Assembly: GCA_005790605.1 (NCBI GenBank)
Contig: SXUI01000055.1
Coordinates: 1-64,000 of the forward strand
Direction of reading: 5' to 3'
Source of the DNA: Planctomycetia bacterium
GTDB taxonomy: Bacteria > Planctomycetota > Phycisphaerae > Phycisphaerales > SM1A02
DNA length: 64,000 nucleotides
Part shown: in pieces, positions 1 through 64,000 of the stretch
Layout: each line of letters begins with the position of its first letter
How positions within the stretch are numbered: position 1 is the stretch's first letter
Notes under the pieces: generated by a model
Database searches by the model: none
What the model saw: the letters and a program-made list of their open reading frames with translations, nothing else
Told to the model about the DNA's origin: nothing
Translations under genes and position numbers: made by a program

Positions 1-29
1 GGTCGAAGGTTCAAGTCCTTCAGGGGGCA
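1..29 (+). tRNA. tRNA, 3' end only (truncated by window edge)
   Basis: The first 29 bases fit the 3' end of a tRNA: a T stem GAAGG (5-9), a T loop TTCAAGT (10-16), the closing stem CCTTC (17-21), the 3' acceptor strand AGGGGGC (22-28) and discriminator A29. CCA is not encoded. The anticodon lies outside the window, so the amino acid is unknown; the implied 5' acceptor strand GCCCCCT would be compatible with tRNA-Thr among others, but that is a guess. Confidence 0.8.
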
Positions 30-61
30 TCCCGTCCGTGACATCCGAGATTTGTCCGATG

Positions 62-86
62 AAACCTGCGCTCGCGCAGGTTTTTT
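62..86 (+). terminator. Rho-independent terminator after the tRNA
   Basis: A 9-bp stem AAACCTGCG (62-70) pairs with CGCAGGTTT (75-83) around a CTCG loop and runs into a T6 tract (81-86). It lies 33 bp after the tRNA, so it most likely ends the tRNA transcript. It also argues that the kinase-like gene starts at 160 and not at the earlier in-frame ATG at 52. Confidence 0.85.
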
Positions 87-159
87 CGTTCCTGCATTGA
101 GGCCTTCACTCCTCCTCGGCAGTTTGCATTCTGCACCCGAAAGCACGATCCTAACGCGC

Positions 160-1242
160 ATGCACTTGCCCGAATCACCGCTGCATGCTGCTCCAAGTGA
201 GCACCATCTCGCTCCGGCCGAGCGAGATCGCTTGCAGCAATTCGGTAACACGATTGTCCACGATTTGAACAACGCGATTTTCGCGATCACGGGTCGGCTT
301 GAACTCTTGAAGCGCCGACTTGAGAACCCAGCGCTGCAAGGGCTTGCGGGCGAGTTGGGCAAGACCATCGCATTCTTCGAGTCGATCAATGCATCGATTG
401 CCAGTGCTTGCGCGAGGAACATTCCTCATGGGCAAGCGGTTTCAGCGAATGAAACACTCGCGACCGCGATCGACGAAGCGCTCTTCGAGACGCAGGAGTC
501 TCTGCGTGAAATCCGCATCGAACGCGCGGATCTTCCCCTGTCAACGCGCATGTTCCGAGTCCCTGCGAGCGCGCTCGCGATTTGCTTCAGGCAGTTGTTG
601 GCGCTGCATGCGATCCGCTTGAACGGCGCAGGGGCACTCTCCATTGCCAGTCGCTTCGAAGCAGCGTCTCTCCTCGTCGTGATGGAAGACGACCAGACGG
701 TTGACGCCGCTGAAATTGTTTCGCTCACACAAAGCCCGAGTTTTCTGCAGCCTGGATTCGCGTTTGAGCAACTCTTCTTTGCGACCGCGGCGCGAGCGTT
801 GCGGGACTTTGGTGGCAAAGTCGCGCTTGAACGAACGGCAGCTGGGTGCCTGCGCTCTACCGTGAGCCTGACGCTTGTTGCTGAAACGCGACGAGTCGCG
901 CAACGCGTCCTCATCGCCGATGACGAGATGCTCATTCGAGCGCTTCTCGTCCAGATGCTTGAAACGCTCGGCGCGGATGTGGTTCCCTGCGACGATCCGA
1001 GCTCCATCGACACCCACCCTGATCTCTCGCAACAAGAATTGATCGTGGTCGATGCGGCGATGCCGACGCAATCAGGGCTTCGAGCCCTGCAGCGACTTCG
1101 AGCGAATGGTGTGATGATTCCGGCTGTGGTGATTTCTGGCGCGCCGATCGACGAAGCACTTCCTGCGAAGACATCTGCGCTCCTGAAGCCGTTCACGATG
1201 GCGAGCTTCGAAGCGGCCTGCCAAGCAGCGTTCGCATCATGA
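160..1242 (+). CDS. Hybrid histidine-kinase-like protein with C-terminal receiver domain
   Basis: This 360-residue protein starts with an H-box-like motif (VHDLNN, His about residue 34) followed by a helical DHp-like segment. A degenerate catalytic region follows, and a receiver domain occupies about residues 248-360. The receiver has the acidic pair ADDE, the phospho-acceptor Asp in VVDAAMP and the Lys in LLKPF. In the middle region I see no clear N box and no DxGxG G1 box; the nearest stretch reads VVMEDDQTV. It may therefore not bind ATP and could act as a phosphorelay or scaffold protein. No membrane segment or PAS domain is present, so it looks cytosolic. An in-frame ATG at 52 lies before the terminator at 62-86, so the ATG at 160 was chosen. 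The end overlaps the convergent Nudix gene by 6 bp. Confidence 0.75.
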   Translation: MHLPESPLHAAPSEHHLAPAERDRLQQFGNTIVHDLNNAIFAITGRLELLKRRLENPALQGLAGELGKTIAFFESINASIASACARNIPHGQAVSANETLATAIDEALFETQESLREIRIERADLPLSTRMFRVPASALAICFRQLLALHAIRLNGAGALSIASRFEAASLLVVMEDDQTVDAAEIVSLTQSPSFLQPGFAFEQLFFATAARALRDFGGKVALERTAAGCLRSTVSLTLVAETRRVAQRVLIADDEMLIRALLVQMLETLGADVVPCDDPSSIDTHPDLSQQELIVVDAAMPTQSGLRALQRLRANGVMIPAVVISGAPIDEALPAKTSALLKPFTMASFEAACQAAFAS

Positions 1243-1914
1243 CGACGGAAGAAGCGCGAGCATCGCGGTGAGCGCTGGCGAGGGCGAAGTCAATGCACGC
1301 AACGCATCGAAGTTCACGAAGCACATCGCATCGTGCTCGAAACTTGGTTTGAGCTCGCAGGTTGCCTCGAGTTGGACGCGATAGATGATGTCCCAGGTCC
1401 TTGTGACCGGATCATCCAAGAGCGCGATGGCGATTGGGCGAACGCCCGCAGGAAGGGCGCTGCCAACTTCCTCTTCAAACTCGCGACGCAACTCGCTCTC
1501 CACGTCCTCGGTGTTTTCAAGCCCCCCGCCTGGCACGAACTCCCATGTGCCCGGATACGCCGCAACATGCCTTGAGCGTCTGCCGATGAGGTAACTCGCG
1601 CCAGCCGAAACGATTGCTTTCACTCCAAGCGGCCGCACGCCGCATGCGAGCCCGTGCATCTGCACCGCAAAAAAACGATACGCGCATGGCTGCACATGGA
1701 TAGAGACCCCGCCATGACCGTTGCGACTGGTTCCCAACACCTGCACAAGTCCACCGTCAAAGTACTTCTCATTTCGCGCACACAAGGCACTCCAACACGC
1801 ATCGACTTCCTCCAGCGAGACATGCGTTGGAACGAATCGCTCAGGGACAGACGCGAAAACGGGTGGGCGACGAAGTCGAATGATGCGCAACGGACGGACT
1901 CTCTCGATGTTCAT
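1237..1914 (-). CDS. Nudix hydrolase
   Basis: The 225-residue protein carries a complete Nudix box: G-x5-E-x7-REFEEEVGS, read from GGLENTEDVESEL followed by RREFEEEVGS. This signature binds the metal and hydrolyses a nucleoside diphosphate linked to another group; the substrate cannot be read from sequence. About 100 residues of unrecognised sequence precede the Nudix fold, more than in the smallest family members. The ATG at 1912-1914 was preferred over an in-frame ATG nine codons upstream, because that one would overlap the divergent transporter gene and GAGAG sits just before the chosen start. The two divergent start codons are only 14 bp apart. Confidence 0.85.
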   Translation of the reverse strand: MNIERVRPLRIIRLRRPPVFASVPERFVPTHVSLEEVDACWSALCARNEKYFDGGLVQVLGTSRNGHGGVSIHVQPCAYRFFAVQMHGLACGVRPLGVKAIVSAGASYLIGRRSRHVAAYPGTWEFVPGGGLENTEDVESELRREFEEEVGSALPAGVRPIAIALLDDPVTRTWDIIYRVQLEATCELKPSFEHDAMCFVNFDALRALTSPSPALTAMLALLPSS

Positions 1915-1928
1915 TACACTCTCGCCCC

Positions 1929-3557
1929 ATGTCCAACGCACGATACCTGACTGCTCCGGCCATCACGAAGTCCATGCCTACGGGCATCCCCTTCATCATT
2001 GGCAACGAAGCAGCGGAGCGGTTTTCGTTCTACGGCATGAAGACCATTCTTGCGGTCTTCATGACGCAGTACCTGATCACGAGCGGCGGGCTCCCGGCCT
2101 ACATGTCGCAATCTGACGCTCGGGAGAGTGTCGCGTGGTTCGTGGCCGGCGCGTACTTTTTCCCAGTCTTCGGAGCGCTTCTCGCGGATGTGTTCCTTGG
2201 CAAATACCGAACCATCATTCTGCTTTCGCTCGTGTACTGCCTCGGCCACGCAGCTCTCGCATGTATTGATCTCCCATCTCCCATGCTTCAAGCATCGTTT
2301 GAGCCCAAGACTTGGATGATTGCGGGACTCCTGCTCATCGCCATTGGCGCTGGTGGAATCAAGCCCTGCGTGAGCGCGCATGTTGGCGATCAGTTCGGGC
2401 AGGCGAACAAGCACCTGCTGACGCGCGTCTTCGGCTGGTTCTACTTTTCGATCAACTTTGGTTCGTTCTTTTCTACGCTGCTCACGCCCTACATGCTCAA
2501 GGAGTATGGACCGGGCTGGGCCTTCGGAATTCCCGGCGTGTTGATGGCGATCGCGACGCTCGTCTTCTGGCTCGGGCGGCATCGATACGCGCACATTCCA
2601 CCCAAGGGAGTTGGGTTCCTGAAGGAGTTGGTCTCGCCAGATGGACTCAGTGCGATCGGTCGCCTTGTTGGGCTCTATGTGTTCGTCGCGGTTTTCTGGG
2701 CGCTCTATGACCAGACCGGCGGCGCGTGGGTGCTGCAAGCAGCGCAGATGGATTGCAATTTCCTCGGCATTCACTGGCTTGAGTCGCAGATCCAAGCGAT
2801 CAATCCACTTCTCATTCTGATTTACATCCCGTTGTTTTCGTACGCGATCTATCCCGCGCTTGGGAAGGTCGTTCGACTGACACCGCTCCGAAAGATTGGC
2901 GCGGGGCTCTTCCTCGTTGTCGTCGCATTCGTCGTTTCAGCGATGGCGCAGGCGCGGATCGATACCGCGCAGGGAGACTTTCAATATGCGGTAACTCCCC
3001 TCGTCGCGTCCTCGCAGATTGACTACCCGAAGACCATCGTCGCGTTGAAGGAAGTAGAGCGCAACGCGACTGCGACGGAGCTTGAAATGCTCAGCGCAGA
3101 TCCGAAGCCACTTGATACTGAATGGACCGGAAAGACCGCGAAAGCACTCGCCGTCGGTGGCATCGCAGTCAGTGTGCATGGCACGACGCAGTTTGCACAG
3201 TGGCCGTCCATCGCCTGGCAGATTTTGGCGTATCTCATCATTACCGCGGCAGAAGTCCTCGTCTCCGTGACATGTCTTGAGTTCAGCTACACGCAGGCAC
3301 CCGCCAAGATGAAGTCGTTCATCATGAGCCTCTATCTGCTGAGCGTTTCGGCAGGCAATGTGCTCGTCGCGTTGGTCAATCGTTACACGCAAGATGCCAA
3401 TGGCAATTCAACTCTCGAGGGCGAGTCGTACTACTGGTTCTTTAGTTACCTCGGTCTCGGTGCAGCGATCGTCTATGTCGTCGCGTCGAACTTCTATCGA
3501 GGCAAGGAGTACATCCAAGGCTCCGACGAATCGCCTGTAACTGGCGCTGAACACTAG
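1929..3557 (+). CDS. POT/PTR2-family proton-dependent oligopeptide transporter
   Basis: This 542-residue polytopic inner-membrane protein carries the POT signature near its N terminus, GNEAAERFSFYGMKTIL, containing the ExxERFxYYG motif that couples proton and peptide. About 12-14 hydrophobic segments follow, as expected for this MFS branch. The family imports di- and tripeptides with protons. An extracytoplasmic insertion (about residues 345-410) separates two late helices. The 15 residues before the signature resemble the N terminus expected for the family, so the ATG at 1929 is kept although no Shine-Dalgarno is visible. The 3' end overlaps the convergent AbgT gene by 4 bp. Confidence 0.93.
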   Translation: MSNARYLTAPAITKSMPTGIPFIIGNEAAERFSFYGMKTILAVFMTQYLITSGGLPAYMSQSDARESVAWFVAGAYFFPVFGALLADVFLGKYRTIILLSLVYCLGHAALACIDLPSPMLQASFEPKTWMIAGLLLIAIGAGGIKPCVSAHVGDQFGQANKHLLTRVFGWFYFSINFGSFFSTLLTPYMLKEYGPGWAFGIPGVLMAIATLVFWLGRHRYAHIPPKGVGFLKELVSPDGLSAIGRLVGLYVFVAVFWALYDQTGGAWVLQAAQMDCNFLGIHWLESQIQAINPLLILIYIPLFSYAIYPALGKVVRLTPLRKIGAGLFLVVVAFVVSAMAQARIDTAQGDFQYAVTPLVASSQIDYPKTIVALKEVERNATATELEMLSADPKPLDTEWTGKTAKALAVGGIAVSVHGTTQFAQWPSIAWQILAYLIITAAEVLVSVTCLEFSYTQAPAKMKSFIMSLYLLSVSAGNVLVALVNRYTQDANGNSTLEGESYYWFFSYLGLGAAIVYVVASNFYRGKEYIQGSDESPVTGAEH

Positions 3558-5092
3558 AACGCGAGCGGGATTCCGAGCGCATTCCATGCGATAAGGAATG
3601 CCGTCCAGCCAATCAGTGCCGCGAGGCTGTAAGGCGCGAGGAGCGCGAGCAGCGTCCCGAGCCCGGCTTGGCTGTCGTAACGGCGAATGACGATGAGCAC
3701 GATCACGAGGTACGCATTCAGCGGTGCGATTGGATTAACACAACTGTCACCAACCCGATACGCAGCCTGCACGAGATCAGGCTGCATCCCCGCGCTCGCA
3801 AGCATGGGCACAAGGACAGGCGCGAGAAAAACCCACTTCGCACTCGCGCTCGCGAGGAAGAGATCAAGCGTCGCGACACCCCACACGATCGCCACGATCA
3901 TCACGCCTTGACCGAGGTGCAACCCGCGGATGACTTCAGCGCCTTCAACGCTCATCACGACCGCGAGGTTCGACTGTCGAAACCAAGCGATGGACTGTCC
4001 TGCGAAGAAAGCGATCACGATGTAAGAACCCATGCCTGCGATTGACTGCCCCATACGCTCCGTCACCGCGCGATCGGAGCGGATCTCACCCACAGCGATG
4101 CCGTACGCGAGGCCGGGTAGTAGAAACATCACAAGGATGATCGGAACGAGCGCCTCGCTCCACGCCGGCGCCATCGTGTTCGTCGCGTGACGCGTGACGA
4201 CGCCTGTGAGTGGGCCGTTTTCAACGAGCGCCATCGAGAGTAGTGCACCGCCCCCAAGCACAAAAGCTGCAAGGGCCGCAAGAAGCCCACGACGCTCGAC
4301 ATGCGAAAGGCTGGCCTCCGTGTGCGGGATCCCACCCTGCTCGATCTGTGCAGCAACGCGCTGCGCCGAAACCCGTGGTTCAACGATCTTGGCGGTCACC
4401 AACCACCCAAGCCCAGTCAGGAAGAAGGTCGACGCGAACATGAACGCGTAATTCGCGGTTGGCGCAACAACAGCGCCCGGATTGATGGACTGCGCAGCTT
4501 GCTCAGTAAGACCTGACAGCAACGGGTCAAGGCTGGTGATGGCGATGTTTGCGCTGAACCCGCCGGCTATGCCGAAGACCGCAGCTGCGATTCCGACGAG
4601 TGGGCTTCGACCGAGCATCGCGAACACACCAGCAGCGAGCGGAGGCAGCACGACATACCCAGAGTCCGCCGCCGCACTTGAGTTCACGCCGATGAAAATG
4701 ATCGCTGGCGTGATGAGCCGTGATGGAGTCCATCGAACAAGGAGCTTCAGGAGTGATGGAAAGAGACCAGTGCGTTCGGCAACGCCAATGCCAAGCATGG
4801 CCACGAGCACGATCGCGAGCGGCGGAAAATCGAGGAAGTTCTTGAGCGCGCTCGTCCAAATCCAGCGCATGCTCTCGGCATCGAGCAGATTATCCACGAG
4901 GATCTGTTTCGTCGAGTCTCGAGGATCAACGACCGACCAATGCCACGCCGCGCCGACCCAACTGACAAGAAGTATGGCAAGACCGATGAGTACAAAGAGC
5001 GTCGCAGGATCGGGCAACCGATTCCCGACTCGCTCGAGAGCAAGCAACAGACGGGTGAGCCGTGAGTGTTGCATGCGCGCCGCTTCACTCAT
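3554..5092 (-). CDS. AbgT-family transporter
   Basis: This 512-residue membrane protein matches the AbgT family in length and in features such as MLGIGVAERTGLF, NSSAAADSGYVVLPPLA and the late conserved GDSCVNPIAPLNAYL. Family members import p-aminobenzoyl-glutamate or export sulfonamides using ion gradients; which applies here cannot be told. Many hydrophobic segments including re-entrant hairpins are visible. It starts 4 bp after the end of the asparaginase-like gene on the same strand, so the two are probably co-transcribed. Confidence 0.9.
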   Translation of the reverse strand: MSEAARMQHSRLTRLLLALERVGNRLPDPATLFVLIGLAILLVSWVGAAWHWSVVDPRDSTKQILVDNLLDAESMRWIWTSALKNFLDFPPLAIVLVAMLGIGVAERTGLFPSLLKLLVRWTPSRLITPAIIFIGVNSSAAADSGYVVLPPLAAGVFAMLGRSPLVGIAAAVFGIAGGFSANIAITSLDPLLSGLTEQAAQSINPGAVVAPTANYAFMFASTFFLTGLGWLVTAKIVEPRVSAQRVAAQIEQGGIPHTEASLSHVERRGLLAALAAFVLGGGALLSMALVENGPLTGVVTRHATNTMAPAWSEALVPIILVMFLLPGLAYGIAVGEIRSDRAVTERMGQSIAGMGSYIVIAFFAGQSIAWFRQSNLAVVMSVEGAEVIRGLHLGQGVMIVAIVWGVATLDLFLASASAKWVFLAPVLVPMLASAGMQPDLVQAAYRVGDSCVNPIAPLNAYLVIVLIVIRRYDSQAGLGTLLALLAPYSLAALIGWTAFLIAWNALGIPLAF

Positions 5093-5096
5093 CGTG

Positions 5097-5636
5097 TTAC
5101 GCCCTGACGAAAGTTCCCTGCTCCGTATCTTTCTTCACGCCGGGAAATCGCAGCACGCGATTATGCATCGCAACATAGATACCTGGTGGGCAGAGTTGCA
5201 CCGCTAAGAGGGCCTCGGTGACATTCTGCGTCGCATCCGTCCGCCGCAATTCGTAGGGACGCATCGCTCCGGTGAGGATAACTGGCGTTCTCGCACCGCC
5301 TTGCGTGCTCGAGAGCGCTTCGATTCGATCCCCTGACTTTGCCAACCGATCCGTTCCGTGGACGATCACAACTCCATCGTGCGTCTGACTCATCGCGATG
5401 GCGGTTGCAGCGATCAGATCATGATCGGCCTCGCTCATTTCAAGCGAATCCTTGTTCATGAGTCCCACCCGCTCGATACGCACGCCTCGAAGTTCAAGCG
5501 ACGCGATCAGCATGTCAAGGACGCTGACATGATTCGCGAGCACACCGCCAAGTTCATCGTAGGTCTTCTCGATCGTTCCGCCCGTGGAGATAAGCGCGAT
5601 CTGGAATGGCTTCTGCAGTGCTGCACTCGAGGGCAT
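5097..5636 (-). CDS. Short asparaginase/glutaminase-like protein (N-terminal domain only)
   Basis: The 179-residue protein has both catalytic threonine motifs of the bacterial type I/II asparaginase fold: STGGTIEK near residue 18 and VHGTDRL near residue 95, followed by the expected VILTGAMRP strand. It stops after this N-terminal alpha/beta domain, whereas ordinary L-asparaginases have about 330 residues with a second domain. Short stand-alone forms of this kind are known in bacteria. It probably hydrolyses an amide such as Asn, Gln or a gamma-glutamyl compound. Its position before the AbgT transporter would fit processing of an imported amino-acid conjugate, but that is inference. Confidence 0.8.
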   Translation of the reverse strand: MPSSAALQKPFQIALISTGGTIEKTYDELGGVLANHVSVLDMLIASLELRGVRIERVGLMNKDSLEMSEADHDLIAATAIAMSQTHDGVVIVHGTDRLAKSGDRIEALSSTQGGARTPVILTGAMRPYELRRTDATQNVTEALLAVQLCPPGIYVAMHNRVLRFPGVKKDTEQGTFVRA

Positions 5637-5689
5637 AGGGAGGGCACTTTAGCGGAGTGCGACCTGCTCCGAGAAACCTGCGCGAGCGC

Positions 5690-6940
5690 TCAAAGCACGC
5701 GCTCTGCTCGAGGGTAGCTTCCGAGCACTTCGAGCCGCGTGCAGTGCGTTCGAGCCTGCACGAGCGCCCGTTGCATCGCAGCGTCTTTCTCATGCGCAAG
5801 TGCGTCGATGAAGAACAGGTAGTCCCAGTGCGCGTCACCGCTTGGGCGCTTTTCGATGTGCGAGAGGTTGATCCCCTCTTGGCGAAAACTGTCAAGCACA
5901 TCGACGAGCGCACCGGCGCGATCAGCGAGGGTGAACCACAGCGTCGTCTTGTCATTGCCCGTCGGCGCCACACTCTCTCGACCGATCACCAAGAAGCGCG
6001 TCGTGTTGCCTGCCCGATCTTCGATGCCATCAAAGAGCACAGGGACACCGTGCAGTTCACCTGCGAAACTTGACGCGATCGCTGCAGAGCCTTCTTCTTC
6101 GTTCGCACGAACGACTGCGGCCGATGTGCTGGACTCAGGGACGAGCTCTGCGTTTGGAAGGACCCGAGCGCACCACTTCCGACATTGACCAAACGCCTGT
6201 GGCTTGGAATAGATCCGGCGAATCGCGTCAGGTGCCGCATTCGAAAGTAGTGCGAGTCGAACAGCGACGAGAGCCTCGGCGCGGATGGAAACCGGATGCG
6301 CGAGGAGCGCATCGAGTGTCTCAAGAATCGAACCCATGCTCGAGTTCTCGTACGGCACAAGACCGTGGTCGCATCGACCAGCGGCAACTTCAATGACCAC
6401 ATCAGGAATGGTCGGAACGCAGGCGATCTCGATGCTTGAGCCAAAGTGCCGCACAACTGCGAGGTGGCTGAAGGAACCAGTCGGGCCAAGGCAACCCACA
6501 CGCAACGGCCTTTCGAGCGCGAAGGACCCAGACATGATTTCGCGGAACACGGCTTCGATCGTGCGATCTGCGAGCGGGCTCGATGCAGCATGACTTCGAG
6601 AGACGGCGCGCTCGATGACTGCGCGTTCCCGACTCGGGACATAGATCGGCGCTACGCCACTCCGCTTGGCGACACCAACTTCCACCACGAGGTTCCCGCG
6701 CTTGGCGAGAAGGCCAACAAGCTCCGCATCGACGGCATCAATCTCGCCGCGAAGGGTTTCGAGGCTCTTTGGCGAACGCGAAGGATCGGGGGCAAGATCT
6801 GTCACGACGGAGTGCTCATGGAGGAAGTCGATTTGTTTTTCGGACCAGGCTCGAGGACGATTCGCGCGGGGTGGGAATCCGAAGTTGAAGCCGCGATTGA
6901 GCCGATGTTGACTCACTCGCGCGCCGACTTCTATCGGCAC
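5690..6940 (-). CDS. pheA: Bifunctional chorismate mutase / prephenate dehydratase (P-protein)
   Basis: The enzyme converts chorismate to prephenate and then phenylpyruvate in phenylalanine synthesis. Domains in order: an AroQ-type chorismate mutase beginning SLETLRGEIDAVDAELVGLL, a prephenate dehydratase domain beginning GCLGPTGSFSHLA and containing VPYENSSMGS and the NTTRFLVIG motif, and a C-terminal ACT domain (LVDVLDSFRQEGINLSHIEK and onward) for feedback inhibition by phenylalanine. The ESRP motif of the ACT domain reads EKRP. I chose GTG at 6940 because AGGAGG (6947-6952) sits 6 bases upstream; an ATG at 6946 directly abuts that sequence. About 58 residues precede the mutase domain, an extension over the usual P-protein. 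Confidence 0.92.
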   Translation of the reverse strand: MPIEVGARVSQHRLNRGFNFGFPPRANRPRAWSEKQIDFLHEHSVVTDLAPDPSRSPKSLETLRGEIDAVDAELVGLLAKRGNLVVEVGVAKRSGVAPIYVPSRERAVIERAVSRSHAASSPLADRTIEAVFREIMSGSFALERPLRVGCLGPTGSFSHLAVVRHFGSSIEIACVPTIPDVVIEVAAGRCDHGLVPYENSSMGSILETLDALLAHPVSIRAEALVAVRLALLSNAAPDAIRRIYSKPQAFGQCRKWCARVLPNAELVPESSTSAAVVRANEEEGSAAIASSFAGELHGVPVLFDGIEDRAGNTTRFLVIGRESVAPTGNDKTTLWFTLADRAGALVDVLDSFRQEGINLSHIEKRPSGDAHWDYLFFIDALAHEKDAAMQRALVQARTHCTRLEVLGSYPRAERVL

Positions 6941-6951
6941 ACTCATCCTCC

Positions 6952-7830
6952 TTGCTCGGTCGAAATGCTGTGGGAGATCAAATCCCTTCGCAATCCCCAA
7001 CCCTTCACGAAGCCGCACGGCAACTGCAGGCTCTCCCGTGGTTTGACCTTGCCCCCGCAGGCATCCTCGCGCTCATCGGATTGGTACTGCTGTTCTATGG
7101 GCAGAAATTGCTGAAGCCGAGCCTTGTGTGCGCCGCGATCGTTCTCGGGGCGTGGATCGCAGGCCCTCTCGTCGGCATGTTGAGCCCCCCGGTCGCCGCA
7201 AAACTGCCCTCGATCCTTTGGCCCGTGATCGGTGGCATCGCGGGACTCATCTTCATTGCGCTTTCGTGGAGGCTGCTTCTTGCATGTTCGTTCGGAGTGG
7301 TGCTCGCTGCGGTGCTCGTCATTGGGAGCCGCGCGCTCGTCGAAGCAGGTTTCATCGACGCCGCGCATGGTGCGGAGACCTCCGAGGTACAGCCGACGAA
7401 TGATGGCGCGCTTCCGCTAGATCAATTCGCAGAGGCAGCATCGCAACTTGACCGAGTGGGACCTGCACTTGAGCGCGTGCATTCGACTGTTCGTCCCCTC
7501 ATCGCCTGGGTTGCCGCGCGCTGGCAGGCTGAACCCCCGCAGATGCGGACGCTCTTTCTCGCAAACGCCGCAGCGGGATTCTTCATGGGAGCTCTCTTGG
7601 GCTTGCTGCTCGCCAAGGACATCGCCGCATTACTCACGGCGATTCTCGGCGCGCTTCTCCTCCTCGTTGGTGGAATCCCGCTTCTCGCCCGCGAATCGGA
7701 CGCGCTTGCAGAGCCGCTCCATCCACTCGCGTGGCTCGGGAGTTGGGCTGCGATTGCGGCGATCGGGTTCTTCGCGCAACTCATCATGCGAGGAACGAGC
7801 GAACCAGACGCCGAATCCGAACGCGATTGA
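6952..7830 (+). CDS. Multi-pass membrane protein, TMEM198/TM7S3-like (DUF4203-like)
   Basis: This protein of up to 292 residues has about seven hydrophobic segments in two groups: three or four at about residues 38-128, then a soluble stretch of about 60 residues, then two or three near the C terminus. The first segments (LALIGLVLLFYGQKLLKP and following) resemble the TM7S3/TM198-like domain, with its G-x-R/K-like turn after the first helix; that assignment is by eye only. The start is uncertain: TTG at 6952 and GTG at 6970 are in frame, neither with a clear ribosome site. The 5' end overlaps the ribosome-binding region of divergent pheA. No function can be given. The gene ends 27 bp before lysA. 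Confidence 0.7.
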   Translation: MLGRNAVGDQIPSQSPTLHEAARQLQALPWFDLAPAGILALIGLVLLFYGQKLLKPSLVCAAIVLGAWIAGPLVGMLSPPVAAKLPSILWPVIGGIAGLIFIALSWRLLLACSFGVVLAAVLVIGSRALVEAGFIDAAHGAETSEVQPTNDGALPLDQFAEAASQLDRVGPALERVHSTVRPLIAWVAARWQAEPPQMRTLFLANAAAGFFMGALLGLLLAKDIAALLTAILGALLLLVGGIPLLARESDALAEPLHPLAWLGSWAAIAAIGFFAQLIMRGTSEPDAESERD

Positions 7831-7857
7831 GCTCCGACTTCGTCTAGACTCTCTCCC

Positions 7858-9162
7858 GTGGATGCATTTGAATTTCGTCACGGCGAGTTGTACTGCGAAG
7901 ATGTTCCTATGCGCGAGATTGCGCGCACCGCAGGGACGCCGACATTCGTCTATTCCTCTGCGACGCTCGGTGGGCACTTTGATCGATTGAAGGAAGCCTT
8001 CGCGCCTCTCGATCCACTGCTCTGCTACTCAGTCAAGAGTTGTGCAAATCTCAGCGTGCTTCGAACGCTCGCAGCGCGGGGCGCAGGCATGGATGTGGTC
8101 AGCATTGGAGAACTGCAGCGCGCTGTGGAAGCGGGTGTCCCCGCGAGCCACTGCGTCTACGCCGGCGTCGGCAAGCGTGATGACGAGATCATCGCGGCGC
8201 TCGAAGCTGGCATCGGCCTCCTGAATATCGAGAGCGAAGCGGAGTTTGAGAATGTGTCGCGCCTCGCCGGTCAACTCCGCATAAGTGTCCGCTGCGCACT
8301 TCGCATCAACCCTGATGTGGATCCGAAGACGCATCGGTACACCTCGACTGGGAAGAAGGAAACGAAATTCGGCGTCGACCTCGAGCGAGCCCGAAGGTTC
8401 TTCCAGAAGTACGGTCAGGATGCCTTCGCGAAGCTCGAGGGTCTTCACCTTCACATTGGTTCCCCGATCTACACCGTTGAGCCTTATGTCGAAGCGCTGA
8501 CGAAAACTTGCGCGCTCATCGATGAACTTGCGATGGATGGCGTGACGATTCGATCGATCGACCTCGGCGGCGGATTCGGCGCAGACTATGAATCAGATCA
8601 GTCGCCAAGCGCCATGGATTACGCCGACGCGATCCTGCCCATCGTATTGCCACTGAAACAACGCGGCGTGCAGTTCTTTCTCGAGCCAGGTCGTTCGATT
8701 GCGGCCAACGCAGGAGTGCTTCTGCTTTCGGTGCTCTACACGAAGCAGTCCGGCGAGAAGCGATTCGCGATTTGCGATGCGGGCATGAATGCGCTTTTAC
8801 GGCCATCGCACTACGGCAGCTTTCACTTCGTCTGGCCGGTGCAGCCTTCGAACGGCCTCGTGCCGCCAACTCGGTCGAGCACCCTCGCGATGCCTGGACT
8901 CCTTGCACAGGACATCGTTGGACCGCTGTGTGAATCTGGCGATTTTCTCGCGCTTGATCGATCACTCCCGCCGCTCTCGCGAGGTGATCTTCTCGCGGTC
9001 TTCACCGCTGGCGCCTACGGCATGAGCATGGCAAGCAGATACAACTCCAGCCCGTTGCCCGCCGAGGTACTCGTGACAGGCGGACGCGTCGCCCTCATCC
9101 GTGAACGCGAGACGGTCGAAGATCTCATGGAGCATGAGCGCCATGTCACTGTGCTTCTTTGA
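7858..9162 (+). CDS. lysA: Diaminopimelate decarboxylase
   Basis: This 434-residue PLP enzyme converts meso-diaminopimelate to L-lysine and CO2, the last step of lysine synthesis. The PLP lysine is in CYSVKS (Lys60). Other group IV decarboxylase signatures are GMDVVSIGEL, LHLHIGS, the phosphate-binding loop DLGGGFGADY, LEPGRSIAANAG and the catalytic GPLCESGD motif. The start is GTG at 7858. The stop overlaps by a few bases the longest in-frame extension of the next gene, though the next gene's likely start is further on. Confidence 0.96.
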   Translation: MDAFEFRHGELYCEDVPMREIARTAGTPTFVYSSATLGGHFDRLKEAFAPLDPLLCYSVKSCANLSVLRTLAARGAGMDVVSIGELQRAVEAGVPASHCVYAGVGKRDDEIIAALEAGIGLLNIESEAEFENVSRLAGQLRISVRCALRINPDVDPKTHRYTSTGKKETKFGVDLERARRFFQKYGQDAFAKLEGLHLHIGSPIYTVEPYVEALTKTCALIDELAMDGVTIRSIDLGGGFGADYESDQSPSAMDYADAILPIVLPLKQRGVQFFLEPGRSIAANAGVLLLSVLYTKQSGEKRFAICDAGMNALLRPSHYGSFHFVWPVQPSNGLVPPTRSSTLAMPGLLAQDIVGPLCESGDFLALDRSLPPLSRGDLLAVFTAGAYGMSMASRYNSSPLPAEVLVTGGRVALIRERETVEDLMEHERHVTVLL

Positions 9163-9209
9163 TCCAAGCGATCGCGTGCGCCATCGGCGCAATGCGGAGG
9201 GTGTTCACC

Positions 9210-9677
9210 ATGGTTCGCCGTGAAACTGGAGGCGTGTGGGTCACGCTGAAGGAGACTATTGCAGCGTCGCCAGATGAAGTGCTCGAGTGCATCACAACGC
9301 CCGAGGGACTCACGCGATGGCTGAGCGTTGGCGCGAGCTTTGAGCCGCACGCCGGCGGACGACTCTCGCTTGCATGGGATCGTGAAGCGACACATGTCCT
9401 CGAGACCACGATTCAGGAGTACGACATCGCTCAGGGCCGCGTGAGTTGGGTCTGGTTTCCCACTCCGCTCGAAGATTGGACCGTCAAGCTCGAATTCCTC
9501 GTCGATCGCCAGGTCGAAGCGGGCGCCAGAGTGATCGTTCGCCTCGGTCCATTCTCAGAAGCGACGGACAGCCTGCTTGCTGCTGCGGATGCGGCGGAGA
9601 GCTGGCGCTGGTACCTGTGCAATCTTCGCTCAGTGCTTGAATCGAAACACGACATGCGAGCGATTCGGCCGCTCTAG
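9210..9677 (+). CDS. SRPBCC (START/Bet v1-like) domain protein
   Basis: The 155-residue protein has the pattern of the AHSA1-like SRPBCC fold: a strand VTLKETIAASPDEVLECITT, then PEGLTRWLS, G-rich strands ending in W, and a long C-terminal helix containing W(R)WYL. Such proteins bind hydrophobic ligands or act as chaperone co-factors; no ligand can be deduced. The ATG at 9210 has GGAGG nine bases upstream (9196-9200) and was chosen over TTG 9159 and ATG 9192. An interspersed structured repeat begins directly after its TAG stop. Confidence 0.72.
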   Translation: MVRRETGGVWVTLKETIAASPDEVLECITTPEGLTRWLSVGASFEPHAGGRLSLAWDREATHVLETTIQEYDIAQGRVSWVWFPTPLEDWTVKLEFLVDRQVEAGARVIVRLGPFSEATDSLLAAADAAESWRWYLCNLRSVLESKHDMRAIRPL

Positions 9678-9818
9678 TTGAGCGCTCGCGACTTGCGGCG
9701 CGATGCGTGCAGTTCGCCGGCATTGATGTAGCCGCCCCGCCTCGCTCGCTTTGGTGTGCGCCGGGGCGAGTGAATCGCCACTGGCGCAATTCCGCAGTTT
9801 TGCAGTTGAGCGCTCGCG
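9678..9818 (+). repeat. Structured interspersed repeat, copy A
   Basis: This is one copy of a non-coding repeat also present at 30599-30813 and 60124-60490. It begins one base after the stop codon of the SRPBCC gene with TTGAGCGCTCGCGACTTGCG and ends with another TTGAGCGCTCGCG (9806-9818), so a 13-base direct repeat brackets it. The core, 9740-9788, reads CTCGCTCGCTTTGGTGTGCG followed by a hairpin: GGCG and GGCGA pair with TCGCC and CGCC around a GTGAA loop. It is shorter than the B and C1 copies because the two distal hairpins are missing. ffh starts 27 bp downstream. Confidence 0.85.
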
Positions 9819-9845
9819 CATACACTCAACAACTTAGGAAACGCC

Positions 9846-11324
9846 ATGTTTGAATCACTGACCGAACGCATCTCAACCGCTGCTCGCAATCTCGCGGGGC
9901 GTGGAACGATCTCAGAGTCCAATGTCAAGGAGGCGTTGGAGGAAGTTCGCACTGCGCTTCTTGAGGCAGATGTCGAGTACGGCATCGCGAATGATTTTTG
10001 CGCGACCGTGCTGAAGGATTCGATCGGGCGCGGGGTGACGAAGTCGCTTCGGCCAGGCGAGGAATTCATCGGCGCGATCCACGACTCACTCGTCGACCTC
10101 ATGGGAAGCGAGGATGAGAAGGCGTTCTATGTCGATCCCGGCCCGACCGTCTTCATGCTCTGCGGTTTGCAAGGTTCGGGAAAGACGACGACGTGCGGGA
10201 AGCTTGCGGCGTTCTTCAAGAAGTCTGGCCGAAGCGTGCTCGTCGCAGCAGCAGATTTGCAGCGCCCTGCCGCCGTTGAGCAACTCCGAATCGTTGCGGA
10301 AACCGTCGCCAACGACGCGAAGGGCGGCACACGCGTTGGATTTCACGGCGAGATTGAACAGTGCGCCGAATACGGCAAAGCGGTCGGCGCGGCCGTTGGC
10401 GTGTGCCGCCGAGCAGTGCAGCGAGCGAAAGCGGAAAAGTACGACATCGTCATCCTCGATACGGCTGGTCGATTGCATGTCAACGATGACCTGATGAAAG
10501 AGCTCGAAGGAGTTCGCAGCGCGGTGCAGCCACATCAGATCCTGCTGGTCGTCGATGCCATGACTGGTCAGGACGCGGTACACAGCGCCAAGGCATTCCA
10601 TGATCGCCTCAACATCGATGGCGTGATTCTCACGAAGCTCGACAGCGATACCCGTGGCGGCGCAGCGCTGACCGTGCGACGCGTGACCGGCGCGCCGATC
10701 AAGTTTGTAGGTACCGGCGAAAAGTTCGACGCGCTCGATGAGTTCAGTCCGAAGCGCATGGCTGGCCGGATTCTCGGCATGGGCGACATGATCGCGCTCG
10801 TGGAGAAAGCCCGCGAAGAAGTGAGCGAAGCGGATGCCGAGGAGATGGCTGCAAAGCTCTCCAAAGGCAAACTCACGATGGACGACTTCCTCAAACAAAT
10901 GCAGTCGTTCCGACGCATGGGTTCGATGAAGTCTGTGCTTGGCCTACTCCCAGGAGTCGGCGCCGCACTCAAGAATGTGAACATCGACGAGAAGCAACTC
11001 GATCGGCTGCAAGGCATGGTGCATTCGATGACGCCCGCCGAGCGCGCGAATGTCAAGATGTTGTCGAAGAGTCGGATCAAGCGCATCGCCAACGGCTCTG
11101 GCACAACGACGAACGAAGTGAGTCGCCTGACGACACAATTCGAACAAATGCAGAAGATGACCGCTGCGATGGCTTCGGGCGGTTTCGCCGGAAAACTCCA
11201 AGCCGCGCAACAGATGAGCCAGGGCGGCGGTATGCCAGGTGCGGGAGGCGGCGGATTCTCGTTGAAGGGATCCACTGCAACGCCATCCATGAAGTCGAAG
11301 TTCAAAGAGCGCAAGAAACGGTAA
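9846..11324 (+). CDS. ffh: Signal recognition particle protein (SRP54 homologue)
   Basis: This 492-residue GTPase binds SRP RNA and signal peptides and delivers ribosomes to the membrane with FtsY. Domains: an N-terminal four-helix bundle; the NG GTPase domain with P loop GLQGSGKTTTCGKLA, DTAGRLHVND and TKLDSDTRGGAAL; and a methionine-rich M domain in the last 170 residues (for example FLKQMQSFRRMGSM and FEQMQKMTAAMASGG) with the RNA-binding region SRIKRIANGSG. The C-terminal tail is Gly-rich and basic. AGGA precedes the ATG. queA starts 11 bp after its stop. Confidence 0.97.
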   Translation: MFESLTERISTAARNLAGRGTISESNVKEALEEVRTALLEADVEYGIANDFCATVLKDSIGRGVTKSLRPGEEFIGAIHDSLVDLMGSEDEKAFYVDPGPTVFMLCGLQGSGKTTTCGKLAAFFKKSGRSVLVAAADLQRPAAVEQLRIVAETVANDAKGGTRVGFHGEIEQCAEYGKAVGAAVGVCRRAVQRAKAEKYDIVILDTAGRLHVNDDLMKELEGVRSAVQPHQILLVVDAMTGQDAVHSAKAFHDRLNIDGVILTKLDSDTRGGAALTVRRVTGAPIKFVGTGEKFDALDEFSPKRMAGRILGMGDMIALVEKAREEVSEADAEEMAAKLSKGKLTMDDFLKQMQSFRRMGSMKSVLGLLPGVGAALKNVNIDEKQLDRLQGMVHSMTPAERANVKMLSKSRIKRIANGSGTTTNEVSRLTTQFEQMQKMTAAMASGGFAGKLQAAQQMSQGGGMPGAGGGGFSLKGSTATPSMKSKFKERKKR

Positions 11325-11334
11325 TGCCGCCTCG

Positions 11335-12426
11335 ATGCGCACGGAAGAACTCGATTACGACTTCGATCCAGCCCTGATTGCGATGACTCCCGCAGCGCCA
11401 CGGGATGCAGCGCGGTTGATGCTCGTGGACCGCAAGACGGGCCGCTTAACCCATCACCTCGTACGCGACTTGCCGCAGTTTCTCGGCGCGAATGACACGC
11501 TCTTCGTCAATGCAACAAGTGTTCAGCGCGCGCGACTTTCTCTTGTGCGTCACGCTGAGGGGTCTACTCCGCGGCTTGAGACGGAAGGACTGCTCCTGAA
11601 GCCGGTCATGCAGAAGTACTGGCAGGCACTGATCCGTCAATCGAAGCGATGCAACGTGCTTGACAAGTTCGCGCTTCGGGGAAGCGACGGAGAAGAAACT
11701 GGCGACTTCATGTTGCTCCACGCGCGTTGCGGCGAGGGCTGGATCGTCCAGATTCAGAGCGAGCTCGATCCACAAGCCGCACTCGATCGATCCGGGCTTA
11801 CTCCCCTGCCCCCGTACATTCTGAAAGCGCGCAAGAACCATGCAATCTCGGTCATGGATGCTGACGATCGCACACAGTATGAAACGGTGTACGCGGATGC
11901 GACACAGCGCAACTCCGTCGCTGCGCCTACCGCAGGCTTACATTTCACACCGGAGTTACTCGACACGCTTGCGCGAAACGGCGTGCAGCGAGCGGAAGTG
12001 CATCTTGATGTCGGCGCGGGGACGTTCAAGCCGATCGACAAGCCCACGCTCGAAGAGCATCCCATGCATGCTGAGCACCTCGAAATCCCTGTCGGCGCCC
12101 TCGAAGCACTCGAAACAGCGACTGCAACTCCGCCTCGGCGCCGCGTCGCAGTCGGGACGACGACCGTTCGCGCGCTCGAGAGTTTGCCTCCTGATTGGAA
12201 GGCGCGAGATGGCACGCACCGCGCAGAGACGCAGCTGCTCATCCAGCCTGGTTTCACGTTCCGAAACACCGATGCCATCTTGACGAACTTTCACCTACCA
12301 AGGTCTACGCTCCTTGCGCTCGTCGGAGCGTTCACCGGCATGGAACTGCTCAAGCATGCCTACGCAACTGCCGTGCAAGAGCGCTATCGCTTCTACAGTT
12401 ACGGCGATGCCATGCTCTGCGTTTGA
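11335..12426 (+). CDS. queA: S-adenosylmethionine:tRNA ribosyltransferase-isomerase
   Basis: QueA transfers the ribosyl moiety of SAM to preQ1 in tRNA to give epoxyqueuosine at wobble position 34. The 363-residue length and the motifs ELDYDFDPALIA, APTAGLHFTPELL, LDVGAGTFKPI, GTTTVRALES, TNFHLPRSTLLALVGAF and the C-terminal YRFYSYGDAML are diagnostic. It is the second gene of an ffh-queA pair. Its last 28 bp overlap the 3' end of the convergent metalloprotease gene. Confidence 0.96.
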   Translation: MRTEELDYDFDPALIAMTPAAPRDAARLMLVDRKTGRLTHHLVRDLPQFLGANDTLFVNATSVQRARLSLVRHAEGSTPRLETEGLLLKPVMQKYWQALIRQSKRCNVLDKFALRGSDGEETGDFMLLHARCGEGWIVQIQSELDPQAALDRSGLTPLPPYILKARKNHAISVMDADDRTQYETVYADATQRNSVAAPTAGLHFTPELLDTLARNGVQRAEVHLDVGAGTFKPIDKPTLEEHPMHAEHLEIPVGALEALETATATPPRRRVAVGTTTVRALESLPPDWKARDGTHRAETQLLIQPGFTFRNTDAILTNFHLPRSTLLALVGAFTGMELLKHAYATAVQERYRFYSYGDAMLCV

Positions 12427-12998
12427 ACGCGCGCGTGCGCAGGGAGATACGGCAGCAACTCCACCGGCAACCGCCGCAATCCTCGCCGTACCGCTTTGGC
12501 AACTGCGTAGTGCATCGAACGCTCGACGCGACGCTCCACGCGTGCATCGATCAGGCATCCATGCTCACGCATCGTGTTGAGCGACCACATCCACGCAGCG
12601 TGCTCTTCCAAACATCGCGGCGTGATCGAACCAACACCGAGCGCGTGATGCCCAACTTCGTGCAGAAAAATTGCGCAGCGAAGTGGACTTGTGGGATACG
12701 GCGATTCGAGCAGTTTCTCCGTCGTGCCATCTCGCCGTTCAACTCGGATCGCAACCCCGCTCAAGTTCGTCCGCCACTTCCGAACGCGAAAATCGTAGCG
12801 TTGCTGCATGGCGTCGACTAACGCGTCATAGTGAAGTTGGCGCGGGCTGCCACTGCGCGATGGCCTGACGGCTTCGCTGTGTCGCCGAGAGGTTGCCTTG
12901 CGCACCGTCGCGGTTTGCCCCCTCGCCTTTCGTCGCGGCTTTGGGGTCGCGCCGAGGAAGTCAAAGACGAATTGCGTGAAGAGACGCATCGCGTTCAT
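12399..12998 (-). CDS. Putative zinc metalloprotease, HEVGHH type
   Basis: The 199-residue protein has an HExxH zinc-binding motif, LHEVGHHALGV, about residue 113. A downstream ECLEEHAAW-like stretch (CLEEHAAWMW) could provide the third ligand, an arrangement seen in ImmA/IrrE-like and related small peptidases. No signal peptide or membrane segment is visible, so it should be cytoplasmic. The N-terminal 50 residues are basic and low in complexity. Its ATG overlaps the TGA of fmt (ATGA), so it is translationally coupled to the def-fmt operon for N-terminal formyl-methionine handling. That makes a role in protein processing or quality control possible but unproven. I do not recognise a named family. 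Confidence 0.65.
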   Translation of the reverse strand: MNAMRLFTQFVFDFLGATPKPRRKARGQTATVRKATSRRHSEAVRPSRSGSPRQLHYDALVDAMQQRYDFRVRKWRTNLSGVAIRVERRDGTTEKLLESPYPTSPLRCAIFLHEVGHHALGVGSITPRCLEEHAAWMWSLNTMREHGCLIDARVERRVERSMHYAVAKAVRRGLRRLPVELLPYLPAHARVQTQSMASP

Positions 12999-13978
12999 GA
13001 GATCTCTGACGCCAAGCGTGGGACAACTCGAGTTCCCTGCGCGATAGGACGACCGCGGCTGAACTCTTCAAATGACATTCGTCGGCTGCCAGCGCGCTGG
13101 ACCTCCAAACACTGCACGGCAGAGTCGCCTGCGCATCCAATTCGCCCGTCCGCGGTCAACTCGCTAACACAGATGCCCGTTGCCACGACAGCAACCTCGA
13201 CACGGCACAGCTTGATCCATTCGGATGGAGCAGACTCATCGGGAGATTGCAGCCCGACTTCACAGCCTGGCCATGTGTTGAGACCATTGATTCGCGCGGC
13301 CGCTGACTGCGCCGAGAGCACCGTGCAATCAACCGTCGCGTCTGCCTTCGATAGCTTGCGAGCCCGGGTTGCCTTTGATTCATCCTGCAAAGTGCCGCGA
13401 AACTCGCTGCGTGGCGTTGCACGCGCAAATCCATCAAGCACCTCAAGCACCGCGTCCACGCCCAGCAATGAGAGAGCATCATGCACATCGTCAGCGGTTT
13501 CTCGGCCGCCAATCGGTCGTTCTCGCGTGGCAAAAACAGCGCCCGCGTCCATTCTTTCGGCGAGACCAATCACGCTGACACCAGTCACCGCGTTCCCGTC
13601 CATCACTGCACGCTGAATCGGCGCGGCGCCGCGATACGCCGGGAGAAGTGACCCGTGCAGATTGATCGCGAACCGATCAGCGAGAAGCGCTGCGGATAGT
13701 TTCTGCCCAAACGCGATGATCACCCAAGCGTCCGCAGCGACTGCACGAATCTCGCCAAGCACTGCTGGCGCGTTTGCGTCCTCGGGCCGCAGGACCGGAA
13801 TGCCCTTTGAAAGGGCGAACTCCGCGATCGGCGTCGGAGTGAGTGTTTTTCCACGGCCCGCCTTGCGATCAGGTTGAGAGACGACCAATGCGACCTCGTG
13901 AACTTGGAGAAGCGCTTCAAGCGTTGGAAGCCCAAAAGCGCCCGAGCCGAAGAACACGAGGCGCTGTTTAGCCGCCAC
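12995..13978 (-). CDS. fmt: Methionyl-tRNA formyltransferase
   Basis: Fmt formylates initiator Met-tRNA using 10-formyl-THF. The 327-residue protein has the N-terminal hydrolase fold with FFGSGAFGLPTLEAL, the formyl-transfer motif NLHGSLLPAYRGAAPI carrying the catalytic Asn and His, and a C-terminal OB-like domain. The expected GGRETADDVHDAL segment is present. It follows def with an 11-bp overlap and overlaps the metalloprotease gene by 4 bp. Confidence 0.96.
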   Translation of the reverse strand: MAAKQRLVFFGSGAFGLPTLEALLQVHEVALVVSQPDRKAGRGKTLTPTPIAEFALSKGIPVLRPEDANAPAVLGEIRAVAADAWVIIAFGQKLSAALLADRFAINLHGSLLPAYRGAAPIQRAVMDGNAVTGVSVIGLAERMDAGAVFATRERPIGGRETADDVHDALSLLGVDAVLEVLDGFARATPRSEFRGTLQDESKATRARKLSKADATVDCTVLSAQSAAARINGLNTWPGCEVGLQSPDESAPSEWIKLCRVEVAVVATGICVSELTADGRIGCAGDSAVQCLEVQRAGSRRMSFEEFSRGRPIAQGTRVVPRLASEIS

Positions 13979-14687
13979 GATGCTCCTCGTATGCGCGTTC
14001 GAGGTCGCGAATGGCCTTGCGATTCGTGAGTTTGTCCTTCGCCATCATGCGATCGATGATCAGCTTGCCATCGAGATGATCGAACTCATGCTGCCAGACA
14101 CGTGCGTCAAACTCGCTCGTCTCAAGCGTGAACGAAGTGCCATCGAGCGCGGTTGCTGTAATGCGCGCCGCCGTGGGACGGAGCACAGAGACCACGATGT
14201 TGGGCAGGCTCAAACAGCCTTCGTCATGCGCCTCGACGGCGCCAGCGATCTCGAGCACTGGATTGATGAAGACAAGATCAGGGAACTTTCCTTTTGCACT
14301 CGTGATGAACAATCGAAGCGGAACGCCGACTTGAGGCGCCGCAAGCCCGGCACCTTCTTCAGCAAGCATCGCGCGCTTCATGTCTTCGACGAGTTCATGA
14401 ATGTGCTCGTCGATGTTGAGAATTGGCAACGCCTTCCGGCGCAGTACCGGATCGGGGTACTCAACGATCGTTCGCGGCGGGCGCAACTCGGCGAAGAAGT
14501 GTGCGTGTGACCCAGCGGCGGCTCCTGCCTCGGGCTGCTTCGAGTCGCGCGGGGCTGCTTCTGACTTGCCGCTACGCCCTGCACCTTTCGGAGCATCCCG
14601 ACCGGCCTCCCCTCGCGCATCGCGGCGAGATGGGACGGTGTTGGCATTGGAGCGCGGAGTGGGAATTCTTCGTGGAGGGGCGGCCAT
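13968..14687 (-). CDS. def: Peptide deformylase with long N-terminal extension
   Basis: Def removes the N-formyl group from nascent proteins. All three metal-site motifs are present: GAGLAAPQVG, EGCLSLP (Cys ligand) and QHEFDHLDG (two His ligands and the catalytic Glu). The protein is 239 residues if started at the first ATG; the deformylase domain begins only at about residue 73 (RTIVEYPDPVLRRKALP). The first 70 residues are rich in Arg, Pro, Ala and Ser and probably disordered. The true start could be internal, since no strong ribosome site marks the first ATG. It heads the def-fmt-metalloprotease operon. Confidence 0.93.
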   Translation of the reverse strand: MAAPPRRIPTPRSNANTVPSRRDARGEAGRDAPKGAGRSGKSEAAPRDSKQPEAGAAAGSHAHFFAELRPPRTIVEYPDPVLRRKALPILNIDEHIHELVEDMKRAMLAEEGAGLAAPQVGVPLRLFITSAKGKFPDLVFINPVLEIAGAVEAHDEGCLSLPNIVVSVLRPTAARITATALDGTSFTLETSEFDARVWQHEFDHLDGKLIIDRMMAKDKLTNRKAIRDLERAYEEHRGG

Positions 14688-14828
14688 TGTCAGATCCTAA
14701 CTGCCTTCTCCGATTGAATCCACGGAGTGCATCCGCTTCAGGCTCGCAAACGGATAACATCCGTCCTTCATCAGCACGCGTTGATTCTTCTTGCGGACAC
14801 GCGCCGCGTTCTTGGTCAGGAGCGAGCA

Positions 14829-16334
14829 TTGGGTTTCTTTTCGTTTGGCAAGAAGTCTGCAGGACAGCCAGTCGGTGACGCTGCGACCCCCATCACGGCG
14901 TCAGGCGCGTTTGTTCCGCAGCCGGACAAGGCTCGCACCTGGTTCAAGCATGGCGATGTCGCCGCGGGAACGCATAACTTTGACTACGCCCTCATCTGCT
15001 TCGCGAGCGGATTGAAACTCGATCCCACGCAACTCCCGATCTACGACCGTGTGTATGAATTGGCGATTCAGTACGCTCAGACGGTTGGAAAACCGGCATC
15101 GCGCGAGAATCTCAAGAAGATCGACGGTCCAGGTCCCATCGATAAGTTCGTCACCGCGATCTACATCTGGTTCACGGATCTCCAGAGCGTGGACGCTGCC
15201 CTGAAGATGCTCGACGCAACCGCGCGTGCGGGTCAGTTCGAGTTTGGACGGTGGGTCGCGCCCAAAGTACTCGGCCTCGTACGCCGCGCATCGAAGAAAC
15301 CCTCGAAGTCGCAGTGGGTGAAGATCAAAGACCTCTTCACGAGCATCGAGGCGTTCACGGAAGCATTCGCTGCCGCCGAGGAGGCGATCAAGATCGATCC
15401 GCACGACACGCAGCTCGTGAATGAGATTAAGCAACTCACCGCAGCGCGCGCGATGTCACAGGGCGGATTCTCGCAAGCCATCCAGGCGGGCGAAGGTGGC
15501 TTCCGAAGTGTCATTCGCGACGCCGACAAGCAGCGGCAGCTGATCGAGGAAGATTCGATCGTCAGCGGCGAGGATGCGACGCAACGCCTGCTCGACGCGG
15601 CACGAAAGGACTTTGAAGCGAATCCGATGTCCGGTGATGCGATCACCAAACTCGGCGCGCAACTTCGCAAGGTCGCGACGCCTGAAGCGGAAGCAGAAGC
15701 CATCGCCGTCTATCAAGCGGGCTGGGAGCGATTGACCGAATATCGCTTCAAAATGGCCATTGGCGAGATCAAACTCATGCAAATGAGGCGCAAGCACCGC
15801 GCACTTGAACTCAAGGCGGAGTCCGCTCCCAATGACGCAGACCTGAAGGCGGAACTTGCAACCACAGCCGCGGAACTCCTCGCGCTTGAGCTCGAAGAAC
15901 TTCGTGAGCGGCAGAAGAACTACCCCACGGACCGCGGCGTCAAGATGGAACTTGGTCGCCTTGAGTACCGCCAGGGGAACTATCAAGAAGCGATGACTTG
16001 CTTCCAACTCTGCAAGGAGGACGCGAAGTTCCGCGTGTACGCGACGCAGATGCTTGGGCGCTGCTTCGCGGCCGAAGGTTGGCATGAGGAAGCGGTTGGC
16101 GAGTTCCGCGACGCGCTTACGCAGGTCGTCGGGCTCGAAGCGGAGCGCGAACTTTCGATTCGCTATGACCTGATGGCATCGTTGATCGAGCGCGCGAAAC
16201 TGGAGAAGCGCGGCGACATGGCTCGCGAAGCCGCCGAAATCTGCTCGGCGATCCTGCGGAAGAACATCGGCTACCGCGACATCCGGCAGAAGCGCAAGGA
16301 CATCGACGCGCTGCAGAAGGAACTTCCGAACTGA
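14829..16334 (+). CDS. TPR-repeat protein of unknown role
   Basis: The 501-residue protein is almost entirely helical, with TPR-like helix pairs. Clear units are WFKHGDVAAGTHNFDYALICF near the N terminus, and GRLEYRQGNYQEAMTCFQLC and FAAEGWHEEAVGEFRDAL near the C terminus. No signal peptide is visible; the protein begins MGFFSFGKKSAG, a basic aromatic start. I chose TTG at 14829 because AGGAG (14818-14822) lies 6 bases upstream; an in-frame ATG at 14727 would add 34 residues that look non-coding. Its TGA overlaps the ATG of kdsB (TGATG). TPR proteins usually act as scaffolds; no partner can be named. Confidence 0.75.
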   Translation: MGFFSFGKKSAGQPVGDAATPITASGAFVPQPDKARTWFKHGDVAAGTHNFDYALICFASGLKLDPTQLPIYDRVYELAIQYAQTVGKPASRENLKKIDGPGPIDKFVTAIYIWFTDLQSVDAALKMLDATARAGQFEFGRWVAPKVLGLVRRASKKPSKSQWVKIKDLFTSIEAFTEAFAAAEEAIKIDPHDTQLVNEIKQLTAARAMSQGGFSQAIQAGEGGFRSVIRDADKQRQLIEEDSIVSGEDATQRLLDAARKDFEANPMSGDAITKLGAQLRKVATPEAEAEAIAVYQAGWERLTEYRFKMAIGEIKLMQMRRKHRALELKAESAPNDADLKAELATTAAELLALELEELRERQKNYPTDRGVKMELGRLEYRQGNYQEAMTCFQLCKEDAKFRVYATQMLGRCFAAEGWHEEAVGEFRDALTQVVGLEAERELSIRYDLMASLIERAKLEKRGDMAREAAEICSAILRKNIGYRDIRQKRKDIDALQKELPN

Positions 16335-17095
16335 TGGCCGCTCGAGGGCGAGTTCTCGGCGTCATTCCGGCGCGCCTCGCGAGTTCTCGATTTCCTGAGA
16401 AGGCGCTTGCCAGCAAGACAGGCAAACCAATGGTTGTGCATGTCCTCGAGGCGGCACTCCAAGCCAAGTCACTCGACGGCGTGATAGTCGCTGCAGATCA
16501 CCCCCGCATCATCGAAGCGGTCCGTGCACATGGCGGCGAAGCAATGCTCACCCGCGAAGATCACCCTAACGGGACGAGCAGACTCTCCGAAGTCGCTGAG
16601 CGAACTAGGGCGGAGATCCTCGTCAATATTCAGGGTGATGAACCCGAGATCGAAGCGGATGCAATCGATGCCGCAACAAACCTGTTGCTTGCAACCCCGT
16701 GGGCTGATGTAGCGACACTCGCGAGTCCGTTCAGCCCACACGAAGACCCTGGGAACCGGAATCTGGTGAAAGTGGTCCTCGCAGGCAACGGTCGAGCCCT
16801 CTACTTCAGCCGCTCGCCAATCCCGTGCCATAGGGACGCTGCGGCCGGCGTCTTGGTCCCCGCGCCCATGCTCCGGCATGTCGGTCTCTACGCCTACCGT
16901 GCCGCGTTTCTGCAAGAGTTTGTGCAGTGGCCTGCCTCGCCCCTTGAACGATCCGAGTCGCTTGAGCAGCTTCGCGTCCTCGAGAACGACCGTGCAATCG
17001 TGGTCGGGATTCGGGAAAGTTCTACCCAAGGGATCGATACTCCGGAACAGTACGAAGCATTCGTGAGCCGTCACGCAAATCGCTTGCGCCGGTGA
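16334..17095 (+). CDS. kdsB: 3-deoxy-manno-octulosonate cytidylyltransferase (CMP-KDO synthetase)
   Basis: KdsB activates KDO with CTP for lipid A-core synthesis. The 253-residue protein shows VIPARLASSRFPEKAL (nucleotide-binding PARLxSxRxPxK), the TREDHPNGTSRLSEV segment, VNIQGDEPEIE (metal and CTP site) and ALYFSRSPIPCHRD. With KdsD elsewhere in this window it supports an LPS-bearing outer membrane. It is followed on the same strand by pyrG, which makes its CTP substrate. Confidence 0.95.
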   Translation: MAARGRVLGVIPARLASSRFPEKALASKTGKPMVVHVLEAALQAKSLDGVIVAADHPRIIEAVRAHGGEAMLTREDHPNGTSRLSEVAERTRAEILVNIQGDEPEIEADAIDAATNLLLATPWADVATLASPFSPHEDPGNRNLVKVVLAGNGRALYFSRSPIPCHRDAAAGVLVPAPMLRHVGLYAYRAAFLQEFVQWPASPLERSESLEQLRVLENDRAIVVGIRESSTQGIDTPEQYEAFVSRHANRLRR

Positions 17096-17196
17096 GTCGA
17101 ACCTACTCGGCCTCAATTCAAAAAACTTCCGCGAATGATGCGACAATCGCCACGGGGGTACTTGCGCCACAGGGGTGTTTCTGCCTACATTCAGGA

Positions 17197-19038
17197 ATGC
17201 CCCCCAACGATCCCTCCGACTCAGCAGAGACGATTGATTCCTGCGGATTCCTGTCGCAGTTTGGGAAGAGCACCGATGTCGGCGAGTGGCACTCCCCGAT
17301 CCCCGACGGATACCAACGCGGAAGAACCAAGTTCGTCGTTGTCATTGGCACGGTGATGAGCGGGCTAGGGAAGGGAATCTTTTCGAGCTCACTCGCGAAA
17401 CTGCTAAAGGACAAGGGCCTCTCGGTCGCGCCGATCAAGATGGAGGGATACCTCAACATCGATTCCGGCACGCTGAATCCATATCGACACGGCGAAGTTT
17501 TCGTCCTCGCTGATGGATGCGAGACTGACATGGATCTCGGTACCTACGAGCGCTTGCTCAATCAAGATCTCACGCGCAAGAACTTCATTACTGCGGGGCA
17601 GATTTACACCGACATTCTCGAACGCGAACGCCGTGGCGGTTACCTCGGTCGCGATGTGCAGATGATTCCGCATGTCACTGGTGCGGTGAAGTTGCGCCTT
17701 CGCGAACTCGCGATGACGGGCAACAACGGCAAGCCGGCCGACATCGTCTTCGTGGAGGTTGGTGGCACCGCCGGTGATTACGAGAATGGTTTCTACATCG
17801 AAGCACTTCGCGAACTCGCATTCGAAGAGGGCACGGACTCCACCTGCTTCGTCGCGCTGACCTACATCCTCGAGCCGTCAATCCTTGGAGAGCAGAAGTC
17901 GAAAGCTGCGCAGTTGGGCATCAAGCGACTCATGGAAGCTGGCGTGCAGCCCCACATCGTTGCGTGCCGCGCGAAGAATCCCGTCGTTGAAAAGGTGATG
18001 GAGAAGATTGGGATGTTCTCGAATGTCCCAATGCGGCGCATCTTTTCGATGCATGACCGCGAGAGCGTCTACGCGATTCCAGAGGCGATGCGCGCGGCTG
18101 GCTTGGATCGCGAGATTCTCTCACTCCTCGGACTTCACGATCGCGTGAACGCGCCGATGGAAGATCGCGAACGGGTCAGTTGGCTTGACTTCAGCCGCAA
18201 ACTCTTCCAGCCCCGTAAGCACACGATCGAACTCGCCATCGCTGGCAAGTATGCCGCACTTCGCGATGCGTACGCCTCGATTGATAAGGCGATCGAGCAC
18301 TGCTCCATTCAATTGAACTGCGGCGTGCAAGTGCGCTGGCTCGATACCACCGACCTCGACAGCGACGCTGCCTGCGACAAGGCGCTCGCGGCGGTGGATG
18401 CGTTGATCGTCCCGGGTGGATTCGGAGCCCGTGGCGTGGAAGGAAAGATCCGATGCATCAAGTCCGTTCGCGCAAGTCGCAAGCCGTTCCTCGGAATCTG
18501 TCTTGGTTTCCAGATGGCGGTGATTGAGTTTGGGCGCAACGCGCTCGGCTACGCAGACGCGAACTCTTCAGAGTTTGATCCACTCACGAAGCATCCGCTT
18601 ATTGGAGAGCTTCCCGAACAGAAGAAACTCGAAGGGATCCTCGGCGGCACGATGCGGCTTGGCGCGCAGGATGTGATTCTCGAGCCGGGTTCGCTCGCAA
18701 GTTTCCTCTATGGCAATAAGACCGAAGTGCGCGAACGATTCCGCCATCGCTACGAAGTTGAGCCGGGCGCCGTCGGCGAACTCACGACCAAAGGACTCGT
18801 GTTCAGCGGCCGACACCCCAAGTTCAAGATCATGCAGGTGCTCGAACTTCCGCAATCCACGCACCCCTACTTCATCGGCGCGCAATACCACCCTGAACTC
18901 ACGAGCCGGCCGTTGGTTCCGCAACCTCTCTTCATGGGGCTCGTTGCGGCAGCGATTGCGCAGAAGGAACCGGAGTTCGCGCAAACGGAACTCGGTCGCC
19001 GCTGGGTTCGAAGCGCGCCCAAGCCCGTGCTCGCGTAA
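17197..19038 (+). CDS. pyrG: CTP synthase (divergent, with N-terminal extension)
   Basis: PyrG aminates UTP to CTP using glutamine. The synthetase domain has the P loop GTVMSGLGKGIFSSS and the metal/nucleotide segments EGYLNIDSGTLNPYRHGEV and ADGCETDMDLGTYERLL; these differ at several positions from the usual GGVVSSLGKG, DPYINVDPGTMSP and DDGAETDLDLGHYERF. The class I glutaminase domain has the nucleophile loop GICLGFQMAV and the His in QYHPELTSRP. From ATG 17197 the protein is 613 residues, with about 45 residues before the usual N terminus. A GTG-like start at 17092 overlapping kdsB is less likely. The ribosome site is poor (AGGA abuts the ATG). Confidence 0.92.
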   Translation: MPPNDPSDSAETIDSCGFLSQFGKSTDVGEWHSPIPDGYQRGRTKFVVVIGTVMSGLGKGIFSSSLAKLLKDKGLSVAPIKMEGYLNIDSGTLNPYRHGEVFVLADGCETDMDLGTYERLLNQDLTRKNFITAGQIYTDILERERRGGYLGRDVQMIPHVTGAVKLRLRELAMTGNNGKPADIVFVEVGGTAGDYENGFYIEALRELAFEEGTDSTCFVALTYILEPSILGEQKSKAAQLGIKRLMEAGVQPHIVACRAKNPVVEKVMEKIGMFSNVPMRRIFSMHDRESVYAIPEAMRAAGLDREILSLLGLHDRVNAPMEDRERVSWLDFSRKLFQPRKHTIELAIAGKYAALRDAYASIDKAIEHCSIQLNCGVQVRWLDTTDLDSDAACDKALAAVDALIVPGGFGARGVEGKIRCIKSVRASRKPFLGICLGFQMAVIEFGRNALGYADANSSEFDPLTKHPLIGELPEQKKLEGILGGTMRLGAQDVILEPGSLASFLYGNKTEVRERFRHRYEVEPGAVGELTTKGLVFSGRHPKFKIMQVLELPQSTHPYFIGAQYHPELTSRPLVPQPLFMGLVAAAIAQKEPEFAQTELGRRWVRSAPKPVLA

Positions 19039-19145
19039 GACGACGGGCGCGTTGGCATTGAGCAACCACGCGGGCGAATCTTTCTTGACACGAACTCGCG
19101 CCCTGCGCCGATGTCTCGTGCGAGCGACGGAGTGCTCTGCTCGCC

Positions 19146-22100
19146 CTACTGGACCGGCCCCCATCGCACGAGCAATTGCGCAAGGTCTGCACCATCGACT
19201 TGATTGTCGCCCGTGAGATCGCCTAGCTCGGGATCCACCACTCCCCAGTTCACGAGGAGGATGGCGAGATCCGCGCCGCCAACAAGTCCGTCGAGGTCGA
19301 GATCGCCGTACTCATACTCACATGCATCAGGTTGTCCGTCCTCATCCGTATCCGCAAGACCCGTCGCGATGTCGCACGAATCAGGAATGCCGTTGATGTT
19401 GCAATCCGGCACGAGACCTTGCAGGAGTTCCCATGCATCGGGCAAACCGTTGGCGTTGCAATCTTCCTTGCACTCATCCGGCACGCCGTTGCTGTCCACA
19501 TCCGTGCTCGCGCCTGAATCAATGTCGCACGAATCCGGAATGCTATTGGCATTGCAATCCGGCACGAGACCTTGCAAGAGTTCCCACGCATCGGGCAGGT
19601 TGTTGGCGTTGCAATCCGCCTTGCACTCATCGGGCACGCCGTTGCTGTCCACATCGGTACTCGCGCCTGAAGCAATGTCGCACGAGTCTGGAACGCCATT
19701 CGTGTTGCAGTCGGCGAGAACTTCACACGCGTCGCCCACTCCGTCACTGTCGCAATCAGCCTGAGTGGTATTGATGACCCCTGGACAGTTGTCCTCGCAG
19801 TCCGCAACGCCGTCACTATCGCTGTCCGTGTCGGATACGCCACAACCACAGATGCCGGGAGCAATCTTGTTTGCGTCGTTTGGACAGCCGTCGTTGCAAT
19901 CGGCCGTGCCATCGCTGTCACTGTCTGTGTCAGCAACGCCGCAGCCGCACGCGCCGGGCGCGATCTTGTTCGAATCGTTGGGACAGAGGTCATTGCAATC
20001 CGCCGTGCCGTCACTGTCGCTGTCTGTGTCAGCGACGCCGCAACCACACGCGCCAGGCGCAGTCTTGTTCGAATCGTTGGGACAGAGGTCATTGCAATCC
20101 GCCGTGCCGTCACTGTCGCTGTCGGTGTCAGCGACGCCGCAACCACACGCACCAGGCGCAGTCTTGTTCGGGTCGTTCGCGCAGCCGTCGTTGCAATCCG
20201 CAGTGCCGTCGCTATCGCTGTCTGTGTCAGCAACGCCGCAGCCACATTGTCCAGGCGCGATCTTGTTCGGATCGTTCGCGCAGAGGTCGTTGCAATCCGC
20301 AGTGCCGTCGCTATCGCTGTCCGTGTCGGCGACGCCACAACCACAAACTCCAGGCGCGAACTTGTTCGGATCGTTCGGGCAGCCGTCGTTGCAATCGGCC
20401 GTGCCGTCACTATCGCTGTCCGTGTCGGCAACACCGCAACCACATGCGCCCGGTGAAGTCTTGTTCGGGTCGTTCGCGCAGAGGTCGTTGCAATCTGCAG
20501 TGCCGTCGCTGTCGGAGTCCGTATCGGCTACTCCGCAACCACATTGGCCGGGTGCGATCTTGTTCGCATCGTTTGGACATCCGTCATTGCAGTCCGCGAC
20601 GCCATCACTATCACTGTCGGAGTCGGCAACGCCGCAGCCGCAAATGCCGGGCGCGATCTTGTTGGCGTCGTTGGGGCAAAGGTCATTGCAGTTTGCAGTG
20701 CCGTCACTATCACTGTCGGTGTCGGCAACGCCGCAACCACACGCGCCAGGCGCAATCTTGCTGGAATCGTTCGGGCAGAGGTCATTGCAGTTTGCAGTGC
20801 CGTCACCGTCGGTGTCTGTGTCCGCGTTGCCGCAACCACACTGACCTGGGATTGACTTGTTTGAATCAAGCGGACATTCGTCTGATGCGTCCGCGACGCC
20901 GTCGTTGTCATCGTCTGGGTCGGCGTTGTTCCCGAGCCCATCGCCGTCGGTGTCGGTCCACTCACTCGCGTCGAGCGGGAAGGCATCAGAACCGTCAGCA
21001 ACGCCGTCATCGTCATCGTCGCTGTCGTTGCAATTCGCAGTGCCATCGCTATCGCTGTCGGTGTCGGCAGTTCCACATCCGCAGATTCCAGCCGCGATCT
21101 TGTCTGGATCACTCGGGCATCCATCGTTGCAATTCGCAGTACCGTCGCCGTCGCTGTCAGTGTCAGCTACACCGCATCCGCAGATTCCAGCCGCGATCTT
21201 GTTCGGATCATTCGGGCAACCGTCGTTACAGTCGGCACTGCCATCGCCGTCGGAATCAGTGTCTGCAACACCGCAACCACACTGGCCTGCCGAAGTCTTC
21301 GCGGCGTCGTTCGGGCAACCATCAATGCAATCGGCGGTGCCATCGCTGTCGGAATCAGTATCCGCAACGCCGCAGCCACATGCACCTGGTGCAGTCTTCG
21401 CAGCGTCGTTGGGGCAAAAGTCATTGCAATTCGCAGTGCCATCGCCGTCGCTGTCGGTGTCGGCGACGCCGCATCCACAGATTCCAGCGGCGATCTTGTT
21501 CGGATCGTTCGGGCAACCATCGTTGCAGTTCGCAGTGCCGTCGCCATCGTTGTCGGTGTCTGCGACACCACAACCACACTGGCCGGGCACGATCTTCGAT
21601 GAATCATTCGGGCATCCATCGCACGCGTTGATCGCGCCATCGCCGTCACTGTCCGCTTCGCATGCATCAGGGAGGCCGTTGGCGTTGCAATCCGCAGCGC
21701 CAGACGCGATTTCGCATGAGTTCAGCACGCCATCTGAATCGCAATCGTGCCCAGTGCTTTCGATTGAGTCATCAATGCCGTTGCCATTGCAATCCACCCG
21801 CTGAATGGCCAGCGAGTGGAATCCGCCCGCCGCGATGCGCGTGCATGCTCCAAGATCGGTTGGAATGCTCGTCTGGCCAGACCCGTTCCAACCCCACGCG
21901 CGCACAACACCCGCTTGCGTAAGCGCGATCGTGTGATCAAGTCCCGCCGCGATTTCTGTGCATACGCCGATGTCACTTGGAACTGTGGCCTGTCCGAAGG
22001 CGTTCCATCCCCATGCGCGCACCGCACCAGCTTGGGTGACGGCGACGGAGTGACGGCGACCCCCAGCAACTCGCGTGCACGCACCAAGGTCGCTCGGCAC

Positions 22101-25100
22101 GATGGTCTGGCCGTGCCCGTTGAGCCCCCATGCGCGCACAGTTCCTGCCTGCGTAATCACGATTGTGTGCGACATACCACCCGCAATCCGACTGCAAACA
22201 CCGAGGTCACTCGGCACCGTGCTCTGACCGTCGCTGTTCTGACCCCATGCGCGGACGAGCCCGCCTTGTGTCAGCGCGATGGCGTGATCGCTACCGCCTG
22301 CGATCTGTATGCACACGCCCAGATCAATTGGAATCGTGGTCTGACCGAATGAATTCGATCCCCATGCGCGCACCGTGCCAGCCTGCGTCAGCGCCATCGA
22401 GAAATTGCCGCACGCTGCAATCTGCGTGCACATCCCGAGGTTGCTTGGGACGGTAGCCTGCCCTTGGACGCCATACCCCCACGCGCGCACCGCACCACTG
22501 CGAGTGAGTGCCAAGGAGTGGTAGTTACCACCGGAAACCTGCGCGCACGCGCCGAGGTCGATCGGGGCCACGCGCTGCCCGTAATCATTGTGCCCCCACG
22601 CGCGGACAGCCCCGCCGATCACTTCGACGCAATCCGCAACGCCGTCACCGTCGGTGTCGGTGTCTGGGTTGCCGCAACCGCATTGGCCTGGATCGTTCTT
22701 TGCCGCATCAAGAGGGCAGCCGTCCGTCGCATCATTGACGCCGTCGTTGTCATCGTCTGCGTCAGCGTTGTTGCCAACCCCGTCACCATCCGAATCAACA
22801 GATTCACTCGCATCGAGCGGGAATGCATCAGCCAAATCAGAAACACCGTCGTTGTCATCATCGCTGTCGTTGCAATTCGCGGTGCCGTCGCTGTCGGTGT
22901 CGGTGTCGGCCACACCGCAGCCACACACTCCTGGCGCAGTCTTTGTCGGGTCATTCGGGCACCCATCGCATGCGTTGATCGTTCCGTCAGCGTCGCTGTC
23001 AACTTCGCACGAATCAGGCAGAGCATTCGCGTTGCAGTCAGCTGCGCCCGACGCGAGTTCGCATGAATTCAAAATGCCATCCGAATCACAATCATTGCCT
23101 GTGAGTTCGACGGCGTCGTTGATGCCATTTCCGTTGCAATCGAGTCGTTGAATGGCGATCGTGTGATCTCCACTCGTCGCAATCTGCGTGCAGGGACCGA
23201 GGTCGCTTGGGATTGTGGACTCGCCGAAGCCCGAGATTCCCCACGCTCTTACCACACCTTGTTGCGTGAGCGCGACTGAATGCGAATAGCCTGCTGCGAC
23301 TTGTGTGCACAAACCAAGGTCGCTTGGGATCGTGGTCTGGCCTAAGTTGTTCTTTCCCCACGCGCGCACGACGGCCGCGTTCGTGAGTGCGATCGTGTGA
23401 GATGCGCCACCCGCGACCTTCGAGCATGAACCGAGGTCTGTTGGGATCGAGGTCTGCCCATCGTCGTTCCTGCCCCACGCGCGCACGCCGCCGGATTGCG
23501 TGACTGCGATCGTGTGCTCGTCGCCCCCGGCGATGTTGGTGCAATCGCCGAGATCGCTTGGGACCGTGGTCTGACCGTAGTTGTTTCTTCCCCATGCGCG
23601 AACGCCGCCAGCTTGCGTGAGGGCGATCGTGTGATAGAACCCCGCGGCAATCTGCCTGCACGCACCGAGGTCTGCTGGGATCGCCGCCTGCCCGTAGCCA
23701 TCCCACCCCCATGTTCGCACAGCGCCCGTGAGCGTGAGTGCGATCCCGTGATAGCCACCGCCTGCGACTTGTGTGCACACGCCGAGGTCACTCGGGACTG
23801 CGCACTGACTGAAGTTGTTGGCTCCCCATGCGCGTACCGAACCGGCGCGCGTGAGTGCGATGGTATGAGTGCCACCGCCCGCGATGGCGGTGCATACGCC
23901 TAAGTCGCTTGGGATGTTGCACTGCCCCCAATCGTTCCTACCCCATGCTCGCACGAATCCACTGATCGGCGGTTCAACGCAGTCTGGCATGCCGTCGCCA
24001 TCCGTATCCGTGTCGGACACCCCGCAGCCACAACCTCCGGGCGAGATCTTGTTCGGATCGTTCGGACAGCCGTCTACGCAATTCGCAACGCCGTCACCGT
24101 CGGAATCGGTATCCGCGACGCCGCAGCCGCATACGCCCGGCGCAGTCTTCGCCGCGTCATTCGGACATGCGTCAACGCAGTCCGCTGTGCCGTCGCCATC
24201 GGAGTCCGTGTCGGTAACGCCGCAGCCGCATTGGCCTGGTGCGGACTTCGTCGGATCATTCGGGCAACCGTCGCACGGATCAATGGTGCCATCAGAATCC
24301 GTGTCGGTGTCGCACGCGTCTGGCCAACCATTGCCGTTACAGTCGGTTGACACACCTGAAGAGATATCGACGGGGTCGTAGATTCCGTTGCCGTTGCAAT
24401 CAAATCCTTGGAGTGCTGCGGTGTGCCGCCAACCCGCAGCAACCATAACACATGATCCGACGCTATCCGGAGCGCTGACTTGACCCTGCTCATTCGATCC
24501 CCAAGCGACCACGGCGCCGCTCTCCTGCACCGCCATCGTGCAGTCGGCACCCGCAGCGACGAACGAACACGCGCCAAGGCTGGTTGGAATCGTGCTTTGT
24601 CCGTGATTGTTCGCACCCCACGCAACGACGGTGCCATCGGCTTTGAGCGCCACGGTGTGATAGCCGCCTGCAGCAACTCGCACGCAAGCGCCGAGATCGG
24701 CGGGAACATTGCCTTGAGCGTACCCATTGAACCCCCACGCAACAACTGTGCCGTTCGTCTTGATAGCCACGGTGTGTCCCGAACCAGCCGCGATCTCAAT
24801 CGAGGTTCCGAGAGTCGTTGGCACGGTGCACTGCCCCGCCCAGTTCAATCCCCATGCGGCCACAACACCACTGGACTTGATCGCGACAGAGTGCGCTTCT
24901 CCAGCCGCGATTCGCGAGCACGAACCAAGAGTTGCGGGGATCGTGCACTGACCCTGCGGGTTACTTCCCCATGCGACCACCGTGCCATTCGCCTTGATTG
25001 CGAGGCTATGGAATCCGCCCGCTGCGACTTGTGAGCATGCACCGAGATTGGCGGGAACGGTGCATTGTCCGAAGTCATTCGCGCCCCACGCCGCGACAGA

Positions 25101-28100
25101 GCCACCAATCTTGAGCACGACATTGTGGTAGCCACCGACTGCGATTTGTGAACACTCGCCGAGATTTGTAGGCACATTACACTCGCCAGCGATGTTGCTC
25201 CCCCACGCGACGACCGTGCCGCGACCCACGAGGCAGTCGACGATGCCGTCACCGTTCGCATCCACATCCGGAGTCCCGCAGCCGCACGCGCCTGGCGCGG
25301 ACTTGTTCGGATCGGTTCGACACCCGTCGGAGAGATCAAGCACTCCATCGTTGTCGTCGTCGGTATCGGCATTGTCGCCGACTCCGTCGCCGTCGCTATC
25401 CGCTGACTCGCTTGGATTCAGTGGGAATGCATCGCCCAAATCCGCAACGCCATCGTTGTCATCATCACTGTCAACACAATCGGGTGCCCAGTCACCATCA
25501 GTATCCGTCTCAGGGATGAAGCAACCACAAACCCCAGCGCCGACCTTGTTGGGATCACTTGGGCAACCGTCGTTGCAATTCGCCGCGCCATCGCCGTCGC
25601 TGTCGGTGTCGGCTACGCCGCAGCCACATTGTCCCGGCGCGGTCTTGTTTGGGTCTTCCACGCATCCATCAATGCAATTTGCCGTGCCATCGCCATCGGC
25701 ATCGTAGTCAGGCACCCCACAACCACATTGTCCTGGCGCGATCTTGTTCGGGTCGTTCGGGCAGCCATCCTGACAATTCTTCGTGCCGTCGCCATCCGAG
25801 TCCGTGTCTGGCGTTCCACAACCGCAAACGCCGGGCGCGATCTTGCTTGGGTCATTCGGACAGCCGTCGTTGCAGTTTGCTGTGCCGTCGCCGTCGCTGT
25901 CGGTATCCGCGACGCCGCAGCCACACTGTCCCGGCGCAACTTTGCTCGGGTCATTCGGGCAGCTATCAACGCAGTTTGCTGTGCCGTCGCCATCCGCGTC
26001 GATGTCGGGATTGCCGCAACCGCATTGTCCTGGAGCAATCTTGGACGGATCGTTGGGACACGCATCATTGCAGTTCGCTGTGCCGTCTCCGTCGCTGTCC
26101 GTGTCCGCGCCTCCACAACCACATTGCCCAGGAGCAACTTTGTTCGGATCATTCGGACATCCATCGCAATCATTGATCACGCCATCCGCATCAGCATCTG
26201 ACTCGCAGGAATCCGGGACTCCATCCCCATCGCAATCCGGTGCTCCCGCGACAATCTCGCACTGGTTAGGAATGCCATCGGCATCACAGTCAGATGCACC
26301 TAGCGCGATCTCGCATGAATCGAGGATGCCGTCGTAATCACAGTCGTGACCCACGATTTCAAGAAAATCGTCGATCCCGTTCCCATCGCAATCGAGGCGT
26401 TGGATCGCGAGACTGTGATAGTCCCCCCCGGAGACCCGCGTGCATGCGCCTAGATCGGCTGGCACGCCGAGTGCGGGATTTCCGCTCCCTCCCCACACGC
26501 GGACCAGCCCAGACTGAGTGAGCGCTATCCCGTGAGAGCTCCCAGAACTGAGCCCGACGCATGGACCGAGGTCACTCGGAATATTGAGTTGCTGTGCGCC
26601 ATTGAAGCCCCAACCGCGAACCGCTCCAGTAGCCGTCAGTGCAAAAGTGTGGTTCTCTCCGGCGGCAACCTGGGTGCACGCCCCGAGATCGCTAGGAACA
26701 TCGCATTGTCCTATCCAGCTCCTGCCCCACGCTCGAACCACGCCAAATCGGGATAGAGCTATCGTGTGGAATCCACCTCCGGCAATCTCCGTGCAGATAT
26801 CAAGGTCCGTCGGTACTTGAGTTTGACCTTCTGAGTTGTAACCCCACGCCTTCACGCCGCCCGCAGTTGTCAGTGCGATCGAGTGCCTTACACCCGCGCC
26901 GATTCTTGAGCACGCACCTAAGGTAGGCGGAACATTGAGCTGGCCGTACTCGTTAGCCCCCCCCCACGCTCGAACCGTTCCCGCGGCGGTCAACGCGAGA
27001 GCATGAGCAGCCCCCGCGGCGATGTCGATACAGGGTCCAAGGTTACCAGGAGGGTCCTCGAATGCGCCAAACACACGCACGGTTCGCATCCGAGTCAGCA
27101 CCACGGAAAACGGCGAGCCGCCGGCGATTCGCACACACAAGCCGAGGTCCGCAGGAGTTGCGCACTGACCAAAGGAACTCGCACCCCACGCGCGCACAAA
27201 GCCCCCCTCGAGCTGCGCACAGTCCAAGTTCCCATCGCCATCGATGTCCACATCTGGGACCCCGCAACCACAGGAACCGACGGCGACTTTGTTCGCATCG
27301 AGCGGGCAACCATCCTGCGCATCACCGACGCCGTCATTGTCATCGTCCCCATCATTGCAGTTCACGGTTCCGTCGCCGTCTGTGTCGGTGTCCGGGATAC
27401 CGCATCCACACTGACCGACAGCTGCCTTCGCAGGATCGTTCGGGCAACCATCACACGCGTTGATCACACCATCCAAATCAGTGTCGGTTTGACATGCATC
27501 GGGCACCCCGTTCGCGTCGCAATCTGGTGCTCCCGATGCAATCTCACACGAGTTCAAGAGGCCGTCCGAATCGCAATCGTTTCCCGCAATCTCGAGGTAG
27601 TCATCCACTCCGTTGCCATTGCAGTCATAGCGCTCGATCGCAAGCGCGTGAATCGGGCCCGCCGCAATATCATTGCATGGCCCTAAGTTTGAAGGGATGT
27701 AGGTTGGAAACCCCTTCCACCACCCGCGCACCACGCCGAGTTGAGTAAGCGCAAGGGAGGCTGATCCCCCAGCTGCGACGCGGGTGCATGCTCCCAGATC
27801 GGTAGGGACGAAGAGTTGCCCATCTTCATTCCAACCCCACGCGCGCACCACTCCCGCTTGAGTGAGGGCTAGGGTGTGATACTGCCCTGCAGCGATCTGC
27901 ACGCAAGGTCCAAGGAAGGGCGGGGTCTCCGACTGATAGAATTCATTCGAGCCCCAAACAAGCACGTCCCCGCTTTGTCGGAGCACGACCGTGTGCGCGA
28001 GCCCGCCGGCAATCTTGGTGCAGGCTCCAAGCCACTCCGGTACGGAGCATTGATACTCGCTGTTATCTCCCCACGCCCGAACGCTGCCAGCGGTAGTGAT

Positions 28101-28655
28101 GGCGAGTGAATGGAACTCCCCTGCAGCGACACTCGCGCATATGCCCAAGTTGGATGGCACCGCGCGCTGTCCATGTGAATTCGAACCCCAACCGACCACA
28201 CCGCCGGACACTGTGACAACGAGCGTGTGGTCCCGTCCCGCGGCAATTTTTTTGCACAGACCGAGCCCGTTCGGAATCGTCGTCTGCTGCTGATCATTCA
28301 GTCCCCAGGCGCGAACAATTCCATTGGCAGTAAGCGCCACGGAATGATGTTCACCAACAGCTATCTCCTTGCAAAGCCCTAGGTCTGGAGGAACCGATGT
28401 CGACCCGCCGACATCGAGACCCCAAGCCCGAACCATCCCCAGCCCGTCTGCTTTCGCGTTGGAGGTGAACGCAAGCAGCAGCAAGCTAAGGCACCAGAGC
28501 ACTTCTAGCGAACGACAAAACCCCAGGCCCTTTGTCAGTACCCTCCCCAGAATCGGGGAATCTGCGCGCGTCTGGCTCGTCGAACCGCAAGCGCATGATC
28601 GGGATTCAACTGCAATCAAACTCAGTTGAATCATGGATCGAAGCCATTCAAACAT
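19146..28655 (-). CDS. Giant exported protein: five RCC1-like propellers, thrombospondin-3 repeats, dockerin-like tail
   Basis: This 3169-codon gene encodes a probable cell-surface or secreted protein. The N terminus has a long basic region and a hydrophobic stretch (CLSLLLLAFTSNAKADG) that looks like a signal peptide cut after AKA, about residue 68. GAGAGG lies 6 bases before the ATG at 28655. Blocks of seven RCC1-like blades (39 residues each, VRAWG...GQ...VP.DLG.C..IA.G..H..ALT..G) lie at about residues 73-340, 484-754, 1146-1416, 1566-1836 and 2016-2287. Asp-rich thrombospondin-3/EF-like linkers (DCNGNG, CPNDP, CGCG, DTDSDGDG) separate them. About 17 further calcium repeats fill residues 2290-2960. 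The last 57 residues form two dockerin-like halves (DLDLDGLVGGADLAILL and DLTGDNQVDGADLAQLL). No catalytic domain is visible. A role in adhesion or a calcium-stabilised surface structure is inference. Confidence 0.9.
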   Translation of the reverse strand: MFEWLRSMIQLSLIAVESRSCACGSTSQTRADSPILGRVLTKGLGFCRSLEVLWCLSLLLLAFTSNAKADGLGMVRAWGLDVGGSTSVPPDLGLCKEIAVGEHHSVALTANGIVRAWGLNDQQQTTIPNGLGLCKKIAAGRDHTLVVTVSGGVVGWGSNSHGQRAVPSNLGICASVAAGEFHSLAITTAGSVRAWGDNSEYQCSVPEWLGACTKIAGGLAHTVVLRQSGDVLVWGSNEFYQSETPPFLGPCVQIAAGQYHTLALTQAGVVRAWGWNEDGQLFVPTDLGACTRVAAGGSASLALTQLGVVRGWWKGFPTYIPSNLGPCNDIAAGPIHALAIERYDCNGNGVDDYLEIAGNDCDSDGLLNSCEIASGAPDCDANGVPDACQTDTDLDGVINACDGCPNDPAKAAVGQCGCGIPDTDTDGDGTVNCNDGDDDNDGVGDAQDGCPLDANKVAVGSCGCGVPDVDIDGDGNLDCAQLEGGFVRAWGASSFGQCATPADLGLCVRIAGGSPFSVVLTRMRTVRVFGAFEDPPGNLGPCIDIAAGAAHALALTAAGTVRAWGGANEYGQLNVPPTLGACSRIGAGVRHSIALTTAGGVKAWGYNSEGQTQVPTDLDICTEIAGGGFHTIALSRFGVVRAWGRSWIGQCDVPSDLGACTQVAAGENHTFALTATGAVRGWGFNGAQQLNIPSDLGPCVGLSSGSSHGIALTQSGLVRVWGGSGNPALGVPADLGACTRVSGGDYHSLAIQRLDCDGNGIDDFLEIVGHDCDYDGILDSCEIALGASDCDADGIPNQCEIVAGAPDCDGDGVPDSCESDADADGVINDCDGCPNDPNKVAPGQCGCGGADTDSDGDGTANCNDACPNDPSKIAPGQCGCGNPDIDADGDGTANCVDSCPNDPSKVAPGQCGCGVADTDSDGDGTANCNDGCPNDPSKIAPGVCGCGTPDTDSDGDGTKNCQDGCPNDPNKIAPGQCGCGVPDYDADGDGTANCIDGCVEDPNKTAPGQCGCGVADTDSDGDGAANCNDGCPSDPNKVGAGVCGCFIPETDTDGDWAPDCVDSDDDNDGVADLGDAFPLNPSESADSDGDGVGDNADTDDDNDGVLDLSDGCRTDPNKSAPGACGCGTPDVDANGDGIVDCLVGRGTVVAWGSNIAGECNVPTNLGECSQIAVGGYHNVVLKIGGSVAAWGANDFGQCTVPANLGACSQVAAGGFHSLAIKANGTVVAWGSNPQGQCTIPATLGSCSRIAAGEAHSVAIKSSGVVAAWGLNWAGQCTVPTTLGTSIEIAAGSGHTVAIKTNGTVVAWGFNGYAQGNVPADLGACVRVAAGGYHTVALKADGTVVAWGANNHGQSTIPTSLGACSFVAAGADCTMAVQESGAVVAWGSNEQGQVSAPDSVGSCVMVAAGWRHTAALQGFDCNGNGIYDPVDISSGVSTDCNGNGWPDACDTDTDSDGTIDPCDGCPNDPTKSAPGQCGCGVTDTDSDGDGTADCVDACPNDAAKTAPGVCGCGVADTDSDGDGVANCVDGCPNDPNKISPGGCGCGVSDTDTDGDGMPDCVEPPISGFVRAWGRNDWGQCNIPSDLGVCTAIAGGGTHTIALTRAGSVRAWGANNFSQCAVPSDLGVCTQVAGGGYHGIALTLTGAVRTWGWDGYGQAAIPADLGACRQIAAGFYHTIALTQAGGVRAWGRNNYGQTTVPSDLGDCTNIAGGDEHTIAVTQSGGVRAWGRNDDGQTSIPTDLGSCSKVAGGASHTIALTNAAVVRAWGKNNLGQTTIPSDLGLCTQVAAGYSHSVALTQQGVVRAWGISGFGESTIPSDLGPCTQIATSGDHTIAIQRLDCNGNGINDAVELTGNDCDSDGILNSCELASGAADCNANALPDSCEVDSDADGTINACDGCPNDPTKTAPGVCGCGVADTDTDSDGTANCNDSDDDNDGVSDLADAFPLDASESVDSDGDGVGNNADADDDNDGVNDATDGCPLDAAKNDPGQCGCGNPDTDTDGDGVADCVEVIGGAVRAWGHNDYGQRVAPIDLGACAQVSGGNYHSLALTRSGAVRAWGYGVQGQATVPSNLGMCTQIAACGNFSMALTQAGTVRAWGSNSFGQTTIPIDLGVCIQIAGGSDHAIALTQGGLVRAWGQNSDGQSTVPSDLGVCSRIAGGMSHTIVITQAGTVRAWGLNGHGQTIVPSDLGACTRVAGGRRHSVAVTQAGAVRAWGWNAFGQATVPSDIGVCTEIAAGLDHTIALTQAGVVRAWGWNGSGQTSIPTDLGACTRIAAGGFHSLAIQRVDCNGNGIDDSIESTGHDCDSDGVLNSCEIASGAADCNANGLPDACEADSDGDGAINACDGCPNDSSKIVPGQCGCGVADTDNDGDGTANCNDGCPNDPNKIAAGICGCGVADTDSDGDGTANCNDFCPNDAAKTAPGACGCGVADTDSDSDGTADCIDGCPNDAAKTSAGQCGCGVADTDSDGDGSADCNDGCPNDPNKIAAGICGCGVADTDSDGDGTANCNDGCPSDPDKIAAGICGCGTADTDSDSDGTANCNDSDDDDDGVADGSDAFPLDASEWTDTDGDGLGNNADPDDDNDGVADASDECPLDSNKSIPGQCGCGNADTDTDGDGTANCNDLCPNDSSKIAPGACGCGVADTDSDSDGTANCNDLCPNDANKIAPGICGCGVADSDSDSDGVADCNDGCPNDANKIAPGQCGCGVADTDSDSDGTADCNDLCANDPNKTSPGACGCGVADTDSDSDGTADCNDGCPNDPNKFAPGVCGCGVADTDSDSDGTADCNDLCANDPNKIAPGQCGCGVADTDSDSDGTADCNDGCANDPNKTAPGACGCGVADTDSDSDGTADCNDLCPNDSNKTAPGACGCGVADTDSDSDGTADCNDLCPNDSNKIAPGACGCGVADTDSDSDGTADCNDGCPNDANKIAPGICGCGVSDTDSDSDGVADCEDNCPGVINTTQADCDSDGVGDACEVLADCNTNGVPDSCDIASGASTDVDSNGVPDECKADCNANNLPDAWELLQGLVPDCNANSIPDSCDIDSGASTDVDSNGVPDECKEDCNANGLPDAWELLQGLVPDCNINGIPDSCDIATGLADTDEDGQPDACEYEYGDLDLDGLVGGADLAILLVNWGVVDPELGDLTGDNQVDGADLAQLLVRWGPVQ
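19780..21650 (-). repeat. 99-bp tandem repeat array encoding thrombospondin-3-like calcium repeats
   Basis: About 17 units of 99 bp (33 codons) lie in the 3' third of the giant gene. Each encodes a version of CPNDPNKIAPGQCGCGVADT then DSDSDGTADCND. One interruption at about 20870-21040 encodes a different Asp-rich segment (DAFPLDASEWTDTDGDG). Neighbouring units are very similar at DNA level, especially at 19860-20760, as expected for an array that expands and contracts by slippage or unequal recombination. Each unit has four Cys and five or more Asp positions in DxDxDG-like spacing. Confidence 0.92.
21796..28440 (-). repeat. Five blocks of seven 117-bp RCC1-blade repeats
   Basis: Blade-coding units of 117 bp (39 codons) occur in blocks at about 21796-22608, 23140-23960, 24400-25225, 26385-27205 and 27630-28440. 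Each block contains exactly seven blades, the number that closes an RCC1 propeller, and each ends with the same DCNGNG hand-over into an Asp-rich linker. Nearly every blade has a single Cys at blade position 21 (LGxC). The middle block (24400-25225) uses VVAWG and AIKxNGT and not VRAWG and ALTQAG, so it forms a separate subfamily. Confidence 0.9.
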
Positions 28656-29297
28656 CCTGCACCTCTCGAGGGCGCGCGTGCTCCGTTCCGCCGCCCACGC
28701 GACACGAACGCGGTTGGGAGTCTGCTATCACGCGTTCCATTTCGATGAATCAAGCCTCCGCAATTAGGCAAGTTCACTATCTCGTAAGGAGATGGTCCAG
28801 GCACGGCTGAAACCTACATTGAAAAGTTGCGCGTCAAAGCGCTGTAGCCCAGCGGCGAAGAAGAATTGTTTCTCCTGAAACGAAGTTATAGATCGCGACG
28901 GAGAACATGCGAGGAGAATTGCGATCGATTCGAAGCGCCAACCTACAGTTCCATACCCGTAGACACGAGGGCCGCAGAGTTGCCCACTCGAGGCGGCGCG
29001 GCATGCGCCGCGGATCGTGCAGACCCACTGCAAAACCAGGGCGGCTCGAGGCGATCACCCGCCGCCGTTCTATCGCTTCGGCATATCGACGCCGAAACCG
29101 ATTCTGAGAAGTTCGGATCTGGTGTATCGTCGCTCCGAATGACAATCGGATCCGCGTTCTGACCATTCCGTTCCGTTCCGATTCGTCCACCCTTTGGATC
29201 TTTCGCGGACGGATAGGATGGATGGTCGGAGCGGCGAGACGGATGCTCCGAGAGAGCCGAGAGAGCCGAAAGAGGTTCGCGTTAGCCAGCCACGATC
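28656..29297. other. Intergenic region between divergent genes, no gene seen
   Basis: These 642 bp separate the giant gene (minus) from the HTH gene (plus). The short open frames on both strands lack coding character. Visible details are a tandem TTCCG run (29164-29178) and a short direct repeat of CCGAGAGAG (29249-29268) just upstream of the HTH gene. The segment must hold promoters for both genes, but I cannot identify convincing -35/-10 hexamers. Confidence 0.6.
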
Positions 29298-30602
29298 ATG
29301 ATCGACGAGCATCACAACGAAGGACATTCGCGACAGAGCACTGAACTACTCCAGAGGTTCTCGACGCTGCGCATGGAGGTGCGCTCCGTTTTGGATTCAG
29401 CGGGGCTCACCAACTGCACAGCGTCCGAGCTCGGGCGGATCCTAAAGATCGACAAGACGCTCGCGTGGAGGGTTCATCGCGTTGCCTTCGCGATCGACGG
29501 CGATCTTTCGCGCGCACTTTCCGCAGTGCCAGGGCTGCGAGGCTGGGATCTCGTGCGCGTGGGGCTGTTTGAACACGGTGCGAACCGCAAATCTGTCGGC
29601 CAGCTGGTAACGGCGGTGGTTGCGTTCCACTCTCATCTCGATGTGCACCCACTCTCGCGACGCGTACTCGCCGCTGACGTGAGTGCTGCGACACGGCAGC
29701 TCTCAAGTGTGCATGGTGCGCCCGAAGTTCTCGCGCTTCGTCGCGCTGGTACAGAGGCACGCATGACTGCGCTTGGGATTTCGGAGGCTGTGGGTATCAG
29801 TTCGTTCTTGATCGCGCCGTCACCACAGCCCGGGATGGTTGGAGTCGCCGCGCTCCGCGTGCGTGACCGTCTCACGCAACTTCGTCCGCGCCCACCCGCG
29901 AATATCTACATCTCGATGATCACCTGGAAAGATGGTCAATTGGTTGACGGCGGATACCGCCCGCTCGATCCGAGCACCAGTTCAACCGCCCTGATTCAGG
30001 ACCTGAGCACGGAGCGCGTTCTGGGAAATGAAATCAAGATTGCGGACAAGCCCCGCCGAGTAGGAGAGGACTTCGAATTCGTCGGTCATGTCGGTGGAAA
30101 CAACCGCTCAATCCGCGCGTGCTTTGGTGAAGTCGCGCCTGTGCTTGCATCTGCCTATGCGACCACTGATGGTGAACGAGCGGAACTAGGATTCCCGCTC
30201 GAACTTCCCCGCCATCTCGCCCTGTTCGACATCTTTTTGCACCGCGATGTCCCCATGGTCGGCGAGATCGCTCTGCGCATGCACAGTACGGAGAACGCGC
30301 TTTATGGGCATCGGTACTTTCGAGCGCAAACAGAGTTACCTCCCGAGACGACACTCAGAAAACTGTCCCAGAGCGATGAAGACATCGACCTCACGACGCA
30401 ACTCACCGAGCACCTCCGCGATTCCACTGAAACCGCCGAATCGTTGTGTGGCGTGTACAGAGAGCTGCGCCAGCGTGCCGCGGTCGCCCTTCAATTCTCA
30501 CTCAACGACTTCTCGCTCTACCGAGCAGTGATCGCATACCCGACGACGCCTTCGACATTGATCGCATCCTGGCCGCTCCCCGCGCGAGATTGCAAATCTT
30601 GA
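29298..30602 (+). CDS. Unknown protein with N-terminal helix-turn-helix-like segment
   Basis: I do not recognise this 434-residue family. An HTH-like stretch lies at about residues 36-60 (NCTASELGRILKIDKTLAWR), suggesting DNA binding. The remaining 370 residues are a mixed alpha/beta soluble region with no metal or nucleotide motif I can name. No signal peptide or membrane segment is present. It could be a transcriptional regulator with a large effector domain. The nearest upstream gene is the divergent giant surface protein, which is a possible target but only by position. Its TGA stop lies inside the TTGAGCGC end of repeat copy B. Confidence 0.65.
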   Translation: MIDEHHNEGHSRQSTELLQRFSTLRMEVRSVLDSAGLTNCTASELGRILKIDKTLAWRVHRVAFAIDGDLSRALSAVPGLRGWDLVRVGLFEHGANRKSVGQLVTAVVAFHSHLDVHPLSRRVLAADVSAATRQLSSVHGAPEVLALRRAGTEARMTALGISEAVGISSFLIAPSPQPGMVGVAALRVRDRLTQLRPRPPANIYISMITWKDGQLVDGGYRPLDPSTSSTALIQDLSTERVLGNEIKIADKPRRVGEDFEFVGHVGGNNRSIRACFGEVAPVLASAYATTDGERAELGFPLELPRHLALFDIFLHRDVPMVGEIALRMHSTENALYGHRYFRAQTELPPETTLRKLSQSDEDIDLTTQLTEHLRDSTETAESLCGVYRELRQRAAVALQFSLNDFSLYRAVIAYPTTPSTLIASWPLPARDCKS

Positions 30603-30813
30603 GCGCGCGCGGCTTGCGATGCGTTGGGACCGAACCGCGGTCGATTCTGTAGTCGCGCCGCGGCGAGTGAATCGCCAAGGGCGCAACTCCAGCGTCTTCG
30701 GACGCACTGAGCCCGCCCTCCGACGGTGCCGATTCAATCGGCCCGTCGGAGTAGAAAGCGAGTGCAACGATTTTGCCGCGTTTCGCGGCAAGAATCTTGC
30801 ACGAGCGCTCAAA
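30599..30813 (+). repeat. Structured interspersed repeat, copy B (fills a convergent intergenic gap)
   Basis: The element exactly fills the space between two convergent genes. Its left end TTGAGCGCGCGCGGCTTGCG contains the TGA of the HTH gene, and its right end, read on the minus strand, is TTTGAGCGCTCGTGCAAG directly after the TAG of the phosphomannomutase gene. Five hairpins follow one another: 30628-30642 (GACCG/CGGTC); 30655-30684 (GCGCC and GGCGA with TCGCC and GGCGC); 30692-30705 (GCGTC-TTCG-GACGC, a UUCG-type tetraloop); 30718-30751 (9 bp plus 6 bp with one bulged base); and 30773-30791 (TTGCCGCG-TTT-CGCGGCAA). Confidence 0.88.
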
Positions 30814-32214
30814 CTAATGCGCCACGCGATGACCAAGGATCGGCTCAAGCTTCGCGACCATGCGATCCACCGTTGCCTTGTCACGCGCCTCAAGGTTGAG
30901 ACGAAGCAACGGCTCGGTGTTCGACATACGAATGTTGGCCCACCACTCGCCCGCGTCAATCGAAAGCCCATCAAGTTCGTGCGTCTTCGCGTTTGGATAC
31001 GAGGACTTCAACTTCGCGAGCGCGCCGAGTTTGTCTTCGTTTTCAAAGTTGATCTCGCCCGACTGGATGTATCGCACGCACGGCGCGAGCAATTGCGAGA
31101 GTGGTTTCGTCGCGTGCGTGAGCGCTGTGATCACCGCTGCAAACGCGCGCGCTCCACTGTCGGCACCAAACATGTCTTCGAAGTAGAAGTGACCCGATAG
31201 TTCGCCTCCAATGACGGAGCGACTTTCCGCGAGTTTCGCTTTCATGAACACATGGCCAACACGGCTCTCGACTGGCGTTCCGCCACATTCACGAATGATC
31301 TCCGGCACGCTGCGCGAACTTCGAAGGTCATACACCACGCTCGCGCCCTTCTTTGTGCGTAGGAGAACTTGCACCATCCACGCGAGCAGAATGTCGCATC
31401 CGACCGTCAGGCCGCGCTCATCCACCGCTGCGCAACGATCCGCATCTCCATCAAAGCAGAAGCCAGCTGCGGCTCCACTTGCAGGTACCGCGTCCTGAAG
31501 TTGCTTGAGATTCGCTTCCACAAGCGGGTTCGGTTCATGCAGAAACTCTCCTGTCGAGTTATCGAAGTTGAGTTGCTCGATCTCCAATCCGCGCACTTGA
31601 GCGAAGACCTTCGGCAGCATGGTTCCTGCCATACCGTTGGATGCATCAACCACGATTTTCATCCGCTTCTCACCGCGAACAAGCGCGGGATCGACGAACT
31701 GCATCAGGTGCGCGCTGTACGCCTCCCACAGATCCATCACGCGCACACTTCCGCCGTGCTTCTTCGCGGTCGTTGGATCAAGTGTCTCGGTAACAACTTT
31801 GATCGCGCCAAGCCCCGTGTCTTGTCCGACCGGCTTCGCGTGGTGCTTCGAAACTTTGAAGCCGTTGTACTGCGCTGGATTGTGCGAGGCCGTGACCATG
31901 ATCGCACCAGCGCACGCAAGGTGATTCACGGCGAAATAAGTGAACGGAGTATCGACTTTTCCGACATGGACGACATCGGCGCCAGCATCGCAAAGGCCGC
32001 GGACCAGCGCGTTAGACAGCGATGGGGAGCTCTTCCGCATGTCGTGCCCGACGACAATCGTGCGCGCAGAAGCCCCGGTAATCCCGCCTTGCGCTGCCTC
32101 ACCGAGGAGGTAGCCGGCACTCGCATAACCAACCTTCCACGCCCCTGCCTCATTCAATGGCTCTGGATACACCGCCCGAACGTCATACGCCTTGAAACAC
32201 TTCGAAAGACTCAT
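30814..32214 (-). CDS. Phosphomannomutase/phosphoglucomutase
   Basis: The 466-residue alpha-D-phosphohexomutase interconverts hexose 1- and 6-phosphates (Man or Glc) for sugar-nucleotide synthesis. Four expected signatures are seen: the N-terminal substrate strand KCFKAYDVRAVYP, the phosphoserine loop TASHNPAQYNGFKVS, the metal loop CFDGDADRCAAVDE and the sugar-ring loop GGELSGHFYF. The phosphate-binding segment near the C terminus (RMSNTEPLLRLNLEA) is intact. I chose ATG 32214 because the family begins at this point; an earlier in-frame ATG at 32292 adds 26 residues without family resemblance. The specificity (ManB or Pgm) cannot be settled by eye. Confidence 0.93.
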   Translation of the reverse strand: MSLSKCFKAYDVRAVYPEPLNEAGAWKVGYASAGYLLGEAAQGGITGASARTIVVGHDMRKSSPSLSNALVRGLCDAGADVVHVGKVDTPFTYFAVNHLACAGAIMVTASHNPAQYNGFKVSKHHAKPVGQDTGLGAIKVVTETLDPTTAKKHGGSVRVMDLWEAYSAHLMQFVDPALVRGEKRMKIVVDASNGMAGTMLPKVFAQVRGLEIEQLNFDNSTGEFLHEPNPLVEANLKQLQDAVPASGAAAGFCFDGDADRCAAVDERGLTVGCDILLAWMVQVLLRTKKGASVVYDLRSSRSVPEIIRECGGTPVESRVGHVFMKAKLAESRSVIGGELSGHFYFEDMFGADSGARAFAAVITALTHATKPLSQLLAPCVRYIQSGEINFENEDKLGALAKLKSSYPNAKTHELDGLSIDAGEWWANIRMSNTEPLLRLNLEARDKATVDRMVAKLEPILGHRVAH

Positions 32215-32553
32215 ATCGGGCGAAGGTATCCCATCCCGGCGCCAAGGACCGCGCAAAGTCGTCCGGATTCGACCCGAAAACACCTTCCGCAAACACCTTC
32301 CTGCCTGCTAGACTTCTCGATCCCCGTCAGCCCGAGGAGTTCGGAGCGGGACCCTTACGAGCCATGGTGGCTGACGGTAAGGAATGCACCCTTCGTGGGA
32401 GTCACTCGAGCGTTCGAGCGATCATCACGAAACAGTTCTGGGTCGACTTCGCACATGACAAGCGAAGTGACCAACACACAAGCGCCCTTGTGACGGACGG
32501 TCTGCGGAAGCAGACGCCACCACCATCCGTCGGTGTCGCTGGAGATTGCAGTC
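32215..32553 (+). promoter_or_regulatory. Leader region of rpsB
   Basis: These 339 bp separate the divergent mutase gene from rpsB and hold no gene I can support. A TGCTAGACT at 32306-32314 could serve as an extended -10 element, which would give a leader of about 230 bases; no good -35 is seen. Long leaders before rpsB often carry S2 autoregulation, but I do not recognise a known S2-binding structure here. Confidence 0.35.
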
Positions 32554-33429
32554 ATGCCTTCGCTCGTTCAAGACCTCATCGAAGCCGGAATCCACTTTGG
32601 TCAGCGCCGTTCCAACTGGAACCCGAGGATGGCCCCGTACATCCATTCGGTTCGCAACCAAATCCACATCATCGATATCCGCGAGACCGTGAAGGGCCTC
32701 CTTCTCGCGAAGAAGTTCATTGAGAAGTCCGTCGCAGGCGGCAAGGACATCTGCTTCGTCGGCACCAAGCGCCAAGCGCGCGGCGCTGTTGAGCACTACG
32801 CGACTGAAGCCGGTCAACCCTTCGTCGTGGAGCGTTGGCTCGGCGGCACGCTGACGAACTTCCGCACGATTCGCGAGCGCCTCAAGCGCCTCGACGAACT
32901 CGATGCGTTGGTCGAGAGCGGCGAGATGCGCAACTACTCCAAGAAGATGGAGTCGCAACTGCTCCGCGAGCGCAAAGTCATCACGCGCAACCTCGGCGGC
33001 GTTCGCGGCATGACCAAGCTGCCAGGCGCCTTGGTCGTCGTTGACACCAACCGCGAGAAGAATGCGTTGCTCGAAGCGAAGTCGCTCGGCATTCCAACGA
33101 TCTGCCTCGTCGATACCGATGGCGACCCAGAATTGGTCGATCTCCCCATCCCAGGCAATGATGACTCGATGCGTTCGATCGACATCGTGATCCGCGAACT
33201 CGTGGACGCTGCTAAGAAGGGCAAGGAAGCGCGAGCTGCGAGCGAAATCGAGCGCGGAGATCACCGCGGCGATCAAGGCGACCGCGGTGGCGATGGCGCT
33301 GATCGCGACCGTTCAGAAGGCCGCGGCGATGCCCCATCACCGCGACGACGATCCTCTCGATCACAGTTCCGCTCGAGCGAAGCAACGACTGCGACGGCCG
33401 ATGCCGGCGCTGCCCCTGCTGCTGAGTGA
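32554..33429 (+). CDS. rpsB: 30S ribosomal protein S2
   Basis: The 291-residue protein has the S2 core: LVQDLIEAGIHFGQRRSNWN, PYIHSVRNQIHIIDI, GTKRQARGAVEHYA, RWLGGTLTNFRTI and PGNDDSMRSIDIVIREL. The ATG at 32554 has GGAG about nine bases upstream; an in-frame start at 32533 is less likely. The last 60 residues form a low-complexity Arg/Asp/Gly/Ser-rich tail (for example GDHRGDQGDRGGDGADRDR) that extends beyond the usual S2 length of about 240. It is followed by tsf, the usual order. Confidence 0.96.
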   Translation: MPSLVQDLIEAGIHFGQRRSNWNPRMAPYIHSVRNQIHIIDIRETVKGLLLAKKFIEKSVAGGKDICFVGTKRQARGAVEHYATEAGQPFVVERWLGGTLTNFRTIRERLKRLDELDALVESGEMRNYSKKMESQLLRERKVITRNLGGVRGMTKLPGALVVVDTNREKNALLEAKSLGIPTICLVDTDGDPELVDLPIPGNDDSMRSIDIVIRELVDAAKKGKEARAASEIERGDHRGDQGDRGGDGADRDRSEGRGDAPSPRRRSSRSQFRSSEATTATADAGAAPAAE

Positions 33430-33502
33430 TCTCGCCCCATGCACTGTGTGAAGTTCGACTTCACTTCTTCCTCTGTTGTTTCATCTGCGTTGAGAATTCG
33501 TC

Positions 33503-34306
33503 ATGACTACTGTCAATATCACCGCGTCTGATGTCAAGATCTTGCGAGACCGCACCGGCCTTGGCATGGGAGATTGCAAGCAAGCACTCGTCGAGGCCAA
33601 TGGTGACCTCGTCCTCGCTGAGAAGAATGTTCGCGAAAAGTTGAAGGGCAAGATGGCTGCGCGTTCGGATCGCGCAGCTGGCGAAGGCTGCCTTGCGGTC
33701 GCCTTCGGTGGCGGAAAAGCTGTTGCCGTTGAGCTGCGCAGCGAGACGGACTTCACCGCTCGAAACGATGCGTTCCGCGCGATGGCGAAGGCCGTGGCGC
33801 AAGCGTCTCTCGCGCAGAGCGCTGGCGATGTCACCGCTACGAAAGAGATCAACGATCTCGTGGACGAGATCAAGATCACGACGGGCGAGAATGTCTCGTT
33901 CGCACGAGGCATCGTCATGGCGGGTGGCAACTTCTCGCATTACCTCCACCACGACTCGAAGCTCGCGGTCCTCATGCAGTACGAGGGTGAGCTTGATGAG
34001 GAGTCAGCCAAGGGCATTTGTCAGCACATCGCGGCCTATGTACCGACGCCGATGGCTGTTGATCAAACTGGAATCTGCCCAACGCTCATCGCCGAGAAGA
34101 AGGCCGAGGCGATCGCGGAGGCTGCAGCGTCCGGCAAGCCAGCCAACATCGCTGAGAAGATGGCCGAAGGCAAGATGCGCAAGTTCTTCGAGGAAGTGAC
34201 TCTTCTTGGTCAGCCCTATGTGCATGACGAGAAGAAGCAAGTTCGGGAGCTGATCCCGAAGGGCACGACCATCAAGGCTTTCGCGCGCATGCGCCTCGGC
34301 TCCTGA
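33503..34306 (+). CDS. tsf: Translation elongation factor Ts
   Basis: EF-Ts exchanges GDP for GTP on EF-Tu. The 267-residue protein has the N-terminal UBA-like domain (VKILRDRTGLGMGDCKQAL), the EF-Tu-contacting SETDFTARND motif and the C-terminal dimerisation core ending with LLGQPYVHDEKKQVRELI. It lies 73 bp downstream of rpsB and is followed by a strong terminator, so rpsB-tsf is a two-gene operon. Confidence 0.97.
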   Translation: MTTVNITASDVKILRDRTGLGMGDCKQALVEANGDLVLAEKNVREKLKGKMAARSDRAAGEGCLAVAFGGGKAVAVELRSETDFTARNDAFRAMAKAVAQASLAQSAGDVTATKEINDLVDEIKITTGENVSFARGIVMAGGNFSHYLHHDSKLAVLMQYEGELDEESAKGICQHIAAYVPTPMAVDQTGICPTLIAEKKAEAIAEAAASGKPANIAEKMAEGKMRKFFEEVTLLGQPYVHDEKKQVRELIPKGTTIKAFARMRLGS

Positions 34307-34335
34307 TACCGAGCACCGACTCCCACAACAAACTC

Positions 34336-34369
34336 ACCGCCGTCTCTCGCGAGACGGCGGTTTTCCTTT
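34336..34369 (+). terminator. Terminator of rpsB-tsf
   Basis: An 11-bp perfect stem ACCGCCGTCTC (34336-34346) / GAGACGGCGGT (34351-34361) with a TCGC loop runs into TTTTCCTTT. It lies 30 bp after the tsf stop, between tsf and the convergent rfbB gene. Confidence 0.92.
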
Positions 34370-34398
34370 CGTACGAGAGTGCACGCAATGAGGTCGCC

Positions 34399-35520
34399 TC
34401 AGCGATTCTTGTAGTTCAACGCCACCCACTCGCGGTACTGGCCGTCCATCACGGACTTCCACCACGCATCGTGTTCGATGTACCACCGTACAGTGCCGCG
34501 GAACGCAGACTCAAACGCAGGGCCAGCCGCCGCGCGCGGGGCATACCCAAGTTCACGACGCGCTTTGGAGATATCAAGCGCGTAGCGCCGATCGGCACCT
34601 GGTCGATCTCGTACAAACGCAACGAGTTCCGCACAGCTCTTCCCAGTCGCCGCTGGGCAATGCGGATACTTCTCCGAGAGGCTTGGATCGCGCTCAAACG
34701 CATGATCAATCTCACTCACGATGAGCCGGAGGATCTCAAGACTCGTGCGCTCATTTTCGCCGCCAATGTTGTAGGTTTCACCCGCCACGCCGACGCGCAT
34801 CGCCAACGCAATGGCTTGGCAGTGATCCTGCACATGCAGCCAGTCACGCACATGAAGTCCGTCCCCATACAGCGGCAATCGCTCCCCTAAGAGGCAGTTC
34901 ACGATCAAGAGCGGGACGAGTTTCTCTGGGAGCTGATAGGGACCGTAGTTGTTGGAGCAGTTTGTGATCACGGCGTCGAGGCCGAAAGTTTCGTGATAGG
35001 CGCGCACAAGGTGGTCGCTCGCGGCCTTGCTCGCTGCGTAGGGACTGTTCGGCCGCACAGGACTTGATTCCGAAAAGGCCGGAGCTCGGAGTTCAAGTGA
35101 CCCATAGACCTCGTCGGTTGACACATGGTGGAACCGATGCGCGCCGGGCTGTTCCTCAAGCCAAACGAGCCGAGCTGCCTTCAGAAGCGAGTGGGTTCCC
35201 ACAATGTTGGTTTCGACGAAGAGATCCGGTCCCAAGATGGACCGATCCACATGACTCTCCGCAGCGAAGTGCACGAGGGCGCGAATGGAGTGCTGCCTCA
35301 GCAAGTCGCAGACGAGCGGCGTGTCGCGGATGTCCCCTCGCACAAAGACGCATCGGTCCTCGTCAATCCCCTCGAGATTCGCGAGGTTTCCCGCATAGGT
35401 CAGCGCATCGAGAATCACGACCCGAGTTGCTGGATCGTTCGTGAGAAACGCGCGGGCGAAATTCGCTCCGATGAAACCTGCGCCGCCGGTGACGAGTAGA
35501 TGAAGGTGAGGGAGACTCAT
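34399..35520 (-). CDS. rfbB: dTDP-glucose 4,6-dehydratase
   Basis: The enzyme makes dTDP-4-keto-6-deoxyglucose, precursor of rhamnose and other deoxysugars of surface polysaccharides. This short-chain dehydrogenase-fold protein of 373 residues has the NAD motif VTGGAGFIGANF, the DALTYAGNLANLEGI segment, HFAAESHVDRSI, the catalytic STDEVYGSL region with YAASKAASD (YxxxK), and NCSNNYGPYQLPEKLVPL. ATG 35520 begins the protein at the family's normal N terminus. The gene is divergent from dacB with 120 bp between starts. Confidence 0.95.
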   Translation of the reverse strand: MSLPHLHLLVTGGAGFIGANFARAFLTNDPATRVVILDALTYAGNLANLEGIDEDRCVFVRGDIRDTPLVCDLLRQHSIRALVHFAAESHVDRSILGPDLFVETNIVGTHSLLKAARLVWLEEQPGAHRFHHVSTDEVYGSLELRAPAFSESSPVRPNSPYAASKAASDHLVRAYHETFGLDAVITNCSNNYGPYQLPEKLVPLLIVNCLLGERLPLYGDGLHVRDWLHVQDHCQAIALAMRVGVAGETYNIGGENERTSLEILRLIVSEIDHAFERDPSLSEKYPHCPAATGKSCAELVAFVRDRPGADRRYALDISKARRELGYAPRAAAGPAFESAFRGTVRWYIEHDAWWKSVMDGQYREWVALNYKNR

Positions 35521-35640
35521 AGGTTGCGCGCGAAGGGGCGACCATAGCATCGTGCGGCACGGCGAGGTCGCTTGCAAATTCTGCCTCAGCGAATGCCTCA
35601 ACCCTGCAGCAACTTCCGGATCTCCGCCGATAATAGACGC

Positions 35641-37200
35641 ATGCCTTTGGCCACCTTGCTCGCCTGCGTGTTTGCCGTTTCTAGCGTCGCTCCTCTCCGC
35701 TCCACCCCCCTGCCAATCGCGCGTGGTGCTGATCTCGGCAGTCGAATCGAATCTGCGGCGCGGAAGGCTGGACTTCCCAAAGGCACCATTTCGATTTTCG
35801 TGAAGGACGCCGACACCGGGGAGGTCCTTGCGTCGATCGATTCAAACCAACCGATGAAACCCGCGAGCAACATGAAGTTGTTTTCGACGGGGACGGCTTT
35901 GGTGCAACTCGGGACTGACTTTCTCTTTCGCACCCGACTTCTTCAAGATGGCGATCGACTCATCGTCGTCGGCGACGGCGATCCAGCGTTTGGGGATCCT
36001 GAATTGCTCTCGAAGATGTCGTGGACTGCGCAGAACGGCGAAGTACGGAGCGGACTTGACGCAAGCGCGCTTGTCGATGTTTGGGTCGGTGCGGTGGTTG
36101 CGAGCGGAATGAAGCAAGCGAAGGAAATCGTCATCGACGCGCGGATCTTCGACAGCGTCGCGCTTCCTCCGAACTGGCCGCGCGAGCAGTACTCCAACGG
36201 ATACTGCGCAGAAGTGTGGGGATTGAACTTCCACGCGAATGTCGTACATGTGATTCCCACACCTCGCAGTGGCGGCGCGCCAGAGATCGCCTCGATGAGT
36301 CCCGCGATGCCGTGGCTCATCAAGCGCAACAAGGCAACATCGAGAACTGGCTCCAAAGAGAAGCACACGTTCACCGTGGTTCGCGAACCGAACTCCAATG
36401 AACTCACACTCGGCGGGAACGCCAAGGTGCAACCAAGAGACGCAGCCGAGTTGACCGTGCACGACTCACCGACGCTCTTCGGTGAGTTTCTCGCATCAAG
36501 ACTCGCGCACGCCGGCATCGCCGTAGGAACCGTGCGCAAGGCGGGCGCACAGGACGCCGCTCCCACTGGAACGCTCATCGGCCCAGTCATTCAAACACCG
36601 ATCGCGACAGTCCTCGGTCGCGCGAACACCGACAGTTCGAATCTCTACGCCGAATCACTCTGCAAGCGCGCAGGTGCAGCTCGAACGAATTCCGCGGGAA
36701 CATGGGCAAACGGAACCGCCACCATGGCGGAGGCGATTCAAGCGCGCCTAGGTCCAAGCGCACTTCAAGGATTCGTCATCGATGATGGTTCAGGCCTCTC
36801 CGCTGCAAACCGCGTGACTGCGCGAGCGCTTTGCGAGTGGATCATCTCCTTCGCGAATGATGCAAAGTACGGCCCTGTGTTCCTTGAGAGTCTCGCGAAG
36901 GCTGGGGTCAGTGGCACTGTCGAGAAGCGATTCAAGGATCTTGCGCAAAGCGCGGTCCGCGTGCACTGCAAGACTGGTTACATACGAGGCACGAGTTGCC
37001 TCTCAGGAATCGTCATCGCTCCATACGGCCGGCGCGTCGCATTCTCGGTGCTCGGGAACTCGCTCGAGCAAGGCGACCGTGTCGCACGAGCCAAGGCCTT
37101 GCAAGACACAATCGTTCGTGAGATTCACAGTGCACTCTGCGCGCCTGTGCGTGCGTCCATGCGCACGAGCGGAAGTGCACTCAGCACCGCCGGTGGCTAA
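35641..37200 (+). CDS. dacB: D-alanyl-D-alanine carboxypeptidase/endopeptidase (PBP4/DacB, peptidase S13)
   Basis: This penicillin-binding protein trims peptidoglycan stem peptides or cross-links in the periplasm. The 519-residue protein starts at ATG 35641 with a signal peptide (MPLATLLACVFAVSSVAPLR). The serine-peptidase motifs are SxxK in KPASNMKLFSTG, SxN in DSSNLYAESL and KTG in HCKTGYIRGTSCLSG. The large insert between SxxK and SxN, typical of class C PBPs, is present. Its presence means the cell retains peptidoglycan-processing capacity. An in-frame start at 35572 would overlap the divergent rfbB promoter region and lacks a signal peptide. Confidence 0.93.
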   Translation: MPLATLLACVFAVSSVAPLRSTPLPIARGADLGSRIESAARKAGLPKGTISIFVKDADTGEVLASIDSNQPMKPASNMKLFSTGTALVQLGTDFLFRTRLLQDGDRLIVVGDGDPAFGDPELLSKMSWTAQNGEVRSGLDASALVDVWVGAVVASGMKQAKEIVIDARIFDSVALPPNWPREQYSNGYCAEVWGLNFHANVVHVIPTPRSGGAPEIASMSPAMPWLIKRNKATSRTGSKEKHTFTVVREPNSNELTLGGNAKVQPRDAAELTVHDSPTLFGEFLASRLAHAGIAVGTVRKAGAQDAAPTGTLIGPVIQTPIATVLGRANTDSSNLYAESLCKRAGAARTNSAGTWANGTATMAEAIQARLGPSALQGFVIDDGSGLSAANRVTARALCEWIISFANDAKYGPVFLESLAKAGVSGTVEKRFKDLAQSAVRVHCKTGYIRGTSCLSGIVIAPYGRRVAFSVLGNSLEQGDRVARAKALQDTIVREIHSALCAPVRASMRTSGSALSTAGG

Positions 37201-37204
37201 CGCG

Positions 37205-38998
37205 ATGGAAGACCTCGCTCAGAGTCCCACGCCTCTCACGCCATCAGGCTGGCTCGCGCTCGCCATCACGATTCTCGCCGTCGCACTCATCGCGCGCGGG
37301 CGATGGTCCATGGACTTGATCATGGCGGGCGCGATCGGCCTGCTCGTCCTCACTGGTGTTCTCGCGCCAAGCGATGCACTGAGTGGACTCGCGAGTCCCG
37401 CCATTCTCACAATCCCACTGCTGCTGATTGTTTCTCAAGGCGTCATCGGCACCGGTCTCGTGCAAGCGATCGGAGCGAGGATCTTCGGACGCACAGGGTC
37501 AGAGAGGCAGGCACTGCTCCGCATGACTTTGCCGATCGCGGGCTGCAGCGCGTTTCTCAACAACACGCCGCTCGTGGCGATGTCCATCCCAATCGCCAAC
37601 GACTTTTGCCGCCGAAGTGGCCTTCGCGCATCAAGCGTACTGATGCCGCTCGCGTTTGCCTGCTCGCTTGGGGGCATGTGCACACTCTTGGGAACAAGTA
37701 CGAACATGGTGGTCGCGGACTTGTGGACGAGAAGCGGGCACGCACCGCTGCACCTCTTCGATGTTGCGCCGGTCGGGATTCCGGCTGCACTCGTCGGTCT
37801 TGGATTTCTCATCCTCGCGGGTCCACGCCTCTTGCCGGCCGCGCGGTCGCCAGCGCTGCGAGAGACCGACCCACGCGTCTATAGCATTGAAATGCTCGTC
37901 GAAGTTGGAAGTCGACTCGTCGGTCAATCGGTGGATGATGCAGGGCTTCGTGGACTTCGAGGATTGTTTCTCGCAGAAATCGAGCGTGACGGAACCGCAC
38001 TCGCCGCAGACTCCTCAACGCGATTACTCGGTGGCGATCGCCTGGTCTTCGTCGGAGTCGTGGCCAAAGTTGTCGAACTCCACCAGATCGAGGGCCTGCG
38101 GATCGCGACCAACCAGATCTTCAAGCTGGACAGTCCCTCTCACCACCGATTCCTCGTCGAAGCGATCGTGTCTCGCGCCTCACCAGCGGTTGGCCAGTCC
38201 ATTCGAAGCGCTGGATTTCGCGGCCGCTACGGCGCGGTTGTACTTGCCGTGAGCCGAGGAGGCGCGCGCATCGAAGGCGTGAAACTCGGCGATATCGAAC
38301 TTCAAGAGGGAGATGCGCTCCTGCTCCTCACCCAAGGGAACTTCATGGACCGCTTCCATGATGCTCGCGATTTTCTCCTCGTGCGCCGAGTGGATGATTC
38401 AACTCCCCTTCGCAGAGAACGCGCATCTATCGCGGCCATCATTCTGCTTTGCGTCATCGCCATTGCGACGATCGGTCCGTTTGGATTCGGCATGTTCGAG
38501 GCAGCCTTGATCGGCGCGGGGTCCATGTTGCTCACACGGTGTACGACAGGACCAGAGGCGAGAAAGGCCGCGAATCCAAGGCTTGTTCTCGTGATCGCGG
38601 GTGCTGTCGCGCTTGGCCTCGCACTGCAGCAAACTGGCGTTGCCGCATGGGCGGCCAATAGCATCATCTCGATGGCTGGTGCTTCGACGCTCGCCGTGCT
38701 GATCGCGGTCTTCGTGATGACTTGGGTCCTGACCGAACTGCTTTCAAACGCGACAGCGGCTGCGCTCGCGTTCCCCATCGCGCTCGCTGCTTCCACGCAG
38801 GTGGGCATCGATCCGCAGCACATGACGCTTCTTGTGATGGTCGCCGCATCGTCGAGCTTCGCTACGCCCTTCGGCTACCAAACGAACCTCATGGTGCAAG
38901 AACCTGGCGGGTATCGCATGAGCGACTATATGCGCCTGGGAATCCCACTCGCGGTACTCGTCGGAGCCGCTTCGATCACTGCGGTGTACTTCCTGTGA
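37205..38998 (+). CDS. SLC13-family anion permease with two TrkA-C (RCK-C) domains
   Basis: The 597-residue inner-membrane transporter has the divided layout of bacterial SLC13/DASS permeases of the YfbS type: about five N-terminal helices, a cytosolic pair of RCK-C domains at about residues 217-400 (VGSRLVGQSVDDAGLRGLRG and ASPAVGQSIRSAGFRGRYGA), and about six C-terminal helices. Signature segments SAFLNNTPLVAMSIP and ELLSNATAAALAFP contain the paired SNT-like ion/substrate motifs. The neighbours downstream (CysQ-like phosphatase, CysC, CysD, CysN) make sulfate a likely substrate by context. It starts 4 bp after dacB, and its TGA overlaps the GTG of the next gene. Confidence 0.9.
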   Translation: MEDLAQSPTPLTPSGWLALAITILAVALIARGRWSMDLIMAGAIGLLVLTGVLAPSDALSGLASPAILTIPLLLIVSQGVIGTGLVQAIGARIFGRTGSERQALLRMTLPIAGCSAFLNNTPLVAMSIPIANDFCRRSGLRASSVLMPLAFACSLGGMCTLLGTSTNMVVADLWTRSGHAPLHLFDVAPVGIPAALVGLGFLILAGPRLLPAARSPALRETDPRVYSIEMLVEVGSRLVGQSVDDAGLRGLRGLFLAEIERDGTALAADSSTRLLGGDRLVFVGVVAKVVELHQIEGLRIATNQIFKLDSPSHHRFLVEAIVSRASPAVGQSIRSAGFRGRYGAVVLAVSRGGARIEGVKLGDIELQEGDALLLLTQGNFMDRFHDARDFLLVRRVDDSTPLRRERASIAAIILLCVIAIATIGPFGFGMFEAALIGAGSMLLTRCTTGPEARKAANPRLVLVIAGAVALGLALQQTGVAAWAANSIISMAGASTLAVLIAVFVMTWVLTELLSNATAAALAFPIALAASTQVGIDPQHMTLLVMVAASSSFATPFGYQTNLMVQEPGGYRMSDYMRLGIPLAVLVGAASITAVYFL

Positions 38999-40005
38999 TC
39001 ACCAACCCGTTGATGCCAGCGATGCTCCTCGCGTCGCAACGAGCGATGCGAGCAACTCGTTTCATTTCGGGGCAGCCGAAATTCGCGTCCATCGCGAAGG
39101 ACGACAAGAGCCCTGTGACGGCTGCAGACTTCGCAAGTCAAGCGGTCATCGCGATGACACTGCAGGACGATGATGCAGCGCGCTCCGTGGCGATGCTCGG
39201 AGAAGAGGATGCGCGCGCGCTTGCCGAGCCCGCGAACCACGCCCTTCGCGAGAGCGTGTGCGCCGCCGTCGGGTTCGCGCTCGATCGTGCGAGCGTCAGC
39301 GCAAACGAAGTGATGGATGCGATTGCGAGCGCGCACTGCAATGAGTCTGCGCTCGGAACTCGTTTCTTCACGCTCGATCCGGTTGACGGGACCAAGGGAT
39401 TTCTTCGCGGGGGCCAGTACGCGATTGCGCTTGCGCTCATCGAGGACGGAACTCCAACCCTCGCGACGCTAGCCTGCCCGCACCTGCCGCCAACACGCCT
39501 TGCGAGCGGAGACTCCATCGCGGTCGACGCGGTTGGAACTTTGCAATATGCGGAGCGCGCGAACGGCGCGTTTGAGCTCAACCTCCGCGAGGCGCGGGCT
39601 GACGCAGTTGAGATTCGCGCTGCGTTGTGGAAGTCCGGTGCTCCCATTCGCCTTGCAGAGAGCGTCGAGGCCGCGCATAGCGCTCACGACGAGAGCGCGC
39701 GAATCCTGGCCGAGCTCGGTTCTGAAGTGCGCGGGATTCGCCTCGATAGTCAGTCGAAATATGCACTCGTCGCGCGCGGCGACGCTGATCTGTACATGCG
39801 CATGCCAACTCGCGCCGGTTACACCGAGTGCATTTGGGATCACGCCGCGGGCGCACTGATCGCGCAAGAAGCTGGAGCTCGAATCTGCGATCTCAATCAG
39901 AACGCCCTCGACTTTAGCACCGGCGCGCGACTCACCAACAACTTAGGTGTGCTCTGCGGCGACGAACTTCTCATCACGCGCATCCTCGAAGTGCTTCGTC
40001 GATAG
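38995..40005 (+). CDS. cysQ: 3'(2'),5'-bisphosphate nucleotidase, CysQ/HAL2-type inositol-phosphatase family
   Basis: The 336-residue protein hydrolyses 3'-phosphoadenosine 5'-phosphate, the by-product of PAPS use. Motifs of the lithium-sensitive phosphatase family are SPVTAADFASQ, GEED, the metal site LDPVDGTKGFLRGGQYAIAL (the TKGFLR extension is typical of the HAL2/SAL1 branch) and IWDHAAGALIAQEAG. GTG at 38995 overlaps the TGA of the SLC13 permease (GTGA), indicating coupling; an ATG at 39013 is an alternative. The position among sulfate-activation genes supports the PAP specificity. Confidence 0.9.
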   Translation: MITNPLMPAMLLASQRAMRATRFISGQPKFASIAKDDKSPVTAADFASQAVIAMTLQDDDAARSVAMLGEEDARALAEPANHALRESVCAAVGFALDRASVSANEVMDAIASAHCNESALGTRFFTLDPVDGTKGFLRGGQYAIALALIEDGTPTLATLACPHLPPTRLASGDSIAVDAVGTLQYAERANGAFELNLREARADAVEIRAALWKSGAPIRLAESVEAAHSAHDESARILAELGSEVRGIRLDSQSKYALVARGDADLYMRMPTRAGYTECIWDHAAGALIAQEAGARICDLNQNALDFSTGARLTNNLGVLCGDELLITRILEVLRR

Positions 40006-40027
40006 TGCGGGAAGAGCGAAATCGCGC

Positions 40028-40654
40028 TTAGGCAATCGCTCGCACCCGCGCGCGTACTTGCTCGACACACTGCGCGATGCTTGTGCGATCCGTTTCGAGA
40101 AACAGTTCCGGCGCGATGGGCTCTTCGTAGACCTGGTGAATGCCAGTGAAATCAAGGATCTCTCCCGCTCGTGCCTTTCGGTACAACCCCTTCGGATCTC
40201 GCTGCTCGGCGACCTCAAGCGGGACTGAGACATGGACCTCGATGAACGGAATGCGCAAAGCTGCATGAAGCGCTCGGACGGCGTCGCGATCGTGGCGAAG
40301 CGGGCTAACAAGACTCGCAAGGACCACGATGCCCGCATCAGCGAGCAGGCTTGCGGCATGACCTGCCCGAGCGATGTTGACCGCGCGATCGGCCTCAGAG
40401 AACCCGAGATCTCGACACAGTCCATGGCGAAGGTTGTCGCCATCTAACCGATAGGCGGCGATGCCTTCGTCGACGAGCTGCTTTTCTAGTTCGATCGCGA
40501 TCGTACTCTTGCCCGAACCGCTCAACCCTGTGAACCAGACCGTCGCACCGCGCATCTGGAGTTTGTTCGCGCGCATGGCCCGCGTGACGCGGCCGCTCTC
40601 CCACACAATGTCCCGTGTGGACTGCGGCTTGTTTGCGTCAGGTTCGACCGTCAT
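40028..40654 (-). CDS. cysC: Adenylylsulfate kinase
   Basis: CysC phosphorylates APS to PAPS. The 208-residue protein has the P loop GLSGSGKST, the APS-binding [16 protein letters not shown], the [19 protein letters not shown] helix and the late [14 protein letters not shown] and [12 protein letters not shown] segments, all intact. It is convergent with the CysQ-like gene and divergent from cysD, 67 bp away. It contrasts with the degenerate kinase domain fused to CysN nearby. Confidence 0.95.
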
Positions 40655-40721
40655 CGTGCCGATACCCTACCTCATTCCTCGCGCACCAGCGCCGTCGAGA
40701 TTTGACCTCCTCTCCTTGCGC

Positions 40722-41630
40722 ATGCTCCGACCGCTCACCCATCTTCGCGAACTTGAAGCCGAGTCGATCTTCATTTTTCGAGAGGTGATGGCCAGTTTCG
40801 AGCGCCCCGTGATGCTGTATTCGATGGGGAAAGACTCAAGCGTGCTTCTGCACCTCGCTCGGAAGGCTTTCTTCCCCGCAAAAATCCCGTTCCCACTCCT
40901 GCATATCGACACGACTTGGAAGTTTCAGGAGATGTACAAGTTCCGCGACGCGTACGCCGCTCGTGAACTTGGGCTCGATGTTCGCGTCCATGTGAATGAA
41001 GAAGCTCGTGCCGCAGGCGTCAACCCATTCGATCATGGAAGCCGGAAGTACACCGACCTCATGAAGACTGTTGCGCTCAAGCAGGCGCTTTCGAACGGTC
41101 GCTATGACGCGGCCTTCGGAGGCGCGCGCCGGGATGAGGAACGCTCTCGCGCGAAAGAGAGAGTGTTTAGTTTCCGCGATGCGCAACATCGCTGGGACCC
41201 TCGCTGCCAGCGTCCCGAACTCTGGCACATCTACAACACGGAGATCAATCCCGGCGAGTCGATTCGCGTCTTCCCACTCTCCAACTGGACGGAACTTGAT
41301 GTCTGGCAGTACATCCTGCTTGAGAACATTCCGATCGTGCCCCTTTACTTTGCGGCGGTTCGCCCGGTCGTTGTGCGTGACGGAATCCCGATCATGGTGG
41401 ACGACGAACGCATGCGTCTGGCGCCTGGCGAGGTTGTGAAACACGAATCGGTGCGCTTCAGGACACTCGGTTGCTATCCCCTTTCTGGCGCGGTGCCGAG
41501 CACCGCAAGCACGCTGCGCGAGATCATTCAAGAAATGCTGATCGCGCGCGTTTCAGAACGACAGGGCCGCGTCATTGATCACGATGCCGCAGGCTCGATG
41601 GAGGAAAAGAAGAAGGAAGGCTACTTCTAG
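40722..41630 (+). CDS. cysD: Sulfate adenylyltransferase subunit 2
   Basis: CysD is the small catalytic subunit of ATP sulfurylase and makes APS from sulfate and ATP with CysN. The 302-residue protein has the PP-loop [14 protein letters not shown], then [32 protein letters not shown], and the C-terminal KKKEGYF. ATG 40722 gives the usual N terminus ([16 protein letters not shown]); the earlier open frame overlaps cysC. cysN follows after 9 bp. Confidence 0.96.
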
Positions 41631-41639
41631 CCACTCGCG

Positions 41640-43532
41640 ATGCACGAACTCGAACTTCTGCAATCCGACATCGATGGCTACCTCGCGCAACACGAGCGGA
41701 AGGACCTCCTTCGCCTCCTCACTTGTGGAAGCGTCGACGATGGCAAGAGCACACTCATTGGCAGGCTCCTGCACGACGCGCACGCCGTTCATGAGGACAC
41801 GCTCGCTGCCGCGGCGCGAGACTCGACGGTGCTTGGTACACAGGATGGAAAACTTGATCTCGCACTGCTTGTGGACGGGCTGAAAGCGGAACGCGAACAA
41901 GGCATCACGATCGATGTCGCGTACCGCTCGTTCACGACTCCCAAGCGCAAGTTCATCATCGCTGATACGCCGGGCCATGAGCAGTTCACGCGCAATATGG
42001 TGACTGGCGCGAGCACCGCGGAACTCGCGATCATCCTCATCGATGCTCGAACGGGTGTCGTCAAGCAGACGCGTCGCCATGCAGTGATCACGCACCTCTT
42101 GGGCATCCGTCAGATTGTCGTTGCGGTCAACAAGATGGATCTTGTCGAGTGCAGCGCTGAGCGATTTACTGCGATCTGCGACCAGTTTGAAGCGTTCGCG
42201 CTCGGTATGCATGAGCGATTCGGGCACCGGCGCGAAGACACGACGATGCACTTCGTTCCGATGGTTGCCACCGCTGGTGATTCCATCGTCGAACGCTCCA
42301 CGCAAATGCCGTGGTACCAAGGCAAGACGCTTCTCGAGATTCTCGAGTCCTCACCCTTGCGCGCGTCGCTTGACCGGGCGCCGATGCGTTTCGGTGTGCA
42401 ATGGGTCAGCCGACCGAATCTCGACTTCCGTGGTTACGCAGGAACCATCGCGAGTGGCGTCGTGCGAGTTGGAGACTCTGTTCTAGCACTTCCATCGCGG
42501 CGCACGACGAGTGTCGCACGCATCGTCACCATGGATGGTGACCTTTCGAGCGCGCAATCGCCACTCGCCGTCACGCTCACACTGACCGATGAGATAGACC
42601 TTGCGCGCGGCGACATGCTTGTGCATCCGGACGCGCAGCCGAGTTTGTCGAACACTGCTGACGCGACCTGTGTGTGGATGGACGATGCCTCCCCGCTTGT
42701 GAGCGGGAAGCAGTACTTGATGAAGCATGGCGTGCACACGGTGCGCGCGACGGTGACACGCGTGGCGTCCAAACTGCATCTTGATTCGCTCGAGTCCGCC
42801 GCCGCGTCTACACTCGCCTTCAATGAAATCGGCGTCATCACGGTGGAATGTGATCAACCGATCGCGTTTGATAGTTACGACGAAAATCGCGAAACAGGTG
42901 CGGCGATTCTCATCGACCGGCTCACGAACCAAACCTCTGGCGCGCTCCTGCTTCGCGGTCGGTCCGAGGCGCCTGCGCACTGGACCACCGCTCCCAAGAG
43001 TGGCGCGATGGCAGTCCAGCCATCAACCGTGACAGTCACGGAACGCCGCGCGCGATTGGGGTCCGCACCAGTGACTGTGCTCTTCTACGGCGGTCGCGGC
43101 GCTGGCAAGAGTCGCCTCGCTCGCGCGGTCGAACGCGCACTCTTCGATGCGGGCAAGACGGCGATCGTGCTTGATGCGCATGAGATGCGTCAGGGCCTGT
43201 CGCGTGATCTCGGGTTCAGCCGCATCGATCGATCCGAAAATGTTCGGCGCGCGATGGAGGTTGCAAAAACGCTGAATCACGCAGGCATGCTTGTACTTGC
43301 CGCGTTCAGTGCGCCAGATGCGCAAGTCCGCGAGGCGGCGCGCGCGCTCATCGGTCCCGAACGATTCGTCGGAGTGTTTGTGGATGGCGGAGCCGCTTCC
43401 GCCGACGACGCGTGCGACGCGCCTAACGAGCTAGACCTTCGCGTCCCCTCACTTCACGAAGCAACTGATGAGACCCTCGCAAGAACCGTGCAACAGGTGC
43501 TTACGATTCTCGCACAACGCGCATCGCAATAA
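41640..43532 (+). CDS. cysN: Sulfate adenylyltransferase subunit 1 fused to a degenerate APS kinase domain
   Basis: Residues 1 to about 450 are the CysN GTPase: GSVDDGKSTLIGRLLHD (G1), GITIDVAYR (G2), DTPGHEQFTRNM (G3) and NKMDLV (G4), followed by EF-Tu-like beta-barrel domains. It drives APS formation with CysD. Residues from about 465 to 630 resemble CysC: a P loop FYGGRGAGKSRLA, then LDAHEMRQGLSRDLGFSRID. The usual DGDNxR APS-binding motif is replaced by DAHEMR, and the later KGLYxKAR and FTGIxxPYE segments are absent, so the kinase activity is doubtful. A complete separate CysC lies at 40028-40654. The 3' end overlaps kdsD by 32 bp. Confidence 0.92.
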   Translation: MHELELLQSDIDGYLAQHERKDLLRLLTCGSVDDGKSTLIGRLLHDAHAVHEDTLAAAARDSTVLGTQDGKLDLALLVDGLKAEREQGITIDVAYRSFTTPKRKFIIADTPGHEQFTRNMVTGASTAELAIILIDARTGVVKQTRRHAVITHLLGIRQIVVAVNKMDLVECSAERFTAICDQFEAFALGMHERFGHRREDTTMHFVPMVATAGDSIVERSTQMPWYQGKTLLEILESSPLRASLDRAPMRFGVQWVSRPNLDFRGYAGTIASGVVRVGDSVLALPSRRTTSVARIVTMDGDLSSAQSPLAVTLTLTDEIDLARGDMLVHPDAQPSLSNTADATCVWMDDASPLVSGKQYLMKHGVHTVRATVTRVASKLHLDSLESAAASTLAFNEIGVITVECDQPIAFDSYDENRETGAAILIDRLTNQTSGALLLRGRSEAPAHWTTAPKSGAMAVQPSTVTVTERRARLGSAPVTVLFYGGRGAGKSRLARAVERALFDAGKTAIVLDAHEMRQGLSRDLGFSRIDRSENVRRAMEVAKTLNHAGMLVLAAFSAPDAQVREAARALIGPERFVGVFVDGGAASADDACDAPNELDLRVPSLHEATDETLARTVQQVLTILAQRASQ

Positions 43533-44538
43533 GGTCCTGCACATCGACGAGCCCAATGGGGTGCCCTTGCGCGTCGACGACTGGCACCTCGTCGAGGCGC
43601 CGCTCGCGCACAAGTTGAACCGCGTCTCGAACCAACGCCTCTGCAGGTAGAGCAACGGGGTGCCGCGTCATCGCTTGGGCGACTGGGAGATCGAGCGCCG
43701 CGACGCCATGCGAGTTGACGAGGCGTCGCAGGTCGCCGTCGGTCAGAATGCCTGACAACTTCCCCCCCGCATCGACGAGCATCACCGCTCCGGCGCGGCG
43801 GCCGTCACCGGCATGCGACAAAGCCTCGCGCACCGAGAGCGCGTCGCTTACGGTCGCGAGATTGTGCCCAACTCGAAATCGCAGAACCTCCACGATGGGT
43901 CGGAGTCCCGCGCCGAGCATGCCGCCTGGGTGGTGCTTGTGGAAGTCGTCGGCTTTGAAATCGCGCCGCCTCGCGAGCCCGAGCGCGAGCGCATCCCCAG
44001 CAGCAAGCATGACTGTGGTCGACGCCGTCGGCGCGAGATTCAACGGACAGGCCTCGACGACGTCCCCGACATCAATGTGCACGCTGCAGTTTCGGGCAAG
44101 TGCGGACTCAGAACGACCACTCATGCCAATCCTTGCGACGCCGTCCGCCTTCAATATCGCGGCAAGTGCCACGACCTCGGCGGTCTCGCCGCTGTAGGAC
44201 AAGAGCAAGACCACATCTTCGGATCGAAGTCGACCGAGGTCCCCGTGCACCGCTTCGGCGGGGTGCACGAAATGCGACGGCTGACCAAGGCTCGCGAGGG
44301 TCGCGCTGATCTTCATGCCGATCAGGCCGGACTTCCCCATCCCAGAAATCACGACATGGCCGCGGCAACCTTCCATGAGATCGAGTGCGGCGGAGAACGC
44401 GACGCCAGACGCGAGCGTTCGCTTTGCTAACGACGCGATCGCGGAGGATTCGGCGAGCATTGCGTCCGCGAGGAAATCGCGCTCTGCTTGGAGTTCGAGT
44501 GGCGGCGAGACAACCTGATCGCTTGAGGACGCGCCCAT
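43501..44538 (-). CDS. kdsD: Arabinose-5-phosphate isomerase (SIS plus two CBS domains)
   Basis: The enzyme interconverts ribulose 5-phosphate and arabinose 5-phosphate, the first step toward KDO. The 345-residue protein has an N-terminal SIS domain (VISGMGKSGLIGMKISATLA, FVHPAEAVHGDLG, LLSYSGETAEV) and a C-terminal pair of CBS domains (SDALSVREALSH and onward; MTRHPVALPAEALVRDAVQL). A late HHPGG(MLGAGL) segment between them is typical of the KdsD/KpsF family. It is divergent from scpA and convergent with cysN. Confidence 0.95.
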   Translation of the reverse strand: MGASSSDQVVSPPLELQAERDFLADAMLAESSAIASLAKRTLASGVAFSAALDLMEGCRGHVVISGMGKSGLIGMKISATLASLGQPSHFVHPAEAVHGDLGRLRSEDVVLLLSYSGETAEVVALAAILKADGVARIGMSGRSESALARNCSVHIDVGDVVEACPLNLAPTASTTVMLAAGDALALGLARRRDFKADDFHKHHPGGMLGAGLRPIVEVLRFRVGHNLATVSDALSVREALSHAGDGRRAGAVMLVDAGGKLSGILTDGDLRRLVNSHGVAALDLPVAQAMTRHPVALPAEALVRDAVQLVRERRLDEVPVVDAQGHPIGLVDVQDLIAMRVVRES

Positions 44539-44631
44539 ACCGGAGAGTCTAGCGCATCAAACCCACAACAGCCGATGCGAAGAGCGTCGCGCCACCGACA
44601 TAGACGAGCGAAATTGGTACGCTCCGATGCA

Positions 44632-45474
44632 ATGTCCCAAGACGACTGGAATGTTCGACTCCCCGCCTTCGAGGGTCCGCTTGACCTCTTGTTGTTCCTC
44701 ATTCGGCGCGCCGAAGTAGACATTCAGGACATCCCGATTCATCGCATCGCGGAGCAGTACCTTGACTATGTTCGTCGGCTCAGCCGCGTCGACATCGACC
44801 TCGCAGGCGAGTTCCTCGTCATGGCGGCAACCCTCGTCGAACTGAAATCGCGCGCGCTCGCGCCGATCGATCAACAAGCACAGGAGCTCGCTGACGACGC
44901 GCAGACAGCGTCTGGACTTGACCCTCGTCGAGAACTCATTCAACAACTGCTCGCGTATCAAAAGTTTCGCACACTCGCTGGTCAGCTTGAGGCGCGGCGC
45001 AAGGAGTGGTCCCTACGGGGAAGTGTCCGAGCACGCGCGAGTGAGGTTGGAAACGAAGGGCAATCTGAGTCTGACGAATCTCTGCTTGAGGACTTCGAAC
45101 TCGACGAATTGCACTTGCTCGACCTCGTCACCTCGTACGAGCGCATCAGCGCGGCGGTGGATTTCGGGAGACTCGAAGGGCATGCTGTCGAGTACGACGA
45201 CACGCCGATTTCGCTCCACCAAGACGATCTCATGGATCGACTCTCACGCGCCGCAGGGACGCAGCTCGCGCTCGCGACGGTGTTTGAGGGGCGCACGCGG
45301 AGTGAGCGCATCGGGCTCTTCCTCGCCGTGCTTGAACTCATGCGCCAAGGTCGACTCAGCGCCAGTCAGGATGACCTTGATGGACCCATCGCGCTTGAAC
45401 TCCGCGAGGTACAAGATGCCGCGGCGCCGTTCGCCGACGCAAACGCAAAGCCGACGCATCACGCCGCTTCGTAA
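44632..45474 (+). CDS. scpA: Segregation and condensation protein A (kleisin)
   Basis: ScpA links SMC heads with ScpB in the bacterial condensin. The 280-residue protein has the conserved N terminus VRLPAFEGPLDLLLFLIRRA, then EVDIQDIPIHRIAEQYL, the helix AGEFLVMAATLVELKSRAL, a charged middle and a C-terminal winged-helix region (FLAVLELMRQGRLSASQDD). ATG 44632 was chosen over 44575 because the family begins here. scpB is not in the window. Confidence 0.93.
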   Translation: MSQDDWNVRLPAFEGPLDLLLFLIRRAEVDIQDIPIHRIAEQYLDYVRRLSRVDIDLAGEFLVMAATLVELKSRALAPIDQQAQELADDAQTASGLDPRRELIQQLLAYQKFRTLAGQLEARRKEWSLRGSVRARASEVGNEGQSESDESLLEDFELDELHLLDLVTSYERISAAVDFGRLEGHAVEYDDTPISLHQDDLMDRLSRAAGTQLALATVFEGRTRSERIGLFLAVLELMRQGRLSASQDDLDGPIALELREVQDAAAPFADANAKPTHHAAS

Positions 45475-45653
45475 GCAGAGATCGCGGGCAAATCATCGCG
45501 CCGTTCCCACGAACTCCCGCGAGGAAGCGAAAGCACGCGGAGGTGATCGAGATAATGGGCCAGCTCAAGCTCCGAGAAACGCGCGAGCCATGCTGCTGAG
45601 ACCGATGGATTCAGGTCGCGGATGTTTTCGATGATGCGTTCAAGGTCGGTCAT
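45459..45653 (-). CDS. Small conserved-looking hypothetical protein (64 aa)
   Basis: The predicted protein MTDLERIIENIRDLNPSVSA... is acidic, helical and ends with a Ser/Tyr-containing tail. A segment ARFSELELAHYLDHLRVL has the look of a short conserved planctomycete protein, recalled by pattern only. No function can be given. ATG 45653 was chosen; a TTG at 45674 is the alternative, and neither has a strong ribosome site. Its end overlaps the 3' end of scpA by 16 bp. Confidence 0.5.
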   Translation of the reverse strand: MTDLERIIENIRDLNPSVSAAWLARFSELELAHYLDHLRVLSLPRGSSWERRDDLPAISAYEAA

Positions 45654-45758
45654 GACCGCAATTTCATCGACCAATCACCCTCGCGCGCTGTAGCGCTCGG
45701 GGCTACCGAAGCCGGAAGCGGCTCGTCGCAGTCCAAGGAACTGACGCATAACGCACGA

Positions 45759-46223
45759 CTAGGCTCGCAAGGCCGCGGCGAGCTTCTTCTTCAGAATTGC
45801 CACACGCAAGAGACTGCGCACGCGCGTCAGCAATTCGAGCTTGTTCACCGGCTTCGTGAGGAAGTCATCGGTTCCGCATTCGACGGCCCGCTCGTGATCT
45901 CCCACTTCGTGCAACGCGGTCACCATGATGATCGTCGTATCCCGTGACGACGGATCGCTCTTGATTTTCCGGCATACATCGAATCCCGACATCCTTGGCA
46001 TCATCACATCCAAGAGCACCATGTCCGGGCGTTCTCGGTGCACAGCTTCGATCGCCTCGACGCCGTCGCGCGCAGTGAGAATCTTGCAAGGCAGGCTCTC
46101 AAGGTATGCCTGCATGAGTTCCACATTCTGCACATTGTCATCGACGAGAAGAATGCGCGCCGCTGCGAAATCTGCAAGCGCTGCCTCATCGAGTGGAAGT
46201 GGAGCGTTGGTCGTCGAACTCAT
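45759..46223 (-). CDS. Single-domain response regulator
   Basis: The 154-residue protein is one receiver domain with no output domain: acidic pocket LLVDDN, phospho-acceptor Asp in VLLDVMMPRMSGFDVC, Thr in MVTALHE and Lys in FLTKPVNKLEL. It resembles the first receiver of PleD-like proteins. It has a 22-residue N-terminal lead and a short basic C-terminal tail. Its ATG overlaps the TGA of the FAD/Fe-S dehydrogenase gene (ATGA), so it is the last coupled gene of the minus-strand run. No histidine kinase is adjacent, so its partner is unknown. Confidence 0.9.
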   Translation of the reverse strand: MSSTTNAPLPLDEAALADFAAARILLVDDNVQNVELMQAYLESLPCKILTARDGVEAIEAVHRERPDMVLLDVMMPRMSGFDVCRKIKSDPSSRDTTIIMVTALHEVGDHERAVECGTDDFLTKPVNKLELLTRVRSLLRVAILKKKLAAALRA

Positions 46224-49219
46224 GATGGGCAGTTTAGCACTGATTCAAGACGCAGCGCGCGGTATGCCAAGTCCACCGGATGAAGTGCAAGTCGGTCAAC
46301 TCCATCATGGATTTGATGACGGCAACTCGCGCCCGGCGCGCACACCACTGCGTCTGGTGCTGCACGAACTTGCGGGAAGAGTCGGTCCGAACCAATCTGC
46401 ATCGAGAGGTCGTAATGCTCCTTCGTCATCCCGAAGCTCCCTGCCATTCCACAGCAGCCCGTGTCGAGCACCCGTAGACGCGCACCAAAGAGCCGCCGCA
46501 AGAACCGTGCACTTGACGCCGTACCCCAGAGCGCCTTCTGATGGCAATGCGCGTGAAACAGCACCTCGTCGTGCGAAGGGGGCACGGTCGGTCGGCAAGG
46601 ATGCGCGTCCCAGTGCTCATCCAAGAACTCCTCGACCAGTCGGGTGCGCGCGGCAAGCGCTTCACGCCGCGCTCTTTCCTCCGGATTTCCTGCGACGCCT
46701 AGTTCGATCCAGTCATCGCGAATCGCGGATGCGCAACTCGGTTCAAGCACGAGCACACACTCCGCGCCGACGCCGTCGATCAAAGCAGTGAGGGCTCGGC
46801 ATGCGCGAGCGACAACCTCGCTTGCCTCCTCAAGCATTCCGCTTGAAATGAGACTTCGTCCGCAGCAACCTACATCCGCAAGCACGACGCGGTACCCAAA
46901 CGCTTCAAGCAACGCGATGGCTTTGCGGCCGATCTCCGGCTCGCTGTATCCAGCGAAGCAGTCGCCGAACAAAATCACCGTGCGCGCTCGCGCAGGAATC
47001 GGTCGCCGTCCGAACCAACGAAAGAGCGACGGACCAATGGGAGGCAGGCTCCGCCTCAGATCAATGCCTAAGCGCGCGCCCGCGATGCGTCGCGCGAGAC
47101 CAGTTCGCAGGAATGGCGCGATGAACCGCCAATATCTTGACGCGGTCGCAAGTGTCTCGCGCACATGGCCAAACGCGCGCGTCTGGGCAGGAACTTCGCC
47201 GCGCGCACGGTGACCCTGCGCGAGAAACTCAGACTTCAACTTCGCGAGGTCGACGCCGGAGGGGCATTCCGTCTTGCATGCCTTGCACGACAAACAAAGA
47301 TCAAGCGTGGCATGCGTTTCAGGATCGTCAAACGCGGCGAGCGCCCGACTTCCGCCCCTCGATGTGAGTGCGATACGCAGTGCATTCGCACGACCTCTCG
47401 TGGCGTGGCGCTCGTCTTTGAGCGCGCGATACGAGGGACACATTGAAGTGCCGCCCTCTAGCCGCCGACAGAGCCCTGCTCCGTTGCATTGCGCTGCCGC
47501 GTGTTCGAATCCATCCTGAGCAGAAAAATCGAAGTAAGTGGAAATCGGAGTATGAGGAGCTTCCGCACTCGAGGACTGGACGCGCAAGTTCTCAAGGATG
47601 AGGGAACTCGGCGAAGTCACCACGAGATTGCCTGGGTTCAGAAGCCCATGCGGATCAAAGACGGCCTTCACGGCGCGCAGCGCATCGCAGAGCTTTCCGC
47701 CAAGCACGCGTTCGAGCAAAGGAGATCGCACGCGACCATCACCGTGTTCGCCAGACAATGCGCCGTGGAATTCTGCAACGAGGTCCGCCACGCGCTCGGC
47801 GATCGAGAGCATCTTCTCACGGTCTAAGGCCTTCTCGATCGCGATGAGTGGTCGGATGTGGAGGCACCCCACAGACGCATGCGCGTAATACGCGGCCTCA
47901 GTTCCGTGTGCAGCGACGATCTCACGAAACCGCTCGACAAACTCGGGCAATCGAACGGGATCAACCGCTGTGTCTTCGACGAAAGTCACGGGCTTTCGCT
48001 CGCCCGGCAACGCGTGCAGGAGCGGCTCTCCCGCCTTACGCAACTTCCACAAGTCGAGACGATCCGCAGCCGTCGCGGCGACACGGCATGGCAGTGTGGG
48101 AAGCAGCGCTTTGAGCGCGTGGACCTTCGCGTCAACAACCTCCGTGGAGGCGCCGAAGTACTCGACATACAACCCCGCGCCGAGTGCGCCTTCGGGTGGC
48201 TGGGGCATGAGCTCGACATACCGTCGATACTCCACATTCTTTCGCGCAACGCTCAGGATGACATCATCGACGAGTTCCACGGCGGCTGGATGCGTCTTCA
48301 AGATTGCGCCGAGCGGCGCAAGCGCTTCCTTGACTGAGGGAAACCCAAAGACGAGCAGCGCTCGTTCTTTGGGTCGCTCAACGAGTCGCAATCTCGCTCG
48401 CAACGAAATCGCAAGCGTGCCTTCGCTGCCGCAAACTAGATGCGCGAGATTCACACGATCAAATGTCCCCGGCGTCGACGCGCGAAGTTGCGCTAGCAAG
48501 AGGTCAAGGTTGTAACCATCGACATGACGGAGAATCTTGGGAAATCGCGCATCGATTTCCGCCTCGACAGATCGCGCGATCGGCGCGAGTTGCCCGACGA
48601 GTCGGCGTTGCACGGCATCACGCTCCGCTCCGCCCTCAGTCAACCAAACTCGTTCACCAGATGGCAGCAAGACCTCAAGCGCATCGAGATTCTCCACCGT
48701 TCTGCCGTACAGAATCGAATTCGCACCAGCGCTGTTGTTTCCGATCATGCCGCCGATCGTCGCGTGCGAACTTGTCGCAACATCCGCGCCGAACATCAAT
48801 CCAAAGGGCGCGAGAAAGGCATTCAACTGATCGAGCACCACGCCTGGCTCAACTTCGACGGTTCGTGCGGTCGGATCGAACGCTCCAATCCCACGGCAGT
48901 GCTTTGAAAAGTCGACGACAACCGCGCGATTGACGGTTTGCCCCGCGAGCGCAGTCCCACCGCCGCGCGCGAGAATGGGGATGCGATGCTCGGCGAGCAC
49001 CGCGCAGGCGCGAGCCCCGTCTTCCACACTGGCTGGAATGAAAACACCGATCGGTTCGACTTGGTAGATGCTCGCGTCAGTCGCGTACAGCATGCGATCA
49101 TGCCGGCCGAACAAAGCCTCGCCTCGCGCTGCATGGTTCAAGAGCGCACGGATCCGCAGTCGGTCGGCGTCAATTCCCTCCAGATCGTGGGCCTGCGGGA
49201 GACTGACGGACGAACTCAA
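46220..49219 (-). CDS. FAD-linked dehydrogenase fused to Fe-S/CCG domains (YdiJ/GlcD-GlpC type)
   Basis: The 999-residue protein joins two modules. The N-terminal half is a VAO-type FAD-binding oxidase: VFIPASVEDGARACAVLAEH, ARGGGTALAGQTVNRAVVVD, NNSAGANSILYG, and a C-terminal cap with GEHGDGRVRSPLLERVLG. The second half is GlpC/GlcF-like: GLCRRLEGGTSMCPSYRA, a Cys cluster LCLSCKACKTECPSGVDL, and two CCG motifs (DVGCCGRSLISSGM and DTGCCGMAGSFGM). E. coli YdiJ has this layout and length and oxidises D-2-hydroxyglutarate; the substrate here is inferred only as a D-2-hydroxyacid. I chose TTG 49219, which overlaps the previous TGA (TTGA) with AAGG upstream; ATG 49300 would overlap that gene by 85 bp. 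Confidence 0.9.
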   Translation of the reverse strand: MSSSVSLPQAHDLEGIDADRLRIRALLNHAARGEALFGRHDRMLYATDASIYQVEPIGVFIPASVEDGARACAVLAEHRIPILARGGGTALAGQTVNRAVVVDFSKHCRGIGAFDPTARTVEVEPGVVLDQLNAFLAPFGLMFGADVATSSHATIGGMIGNNSAGANSILYGRTVENLDALEVLLPSGERVWLTEGGAERDAVQRRLVGQLAPIARSVEAEIDARFPKILRHVDGYNLDLLLAQLRASTPGTFDRVNLAHLVCGSEGTLAISLRARLRLVERPKERALLVFGFPSVKEALAPLGAILKTHPAAVELVDDVILSVARKNVEYRRYVELMPQPPEGALGAGLYVEYFGASTEVVDAKVHALKALLPTLPCRVAATAADRLDLWKLRKAGEPLLHALPGERKPVTFVEDTAVDPVRLPEFVERFREIVAAHGTEAAYYAHASVGCLHIRPLIAIEKALDREKMLSIAERVADLVAEFHGALSGEHGDGRVRSPLLERVLGGKLCDALRAVKAVFDPHGLLNPGNLVVTSPSSLILENLRVQSSSAEAPHTPISTYFDFSAQDGFEHAAAQCNGAGLCRRLEGGTSMCPSYRALKDERHATRGRANALRIALTSRGGSRALAAFDDPETHATLDLCLSCKACKTECPSGVDLAKLKSEFLAQGHRARGEVPAQTRAFGHVRETLATASRYWRFIAPFLRTGLARRIAGARLGIDLRRSLPPIGPSLFRWFGRRPIPARARTVILFGDCFAGYSEPEIGRKAIALLEAFGYRVVLADVGCCGRSLISSGMLEEASEVVARACRALTALIDGVGAECVLVLEPSCASAIRDDWIELGVAGNPEERARREALAARTRLVEEFLDEHWDAHPCRPTVPPSHDEVLFHAHCHQKALWGTASSARFLRRLFGARLRVLDTGCCGMAGSFGMTKEHYDLSMQIGSDRLFPQVRAAPDAVVCAPGASCRHQIHDGVDRLALHPVDLAYRALRLESVLNCPS

Positions 49220-50595
49220 GGCGTGCCCTTCGTTGGCGAAGCACCTTCGACAACCAACGCGCGAATCGCTTCTTCGGCACGCTTGGACCAGCCTTCCCAT
49301 TGACCGAGGATCACGCCCTCTCTGGAAAGGAGCAGAATCGTTGGAAATGCGCGCACTCCGTAGGCTCGCGCTGCAGCACCATCGAGATCAAGAAGCGCGT
49401 GCTCCGCGTGCGCTCCCTCAAGCGGAACGCCGGCAGTTTTCAGTACCTCACGGACCCGCGTCTTTCGCTCCTCGATATCCCCTTGCTCACCCGAATTGAT
49501 CAAGAGTCCGACGACACGCCCATCGAGCTCCGCGAGCATTTTGGTCATCGCGGGCATCGCGGCGCGACACGGACCGCACCAAGTCGCCCAGAAATCAAGG
49601 AGCACGAACTTCCCTTGCACAGATTTCAGCGCAAGGGATCCACTCGTCAACTCTGGGAGTTCAAACAGAGGCGCCTCTTCGCCAACCTGCGGCGCCTTGA
49701 CCGGCGGCGGCACGGGCGCGGTAGGCGCGCCAATCTCCGCTCCATCACTCTCCGATGGCGCCCTGGGCTGTGGCAAGAGAGATTGCAGACCGTCAACCTT
49801 CTGACGCGTCCCGACATCAGGCCACAACTCTGAAGCCGGCATCGCGTCGTCGCTGCGCACGACAATCGAGGTTGAGCTCCAACTGAGCGTCGTGCCCTCT
49901 TCCGTCTCAGCGCCTTGCGTCACGGTCGCTGTCGAACTGCGCACAAACTTGGTTGAGGGGTCGACGACCATGATGATGCGCTGACCGTCGGCCTCAAGGA
50001 AGAGATGCAATGACTCAACGCTTCCATCCGCCGACTTGTGTTCTTCGACGAGCGACGGTGCAACATCGGGTGTGTGCGAGAGGAGTTGCATGCAGACATC
50101 CTCAACGGAATCCTCACCGAGCGCGAGCGCGAGTTCGACGAACGGGAGATCGCCAAACGCGTTGAAGAGCGCGTAAAACGGACTTCCGTCATCGCTCGCT
50201 TCAACGAACGCATCCTTGTTCGAAACATGAAACGCTCGGATGTTGCCTTCGTGAAGGTGCAGCGTGTACCCGTTGAGAGAGAGCACTCCCTCGCGGTTGG
50301 GCGCAAACTGAAACTCCGCTTTCGAACTCTTCGCGTCTGCCGAAGCTTGTGAACCCTGCGCTCCAACTTTCACCGTCGTGGAGATGTCAAGACTCGGCGC
50401 CGCACGATATGCGTCCATCACCGACTTCAAGAGTGTCGACGCTTCGGCACGCTCCTTCGAACGGCGCGCGTCGAAGTCCGCCTTGCTCTCAGCGACTTGG
50501 GGTGGCGTTTGAATGACGAACGCGCTCACAGATCGCTCGGCGCTCAGAGCGCAGAGCATTGACAGTAGTGACACGCAGAACGGCGCGCTTGGCAT
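49216..50595 (-). CDS. Exported TlpA/ResA-like thioredoxin with DUF2092-like N-terminal region
   Basis: The 459-residue protein starts with a signal-peptide-like segment (PFCVSLLSMLCALSAERSVSA). About 220 residues resembling the LolA-like/DUF2092 fold follow: a predicted beta-rich region with sequences such as REGVLSLNGYTLHLHEGN. A Pro-rich hinge comes next, then a thioredoxin domain from about residue 310 with FWATWCGPCRAAMPAM (active-site WCGPC) and the cis-Pro in RAFPTILLL. It probably acts as a thiol-disulfide protein in the periplasm. A paralogue with the same layout lies directly upstream (50733-52046). ATG 50595 was chosen because the signal sequence follows it. Confidence 0.82.
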   Translation of the reverse strand: MPSAPFCVSLLSMLCALSAERSVSAFVIQTPPQVAESKADFDARRSKERAEASTLLKSVMDAYRAAPSLDISTTVKVGAQGSQASADAKSSKAEFQFAPNREGVLSLNGYTLHLHEGNIRAFHVSNKDAFVEASDDGSPFYALFNAFGDLPFVELALALGEDSVEDVCMQLLSHTPDVAPSLVEEHKSADGSVESLHLFLEADGQRIIMVVDPSTKFVRSSTATVTQGAETEEGTTLSWSSTSIVVRSDDAMPASELWPDVGTRQKVDGLQSLLPQPRAPSESDGAEIGAPTAPVPPPVKAPQVGEEAPLFELPELTSGSLALKSVQGKFVLLDFWATWCGPCRAAMPAMTKMLAELDGRVVGLLINSGEQGDIEERKTRVREVLKTAGVPLEGAHAEHALLDLDGAAARAYGVRAFPTILLLSREGVILGQWEGWSKRAEEAIRALVVEGASPTKGTP

Positions 50596-50679
50596 GAGCG
50601 AGATTCTCCCCCGTTGGCGGCGGGTTGCAAGCGGCATGACGCGCTTCGTCATCGAAATCTCTCACTGCCTGGTATGCAA

Positions 50680-50707
50680 CAGGCCGAGCGATGACTCGCT
50701 CGGCCTG
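50680..50707 (-). terminator. Hairpin between the two TlpA-like genes
   Basis: A perfect 11-bp inverted repeat CAGGCCGAGCG (50680-50690) / CGCTCGGCCTG (50697-50707) with a 6-base loop lies 25 bp after the stop of the upstream paralogue. On the minus strand no proper T tract follows, so it may attenuate or stabilise mRNA rather than terminate fully. Confidence 0.6.
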
Positions 50708-50732
50708 TGCAAATCAGCAATTTTCGATGCAC

Positions 50733-52046
50733 TCAAGAACTTGCAGGCGCTGGGGCGGCCGGCGCTGCAGTCACGGCGCGACCAAGTGCCTTGTCGCACT
50801 CGTTCTTCAGCTCCATGATGATGCCTTCCATGTTCTTTGGGTCAATGCCTTCGTGCTTGGCCGCGAGGGTGCCATCTGGAGCGATGACGATGGTGAGCGG
50901 GATGCCACCAACGCCGAAGGTCTTGAAGAAGGTGCCGTCATCGACAAGGCAGGTGAAGGTGAACTTCTGGTCATCCCAGAACTTCTTCGCAACAGCGATC
51001 TGCTCGTCACCCTTCGCGTTCTCGAGCGTGTTGACGCCAAACACCGCAATCTTCGCGTCATCCTTCACGAGTTCTGCGAACTTCCCGATGAATGGGAGGC
51101 CCTTTCGGCACGGCCCACACCAAGTTGCCCAAAGATCCATCACAACGGCCTTGCCCTGCATCGAAGAGAGTTGGACCGAGGTGCCATCGAACTGCTTGAA
51201 GGTTGCGTCCGGGATCGAGGCGCCGATCTCAAATGGCGTCGGCGCCAGCTTCTCGAGGCTATCGACTTCCTTTCGCGAACCTGCGGTGAATGCGACGGCA
51301 TTCGCAAGCGCCGCTGGGGTGGTTGGCGCGAATGCAACGCTGATCGGAACCTTGAATCCAGCTGGCGCGCCGGGAGGCGTGAAGCCGTACTCCGCACTCT
51401 TAAAGAAGTGCGTGGTTGGATCGATGGTGACGATCGCTTCAGAACCGGTTTCGGTGGTGAAGTAAAGCGCGCTCGCTGCCGCATCGAATGCAACGAGCGT
51501 TGGCGCGTCAAGGAATGCGCCGCGCATGCGATCCGCGCCTTCCGCCTTGGTGTCGACAAGCATGCGGGGGAATGGAAGATCAAAGCCAGGAAGCTTCGTC
51601 GTGAGGGTCTCAAGCATGGACTTCTCGATCGGGAAGCCCACGAACTTGTCCTGGACCTCCTCGGTCTCGATGTAAATCTTCTCGCCAAGCGTAGTGATCA
51701 CGAGAGATTGCAGATTGAGGCGCATGCCATTGCCATCTCGCGAGATCGTGAAAGTCTGGGACTCCTTGCGCTCGCCCATCGCGACAGTCATCGTGATGCT
51801 GTCTTCGAACGCCTTTGCACCCGCGTATGCTTCGGCAGCCGCTTTGAGCGCAGCCTCTCCGGCTGCGAGTGCCCCTGGCGTCTTCATTGCATCCGTGAAC
51901 TTGCCCGCGAGATCAGGCGCTTCGGGAAGCGAGATTCCTGGCGCAACACCTGGAGGCGCATCACCCTCTTGCGCGAAAGCGGGTTGCATCGCGCTCGAAC
52001 CCAAGAGTGCGCTGCATGCGAGAAGGGAAGCCATCACAATTTTCAT
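50733..52046 (-). CDS. Exported TlpA/ResA-like thioredoxin with DUF2092-like N-terminal region (paralogue)
   Basis: The 437-residue protein has a clear signal peptide (MKIVMASLLACSALLGSSAM ending at AFA). A DUF2092-like region of about 230 residues follows (SITMTVAMGERKESQTFTIS; LPFPRMLVDTKAEGADRM). The C-terminal TlpA-like thioredoxin domain has LWATWCGPCRKGLPFI and the cis-Pro in GVGGIPLTIVIAPDG. It ends in an Ala/Pro-rich tail. Its ATG overlaps the TGA of folK. The downstream gene encodes a paralogue with the same domain order, so a tandem duplication is likely. Confidence 0.85.
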   Translation of the reverse strand: MKIVMASLLACSALLGSSAMQPAFAQEGDAPPGVAPGISLPEAPDLAGKFTDAMKTPGALAAGEAALKAAAEAYAGAKAFEDSITMTVAMGERKESQTFTISRDGNGMRLNLQSLVITTLGEKIYIETEEVQDKFVGFPIEKSMLETLTTKLPGFDLPFPRMLVDTKAEGADRMRGAFLDAPTLVAFDAAASALYFTTETGSEAIVTIDPTTHFFKSAEYGFTPPGAPAGFKVPISVAFAPTTPAALANAVAFTAGSRKEVDSLEKLAPTPFEIGASIPDATFKQFDGTSVQLSSMQGKAVVMDLWATWCGPCRKGLPFIGKFAELVKDDAKIAVFGVNTLENAKGDEQIAVAKKFWDDQKFTFTCLVDDGTFFKTFGVGGIPLTIVIAPDGTLAAKHEGIDPKNMEGIIMELKNECDKALGRAVTAAPAAPAPASS

Positions 52047-52609
52047 GTCGAGCTTTCTTGCGACTCATCATCGTCGCGGGAGAAGAGGGGTCCGACCCGT
52101 ACCACTCCATCGTGGCCGGAAACGGACTGGAGGAGGGATTCTACCGACATCCCCGTTGCCGGATCCGTCATGTCTGGAGCGATCTCGCCGAGAGGAAAGA
52201 GAACAAATGCCCGAGCGGCGTAGCGCGGGTGCGGGACGCGAAAGTCCGCCTCCTCGATGACCTGTGCGCCATAAAAAATGATGTCGAGGTCAAGGGTTCG
52301 CGGCCCCCACCGGGTCTCGGTGGCACGCACCCTCCCCCAGACCTGCTCGATCGCGTGAAGCTCATGAAGCAACGCACGGGCTTCGAGCGTCGTCGAGAGG
52401 GTCACAACCGCGTTGAAAAAGTCAGGTTGCGGAACGCCTCCCACCGGTTGGGTCCGCCAGACGCTACTCGCGCGTTCGAAGCGACAGTTGGGAAGCGCAC
52501 GCAATGCCTCAAGCGCGGCACGAAGGGTCTTTTCAGGTGAACCATCCGGCGACGGGAGATTCGAGCCCAGCGCGATAGCCACGCGTACGAACTCAGATCG
52601 CTTCGACAT
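52043..52609 (-). CDS. folK: 2-amino-4-hydroxy-6-hydroxymethyldihydropteridine pyrophosphokinase
   Basis: FolK pyrophosphorylates 6-hydroxymethyl-dihydropterin in folate synthesis. The 188-residue protein has the signature VAIALGSNLPSPDG, SSVWRTQPVGGVPQPDFFNA, and the catalytic ETRWGPRTLDLDIIFYG (RWGPRxxDLDI). HPRYAARAFVLFPLGEIAP follows as expected. ATG 52609 gives the normal N terminus. It overlaps cinA by 17 bp upstream and the TlpA-like gene by 4 bp downstream. Confidence 0.95.
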   Translation of the reverse strand: MSKRSEFVRVAIALGSNLPSPDGSPEKTLRAALEALRALPNCRFERASSVWRTQPVGGVPQPDFFNAVVTLSTTLEARALLHELHAIEQVWGRVRATETRWGPRTLDLDIIFYGAQVIEEADFRVPHPRYAARAFVLFPLGEIAPDMTDPATGMSVESLLQSVSGHDGVVRVGPLFSRDDDESQESST

Positions 52610-53921
52610 GCACCGGCTCCGCTTCCGCCCACAACAAAGGCTGCATGGGTGCGTCAATCAAGGTGAATCGCAAGGACGCTAGCGACATGACCGCACTTCG
52701 TTCGCGAACAGCGGCGCGCTCGCCCGCAAACTGAAATCGCCTCGAATACACCTTACCTGCCGCGAAGTCAGCAATCGCAATGAACACCGTCCCGACTGGT
52801 TTCTCGGCACTTCCTCCACTCGGGCCTGCGATGCCGGTGGTTGCGATGGCATAGTTGCATCCCGTGCGATGCAACGCTCCACGGGCGAGCGCAACTGCCG
52901 TTAGATGACTCACCGCGCCGAACTCGTTGATCATGGCGCTGGGCACCGCGAGATCCTCCATCTTCCGAACATTCGCATACGGCACAAAGCCTCCCTGCAA
53001 CCACTCGCTCGAACCGGCGACATCCGTCAAGAGCGCACTGACCATGCCGCCGGTGCAACTCTCCGCCGTCGCAACTGTGCGACCGCGTGCTCGCAGCAGT
53101 GCACCAACGCAAGACGCGAGCGTCGCATCGTTCTGTCCAAAGATGAAGTGACCAACGCGCGCTTCGCATGCCTCAATCGTGGAAGCGAGCGCGGTGCGAG
53201 CGGACTCAGAGGATCCTGAGGCGCGGATCCGAATTGAAACAACGCCTCCCCGCGCCGTCGTTCCGACACTCGGCGTTCGCGTTCGGTCCATCAAATCTCC
53301 GAGCAACTCCGCAAGTGCGCTCTCGCCCAAACCGACCGTGTGCAATGCGCATGTCGCAATCTCATGAGCCGGAGCAGCCAGCCGTGGCGCGACGACCGCG
53401 CTCAACATCGGTTGCATTTCGCGCGGTGGACCCGGCAAGCAGTACACGCAGAATCCTGCATCGTCAGTTGTCGCAAGTCCAGGCGCAGTGCCCATTGGAT
53501 TCGGCAGAAGTTCACAGGCTCGCGGCCGCATCGCTTGCTTGCGATTGCTCGGCGGCATGACCCTTCCCCGCTCCTCAAACCATGCGCGGAGGTGCGCGAG
53601 GCCAATTGGATCCTCCACCAATTCCGTTGAACCAGTCGCTTCCTGCTTGACGATCGCAATCGCGTCAGCGAGGGCCTCTCGCGTCAGGTCATCGAGTGTC
53701 GGACCGAGTCCCCCCGAAACGATGACTGCTCGGTGTGTGCGAGCAAGTTCGACGAGCGCAGCAGTGATGTCACCCCGTTGGTCGCCGACGGTGCGGCGCT
53801 GTCCCGGCATCACGCCAATCGCAAGCAATGCACGAGCAATCCACGGAGCGTTCGTATCCTCGATCTGTCCGAGGATCAATTCATCGCCAACACTGAGGAT
53901 CGCAACAGCGTCGTTCCTCAT
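52593..53921 (-). CDS. cinA: CinA-family protein with nicotinamide-nucleotide amidase domain
   Basis: The 442-residue protein has two domains: an N-terminal MoaB/CinA-type domain (ILSVGDELILGQIEDTNAPW; VSGGLGPTLDDLTREALADA) and a C-terminal PncC domain (VATAESCTGGMVSALLTDVA; IATTGIAGPSGGSAEKPVG). PncC-type enzymes deamidate NMN for NAD salvage; the N-terminal domain of family members can act as ADP-ribose pyrophosphatase. Its ATG overlaps the TGA of the solute-binding protein gene. Confidence 0.94.
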   Translation of the reverse strand: MRNDAVAILSVGDELILGQIEDTNAPWIARALLAIGVMPGQRRTVGDQRGDITAALVELARTHRAVIVSGGLGPTLDDLTREALADAIAIVKQEATGSTELVEDPIGLAHLRAWFEERGRVMPPSNRKQAMRPRACELLPNPMGTAPGLATTDDAGFCVYCLPGPPREMQPMLSAVVAPRLAAPAHEIATCALHTVGLGESALAELLGDLMDRTRTPSVGTTARGGVVSIRIRASGSSESARTALASTIEACEARVGHFIFGQNDATLASCVGALLRARGRTVATAESCTGGMVSALLTDVAGSSEWLQGGFVPYANVRKMEDLAVPSAMINEFGAVSHLTAVALARGALHRTGCNYAIATTGIAGPSGGSAEKPVGTVFIAIADFAAGKVYSRRFQFAGERAAVRERSAVMSLASLRFTLIDAPMQPLLWAEAEPVHVEAI

Positions 53922-55477
53922 CGCACCTCGCGTGCGTAGATCTCCGCATACTGCTGCTCAAAGAACTCGCCCCATGATCGACGCAATGCATCCGCGGGCG
54001 CGCTGTCGGCATCCCAAAGATTGGCCGACTTCCACTTCCCTTTCAACCAGCCGTCGCGCACCAATGCGCGTCCTTCAGGAGCCGCGAGCGAAACAAGACC
54101 ATCAACGCCTTGCACTGATGGCATGGCATCGAATGCCGTAAGCATTGCCTTCAGTTCCGGATCCGTTACATCATTCGCCGTGACGAGCGCGGGTTCCTTG
54201 GGATAGCTCGGATGCGTGATGATCGCGTGCCACGCCTGATCAAGCGAGGGCCGATGATCCGCGCAGAACGCGCTGAACAGGATGGGGATGAAGGCCCGCG
54301 CGTTCGGGTCGGGCTTCTCAACCGAGCTCGCGAGCGAAAACGGATCAACCTTATCGCGGAACTGAGGCATCATCCGCGCGATGAAGTCGCGGCGAATGGG
54401 CATGCGACGAAGTTCAAACTCATCCGGCCCCAAACCCTTGTGGCCGTGGCGCACGGCAAACTGCCACAGCGCTTGCCCCTCGTCGCTCAGGCAGAACTCG
54501 ACGAAATGCATCGCTGTCTCGCGATTGGGAGCGTTCGAGAGAAGCGCGATCGGATCTGGATCAATGACGGTTTCGCCCTTGGGATCGATGTAGCCAATGC
54601 GGTCCGGGAAACCAGCGTCCGCGACGGCCTGCTCTTCGAAGCGACCGTAGAAATCGATCGATGGACCTGCGGCGGCATCGCCCGCGACGACATCAAGCGG
54701 AACCTTCGGCGCGCTCGACGCAACGGACCGCGCATTCGCTGACATGCGTCGAATGATCTGCCAACCCTTCTCCCAACCGAGGCGTTGCAAGATCGCCTCA
54801 AGCGCGGTCGTCACGCTCCCAGACTGCGATGGGTTCACGAGGGTGATCCATCCATCGAGCCGCGCGTCGGCGAGGTCTTCCCAATGATGTGGGTCATCGA
54901 GTCCAAGCGCGCGCAACCGCGGACGGTTGTAGACGATGCCAAATCCGCTCAGCGCCGTTCCAAACCAGTACCTCTCTGGATCGTAGAGCGTCGCGTCGCC
55001 AACTTTGTTTTCGCCGTAGATCTCATCAAGTCGCGACTGCTCGAATGGAACCTGTTCAACGATGCGCGCCTTGCGAAGAGAGTCGCCTGTCCCGAACGAG
55101 AGTTCCTTCTTGAACTGGGTGTATTCGTAACTTCCGCCACCAAACACGAGATCGGCATTTCCGCCGACGGGCTCGCCGTTTCGCAAGGCAGCGATGGCGT
55201 TCGCCTCGAGCATCTTGCGAATCTCGCTCGTGCCTCCCGGCGTGTTCCAAATGACCGTTCCGGCGCGACCGTACTTCGCAAGATGCCACACAGCGAAACC
55301 TGCTCCAAACTCACTGCGGATCTGCTCGTTATGCGGCGTGTAAATGATGACGCGAGCGCTCGCATCTTCTCCTGCCGATGCGATCCCCTTCGAGAAAAGG
55401 ACGGGCATCAGTGCCAACGCGAGCAAGCACAGCGGGAGCAAACACTCCTTCACGGTGAGCGCGCGTCTTAGCCGCAC
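53918..55477 (-). CDS. Periplasmic solute-binding protein, iron(III)-type ABC transporter family
   Basis: The 519-residue protein has an N-terminal signal sequence (LLPLCLLALALMPVLFSKG). It then shows the two-lobe binding-protein pattern of the Fe3+/spermidine-type group: VIIYTPHNEQIRSEFGAGF, TEIRKMLEANA-like helix, GIVYNRPRLRALGLDDPHHW, DGWITLVNPSQSGSVTTAL and VEFCLSDEGQALWQFAV. It is longer than typical members (about 340) because of a C-terminal extension of about 130 residues. No permease or ATPase gene is adjacent, which is unusual. It overlaps pyrF by 10 bp and cinA by 4 bp. Confidence 0.85.
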   Translation of the reverse strand: MRLRRALTVKECLLPLCLLALALMPVLFSKGIASAGEDASARVIIYTPHNEQIRSEFGAGFAVWHLAKYGRAGTVIWNTPGGTSEIRKMLEANAIAALRNGEPVGGNADLVFGGGSYEYTQFKKELSFGTGDSLRKARIVEQVPFEQSRLDEIYGENKVGDATLYDPERYWFGTALSGFGIVYNRPRLRALGLDDPHHWEDLADARLDGWITLVNPSQSGSVTTALEAILQRLGWEKGWQIIRRMSANARSVASSAPKVPLDVVAGDAAAGPSIDFYGRFEEQAVADAGFPDRIGYIDPKGETVIDPDPIALLSNAPNRETAMHFVEFCLSDEGQALWQFAVRHGHKGLGPDEFELRRMPIRRDFIARMMPQFRDKVDPFSLASSVEKPDPNARAFIPILFSAFCADHRPSLDQAWHAIITHPSYPKEPALVTANDVTDPELKAMLTAFDAMPSVQGVDGLVSLAAPEGRALVRDGWLKGKWKSANLWDADSAPADALRRSWGEFFEQQYAEIYAREVR

Positions 55478-56376
55478 GATCGCTCCATCGGCCCAACGAC
55501 TGCGGCGATCTCATCTCGAAACGCACAGGCTGCGTCGTGAATCGCCGCGTCAAACGATTGTCCGGGCGTCCCCTTGGGATAGAGGACGCTTCGACTCGCA
55601 TTCACAATCGCACCGCGACCGTCTTCGCGGAAGCATGCCCGCACATCATCCGCCGTGCCGCCTTGCGCGCCATAGCCAGGCACGAGGAACATCGCGTGTG
55701 GCATTCGCTTGCGGAGTTGGATCGCGTCTTCTCGCTTAGTTGCACCAACCACCGCGCCGAGACTTGAAAAACCAGCCTGTCCAAGATGCTTCGCGCCGAT
55801 CTGCGAGATGAGATCCGCAACAGCTTCCGCGACGGTGCGTCCATCGGCCAAGGCGAGCGACTGCAAAAGATCACCGCTCGGATTACTCGTGCGAACGAGG
55901 GCAAACGCGCCACGCCCCTCGGCGAGAAACGGCTCGATGCCATCCGCGCCGAGGTACGGCGAGCAAGTCGTGAACTGCGCATCGAGGGCGCGCGACGCTG
56001 CCGCGTAGTGTTCGGTTGAGACACCGATGTCGGCGCGCTTGGCGTCAAAGATGACGCAGAATCCGAGTTGCCGCGCCTCTCGGAAGACGCAATCAAGCGC
56101 TGCTGCGCCCTCCGCGCCGAAGCGCTCGTAACAGGCTGATTGGATCTTGATCGCGCCAACCACGCCTTGCACCGCATGAAGGACAGCACAGGAGAATGCA
56201 GCGATCGCGTACGCGGCCGCTGCATTACTCGCGTCTTGCGGATTGAGCGGATGTGGCAGTCGTTCGAGGACTGGATCAAGACCAACGCACACAGGGCTGC
56301 CAGCCTGCTTCATGGCTTGAAGAAGGAGGTCGGCGGGATGAGCAGAAGTCTGCGTCGCGGTCGGCGTGCTGGTCAT
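55468..56376 (-). CDS. pyrF: Orotidine 5'-phosphate decarboxylase (type 2)
   Basis: PyrF makes UMP from OMP. The 302-residue length and motifs place it in the type 2 branch found in actinobacteria and others: VCVGLDPVLERLPHPLNP, KIQSACYERFGAEG, the catalytic FDAKRADIGVSTEHYA and YGAQGGTADDVRACF. It is the first gene of the minus-strand run; with pyrG elsewhere in the window it belongs to pyrimidine synthesis. Confidence 0.94.
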   Translation of the reverse strand: MTSTPTATQTSAHPADLLLQAMKQAGSPVCVGLDPVLERLPHPLNPQDASNAAAAYAIAAFSCAVLHAVQGVVGAIKIQSACYERFGAEGAAALDCVFREARQLGFCVIFDAKRADIGVSTEHYAAASRALDAQFTTCSPYLGADGIEPFLAEGRGAFALVRTSNPSGDLLQSLALADGRTVAEAVADLISQIGAKHLGQAGFSSLGAVVGATKREDAIQLRKRMPHAMFLVPGYGAQGGTADDVRACFREDGRGAIVNASRSVLYPKGTPGQSFDAAIHDAACAFRDEIAAVVGPMERSCG

Positions 56377-56417
56377 GACGCGACAAGTGTATTCCCTCTC
56401 TTGGATAGGATGCAGCG

Positions 56418-56741
56418 ATGCAAGGAGAGCGTCCTACCCACCTCGATCTCGACCAGAACAAGGGTCTATCGATCGAGTGGCAGGACGGAAGCAAGTTCTT
56501 CCTCACGCTCGCCGTGCTTCGTCGGTACTCGCCATCCGCCGATGCGAAAGAACTCCGCAAGGCAATGGCGGCGAACCCGCTGACCGTGCTTCCGACAAGC
56601 GGCTCGAGCGACCCCCTCACCGCCCTCGGCGCCGAGTTCGTCGGCAACTACGCGCTCAAGATCCACTTCAGTGACGGGCACTCGACAGGGATTTACTCGT
56701 GGGAGTACCTCAGAGAACTGTGCGCTGAGCACGGCAAGTGA
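56418..56741 (+). CDS. DUF971 / GBBH-like N-terminal domain protein
   Basis: The 107-residue protein fits the stand-alone DUF971 domain, also called gamma-butyrobetaine hydroxylase-like N-terminal domain: LDLDQNKGLSIEWQDGSKFF, then LRRYSPSADAKEL and the conserved C-terminal NYALKIHFSDGHSTGIYSWE. In other proteins this domain binds zinc or iron and accompanies Fe-S metabolism genes; the two-Cys site common elsewhere is not obvious here. It is divergent from pyrF, with 41 bp between starts. Confidence 0.88.
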   Translation: MQGERPTHLDLDQNKGLSIEWQDGSKFFLTLAVLRRYSPSADAKELRKAMAANPLTVLPTSGSSDPLTALGAEFVGNYALKIHFSDGHSTGIYSWEYLRELCAEHGK

Positions 56742-56763
56742 CGAGTTGCGTCCCACAAACTGC

Positions 56764-57237
56764 ATGCGAATGACCTCGTTGAACGACCCAACTCTCCGTG
56801 CCTTGCTCCCCCATCCGCGCGCGTTTCTCGCGCCGATTGTGATTGCGCCGCATGAACTGTCGCAGACCGTCGCGCATGCCAACAACATTGCGATGGCTGC
56901 CTGGGTGGATCGGCTCGCGGAACTCCACGCCGACGCCAACGGCGCCTCGCGCGCTTCGCAGGTTGCCGCCGGACGCGTGTGGTTCGTCGCGCGCCACGAG
57001 ATTGATTACCTCGGCGAGGCATTCTTTGGCGACGACCTCATCGGCGCTACCTGGATTGCGTCCATGGGGCGAACAACGCTCATGCGTGAATGCGCAGTGT
57101 TCCGGCGCGAAGGGGCAACCGGACAATTCCGCCAGCTCCTCGCGAGTACTTCGCGTTGGGCGTACGTTGATCTCGCTTCCCGCAAACCAATCGCGATGCC
57201 TGCCCCTTGGCGCGAATGGCTCGATCCCTTGCGGTAG
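56764..57237 (+). CDS. Hotdog-fold thioesterase (4HBT-like)
   Basis: The 157-residue protein resembles the 4-hydroxybenzoyl-CoA thioesterase group: an N-terminal HANNIAMAAWVDRLAELHAD helix following a HELSQTV strand, and a central strand RHEIDYLGEAFFGDDLIGAT matching the family's xHxIxYxxPaxxGDxL pattern. The usual catalytic Asp of DxxGHVxN is replaced by a His/Ala region (TVAHANN), so activity on acyl-CoA is likely but not certain. ATG 56764 was chosen, 22 bp after the DUF971 gene; ATG 56770 is close by. Confidence 0.75.
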   Translation: MRMTSLNDPTLRALLPHPRAFLAPIVIAPHELSQTVAHANNIAMAAWVDRLAELHADANGASRASQVAAGRVWFVARHEIDYLGEAFFGDDLIGATWIASMGRTTLMRECAVFRREGATGQFRQLLASTSRWAYVDLASRKPIAMPAPWREWLDPLR

Positions 57238-57514
57238 GCAGCCCCTGAGGGCGAAGGAAACCGTGTGCGCGCCTGCGGGCCAAGCCGGTCCCGCATAGGG
57301 CGAACACCTCCTTCTGGGAATTCTCAAGGGAGAACGGGAACCGAACCGAAAACTTGATCCGTCGGACGGCTTCTTTCCATGTCAGGACTTCCCCGCGTCG
57401 GTGTGCGGACCGGAATCTCCTGACGCCAAACTCGCATCTTTCTCCCCTCCGCCCCGCTGACAGGCCAACCCTATCAACGGGGTTTTTCTTTCGGCACTCC
57501 GTTACGCTGCGAAA
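57238..57514 (+). other. Structured intergenic segment, possible leader or small RNA
   Basis: This 277-bp gap has no coding character but several hairpins: GCGGG...CCCGC (57274-57293), TTCTC-AAGG-GAGAA (57321-57334), and a long one closed by GTCAGGA (57381-57387) and TCCTGAC (57417-57423) with inner CTTCC/GGAAT pairing. It ends at a short terminator-like stem AACCC/GGGTT followed by T5 (57467-57487). I compared it by eye with cobalamin, TPP and c-di-GMP riboswitches, SRP RNA, RNase P and tmRNA and found no convincing match. Confidence 0.45.
57467..57487 (+). terminator. Weak terminator before the phosphoesterase gene
   Basis: AACCC (57467-57471) pairs with GGGTT (57480-57484) around an 8-base loop and runs into a T5 tract. 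The stem is short, so it could be a leaky terminator or an attenuator 28 bp upstream of the phosphoesterase start. Confidence 0.45.
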
Positions 57515-59419
57515 ATGCACTTCGTAGCGCGTCTGACACAGACTCTTCTCTCGATCGCTGCGGTTTGGGGAGGGTGCGCGATTGCGCAGCCGAGCGACGC
57601 TGCGCCTCCGGCATCCGCCTCGTCGAAGGCCGACGGCATCACCATCCAAGTCCCAACTCCCGCGAAGCAGCAGGTGATCGCGATATTCCCAGATCGCACG
57701 ACTGGCCGCGACTGGGGACTGCGTTACCTGCGCGAGGGAGTCGAGGACCTCAATCGCATTCAGCCCGATGCCGTCTTCACCGTCGGTGACCTCGTGCAAG
57801 GCTACACGCGACTTCACGAGGAGTACACGCGGCAGCAAGAAGAGTATTTGTCCATCGTTGGAAAGCTCAACGCTCCCCTCTATCCCACTTCGGGAAATCA
57901 CGATGTCGTAAGTGGCGCACGCAGTTCCGCAGATCGAACATATGCCGATCTTTACCGCGAGAAGTTCGGGCCGCTCTATTACGCGACGGAACTTGAGCTC
58001 GTCACGATCATCGTGATGTTTACCGAAGACGGCGACGGGCAGATCAAGCCTGGCTTCTCCGACGCGCAGCTCGCGTGGCTCGCGAAGACTCTCGAGTCCG
58101 CGGCCGCTCGCAATCGACCGATCGCGCTTCTCATGCACCGACCACTCTGGCATGACCGAGCAACCAAGTGGGAGGAGCGCATCGATCCACTGCTCGAAAA
58201 ATACGGCGTCGATTGGGTTATCGCAGGTCACTATCACGCGCTGCAAGATGAAGGAACTCGCGGAAGCACGCGTTACTTAATCCTTGGGACTTGCGGTGGT
58301 TCGATCGATCAGCACCCGCTCGCGGGACAATTGCAACATCTCACTTTTCTCGTTGTGCACGAGAACGGCTCGATCGAGCCTTACCACCAAGTGGTCGGCA
58401 CGACGCTCCCTGTCGATTGGATTCGCCTCGCGGATCAAACCGCAGCGTTTCGCCTCAAAGGGAACGCGAAGATCATCCAATTCGAAGATGCCCTGATCGA
58501 TCCACTCGAAGTTGCCGCATCCGGATCGCTTCATGTTTTATTCGAGAACCCACTCGACATTCCGATCTCCATCTCCGCTCGAGCGGTGAGGGACTTTCCC
58601 GTGCCTTGGGAAGTTGGCACGCAATCGTGGATCTCGCGCACGCCGATCGACATCTTCAATCCGTTTGTCACCGACATCAACACACCCTTTGTCTTCAGTC
58701 CTACGCCGACCGTCACGATTCCTCCGCGGGGCAGTGCGAAACTCGCGATCCCGTACTCCGCCGATTCGGGTCCCGCTCCTTGCGCCCCTCCCGAGATAGA
58801 TTTCGTCGCGCACTTCACTGACTCGCAGAATCGGACGGTGCCAGTCCATCTCCGCCGGAGGCTCCCAATCGCTCGGACCGTGACAGCGAATGATGGATTG
58901 CAGTATCCGATCGCGGCGTGGGATTTCTCGGAGTACGACGAGACCGAAGCGAATGCGTCCGCGCGATTTGCTTTCGATTCCACGCACGGTCTCTCCGTCG
59001 AAGTCAACGCGCCAGATGAGTTGCTGTCCATGGATGGTCCCGAACAGCGACCCGCGAAAGACGCGGTGGATCCCGCGCGGGACATGATCCGAATCGACCT
59101 TGGAACTGGCGCGTCCGCGCGCTCCTATGTCGCGTTCATCCGCACCGGCGCGAACTTAGGTTTCACCGAACTCAAAGGCGAATCGCTCGTCCCGTGCCCC
59201 AAGATCAACGCGCTCCTTGACGCCGCACTCGGACAATGGACGCTGCGGTTCGACCTTGCACCAGACGCCCTTCCGGCCGAACGACCGCTGACCGTCAACA
59301 TCGGCATCGCCGACAATGACGGCCATTACCACACACAATGGCGTTGGTTGGCGCCGAAGTCCTTTCCAGCCAAGCTCCTCCTCCCATCAGAAGCGCCCGC
59401 GCCACCCGCCCCTCGTTGA
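57515..59419 (+). CDS. Exported calcineurin-like metallophosphoesterase
   Basis: The 634-residue protein has a signal-peptide-like N terminus (LTQTLLSIAAVWGGCAIAQP). The metallophosphatase domain spans about residues 50-300: FPDRTTGRDWG in place of the usual DxH, VGDLVQG (GDxx), TSGNHDVV (GNHD), LMHRPLW (H) and AGHYHALQ (GHxH). The first metal motif lacks the usual His, which may alter metal binding. The C-terminal 330 residues look like beta-rich domains with a Pro/Ala tail. It probably acts in the periplasm or outside the cell on a phosphate ester; substrate unknown. Confidence 0.85.
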   Translation: MHFVARLTQTLLSIAAVWGGCAIAQPSDAAPPASASSKADGITIQVPTPAKQQVIAIFPDRTTGRDWGLRYLREGVEDLNRIQPDAVFTVGDLVQGYTRLHEEYTRQQEEYLSIVGKLNAPLYPTSGNHDVVSGARSSADRTYADLYREKFGPLYYATELELVTIIVMFTEDGDGQIKPGFSDAQLAWLAKTLESAAARNRPIALLMHRPLWHDRATKWEERIDPLLEKYGVDWVIAGHYHALQDEGTRGSTRYLILGTCGGSIDQHPLAGQLQHLTFLVVHENGSIEPYHQVVGTTLPVDWIRLADQTAAFRLKGNAKIIQFEDALIDPLEVAASGSLHVLFENPLDIPISISARAVRDFPVPWEVGTQSWISRTPIDIFNPFVTDINTPFVFSPTPTVTIPPRGSAKLAIPYSADSGPAPCAPPEIDFVAHFTDSQNRTVPVHLRRRLPIARTVTANDGLQYPIAAWDFSEYDETEANASARFAFDSTHGLSVEVNAPDELLSMDGPEQRPAKDAVDPARDMIRIDLGTGASARSYVAFIRTGANLGFTELKGESLVPCPKINALLDAALGQWTLRFDLAPDALPAERPLTVNIGIADNDGHYHTQWRWLAPKSFPAKLLLPSEAPAPPAPR

Positions 59420-59582
59420 CGGCGGGAGGAAAAACGCATCCAATAGGATTTAGGTTTCGGGGTAGGATCAACCGAAATCTGCCGTTCCCGAGTTTTCATC
59501 AAGCGAAAAATGGAGCCAAACCACGGTCGTCGTGCATGGCAACGCAACAGTTCAGCCCGAACCCACGAATAGGGAGTACATC

Positions 59583-59768
59583 ATGAAGAAGCTTCTCACC
59601 GCCAGCGCCATCGTCGCCTCCGCCCTCCTCCTCGCTTCTTGCGGTGGACCAGACACTGGGACAGTCGCACCGATCAACTCCGAGCAGGTCCGCCCAGCAC
59701 CAAAGGAAACGATCGCCGCTCCGGGCAGCACTGTGAAGTTCGGTGCAAACGAAACCAAGAAGGACTGA
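59583..59768 (+). CDS. Small lipoprotein (61 aa)
   Basis: The predicted protein begins MKKLLTASAIVASALLLASC, a complete lipoprotein signal with lipobox LLAS-C (Cys20), followed by GGPDTGTVAP and a short hydrophilic tail ending in KKD. The ATG at 59583 has GGGAG about 8 bases upstream; an ATG at 59532 has none and would hide the signal. The mature part is only about 42 residues. It is followed by a strong terminator. The mature domain is not recognisable. Confidence 0.85.
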   Translation: MKKLLTASAIVASALLLASCGGPDTGTVAPINSEQVRPAPKETIAAPGSTVKFGANETKKD

Positions 59769-59795
59769 CCTCCTTTTTCCTTTCCGCAAGCTTCG

Positions 59796-59832
59796 CGCGA
59801 CCCAGCCGATTGGTTGGGTCGCGCTCTTTTTG
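59796..59832 (+). terminator. Terminator of the small lipoprotein gene
   Basis: A 10-bp perfect stem GCGCGACCCA (59796-59805) / TGGGTCGCGC (59816-59825) with a 10-base loop is followed by TCTTTTT. It lies 27 bp after the stop codon. Confidence 0.93.
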
Positions 59833-59844
59833 CGCCCGAGATTG

Positions 59845-60123
59845 ATGGAACTAGAGCTGGACAAGCGACCGAGCGTTGTTCTCGTCCCTGCTCACACAGA
59901 CCGGCTTAGTTTCTGCACGGTCTTTTCGAAAACGATCAAGACCGATGAACTTTCAATGGCATTCATCGGATAAGAGAGGTGCGTGCAGCGCAGCGGAACC
60001 GTCCGCTTCCACGATGCGCGCGTTGGGGAACGGCCACGCCGTTTTCCTCCCACATTCCATCTGGCCATCCACCCGCCGCCGCTTCAGATGAAAGTCTGAA
60101 CGGCGGTTTTGGTCGCATCCTTC
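59845..60123 (+). other. Non-coding segment with several hairpins and a terminator, possible small RNA
   Basis: No gene is supported here. Hairpins visible on the plus strand are CCGATGAA...TTCATCGG (59941-59968), AACGGC-CAC-GCCGTT followed by TTCC (about 60036-60053), and a strong terminator: CCGCCG plus TTCAGA (60076-60088) pairing with TCTGAA plus CGGCGG (60095-60106), one bulged C, then TTTT. Because the lipoprotein transcript already ends at 59832, a second terminator suggests another short transcript starting in this interval. Confidence 0.4.
60076..60110 (+). terminator. Second plus-strand terminator
   Basis: The stem has two arms, CCGCCG/CGGCGG and TTCAGA/TCTGAA, separated by one bulged C, with a TGAAAG loop and a TTTT tail. 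No coding gene lies between it and the lipoprotein terminator at 59796-59832. Confidence 0.8.
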
Positions 60124-60336
60124 GAGCGCTCGCGCAAGATTCTCGCCCGCAGCGGGCGAAATCATTGCACTCGCTTTGGACTCCGACCGCGCGAATGAAT
60201 CGCGACGGTCGGAGAGCGGGCTCATTCCGTCCGAGGACATCTGATATGCGCCGCTCGCGATTCACTCGCGGCGGCGCACACCAAAGCGAGCGAGGAATCT
60301 GCTGCTTGGAGCAGATTCCAAGTCGCGAGCGCTCAA
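60124..60336 (-). repeat. Structured interspersed repeat, copy C1 (full length)
   Basis: Read on the minus strand it begins TTGAGCGCTCGCGACTTGG (at 60336) and ends GCGCGAGCGCTC (60124). Hairpins, on plus coordinates, are 60294-60319 (10-bp GGAATCTGCT/AGCAGATTCC), 60248-60277 (GCGCCGC and CGCGA with TCGCG and GCGGCGC around TTCAC), 60181-60214 (CTCCGACCG and CGCGA with TCGCG and CGGTCGGAG), and 60144-60158 (CGCCC/GGGCG). It aligns along its length with the reverse complement of copy B, with compensatory changes in stems. Confidence 0.88.
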
Positions 60337-60490
60337 GATACGCGCTCCGTGCGGCGGAAGACATCGGAATTGCGCCGCTCGCGATTCACTCGCGGCGGCG
60401 CACACCAAAGCGAGCGAGGCGGCGCGGCTACCTTGAGATTGGCGGGTCCGATTCAACGCGCCGCAAGTCGCGAGCGCTCAAACTTCGCGC
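60337..60490 (-). repeat. Structured interspersed repeat, copy C2 (short form)
   Basis: This unit lies directly after the stop of the aminotransferase gene. On the minus strand it reads TTGAGCGCGAAG then TTTGAGCGCTCGCGACTTGC, followed by a GCGCG...CGCGC arm and the conserved TCGCTCGCTTTGGTGTGCGC core and hairpin (about 60374-60403 on plus coordinates). It matches copy A in length and in lacking the two distal hairpins. C2 and C1 are head-to-tail in tandem. Confidence 0.85.
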
Positions 60491-61666
60491 TCAAGCTTGC
60501 ATCAGCTTGCGCAAGATCCCAAGACCTTCGGCGAGCACTTCTTCCTTCTGCGCGAAGGAAAGTCGGAAATGCGTATCCCGGTGGCTGAACACTTTCCCCG
60601 GAATAATGAGGACATTGTTCGCGATGGCCTTCTCGACAAACTGCGTAGCAGTCAGATTGAGTCGCTTGGGGACTTCGACGAATCCGTAGAACGCGCCTCC
60701 CGGCCGAGTGACTTGCGCGACACCTTCAAACGCCTCAAGCATCATCGCGCGACGCTTCTCGAATCGATCAACCCACGGTTGCATATCCACATCAAACGCC
60801 TTCGCCACACCGTGCTGCGCCATACTTGGCGCGCAGACATAACTGTACTGCTGCAACCTCGCCATCGCTTGCACAAGATCATGTGGACCCGCCACATATC
60901 CGAGTCGCCAGCCAGTGCATCCGTAGGTCTTTCCAAATCCACGGACCAGCAGACAATCTCTTGTGTACGACGCGGGTGAAGGGAATCGACCGTCCTCGCG
61001 CGACTCAGAGAAGGTGAACTCGTCGTAGATCTCATCCGAAATGATGAGAAGATTCTTCGCGCGGCAAAGATCGACGATGTCGCGGATCTCTTGCTGGTTC
61101 AGCACAACACCCGTCGGATTGCCCGGGCTGTTGAGCAGCACACACTTCGTGCGTGGCGTGATCGCGCGCTCGATGCGCTCCGCGGTCAGCCGGAAATCAG
61201 GGTAGGTGTCGACTGCCACCATCTTTCCCGTAGTGAGCGGTCCCATCGCTGGGTACATCACGAAGTACGGGTCGGGAATGATCGCCTCATCGCCTTCATC
61301 GAGGAGACACAGCAGCGCCAAAAACAGCCCGCCGCTTGTTCCACTCGTGGCGATTGCGCTCAGTCCATGCTCCGCACCGCGCGGCCACTGGAACTCATAT
61401 TCAAGTCGCTTCCAGATTGCTTCAATGAGCTCGTGGCAACCTTGCGTAGGTGTGTAGCCATTCTTGTCGCCTGCGATCGCTGCGATGGCAGCGTCCTTAA
61501 TCGCCTGGGGCACCGGAAAGTCCGGCTGACCAATGGAGAGATTGATCGGATTCTTCAGGTGCGCGGCGAGGTCAAAGACCTTGCGAATTCCACTCGCATC
61601 AATGGCATGCGCGCGCTTGGAGAGGAGTGCGGAGATATCAAGTGAATGAGAAGCGGTGACTGTCAT
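60491..61666 (-). CDS. Class I/II pyridoxal-phosphate aminotransferase
   Basis: The 391-residue fold-type I aminotransferase has the usual order: LSIGQPDFPVPQAIKDA, GYTPTQGCHELIEAI, ATSGTSGGLFLALL, LLNSPGNPTGVVL (Asn-Pro motif), IISDEIYDEF (Asp of the PLP pyridine), the PLP lysine in GFGKTYGCTGWRLGY and the substrate Arg in THFRLSFA. It resembles the aspartate/aromatic aminotransferase 1-gamma group; substrate not determinable. Its TGA stop lies at the edge of the repeat cluster 60124-60490. Confidence 0.93.
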   Translation of the reverse strand: MTVTASHSLDISALLSKRAHAIDASGIRKVFDLAAHLKNPINLSIGQPDFPVPQAIKDAAIAAIAGDKNGYTPTQGCHELIEAIWKRLEYEFQWPRGAEHGLSAIATSGTSGGLFLALLCLLDEGDEAIIPDPYFVMYPAMGPLTTGKMVAVDTYPDFRLTAERIERAITPRTKCVLLNSPGNPTGVVLNQQEIRDIVDLCRAKNLLIISDEIYDEFTFSESREDGRFPSPASYTRDCLLVRGFGKTYGCTGWRLGYVAGPHDLVQAMARLQQYSYVCAPSMAQHGVAKAFDVDMQPWVDRFEKRRAMMLEAFEGVAQVTRPGGAFYGFVEVPKRLNLTATQFVEKAIANNVLIIPGKVFSHRDTHFRLSFAQKEEVLAEGLGILRKLMQA

Positions 61667-61728
61667 GGGAGGCTGCTAGAAGCGTACGCGCATCTTCCTT
61701 CTATCAGGGGAACCCTCGGCTGAAAACA

Positions 61729-61757
61729 GACAGACCCCTGCGTGGCAGAGGTCTGTC
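61729..61757 (-). terminator. Second hairpin terminator downstream of the small basic protein gene
   Basis: GACAGACC (61729-61736) pairs with GGTCTGTC (61750-61757), with an inner CTGC/GCAG stem around GTG. On the minus strand it is followed by TGTTTTC. It would back up the terminator at 61775-61797. Confidence 0.65.
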
Positions 61758-61774
61758 GGAAAATCTCAGAATCG

Positions 61775-61797
61775 AAAAAAGCGTTTTCGAAACGCTT
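61775..61797 (-). terminator. Terminator overlapping the stop codon of the small basic protein gene
   Basis: On the minus strand AAGCGTTT (61797-61790) pairs with AAACGCTT (61786-61779) around a 3-base loop and runs into TTTT. The TAA stop of the gene (61796-61798) is partly within the stem, an unusually tight arrangement. Confidence 0.85.
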
Positions 61798-62071
61798 ACT
61801 TCTTTGGTGCCGGCGCCTTGGCGGCTGCGGCCTTGGGTGCGGCGGCTCCGCCAGCTGCGGCGGGCGCTGCTGCTGCATCCCCTGCGGCGGCCTTCTCCTT
61901 CTTGCCACCGCCAACCTTGACGCTCAACACCTTGGGCAACCCGAGTGGGCTACGGCCAGGCGCGAACTTCTCCGCTTCGGTGAGTTTGGTGATGCGCTCT
62001 TCACGCGTGAACACGCCGCGGTGAGAGGCGAGGTTGCCGGACTTGGTCTTCAGACTGCTGTGAATGCTCAT
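61796..62071 (-). CDS. Small basic protein of the planctomycete/verrucomicrobial/chlamydial type
   Basis: The 91-residue protein has the conserved N-terminal half MSIHSSLKTKSGNLASHRGV, then FTREERITKLTEAEKF and SPLGLPKVLSVK. I recognise this as the small basic protein described in the PVC group (TIGR04137-like, possibly ribosome-associated). The C-terminal 40 residues are low complexity Ala/Lys/Pro/Gly (for example AAAPAAAGGAAAPKAAAAK), longer than expected for a short Lys-rich tail. It has its own terminator at the stop codon. It is one of the best taxonomic markers in the window. Confidence 0.88.
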   Translation of the reverse strand: MSIHSSLKTKSGNLASHRGVFTREERITKLTEAEKFAPGRSPLGLPKVLSVKVGGGKKEKAAAGDAAAAPAAAGGAAAPKAAAAKAPAPKK

Positions 62072-62147
62072 GGCTAGACTCGAAAAACTGAAACAGAGAA
62101 CAACGAACCGGACAACTGCTCACTGCAATACGCGCGGCGCGCCGACT

Positions 62148-62816
62148 TCACGATCGACCGGTGAACGGCTTCGCGTAGCAGTCGCTAAAACCTCGCGTGT
62201 CCCGCGTCGTTTGTTTCCAGATCAGTCCGACGGTGCGAACTCGGTCCTTCAACTTCTCGATTGCTCCAGACTCGCCTCGCTCGGAAAAACCGGGCAGGAC
62301 GATCACTTCGCGGGACCGAGCATTATTGCATGGAACCACGAACGCTTCAAGTCCTTGTTCTCGAAGGAAGTTGGCGACCTTCGGGGCGTTCGCCGTCGGC
62401 ACCGTACAAACCGTCAAATACAGTTTTCCGACCTCCCGTGGGTCAAGTTCCGGGTCGACTGGGGGATAACGAGTCGCACCTTGTGGGGCACTTGCGCTTT
62501 CCCCAACTGCATCGGGGGAAGCAACCGAGCCATCGGGGCTTGGAATCGGTGGCTCGGTCACACCTGCCAACCCAGTTCCTGAACGATCGATGTTCGCGAG
62601 AAGCTCATCGCGCTCCGATTGCGCCTGAGCCCGACCAAGGCGCTCGCCGCGAGCCACTCCGAGCAGATACGCGCCTACAAGGAAGAGTGCTCCAGCGCCC
62701 ACGAGCGCAATCGGCGCCCAAGCGGCGAGGCGAATGTCTCGGCGCGGCCGCGCGGTCATACTCGCGGGCACGCTTCCGTACAACTCGTAGAGCGCAGGTG
62801 ACTTGTTGCGGGCCAT
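62148..62816 (-). CDS. Single-pass membrane protein with SPOR-like C-terminal domain
   Basis: The 222-residue protein has a cytoplasmic start (MARNKSPALYELYGSVP), one membrane helix at about residues 35-55 (APIALVGAGALFLVGAYLLG), a Pro/Ser-rich linker and a C-terminal domain with the SPOR-like pattern: YLTVCTVPTANAPKVANFLR, then EQGLEAFVVP and a final helix. SPOR domains bind denuded glycan strands at division sites; a match here is by eye and not certain. ATG 62816 was chosen over the longer form at 62843. Confidence 0.68.
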   Translation of the reverse strand: MARNKSPALYELYGSVPASMTARPRRDIRLAAWAPIALVGAGALFLVGAYLLGVARGERLGRAQAQSERDELLANIDRSGTGLAGVTEPPIPSPDGSVASPDAVGESASAPQGATRYPPVDPELDPREVGKLYLTVCTVPTANAPKVANFLREQGLEAFVVPCNNARSREVIVLPGFSERGESGAIEKLKDRVRTVGLIWKQTTRDTRGFSDCYAKPFTGRS

Positions 62817-62876
62817 GCGTTTAGTGTACGAAACGAAGCGCAAACGCGGTGGCGCGCCGTCGAAACCCCTGTAGCG

Positions 62877-63272
62877 TCATTGCGTCCAACAGATGACATT
62901 CGCTGCGGCAAGTTCTCGCGCGTGGGAGAGGCTGACACTCCAACCAACGATGCCGAGCCGGGTCGCTTCGGCGTGGGCGCCACCGTGCAAGAGCACGCTT
63001 GGCGCCCCATTCGCGGCGCGAACGGTCTCTACATCAGTCCAAGCAAACCCGATCGTCAGCCCGGTCCCTAGCGCCTTGAAAACAGCCTCTTTGACTGCGA
63101 ATCGAGCAGCGTATCGGGCGGCGCGTTGAACCCCTCCAGAGTCACAGTACGCTCGTTCACCGTCAGTGAACACTCGCTCAGCGAACCGTTCACCATGCTC
63201 GTTGAGCAGCTTTTCGATACGCGCGATCTCGATGAGATCTGTGCCAACACGAAACGGAACGGCAGAGGTCAT
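62877..63272 (-). CDS. acpS: Holo-[acyl-carrier-protein] synthase
   Basis: AcpS transfers 4'-phosphopantetheine from CoA to acyl carrier protein. The 131-residue protein has VGTDLIEIARIEKLL (metal-binding Asp), ERVFTDGERAYC and the signature AARFAVKEAVFKALGTG (FAxKEAxxKAxG), ending with the expected VSLSHARELAAA. ATG 63272 overlaps the TGA of the upstream gene (ATGA), which fixes the start over the in-frame ATG at 63293. Confidence 0.95.
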   Translation of the reverse strand: MTSAVPFRVGTDLIEIARIEKLLNEHGERFAERVFTDGERAYCDSGGVQRAARYAARFAVKEAVFKALGTGLTIGFAWTDVETVRAANGAPSVLLHGGAHAEATRLGIVGWSVSLSHARELAAANVICWTQ

Positions 63273-64000
63273 AGTCTCACCCCCGCGCTCCATCGTTCAA
63301 GCGTTGCAAGCAGGCCGCCCCGCGGGTCGGTCCACTGCCGCATGTCAACGACGAAATCCTCAGTAAATCCCGCTGCTCGGCATGCTGAGACGAATGCGTG
63401 CAGATCGAGTTGAGCTTCCTGTGGCTCGCCGATAGGACCGCGATTCCCACTTCGCAGAAGATCAACAATTCGAACAGCCCCGATCTTGCCAACCGCGGCA
63501 AGCGTGATGCTCAAGGGGTCATTTCCACTCGCGAGCACTTGCGCCGGATCAATGGCAACCAGAAATGGAGCACGAACGGATGTCGGATCTGCAGACGGTT
63601 GCGCCACTCGCACGCCGTGATGTTGTGAGGCCTGAGCGATCGCGTCAGCTGTCGCTTGGAAGAGCGCTTCTTCGCTGGCTGGAAGCGGAAGTACGACCGT
63701 CCCGAGCCCCTTGCGCCCTTCAAGCGACGCAATCTCGGCCGCCAATTCGATTGCGCCAATCGCTGCGGAAGTCGCGCGATCAACCTCCGCGGGGTCGAGA
63801 AAATGCGCGACAGGGAGGAAGCAGTCGACCGCTGCGCAATGCAGTTCAAGGCGCCCCATGCAAGCGACCAGATCTCTGCGCGCGCTTCGGTCAAGTTCGC
63901 GCGGCCGAGTCGATCGATCCGTCGCAGAAATCGCTGCACCCCGAATGCCAATCTTGGACAGGAAGGCGAGTGCGTCGCGGGGAGGCAGCCCGAGTGGAGC
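63269..64000 (-). CDS. Sugar-phosphate isomerase/epimerase-like TIM-barrel protein (N terminus beyond window)
   Basis: The frame is open from the stop at 63269 through the window edge at 64000, so the protein is truncated and exceeds 243 residues. Read from the window edge, the product includes LPPRDALAFLSKIGIRGAAI, then a short helix, RLELHCAAVDCFLPVAHFLD, and the C-terminal segments AVRIVDLLRSGNRGPIGEPQ and LDLHAFVSACRAAGFTEDFV. This alternation of strands and helices, with a late strand ending in RSGNRGP, looks like the xylose-isomerase-like TIM barrel. Metal ligands are not clear. An internal ATG at 63859 should not be taken as the start. It is coupled to acpS. Confidence 0.7.
   Translation of the reverse strand, partial: APLGLPPRDALAFLSKIGIRGAAISATDRSTRPRELDRSARRDLVACMGRLELHCAAVDCFLPVAHFLDPAEVDRATSAAIGAIELAAEIASLEGRKGLGTVVLPLPASEEALFQATADAIAQASQHHGVRVAQPSADPTSVRAPFLVAIDPAQVLASGNDPLSITLAAVGKIGAVRIVDLLRSGNRGPIGEPQEAQLDLHAFVSACRAAGFTEDFVVDMRQWTDPRGGLLATLERWSAGVRL

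Follow-up and report, generated by a model that had tools for sequence, protein, structure and literature searches.

In convergent gene pairs, GTAG and CGTC REPs are found <20 bp from each of the two 3' ends, and in codirectional pairs they sit near the stop codon of the upstream gene (Di Nocera et al. 2013, PMC3733652). The termini of GTAG REPs often supply the stop codon, TAG. Both types have been reported from Planctomycetes, and CGTC families have no dedicated transposase (PMC3733652). TnpAREP/REP proteins recognize the GTAG guide, the loop, and the bulge (PMC8266576). A class of Y1 proteins is found mainly in Planctomycetes and is flanked by atypical structures (PMC6006769). In E. coli, REPs located 15 nt or less from a stop codon downregulate translation (PMC12306157). 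The bacterial MITEs RUP, NEMIS, and ERIC have also been listed (PMC3733652).

A hairpin-forming interspersed repeat occupies ~60 loci in a 3.03 Mb, 80-contig planctomycete assembly (G000). The window, the whole 64,000-nucleotide stretch analyzed here, is C42:1-64000 of this assembly. The initial annotation described three copies in the window, each at the 3' end of a gene. All three are present, but a degenerate fourth copy had been missed. The features are the following:

~5651-5693, minus strand: degenerate fourth copy, TTGAGCGCTCGCGCAGG, consisting only of the head and the start of hairpin A
9675-9677, plus strand: TAG stop codon of the SRPBCC-like gene (9201-9677), directly adjoining the head of copy A
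9678-9818, plus strand: copy A, a single half-unit plus a second head in direct orientation, TTGAGCGCTCGCG (9806-9818)
9678-9688, plus strand: head of copy A, followed by hairpin A, CTCGCTTTGG, and hairpin B
9754-9790, plus strand: hairpin B of copy A, with loop AGTGAAT, a bulged base, and a stem of ~12 bp (covariance model E 3.6e-11)
30599-30814, plus strand: copy B, two inverted half-units between convergent genes
60120-60482, minus strand: copy C, three half-units with heads at 60481 (minus), 60336 (minus), and 60122 (plus)
60482-60494, minus strand: extra 13-nt unit resembling a head, TTGAGCGCGAAGT; its TGA ends the aminotransferase gene

In copy A, TTGAGCGCTCG starts at 9678 and the TAG of the SRPBCC-like gene ends at 9677, leaving zero bases between them. 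In copy B, the TGA of gene 29373-30602 lies inside TTGAGCGC of the left head, as had been stated. This plus-strand gene, previously named HTH, has no Pfam match. The right, inverted head of copy B, at 30812, is separated by 1 nt from the stop codon, TAG, of the PMM gene (30814-32214, minus strand). Copy C is downstream of the aminotransferase gene (60491-61666, minus strand). Its head had been placed after the aminotransferase TGA, and the 3'-end position is correct, but that TGA belongs to a preceding, incomplete TTGAGCGCG, and the head proper begins 9 nt further on, at 60481 on the minus strand. In the fourth copy, gene 5690-6946 (minus strand) takes its stop codon from the TGA of TTGAGCG, and the orthologous site in the relative L098 holds a longer copy that has an additional 13-nt unit. 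The window also contains an ORF of ~3,100 aa made of 99-nt and 117-nt repeats (19146-28502, minus strand). The segment 19030-30747, including gene 29373-30602, is missing in the close relative L097, where a repeat copy is found at the junction.

All copies read are composed of half-units of ~100 nt, in which the head TTGAGCGC is followed by hairpin A, CGCTTTGGA, and hairpin B. The head can be written as TTGAGCGC(TCG), hairpin A is variable with several unrelated stem types, and the linker between the two hairpins is CTCGCTTTGGA or CTCGCTTTCGA. Convergent loci usually hold two inverted half-units, ~235 nt in total and often with one half-unit per gene end, and thus both outer ends of the element read TTGAGCGC inwards. 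Single half-units and direct tandem half-units are both frequent. The inverted end is only 11 nt and is itself nearly palindromic. Several elements carry extra 13-nt units, such as TTGAGCGCGTCCC, on the gene-facing edge. Tandem units of this length, TTGAGCGC(A/G)TCCC, occur at the gene-side edge in contigs C58, C60, and C17 of G000 and in L097 near 9645-9680. These units are possible footprints of repeated insertion or slippage.

In hairpin B, 32-34 nt long, the loop, AGTGAAT or AATGAAT, and a bulged A (92/112 copies) are constant while the stems vary. In the stretches of its own genome around the copies, 112 copies of hairpin B were found, 7 of them inside called genes, compared to 1-16 matches for shuffled loops. 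Among 55 distinct sequences, 94.2% of cells pair, and two-sided changes are seen in 10 of the 12 stem pairs, the signature of covariation; none of 500 shuffles reached any of the five measures. The RNA of copies B and C folds far more stably than shuffled controls (z -6.9 and z -9.7, respectively), and whole-unit folding of copy A alone is not significant (z -1.4). In the related genome G001, the stems are quite different (TCAACCG, TCAGGCG), but the loop is unchanged.

The repeat family occurs in a single genus of uncultured Planctomycetota. With a covariance model of hairpin B, 67, 50, 28, and 5 places were matched in the four members of the genus, and just three marginal single matches were obtained in 97 other genomes of the taxonomic family. 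By Ffh protein, the closest named records are MAGs of uncultured Planctomycetota (97% and 86% identity), and Phycisphaerales are more distant. In its own genome, exact TTGAGCGCTCG ends number 109 versus 20 for the reversed control, and the repeat at 9678-9818 used as a BLAST query has 71 matches, with 65 and 80 places matched by copies B and C. In G000 and G003, many copies are located at the ends of contigs (e.g., G000 C5:4, C11:48322, and C80:54367). The repeat has thus broken the assembly, and the copy number is probably too low. An Rfam search of the window returned 0 matches above threshold; the sub-threshold matches, MH_s15 and sodF_sRNA, look like chance hits to GC-rich hairpins. A literature search found no description of this repeat family.

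Placement was analyzed on ~560 kb of the genome, mainly stretches around elements and including 100 kb of contig C42, with genes called by a hexamer model. Gaps with hairpin B comprise 28 convergent, 18 codirectional, and 1 divergent gap, compared to 50, 240, and 76 without the element, and the excess in convergent gaps is strong (Fisher p=2e-11). The placement at gene 3' ends first seen in the window therefore holds genome-wide. One could suppose that the repeat merely fills short intergenic gaps with no 3'-end preference, since element-free convergent gaps are short (median 17.5 bp) and proximity to a stop is then expected. However, convergent gaps make up 6.8% of the element-free noncoding bases and 28 of the 47 element gaps, whereas divergent gaps make up 41% of those bases and 1 of 47. 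These figures exclude random insertion into noncoding DNA and leave chance placement refuted, with next to no probability.

The tabulation of copies against stop codons and strand, which the initial annotation had proposed, also gave a non-random result. Within -10 to +30 of a stop, TTGAGCG occurs 73 times on the strand of the gene and 5 times on the opposite strand. It lies exactly at -4 in 26 cases, where it supplies the stop codon with its TGA; 25 of these genes are 120 aa or longer. The six stops at distance 0 are all TAG, which yields (G/C)TAG-TTGAGCG. Some exact-motif matches flagged inside genes are chance occurrences and others are copies whose TGA ends the gene. The claim that the repeat always starts at a stop codon is well borne out by these counts but has an exception, the sole copy in a clearly divergent gap (C14:23613-24197, L044; ~23.7 kb). 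This copy appears real, and G003 (L191) also has an element between the orthologues of the divergent genes. At least one of the apparent divergent copies in G003 (L073) is an artefact of the gene caller. The claim of a single polarity largely holds for TTGAGCG (73:5) but not for whole half-units, as hairpin B copies in codirectional gaps lie 20 in the same and 13 in the opposite orientation, and the inverted-repeat ends by themselves account in part for the shared polarity at each gene end. Copy B does fill its convergent gap, up to 1 nt from the PMM stop, but given the median of 17.5 bp for element-free convergent gaps, this exact fit is largely expected. Strict polarity and exact gap filling are thus less informative than had been assumed.

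Strong hairpins right behind stop codons, with two inverted copies between convergent genes, are what a family of bidirectional intrinsic transcription terminators would look like. This explanation is very unlikely, because a T-tract follows the hairpin at 3 of 53 element-bearing 3' ends, no more than at the 32 of 341 ends with no element, and canonical terminators occur separately in this genome. At C38:76096, the element is situated past such a terminator. The termination component of the 3'-UTR role suggested in the initial annotation is not supported, but the 3'-end placement, the covarying hairpins, and the position kept in relatives agree with the rest of that role. Judging from these sequence features, the element may have a role in processing or stability at 3' ends.

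Comparison with sister species separates what is conserved in the element (location, loop, and bulge) from what is free (stem sequence). Of the 15 element loci of G003 that could be assessed, 13 are matched by an element at the flank of the orthologous gene in G000. The hairpins at shared sites are nevertheless not the same; L097, for instance, carries different ones at both the PMM gene (window 30814) and the SRPBCC gene (window 9677). Sister species that have different stems but an identical loop and bulge at corresponding gene ends provide a natural experiment. Other sites are occupied in one species and empty in another. The site at C74:2053 is occupied in G000, where the element head encodes a new C-terminus, LSARD*, and consists of overlapping stops, TGATCA, in G003. 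Conversely, a site on C15 of G002 is occupied and corresponds to a 10-bp gap in G000. In G001, near-identical tandem copies with their own stems are found at many places, indicating recent lineage-specific amplification. Shared sites with differing hairpins, together with the occupied and empty pairs, support insertion followed by stem turnover at kept sites. From the sequences compared, this turnover could have occurred by either gene conversion or re-insertion. The other suggestion of the initial annotation, a mobile element that inserts at gene ends, is partly supported, in that occupied and empty sites and lineage amplification suggest that the inverted pair may be mobile.

A selected, non-mobile 3'-UTR RNA element, such as an mRNA stabilizer or a ribosome-pausing hairpin that changes via compensatory drift and gene conversion, would also keep its position between species, as at the 13 of 15 assessable loci. 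Stems that covary beneath a constant loop and bulge, the frequent presence of one half-unit per gene end at convergent loci, and the effect of stop-proximal E. coli REPs on translation (PMC12306157) are in line with it. The occupied and empty differences and the lineage-specific tandem amplification argue against it, as do the divergent copy common to a related species and the C38:76096 copy beyond a canonical terminator. Moreover, only ~60 loci exist in a 3 Mb genome, so the repeat is not a general gene-end signal. We regard this alternative as possible but rather doubtful.

The family also resembles bacterial MITEs such as RUP, NEMIS, and ERIC, which are 70-300 bp, have inverted ends, lie close to genes, and fold as RNA. 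The common size of ~235 nt and the inverted ends would suit a MITE with TTGAGCGCTCG terminal inverted repeats moved by a DDE transposase, in which the hairpins are passengers. This is improbable for an element that is modular, with frequent single and direct tandem half-units, and whose inverted end is a short (11 nt), nearly palindromic sequence. What is conserved is instead the loop and bulge in its interior. The occupied and empty pairs read showed no obvious target-site duplication, and no parent transposase was seen in a scan for Y1.

Attachment sites of integrons, attC, follow the stop codon in gene orientation and act as a folded single strand in which extrahelical bases are conserved and stems vary. 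The repeat shares the post-stop position in gene orientation, the conserved extrahelical bases, and the variable stems. Unlike attC, it is spread beside ordinary chromosomal genes rather than in cassette arrays and has no attC core-site ends. Anatomy was the sole ground for rejecting an integron attC site or a DNA-uptake sequence.

The closest likeness is to the GTAG/CGTC REPs and BIMEs, which are palindromic and extragenic, form inverted pairs, and share the 3'-end placement and stop-codon supply. Here too, many extragenic palindromes are present, with inverted pairs at most convergent loci, and the location is at 3' ends (28/18/1 versus 50/240/76). REPINs with a RAYT (Bertels and Rainey 2011, PMC3116915) are likewise inverted hairpin pairs, present in many copies and genus-restricted, and they have the hairpin with a conserved single-stranded loop and bulge that TnpAREP proteins recognize (PMC8266576). 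The differences are several. The half-unit of ~100 nt has two hairpins, whereas REPs are 20-40 (65) nt with one hairpin; hairpin B alone would fit a REP unit and the half-unit does not. The terminus supplies TGA (from TTGAGCGC) more often than TAG, and stems are replaced at fixed sites between species. A profile search for the Y1 transposase (PF01797, RAYT) in four genomes of the genus found none in G000, G001, and G003 and only partial matches in G002, the genome with the fewest elements; no element-flanked transposase was found. In REPs, the tetranucleotide GTAG (or GTGG or CGTC) stands 0-2 nt 5' of the hairpin foot. Here, the guide GTAG precedes 23 of 61 heads in G001, 2 nt (TT) from the stem, but only 3 of 150 in G000, where TCCC and TCCT are commonest, and it is not among the common tetranucleotides before heads in G003. 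With GTAG this unevenly distributed and Y1 absent from three of four genomes, membership in the GTAG-RAYT group is not established.

Taken together, the repeat is probably a genus-specific, REP/BIME-like (REPIN-like) family of small palindromic mobile DNA that is tolerated or used at transcript 3' ends. The absence of Y1 in G000, G001, and G003, the rarity of GTAG in G000, and the length of the half-units were counted against it. By analogy, the repeat appears to work like a REP/BIME. Copies would spread as folded single strands, with an enzyme recognizing the loop and bulge. Insertions would persist mostly behind genes, at positions that disrupt no promoter and no coding sequence, and the TGA (or TAG) at the element terminus would then become the stop codon. 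Stems would be swapped among copies through conversion or re-insertion. Once transcribed, stop-proximal hairpins would probably shield the 3' ends of mRNAs or delay ribosomes at termination, as reported for E. coli REPs. A more specific version, which we consider unlikely, is that an enzyme other than the Y1 transposase moves the family, recognizing the AGTGAAT loop and bulged A, joining copies at or next to TGA stops, and swapping stems. Each gene end would then be a permanent docking site with hairpins that outpace the flanking genes in turnover.

GTAG/CGTC REPs are already known from the literature to have this arrangement, supply of the stop codon included; the longer, genus-specific family is new. 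With it, REP-like biology now includes an uncultured planctomycete genus, in which a large, structurally conserved family exists with no recognizable RAYT in most carriers. What moves transposase-less REPs and whether such REPs act on mRNA become directly testable. In G001 (e.g., L213, L217, and L224), a third short hairpin, CACCGACTCCGTCGGTAG, lies behind hairpin B with GTAG at its end, and these three-hairpin elements are arranged as direct tandem arrays.
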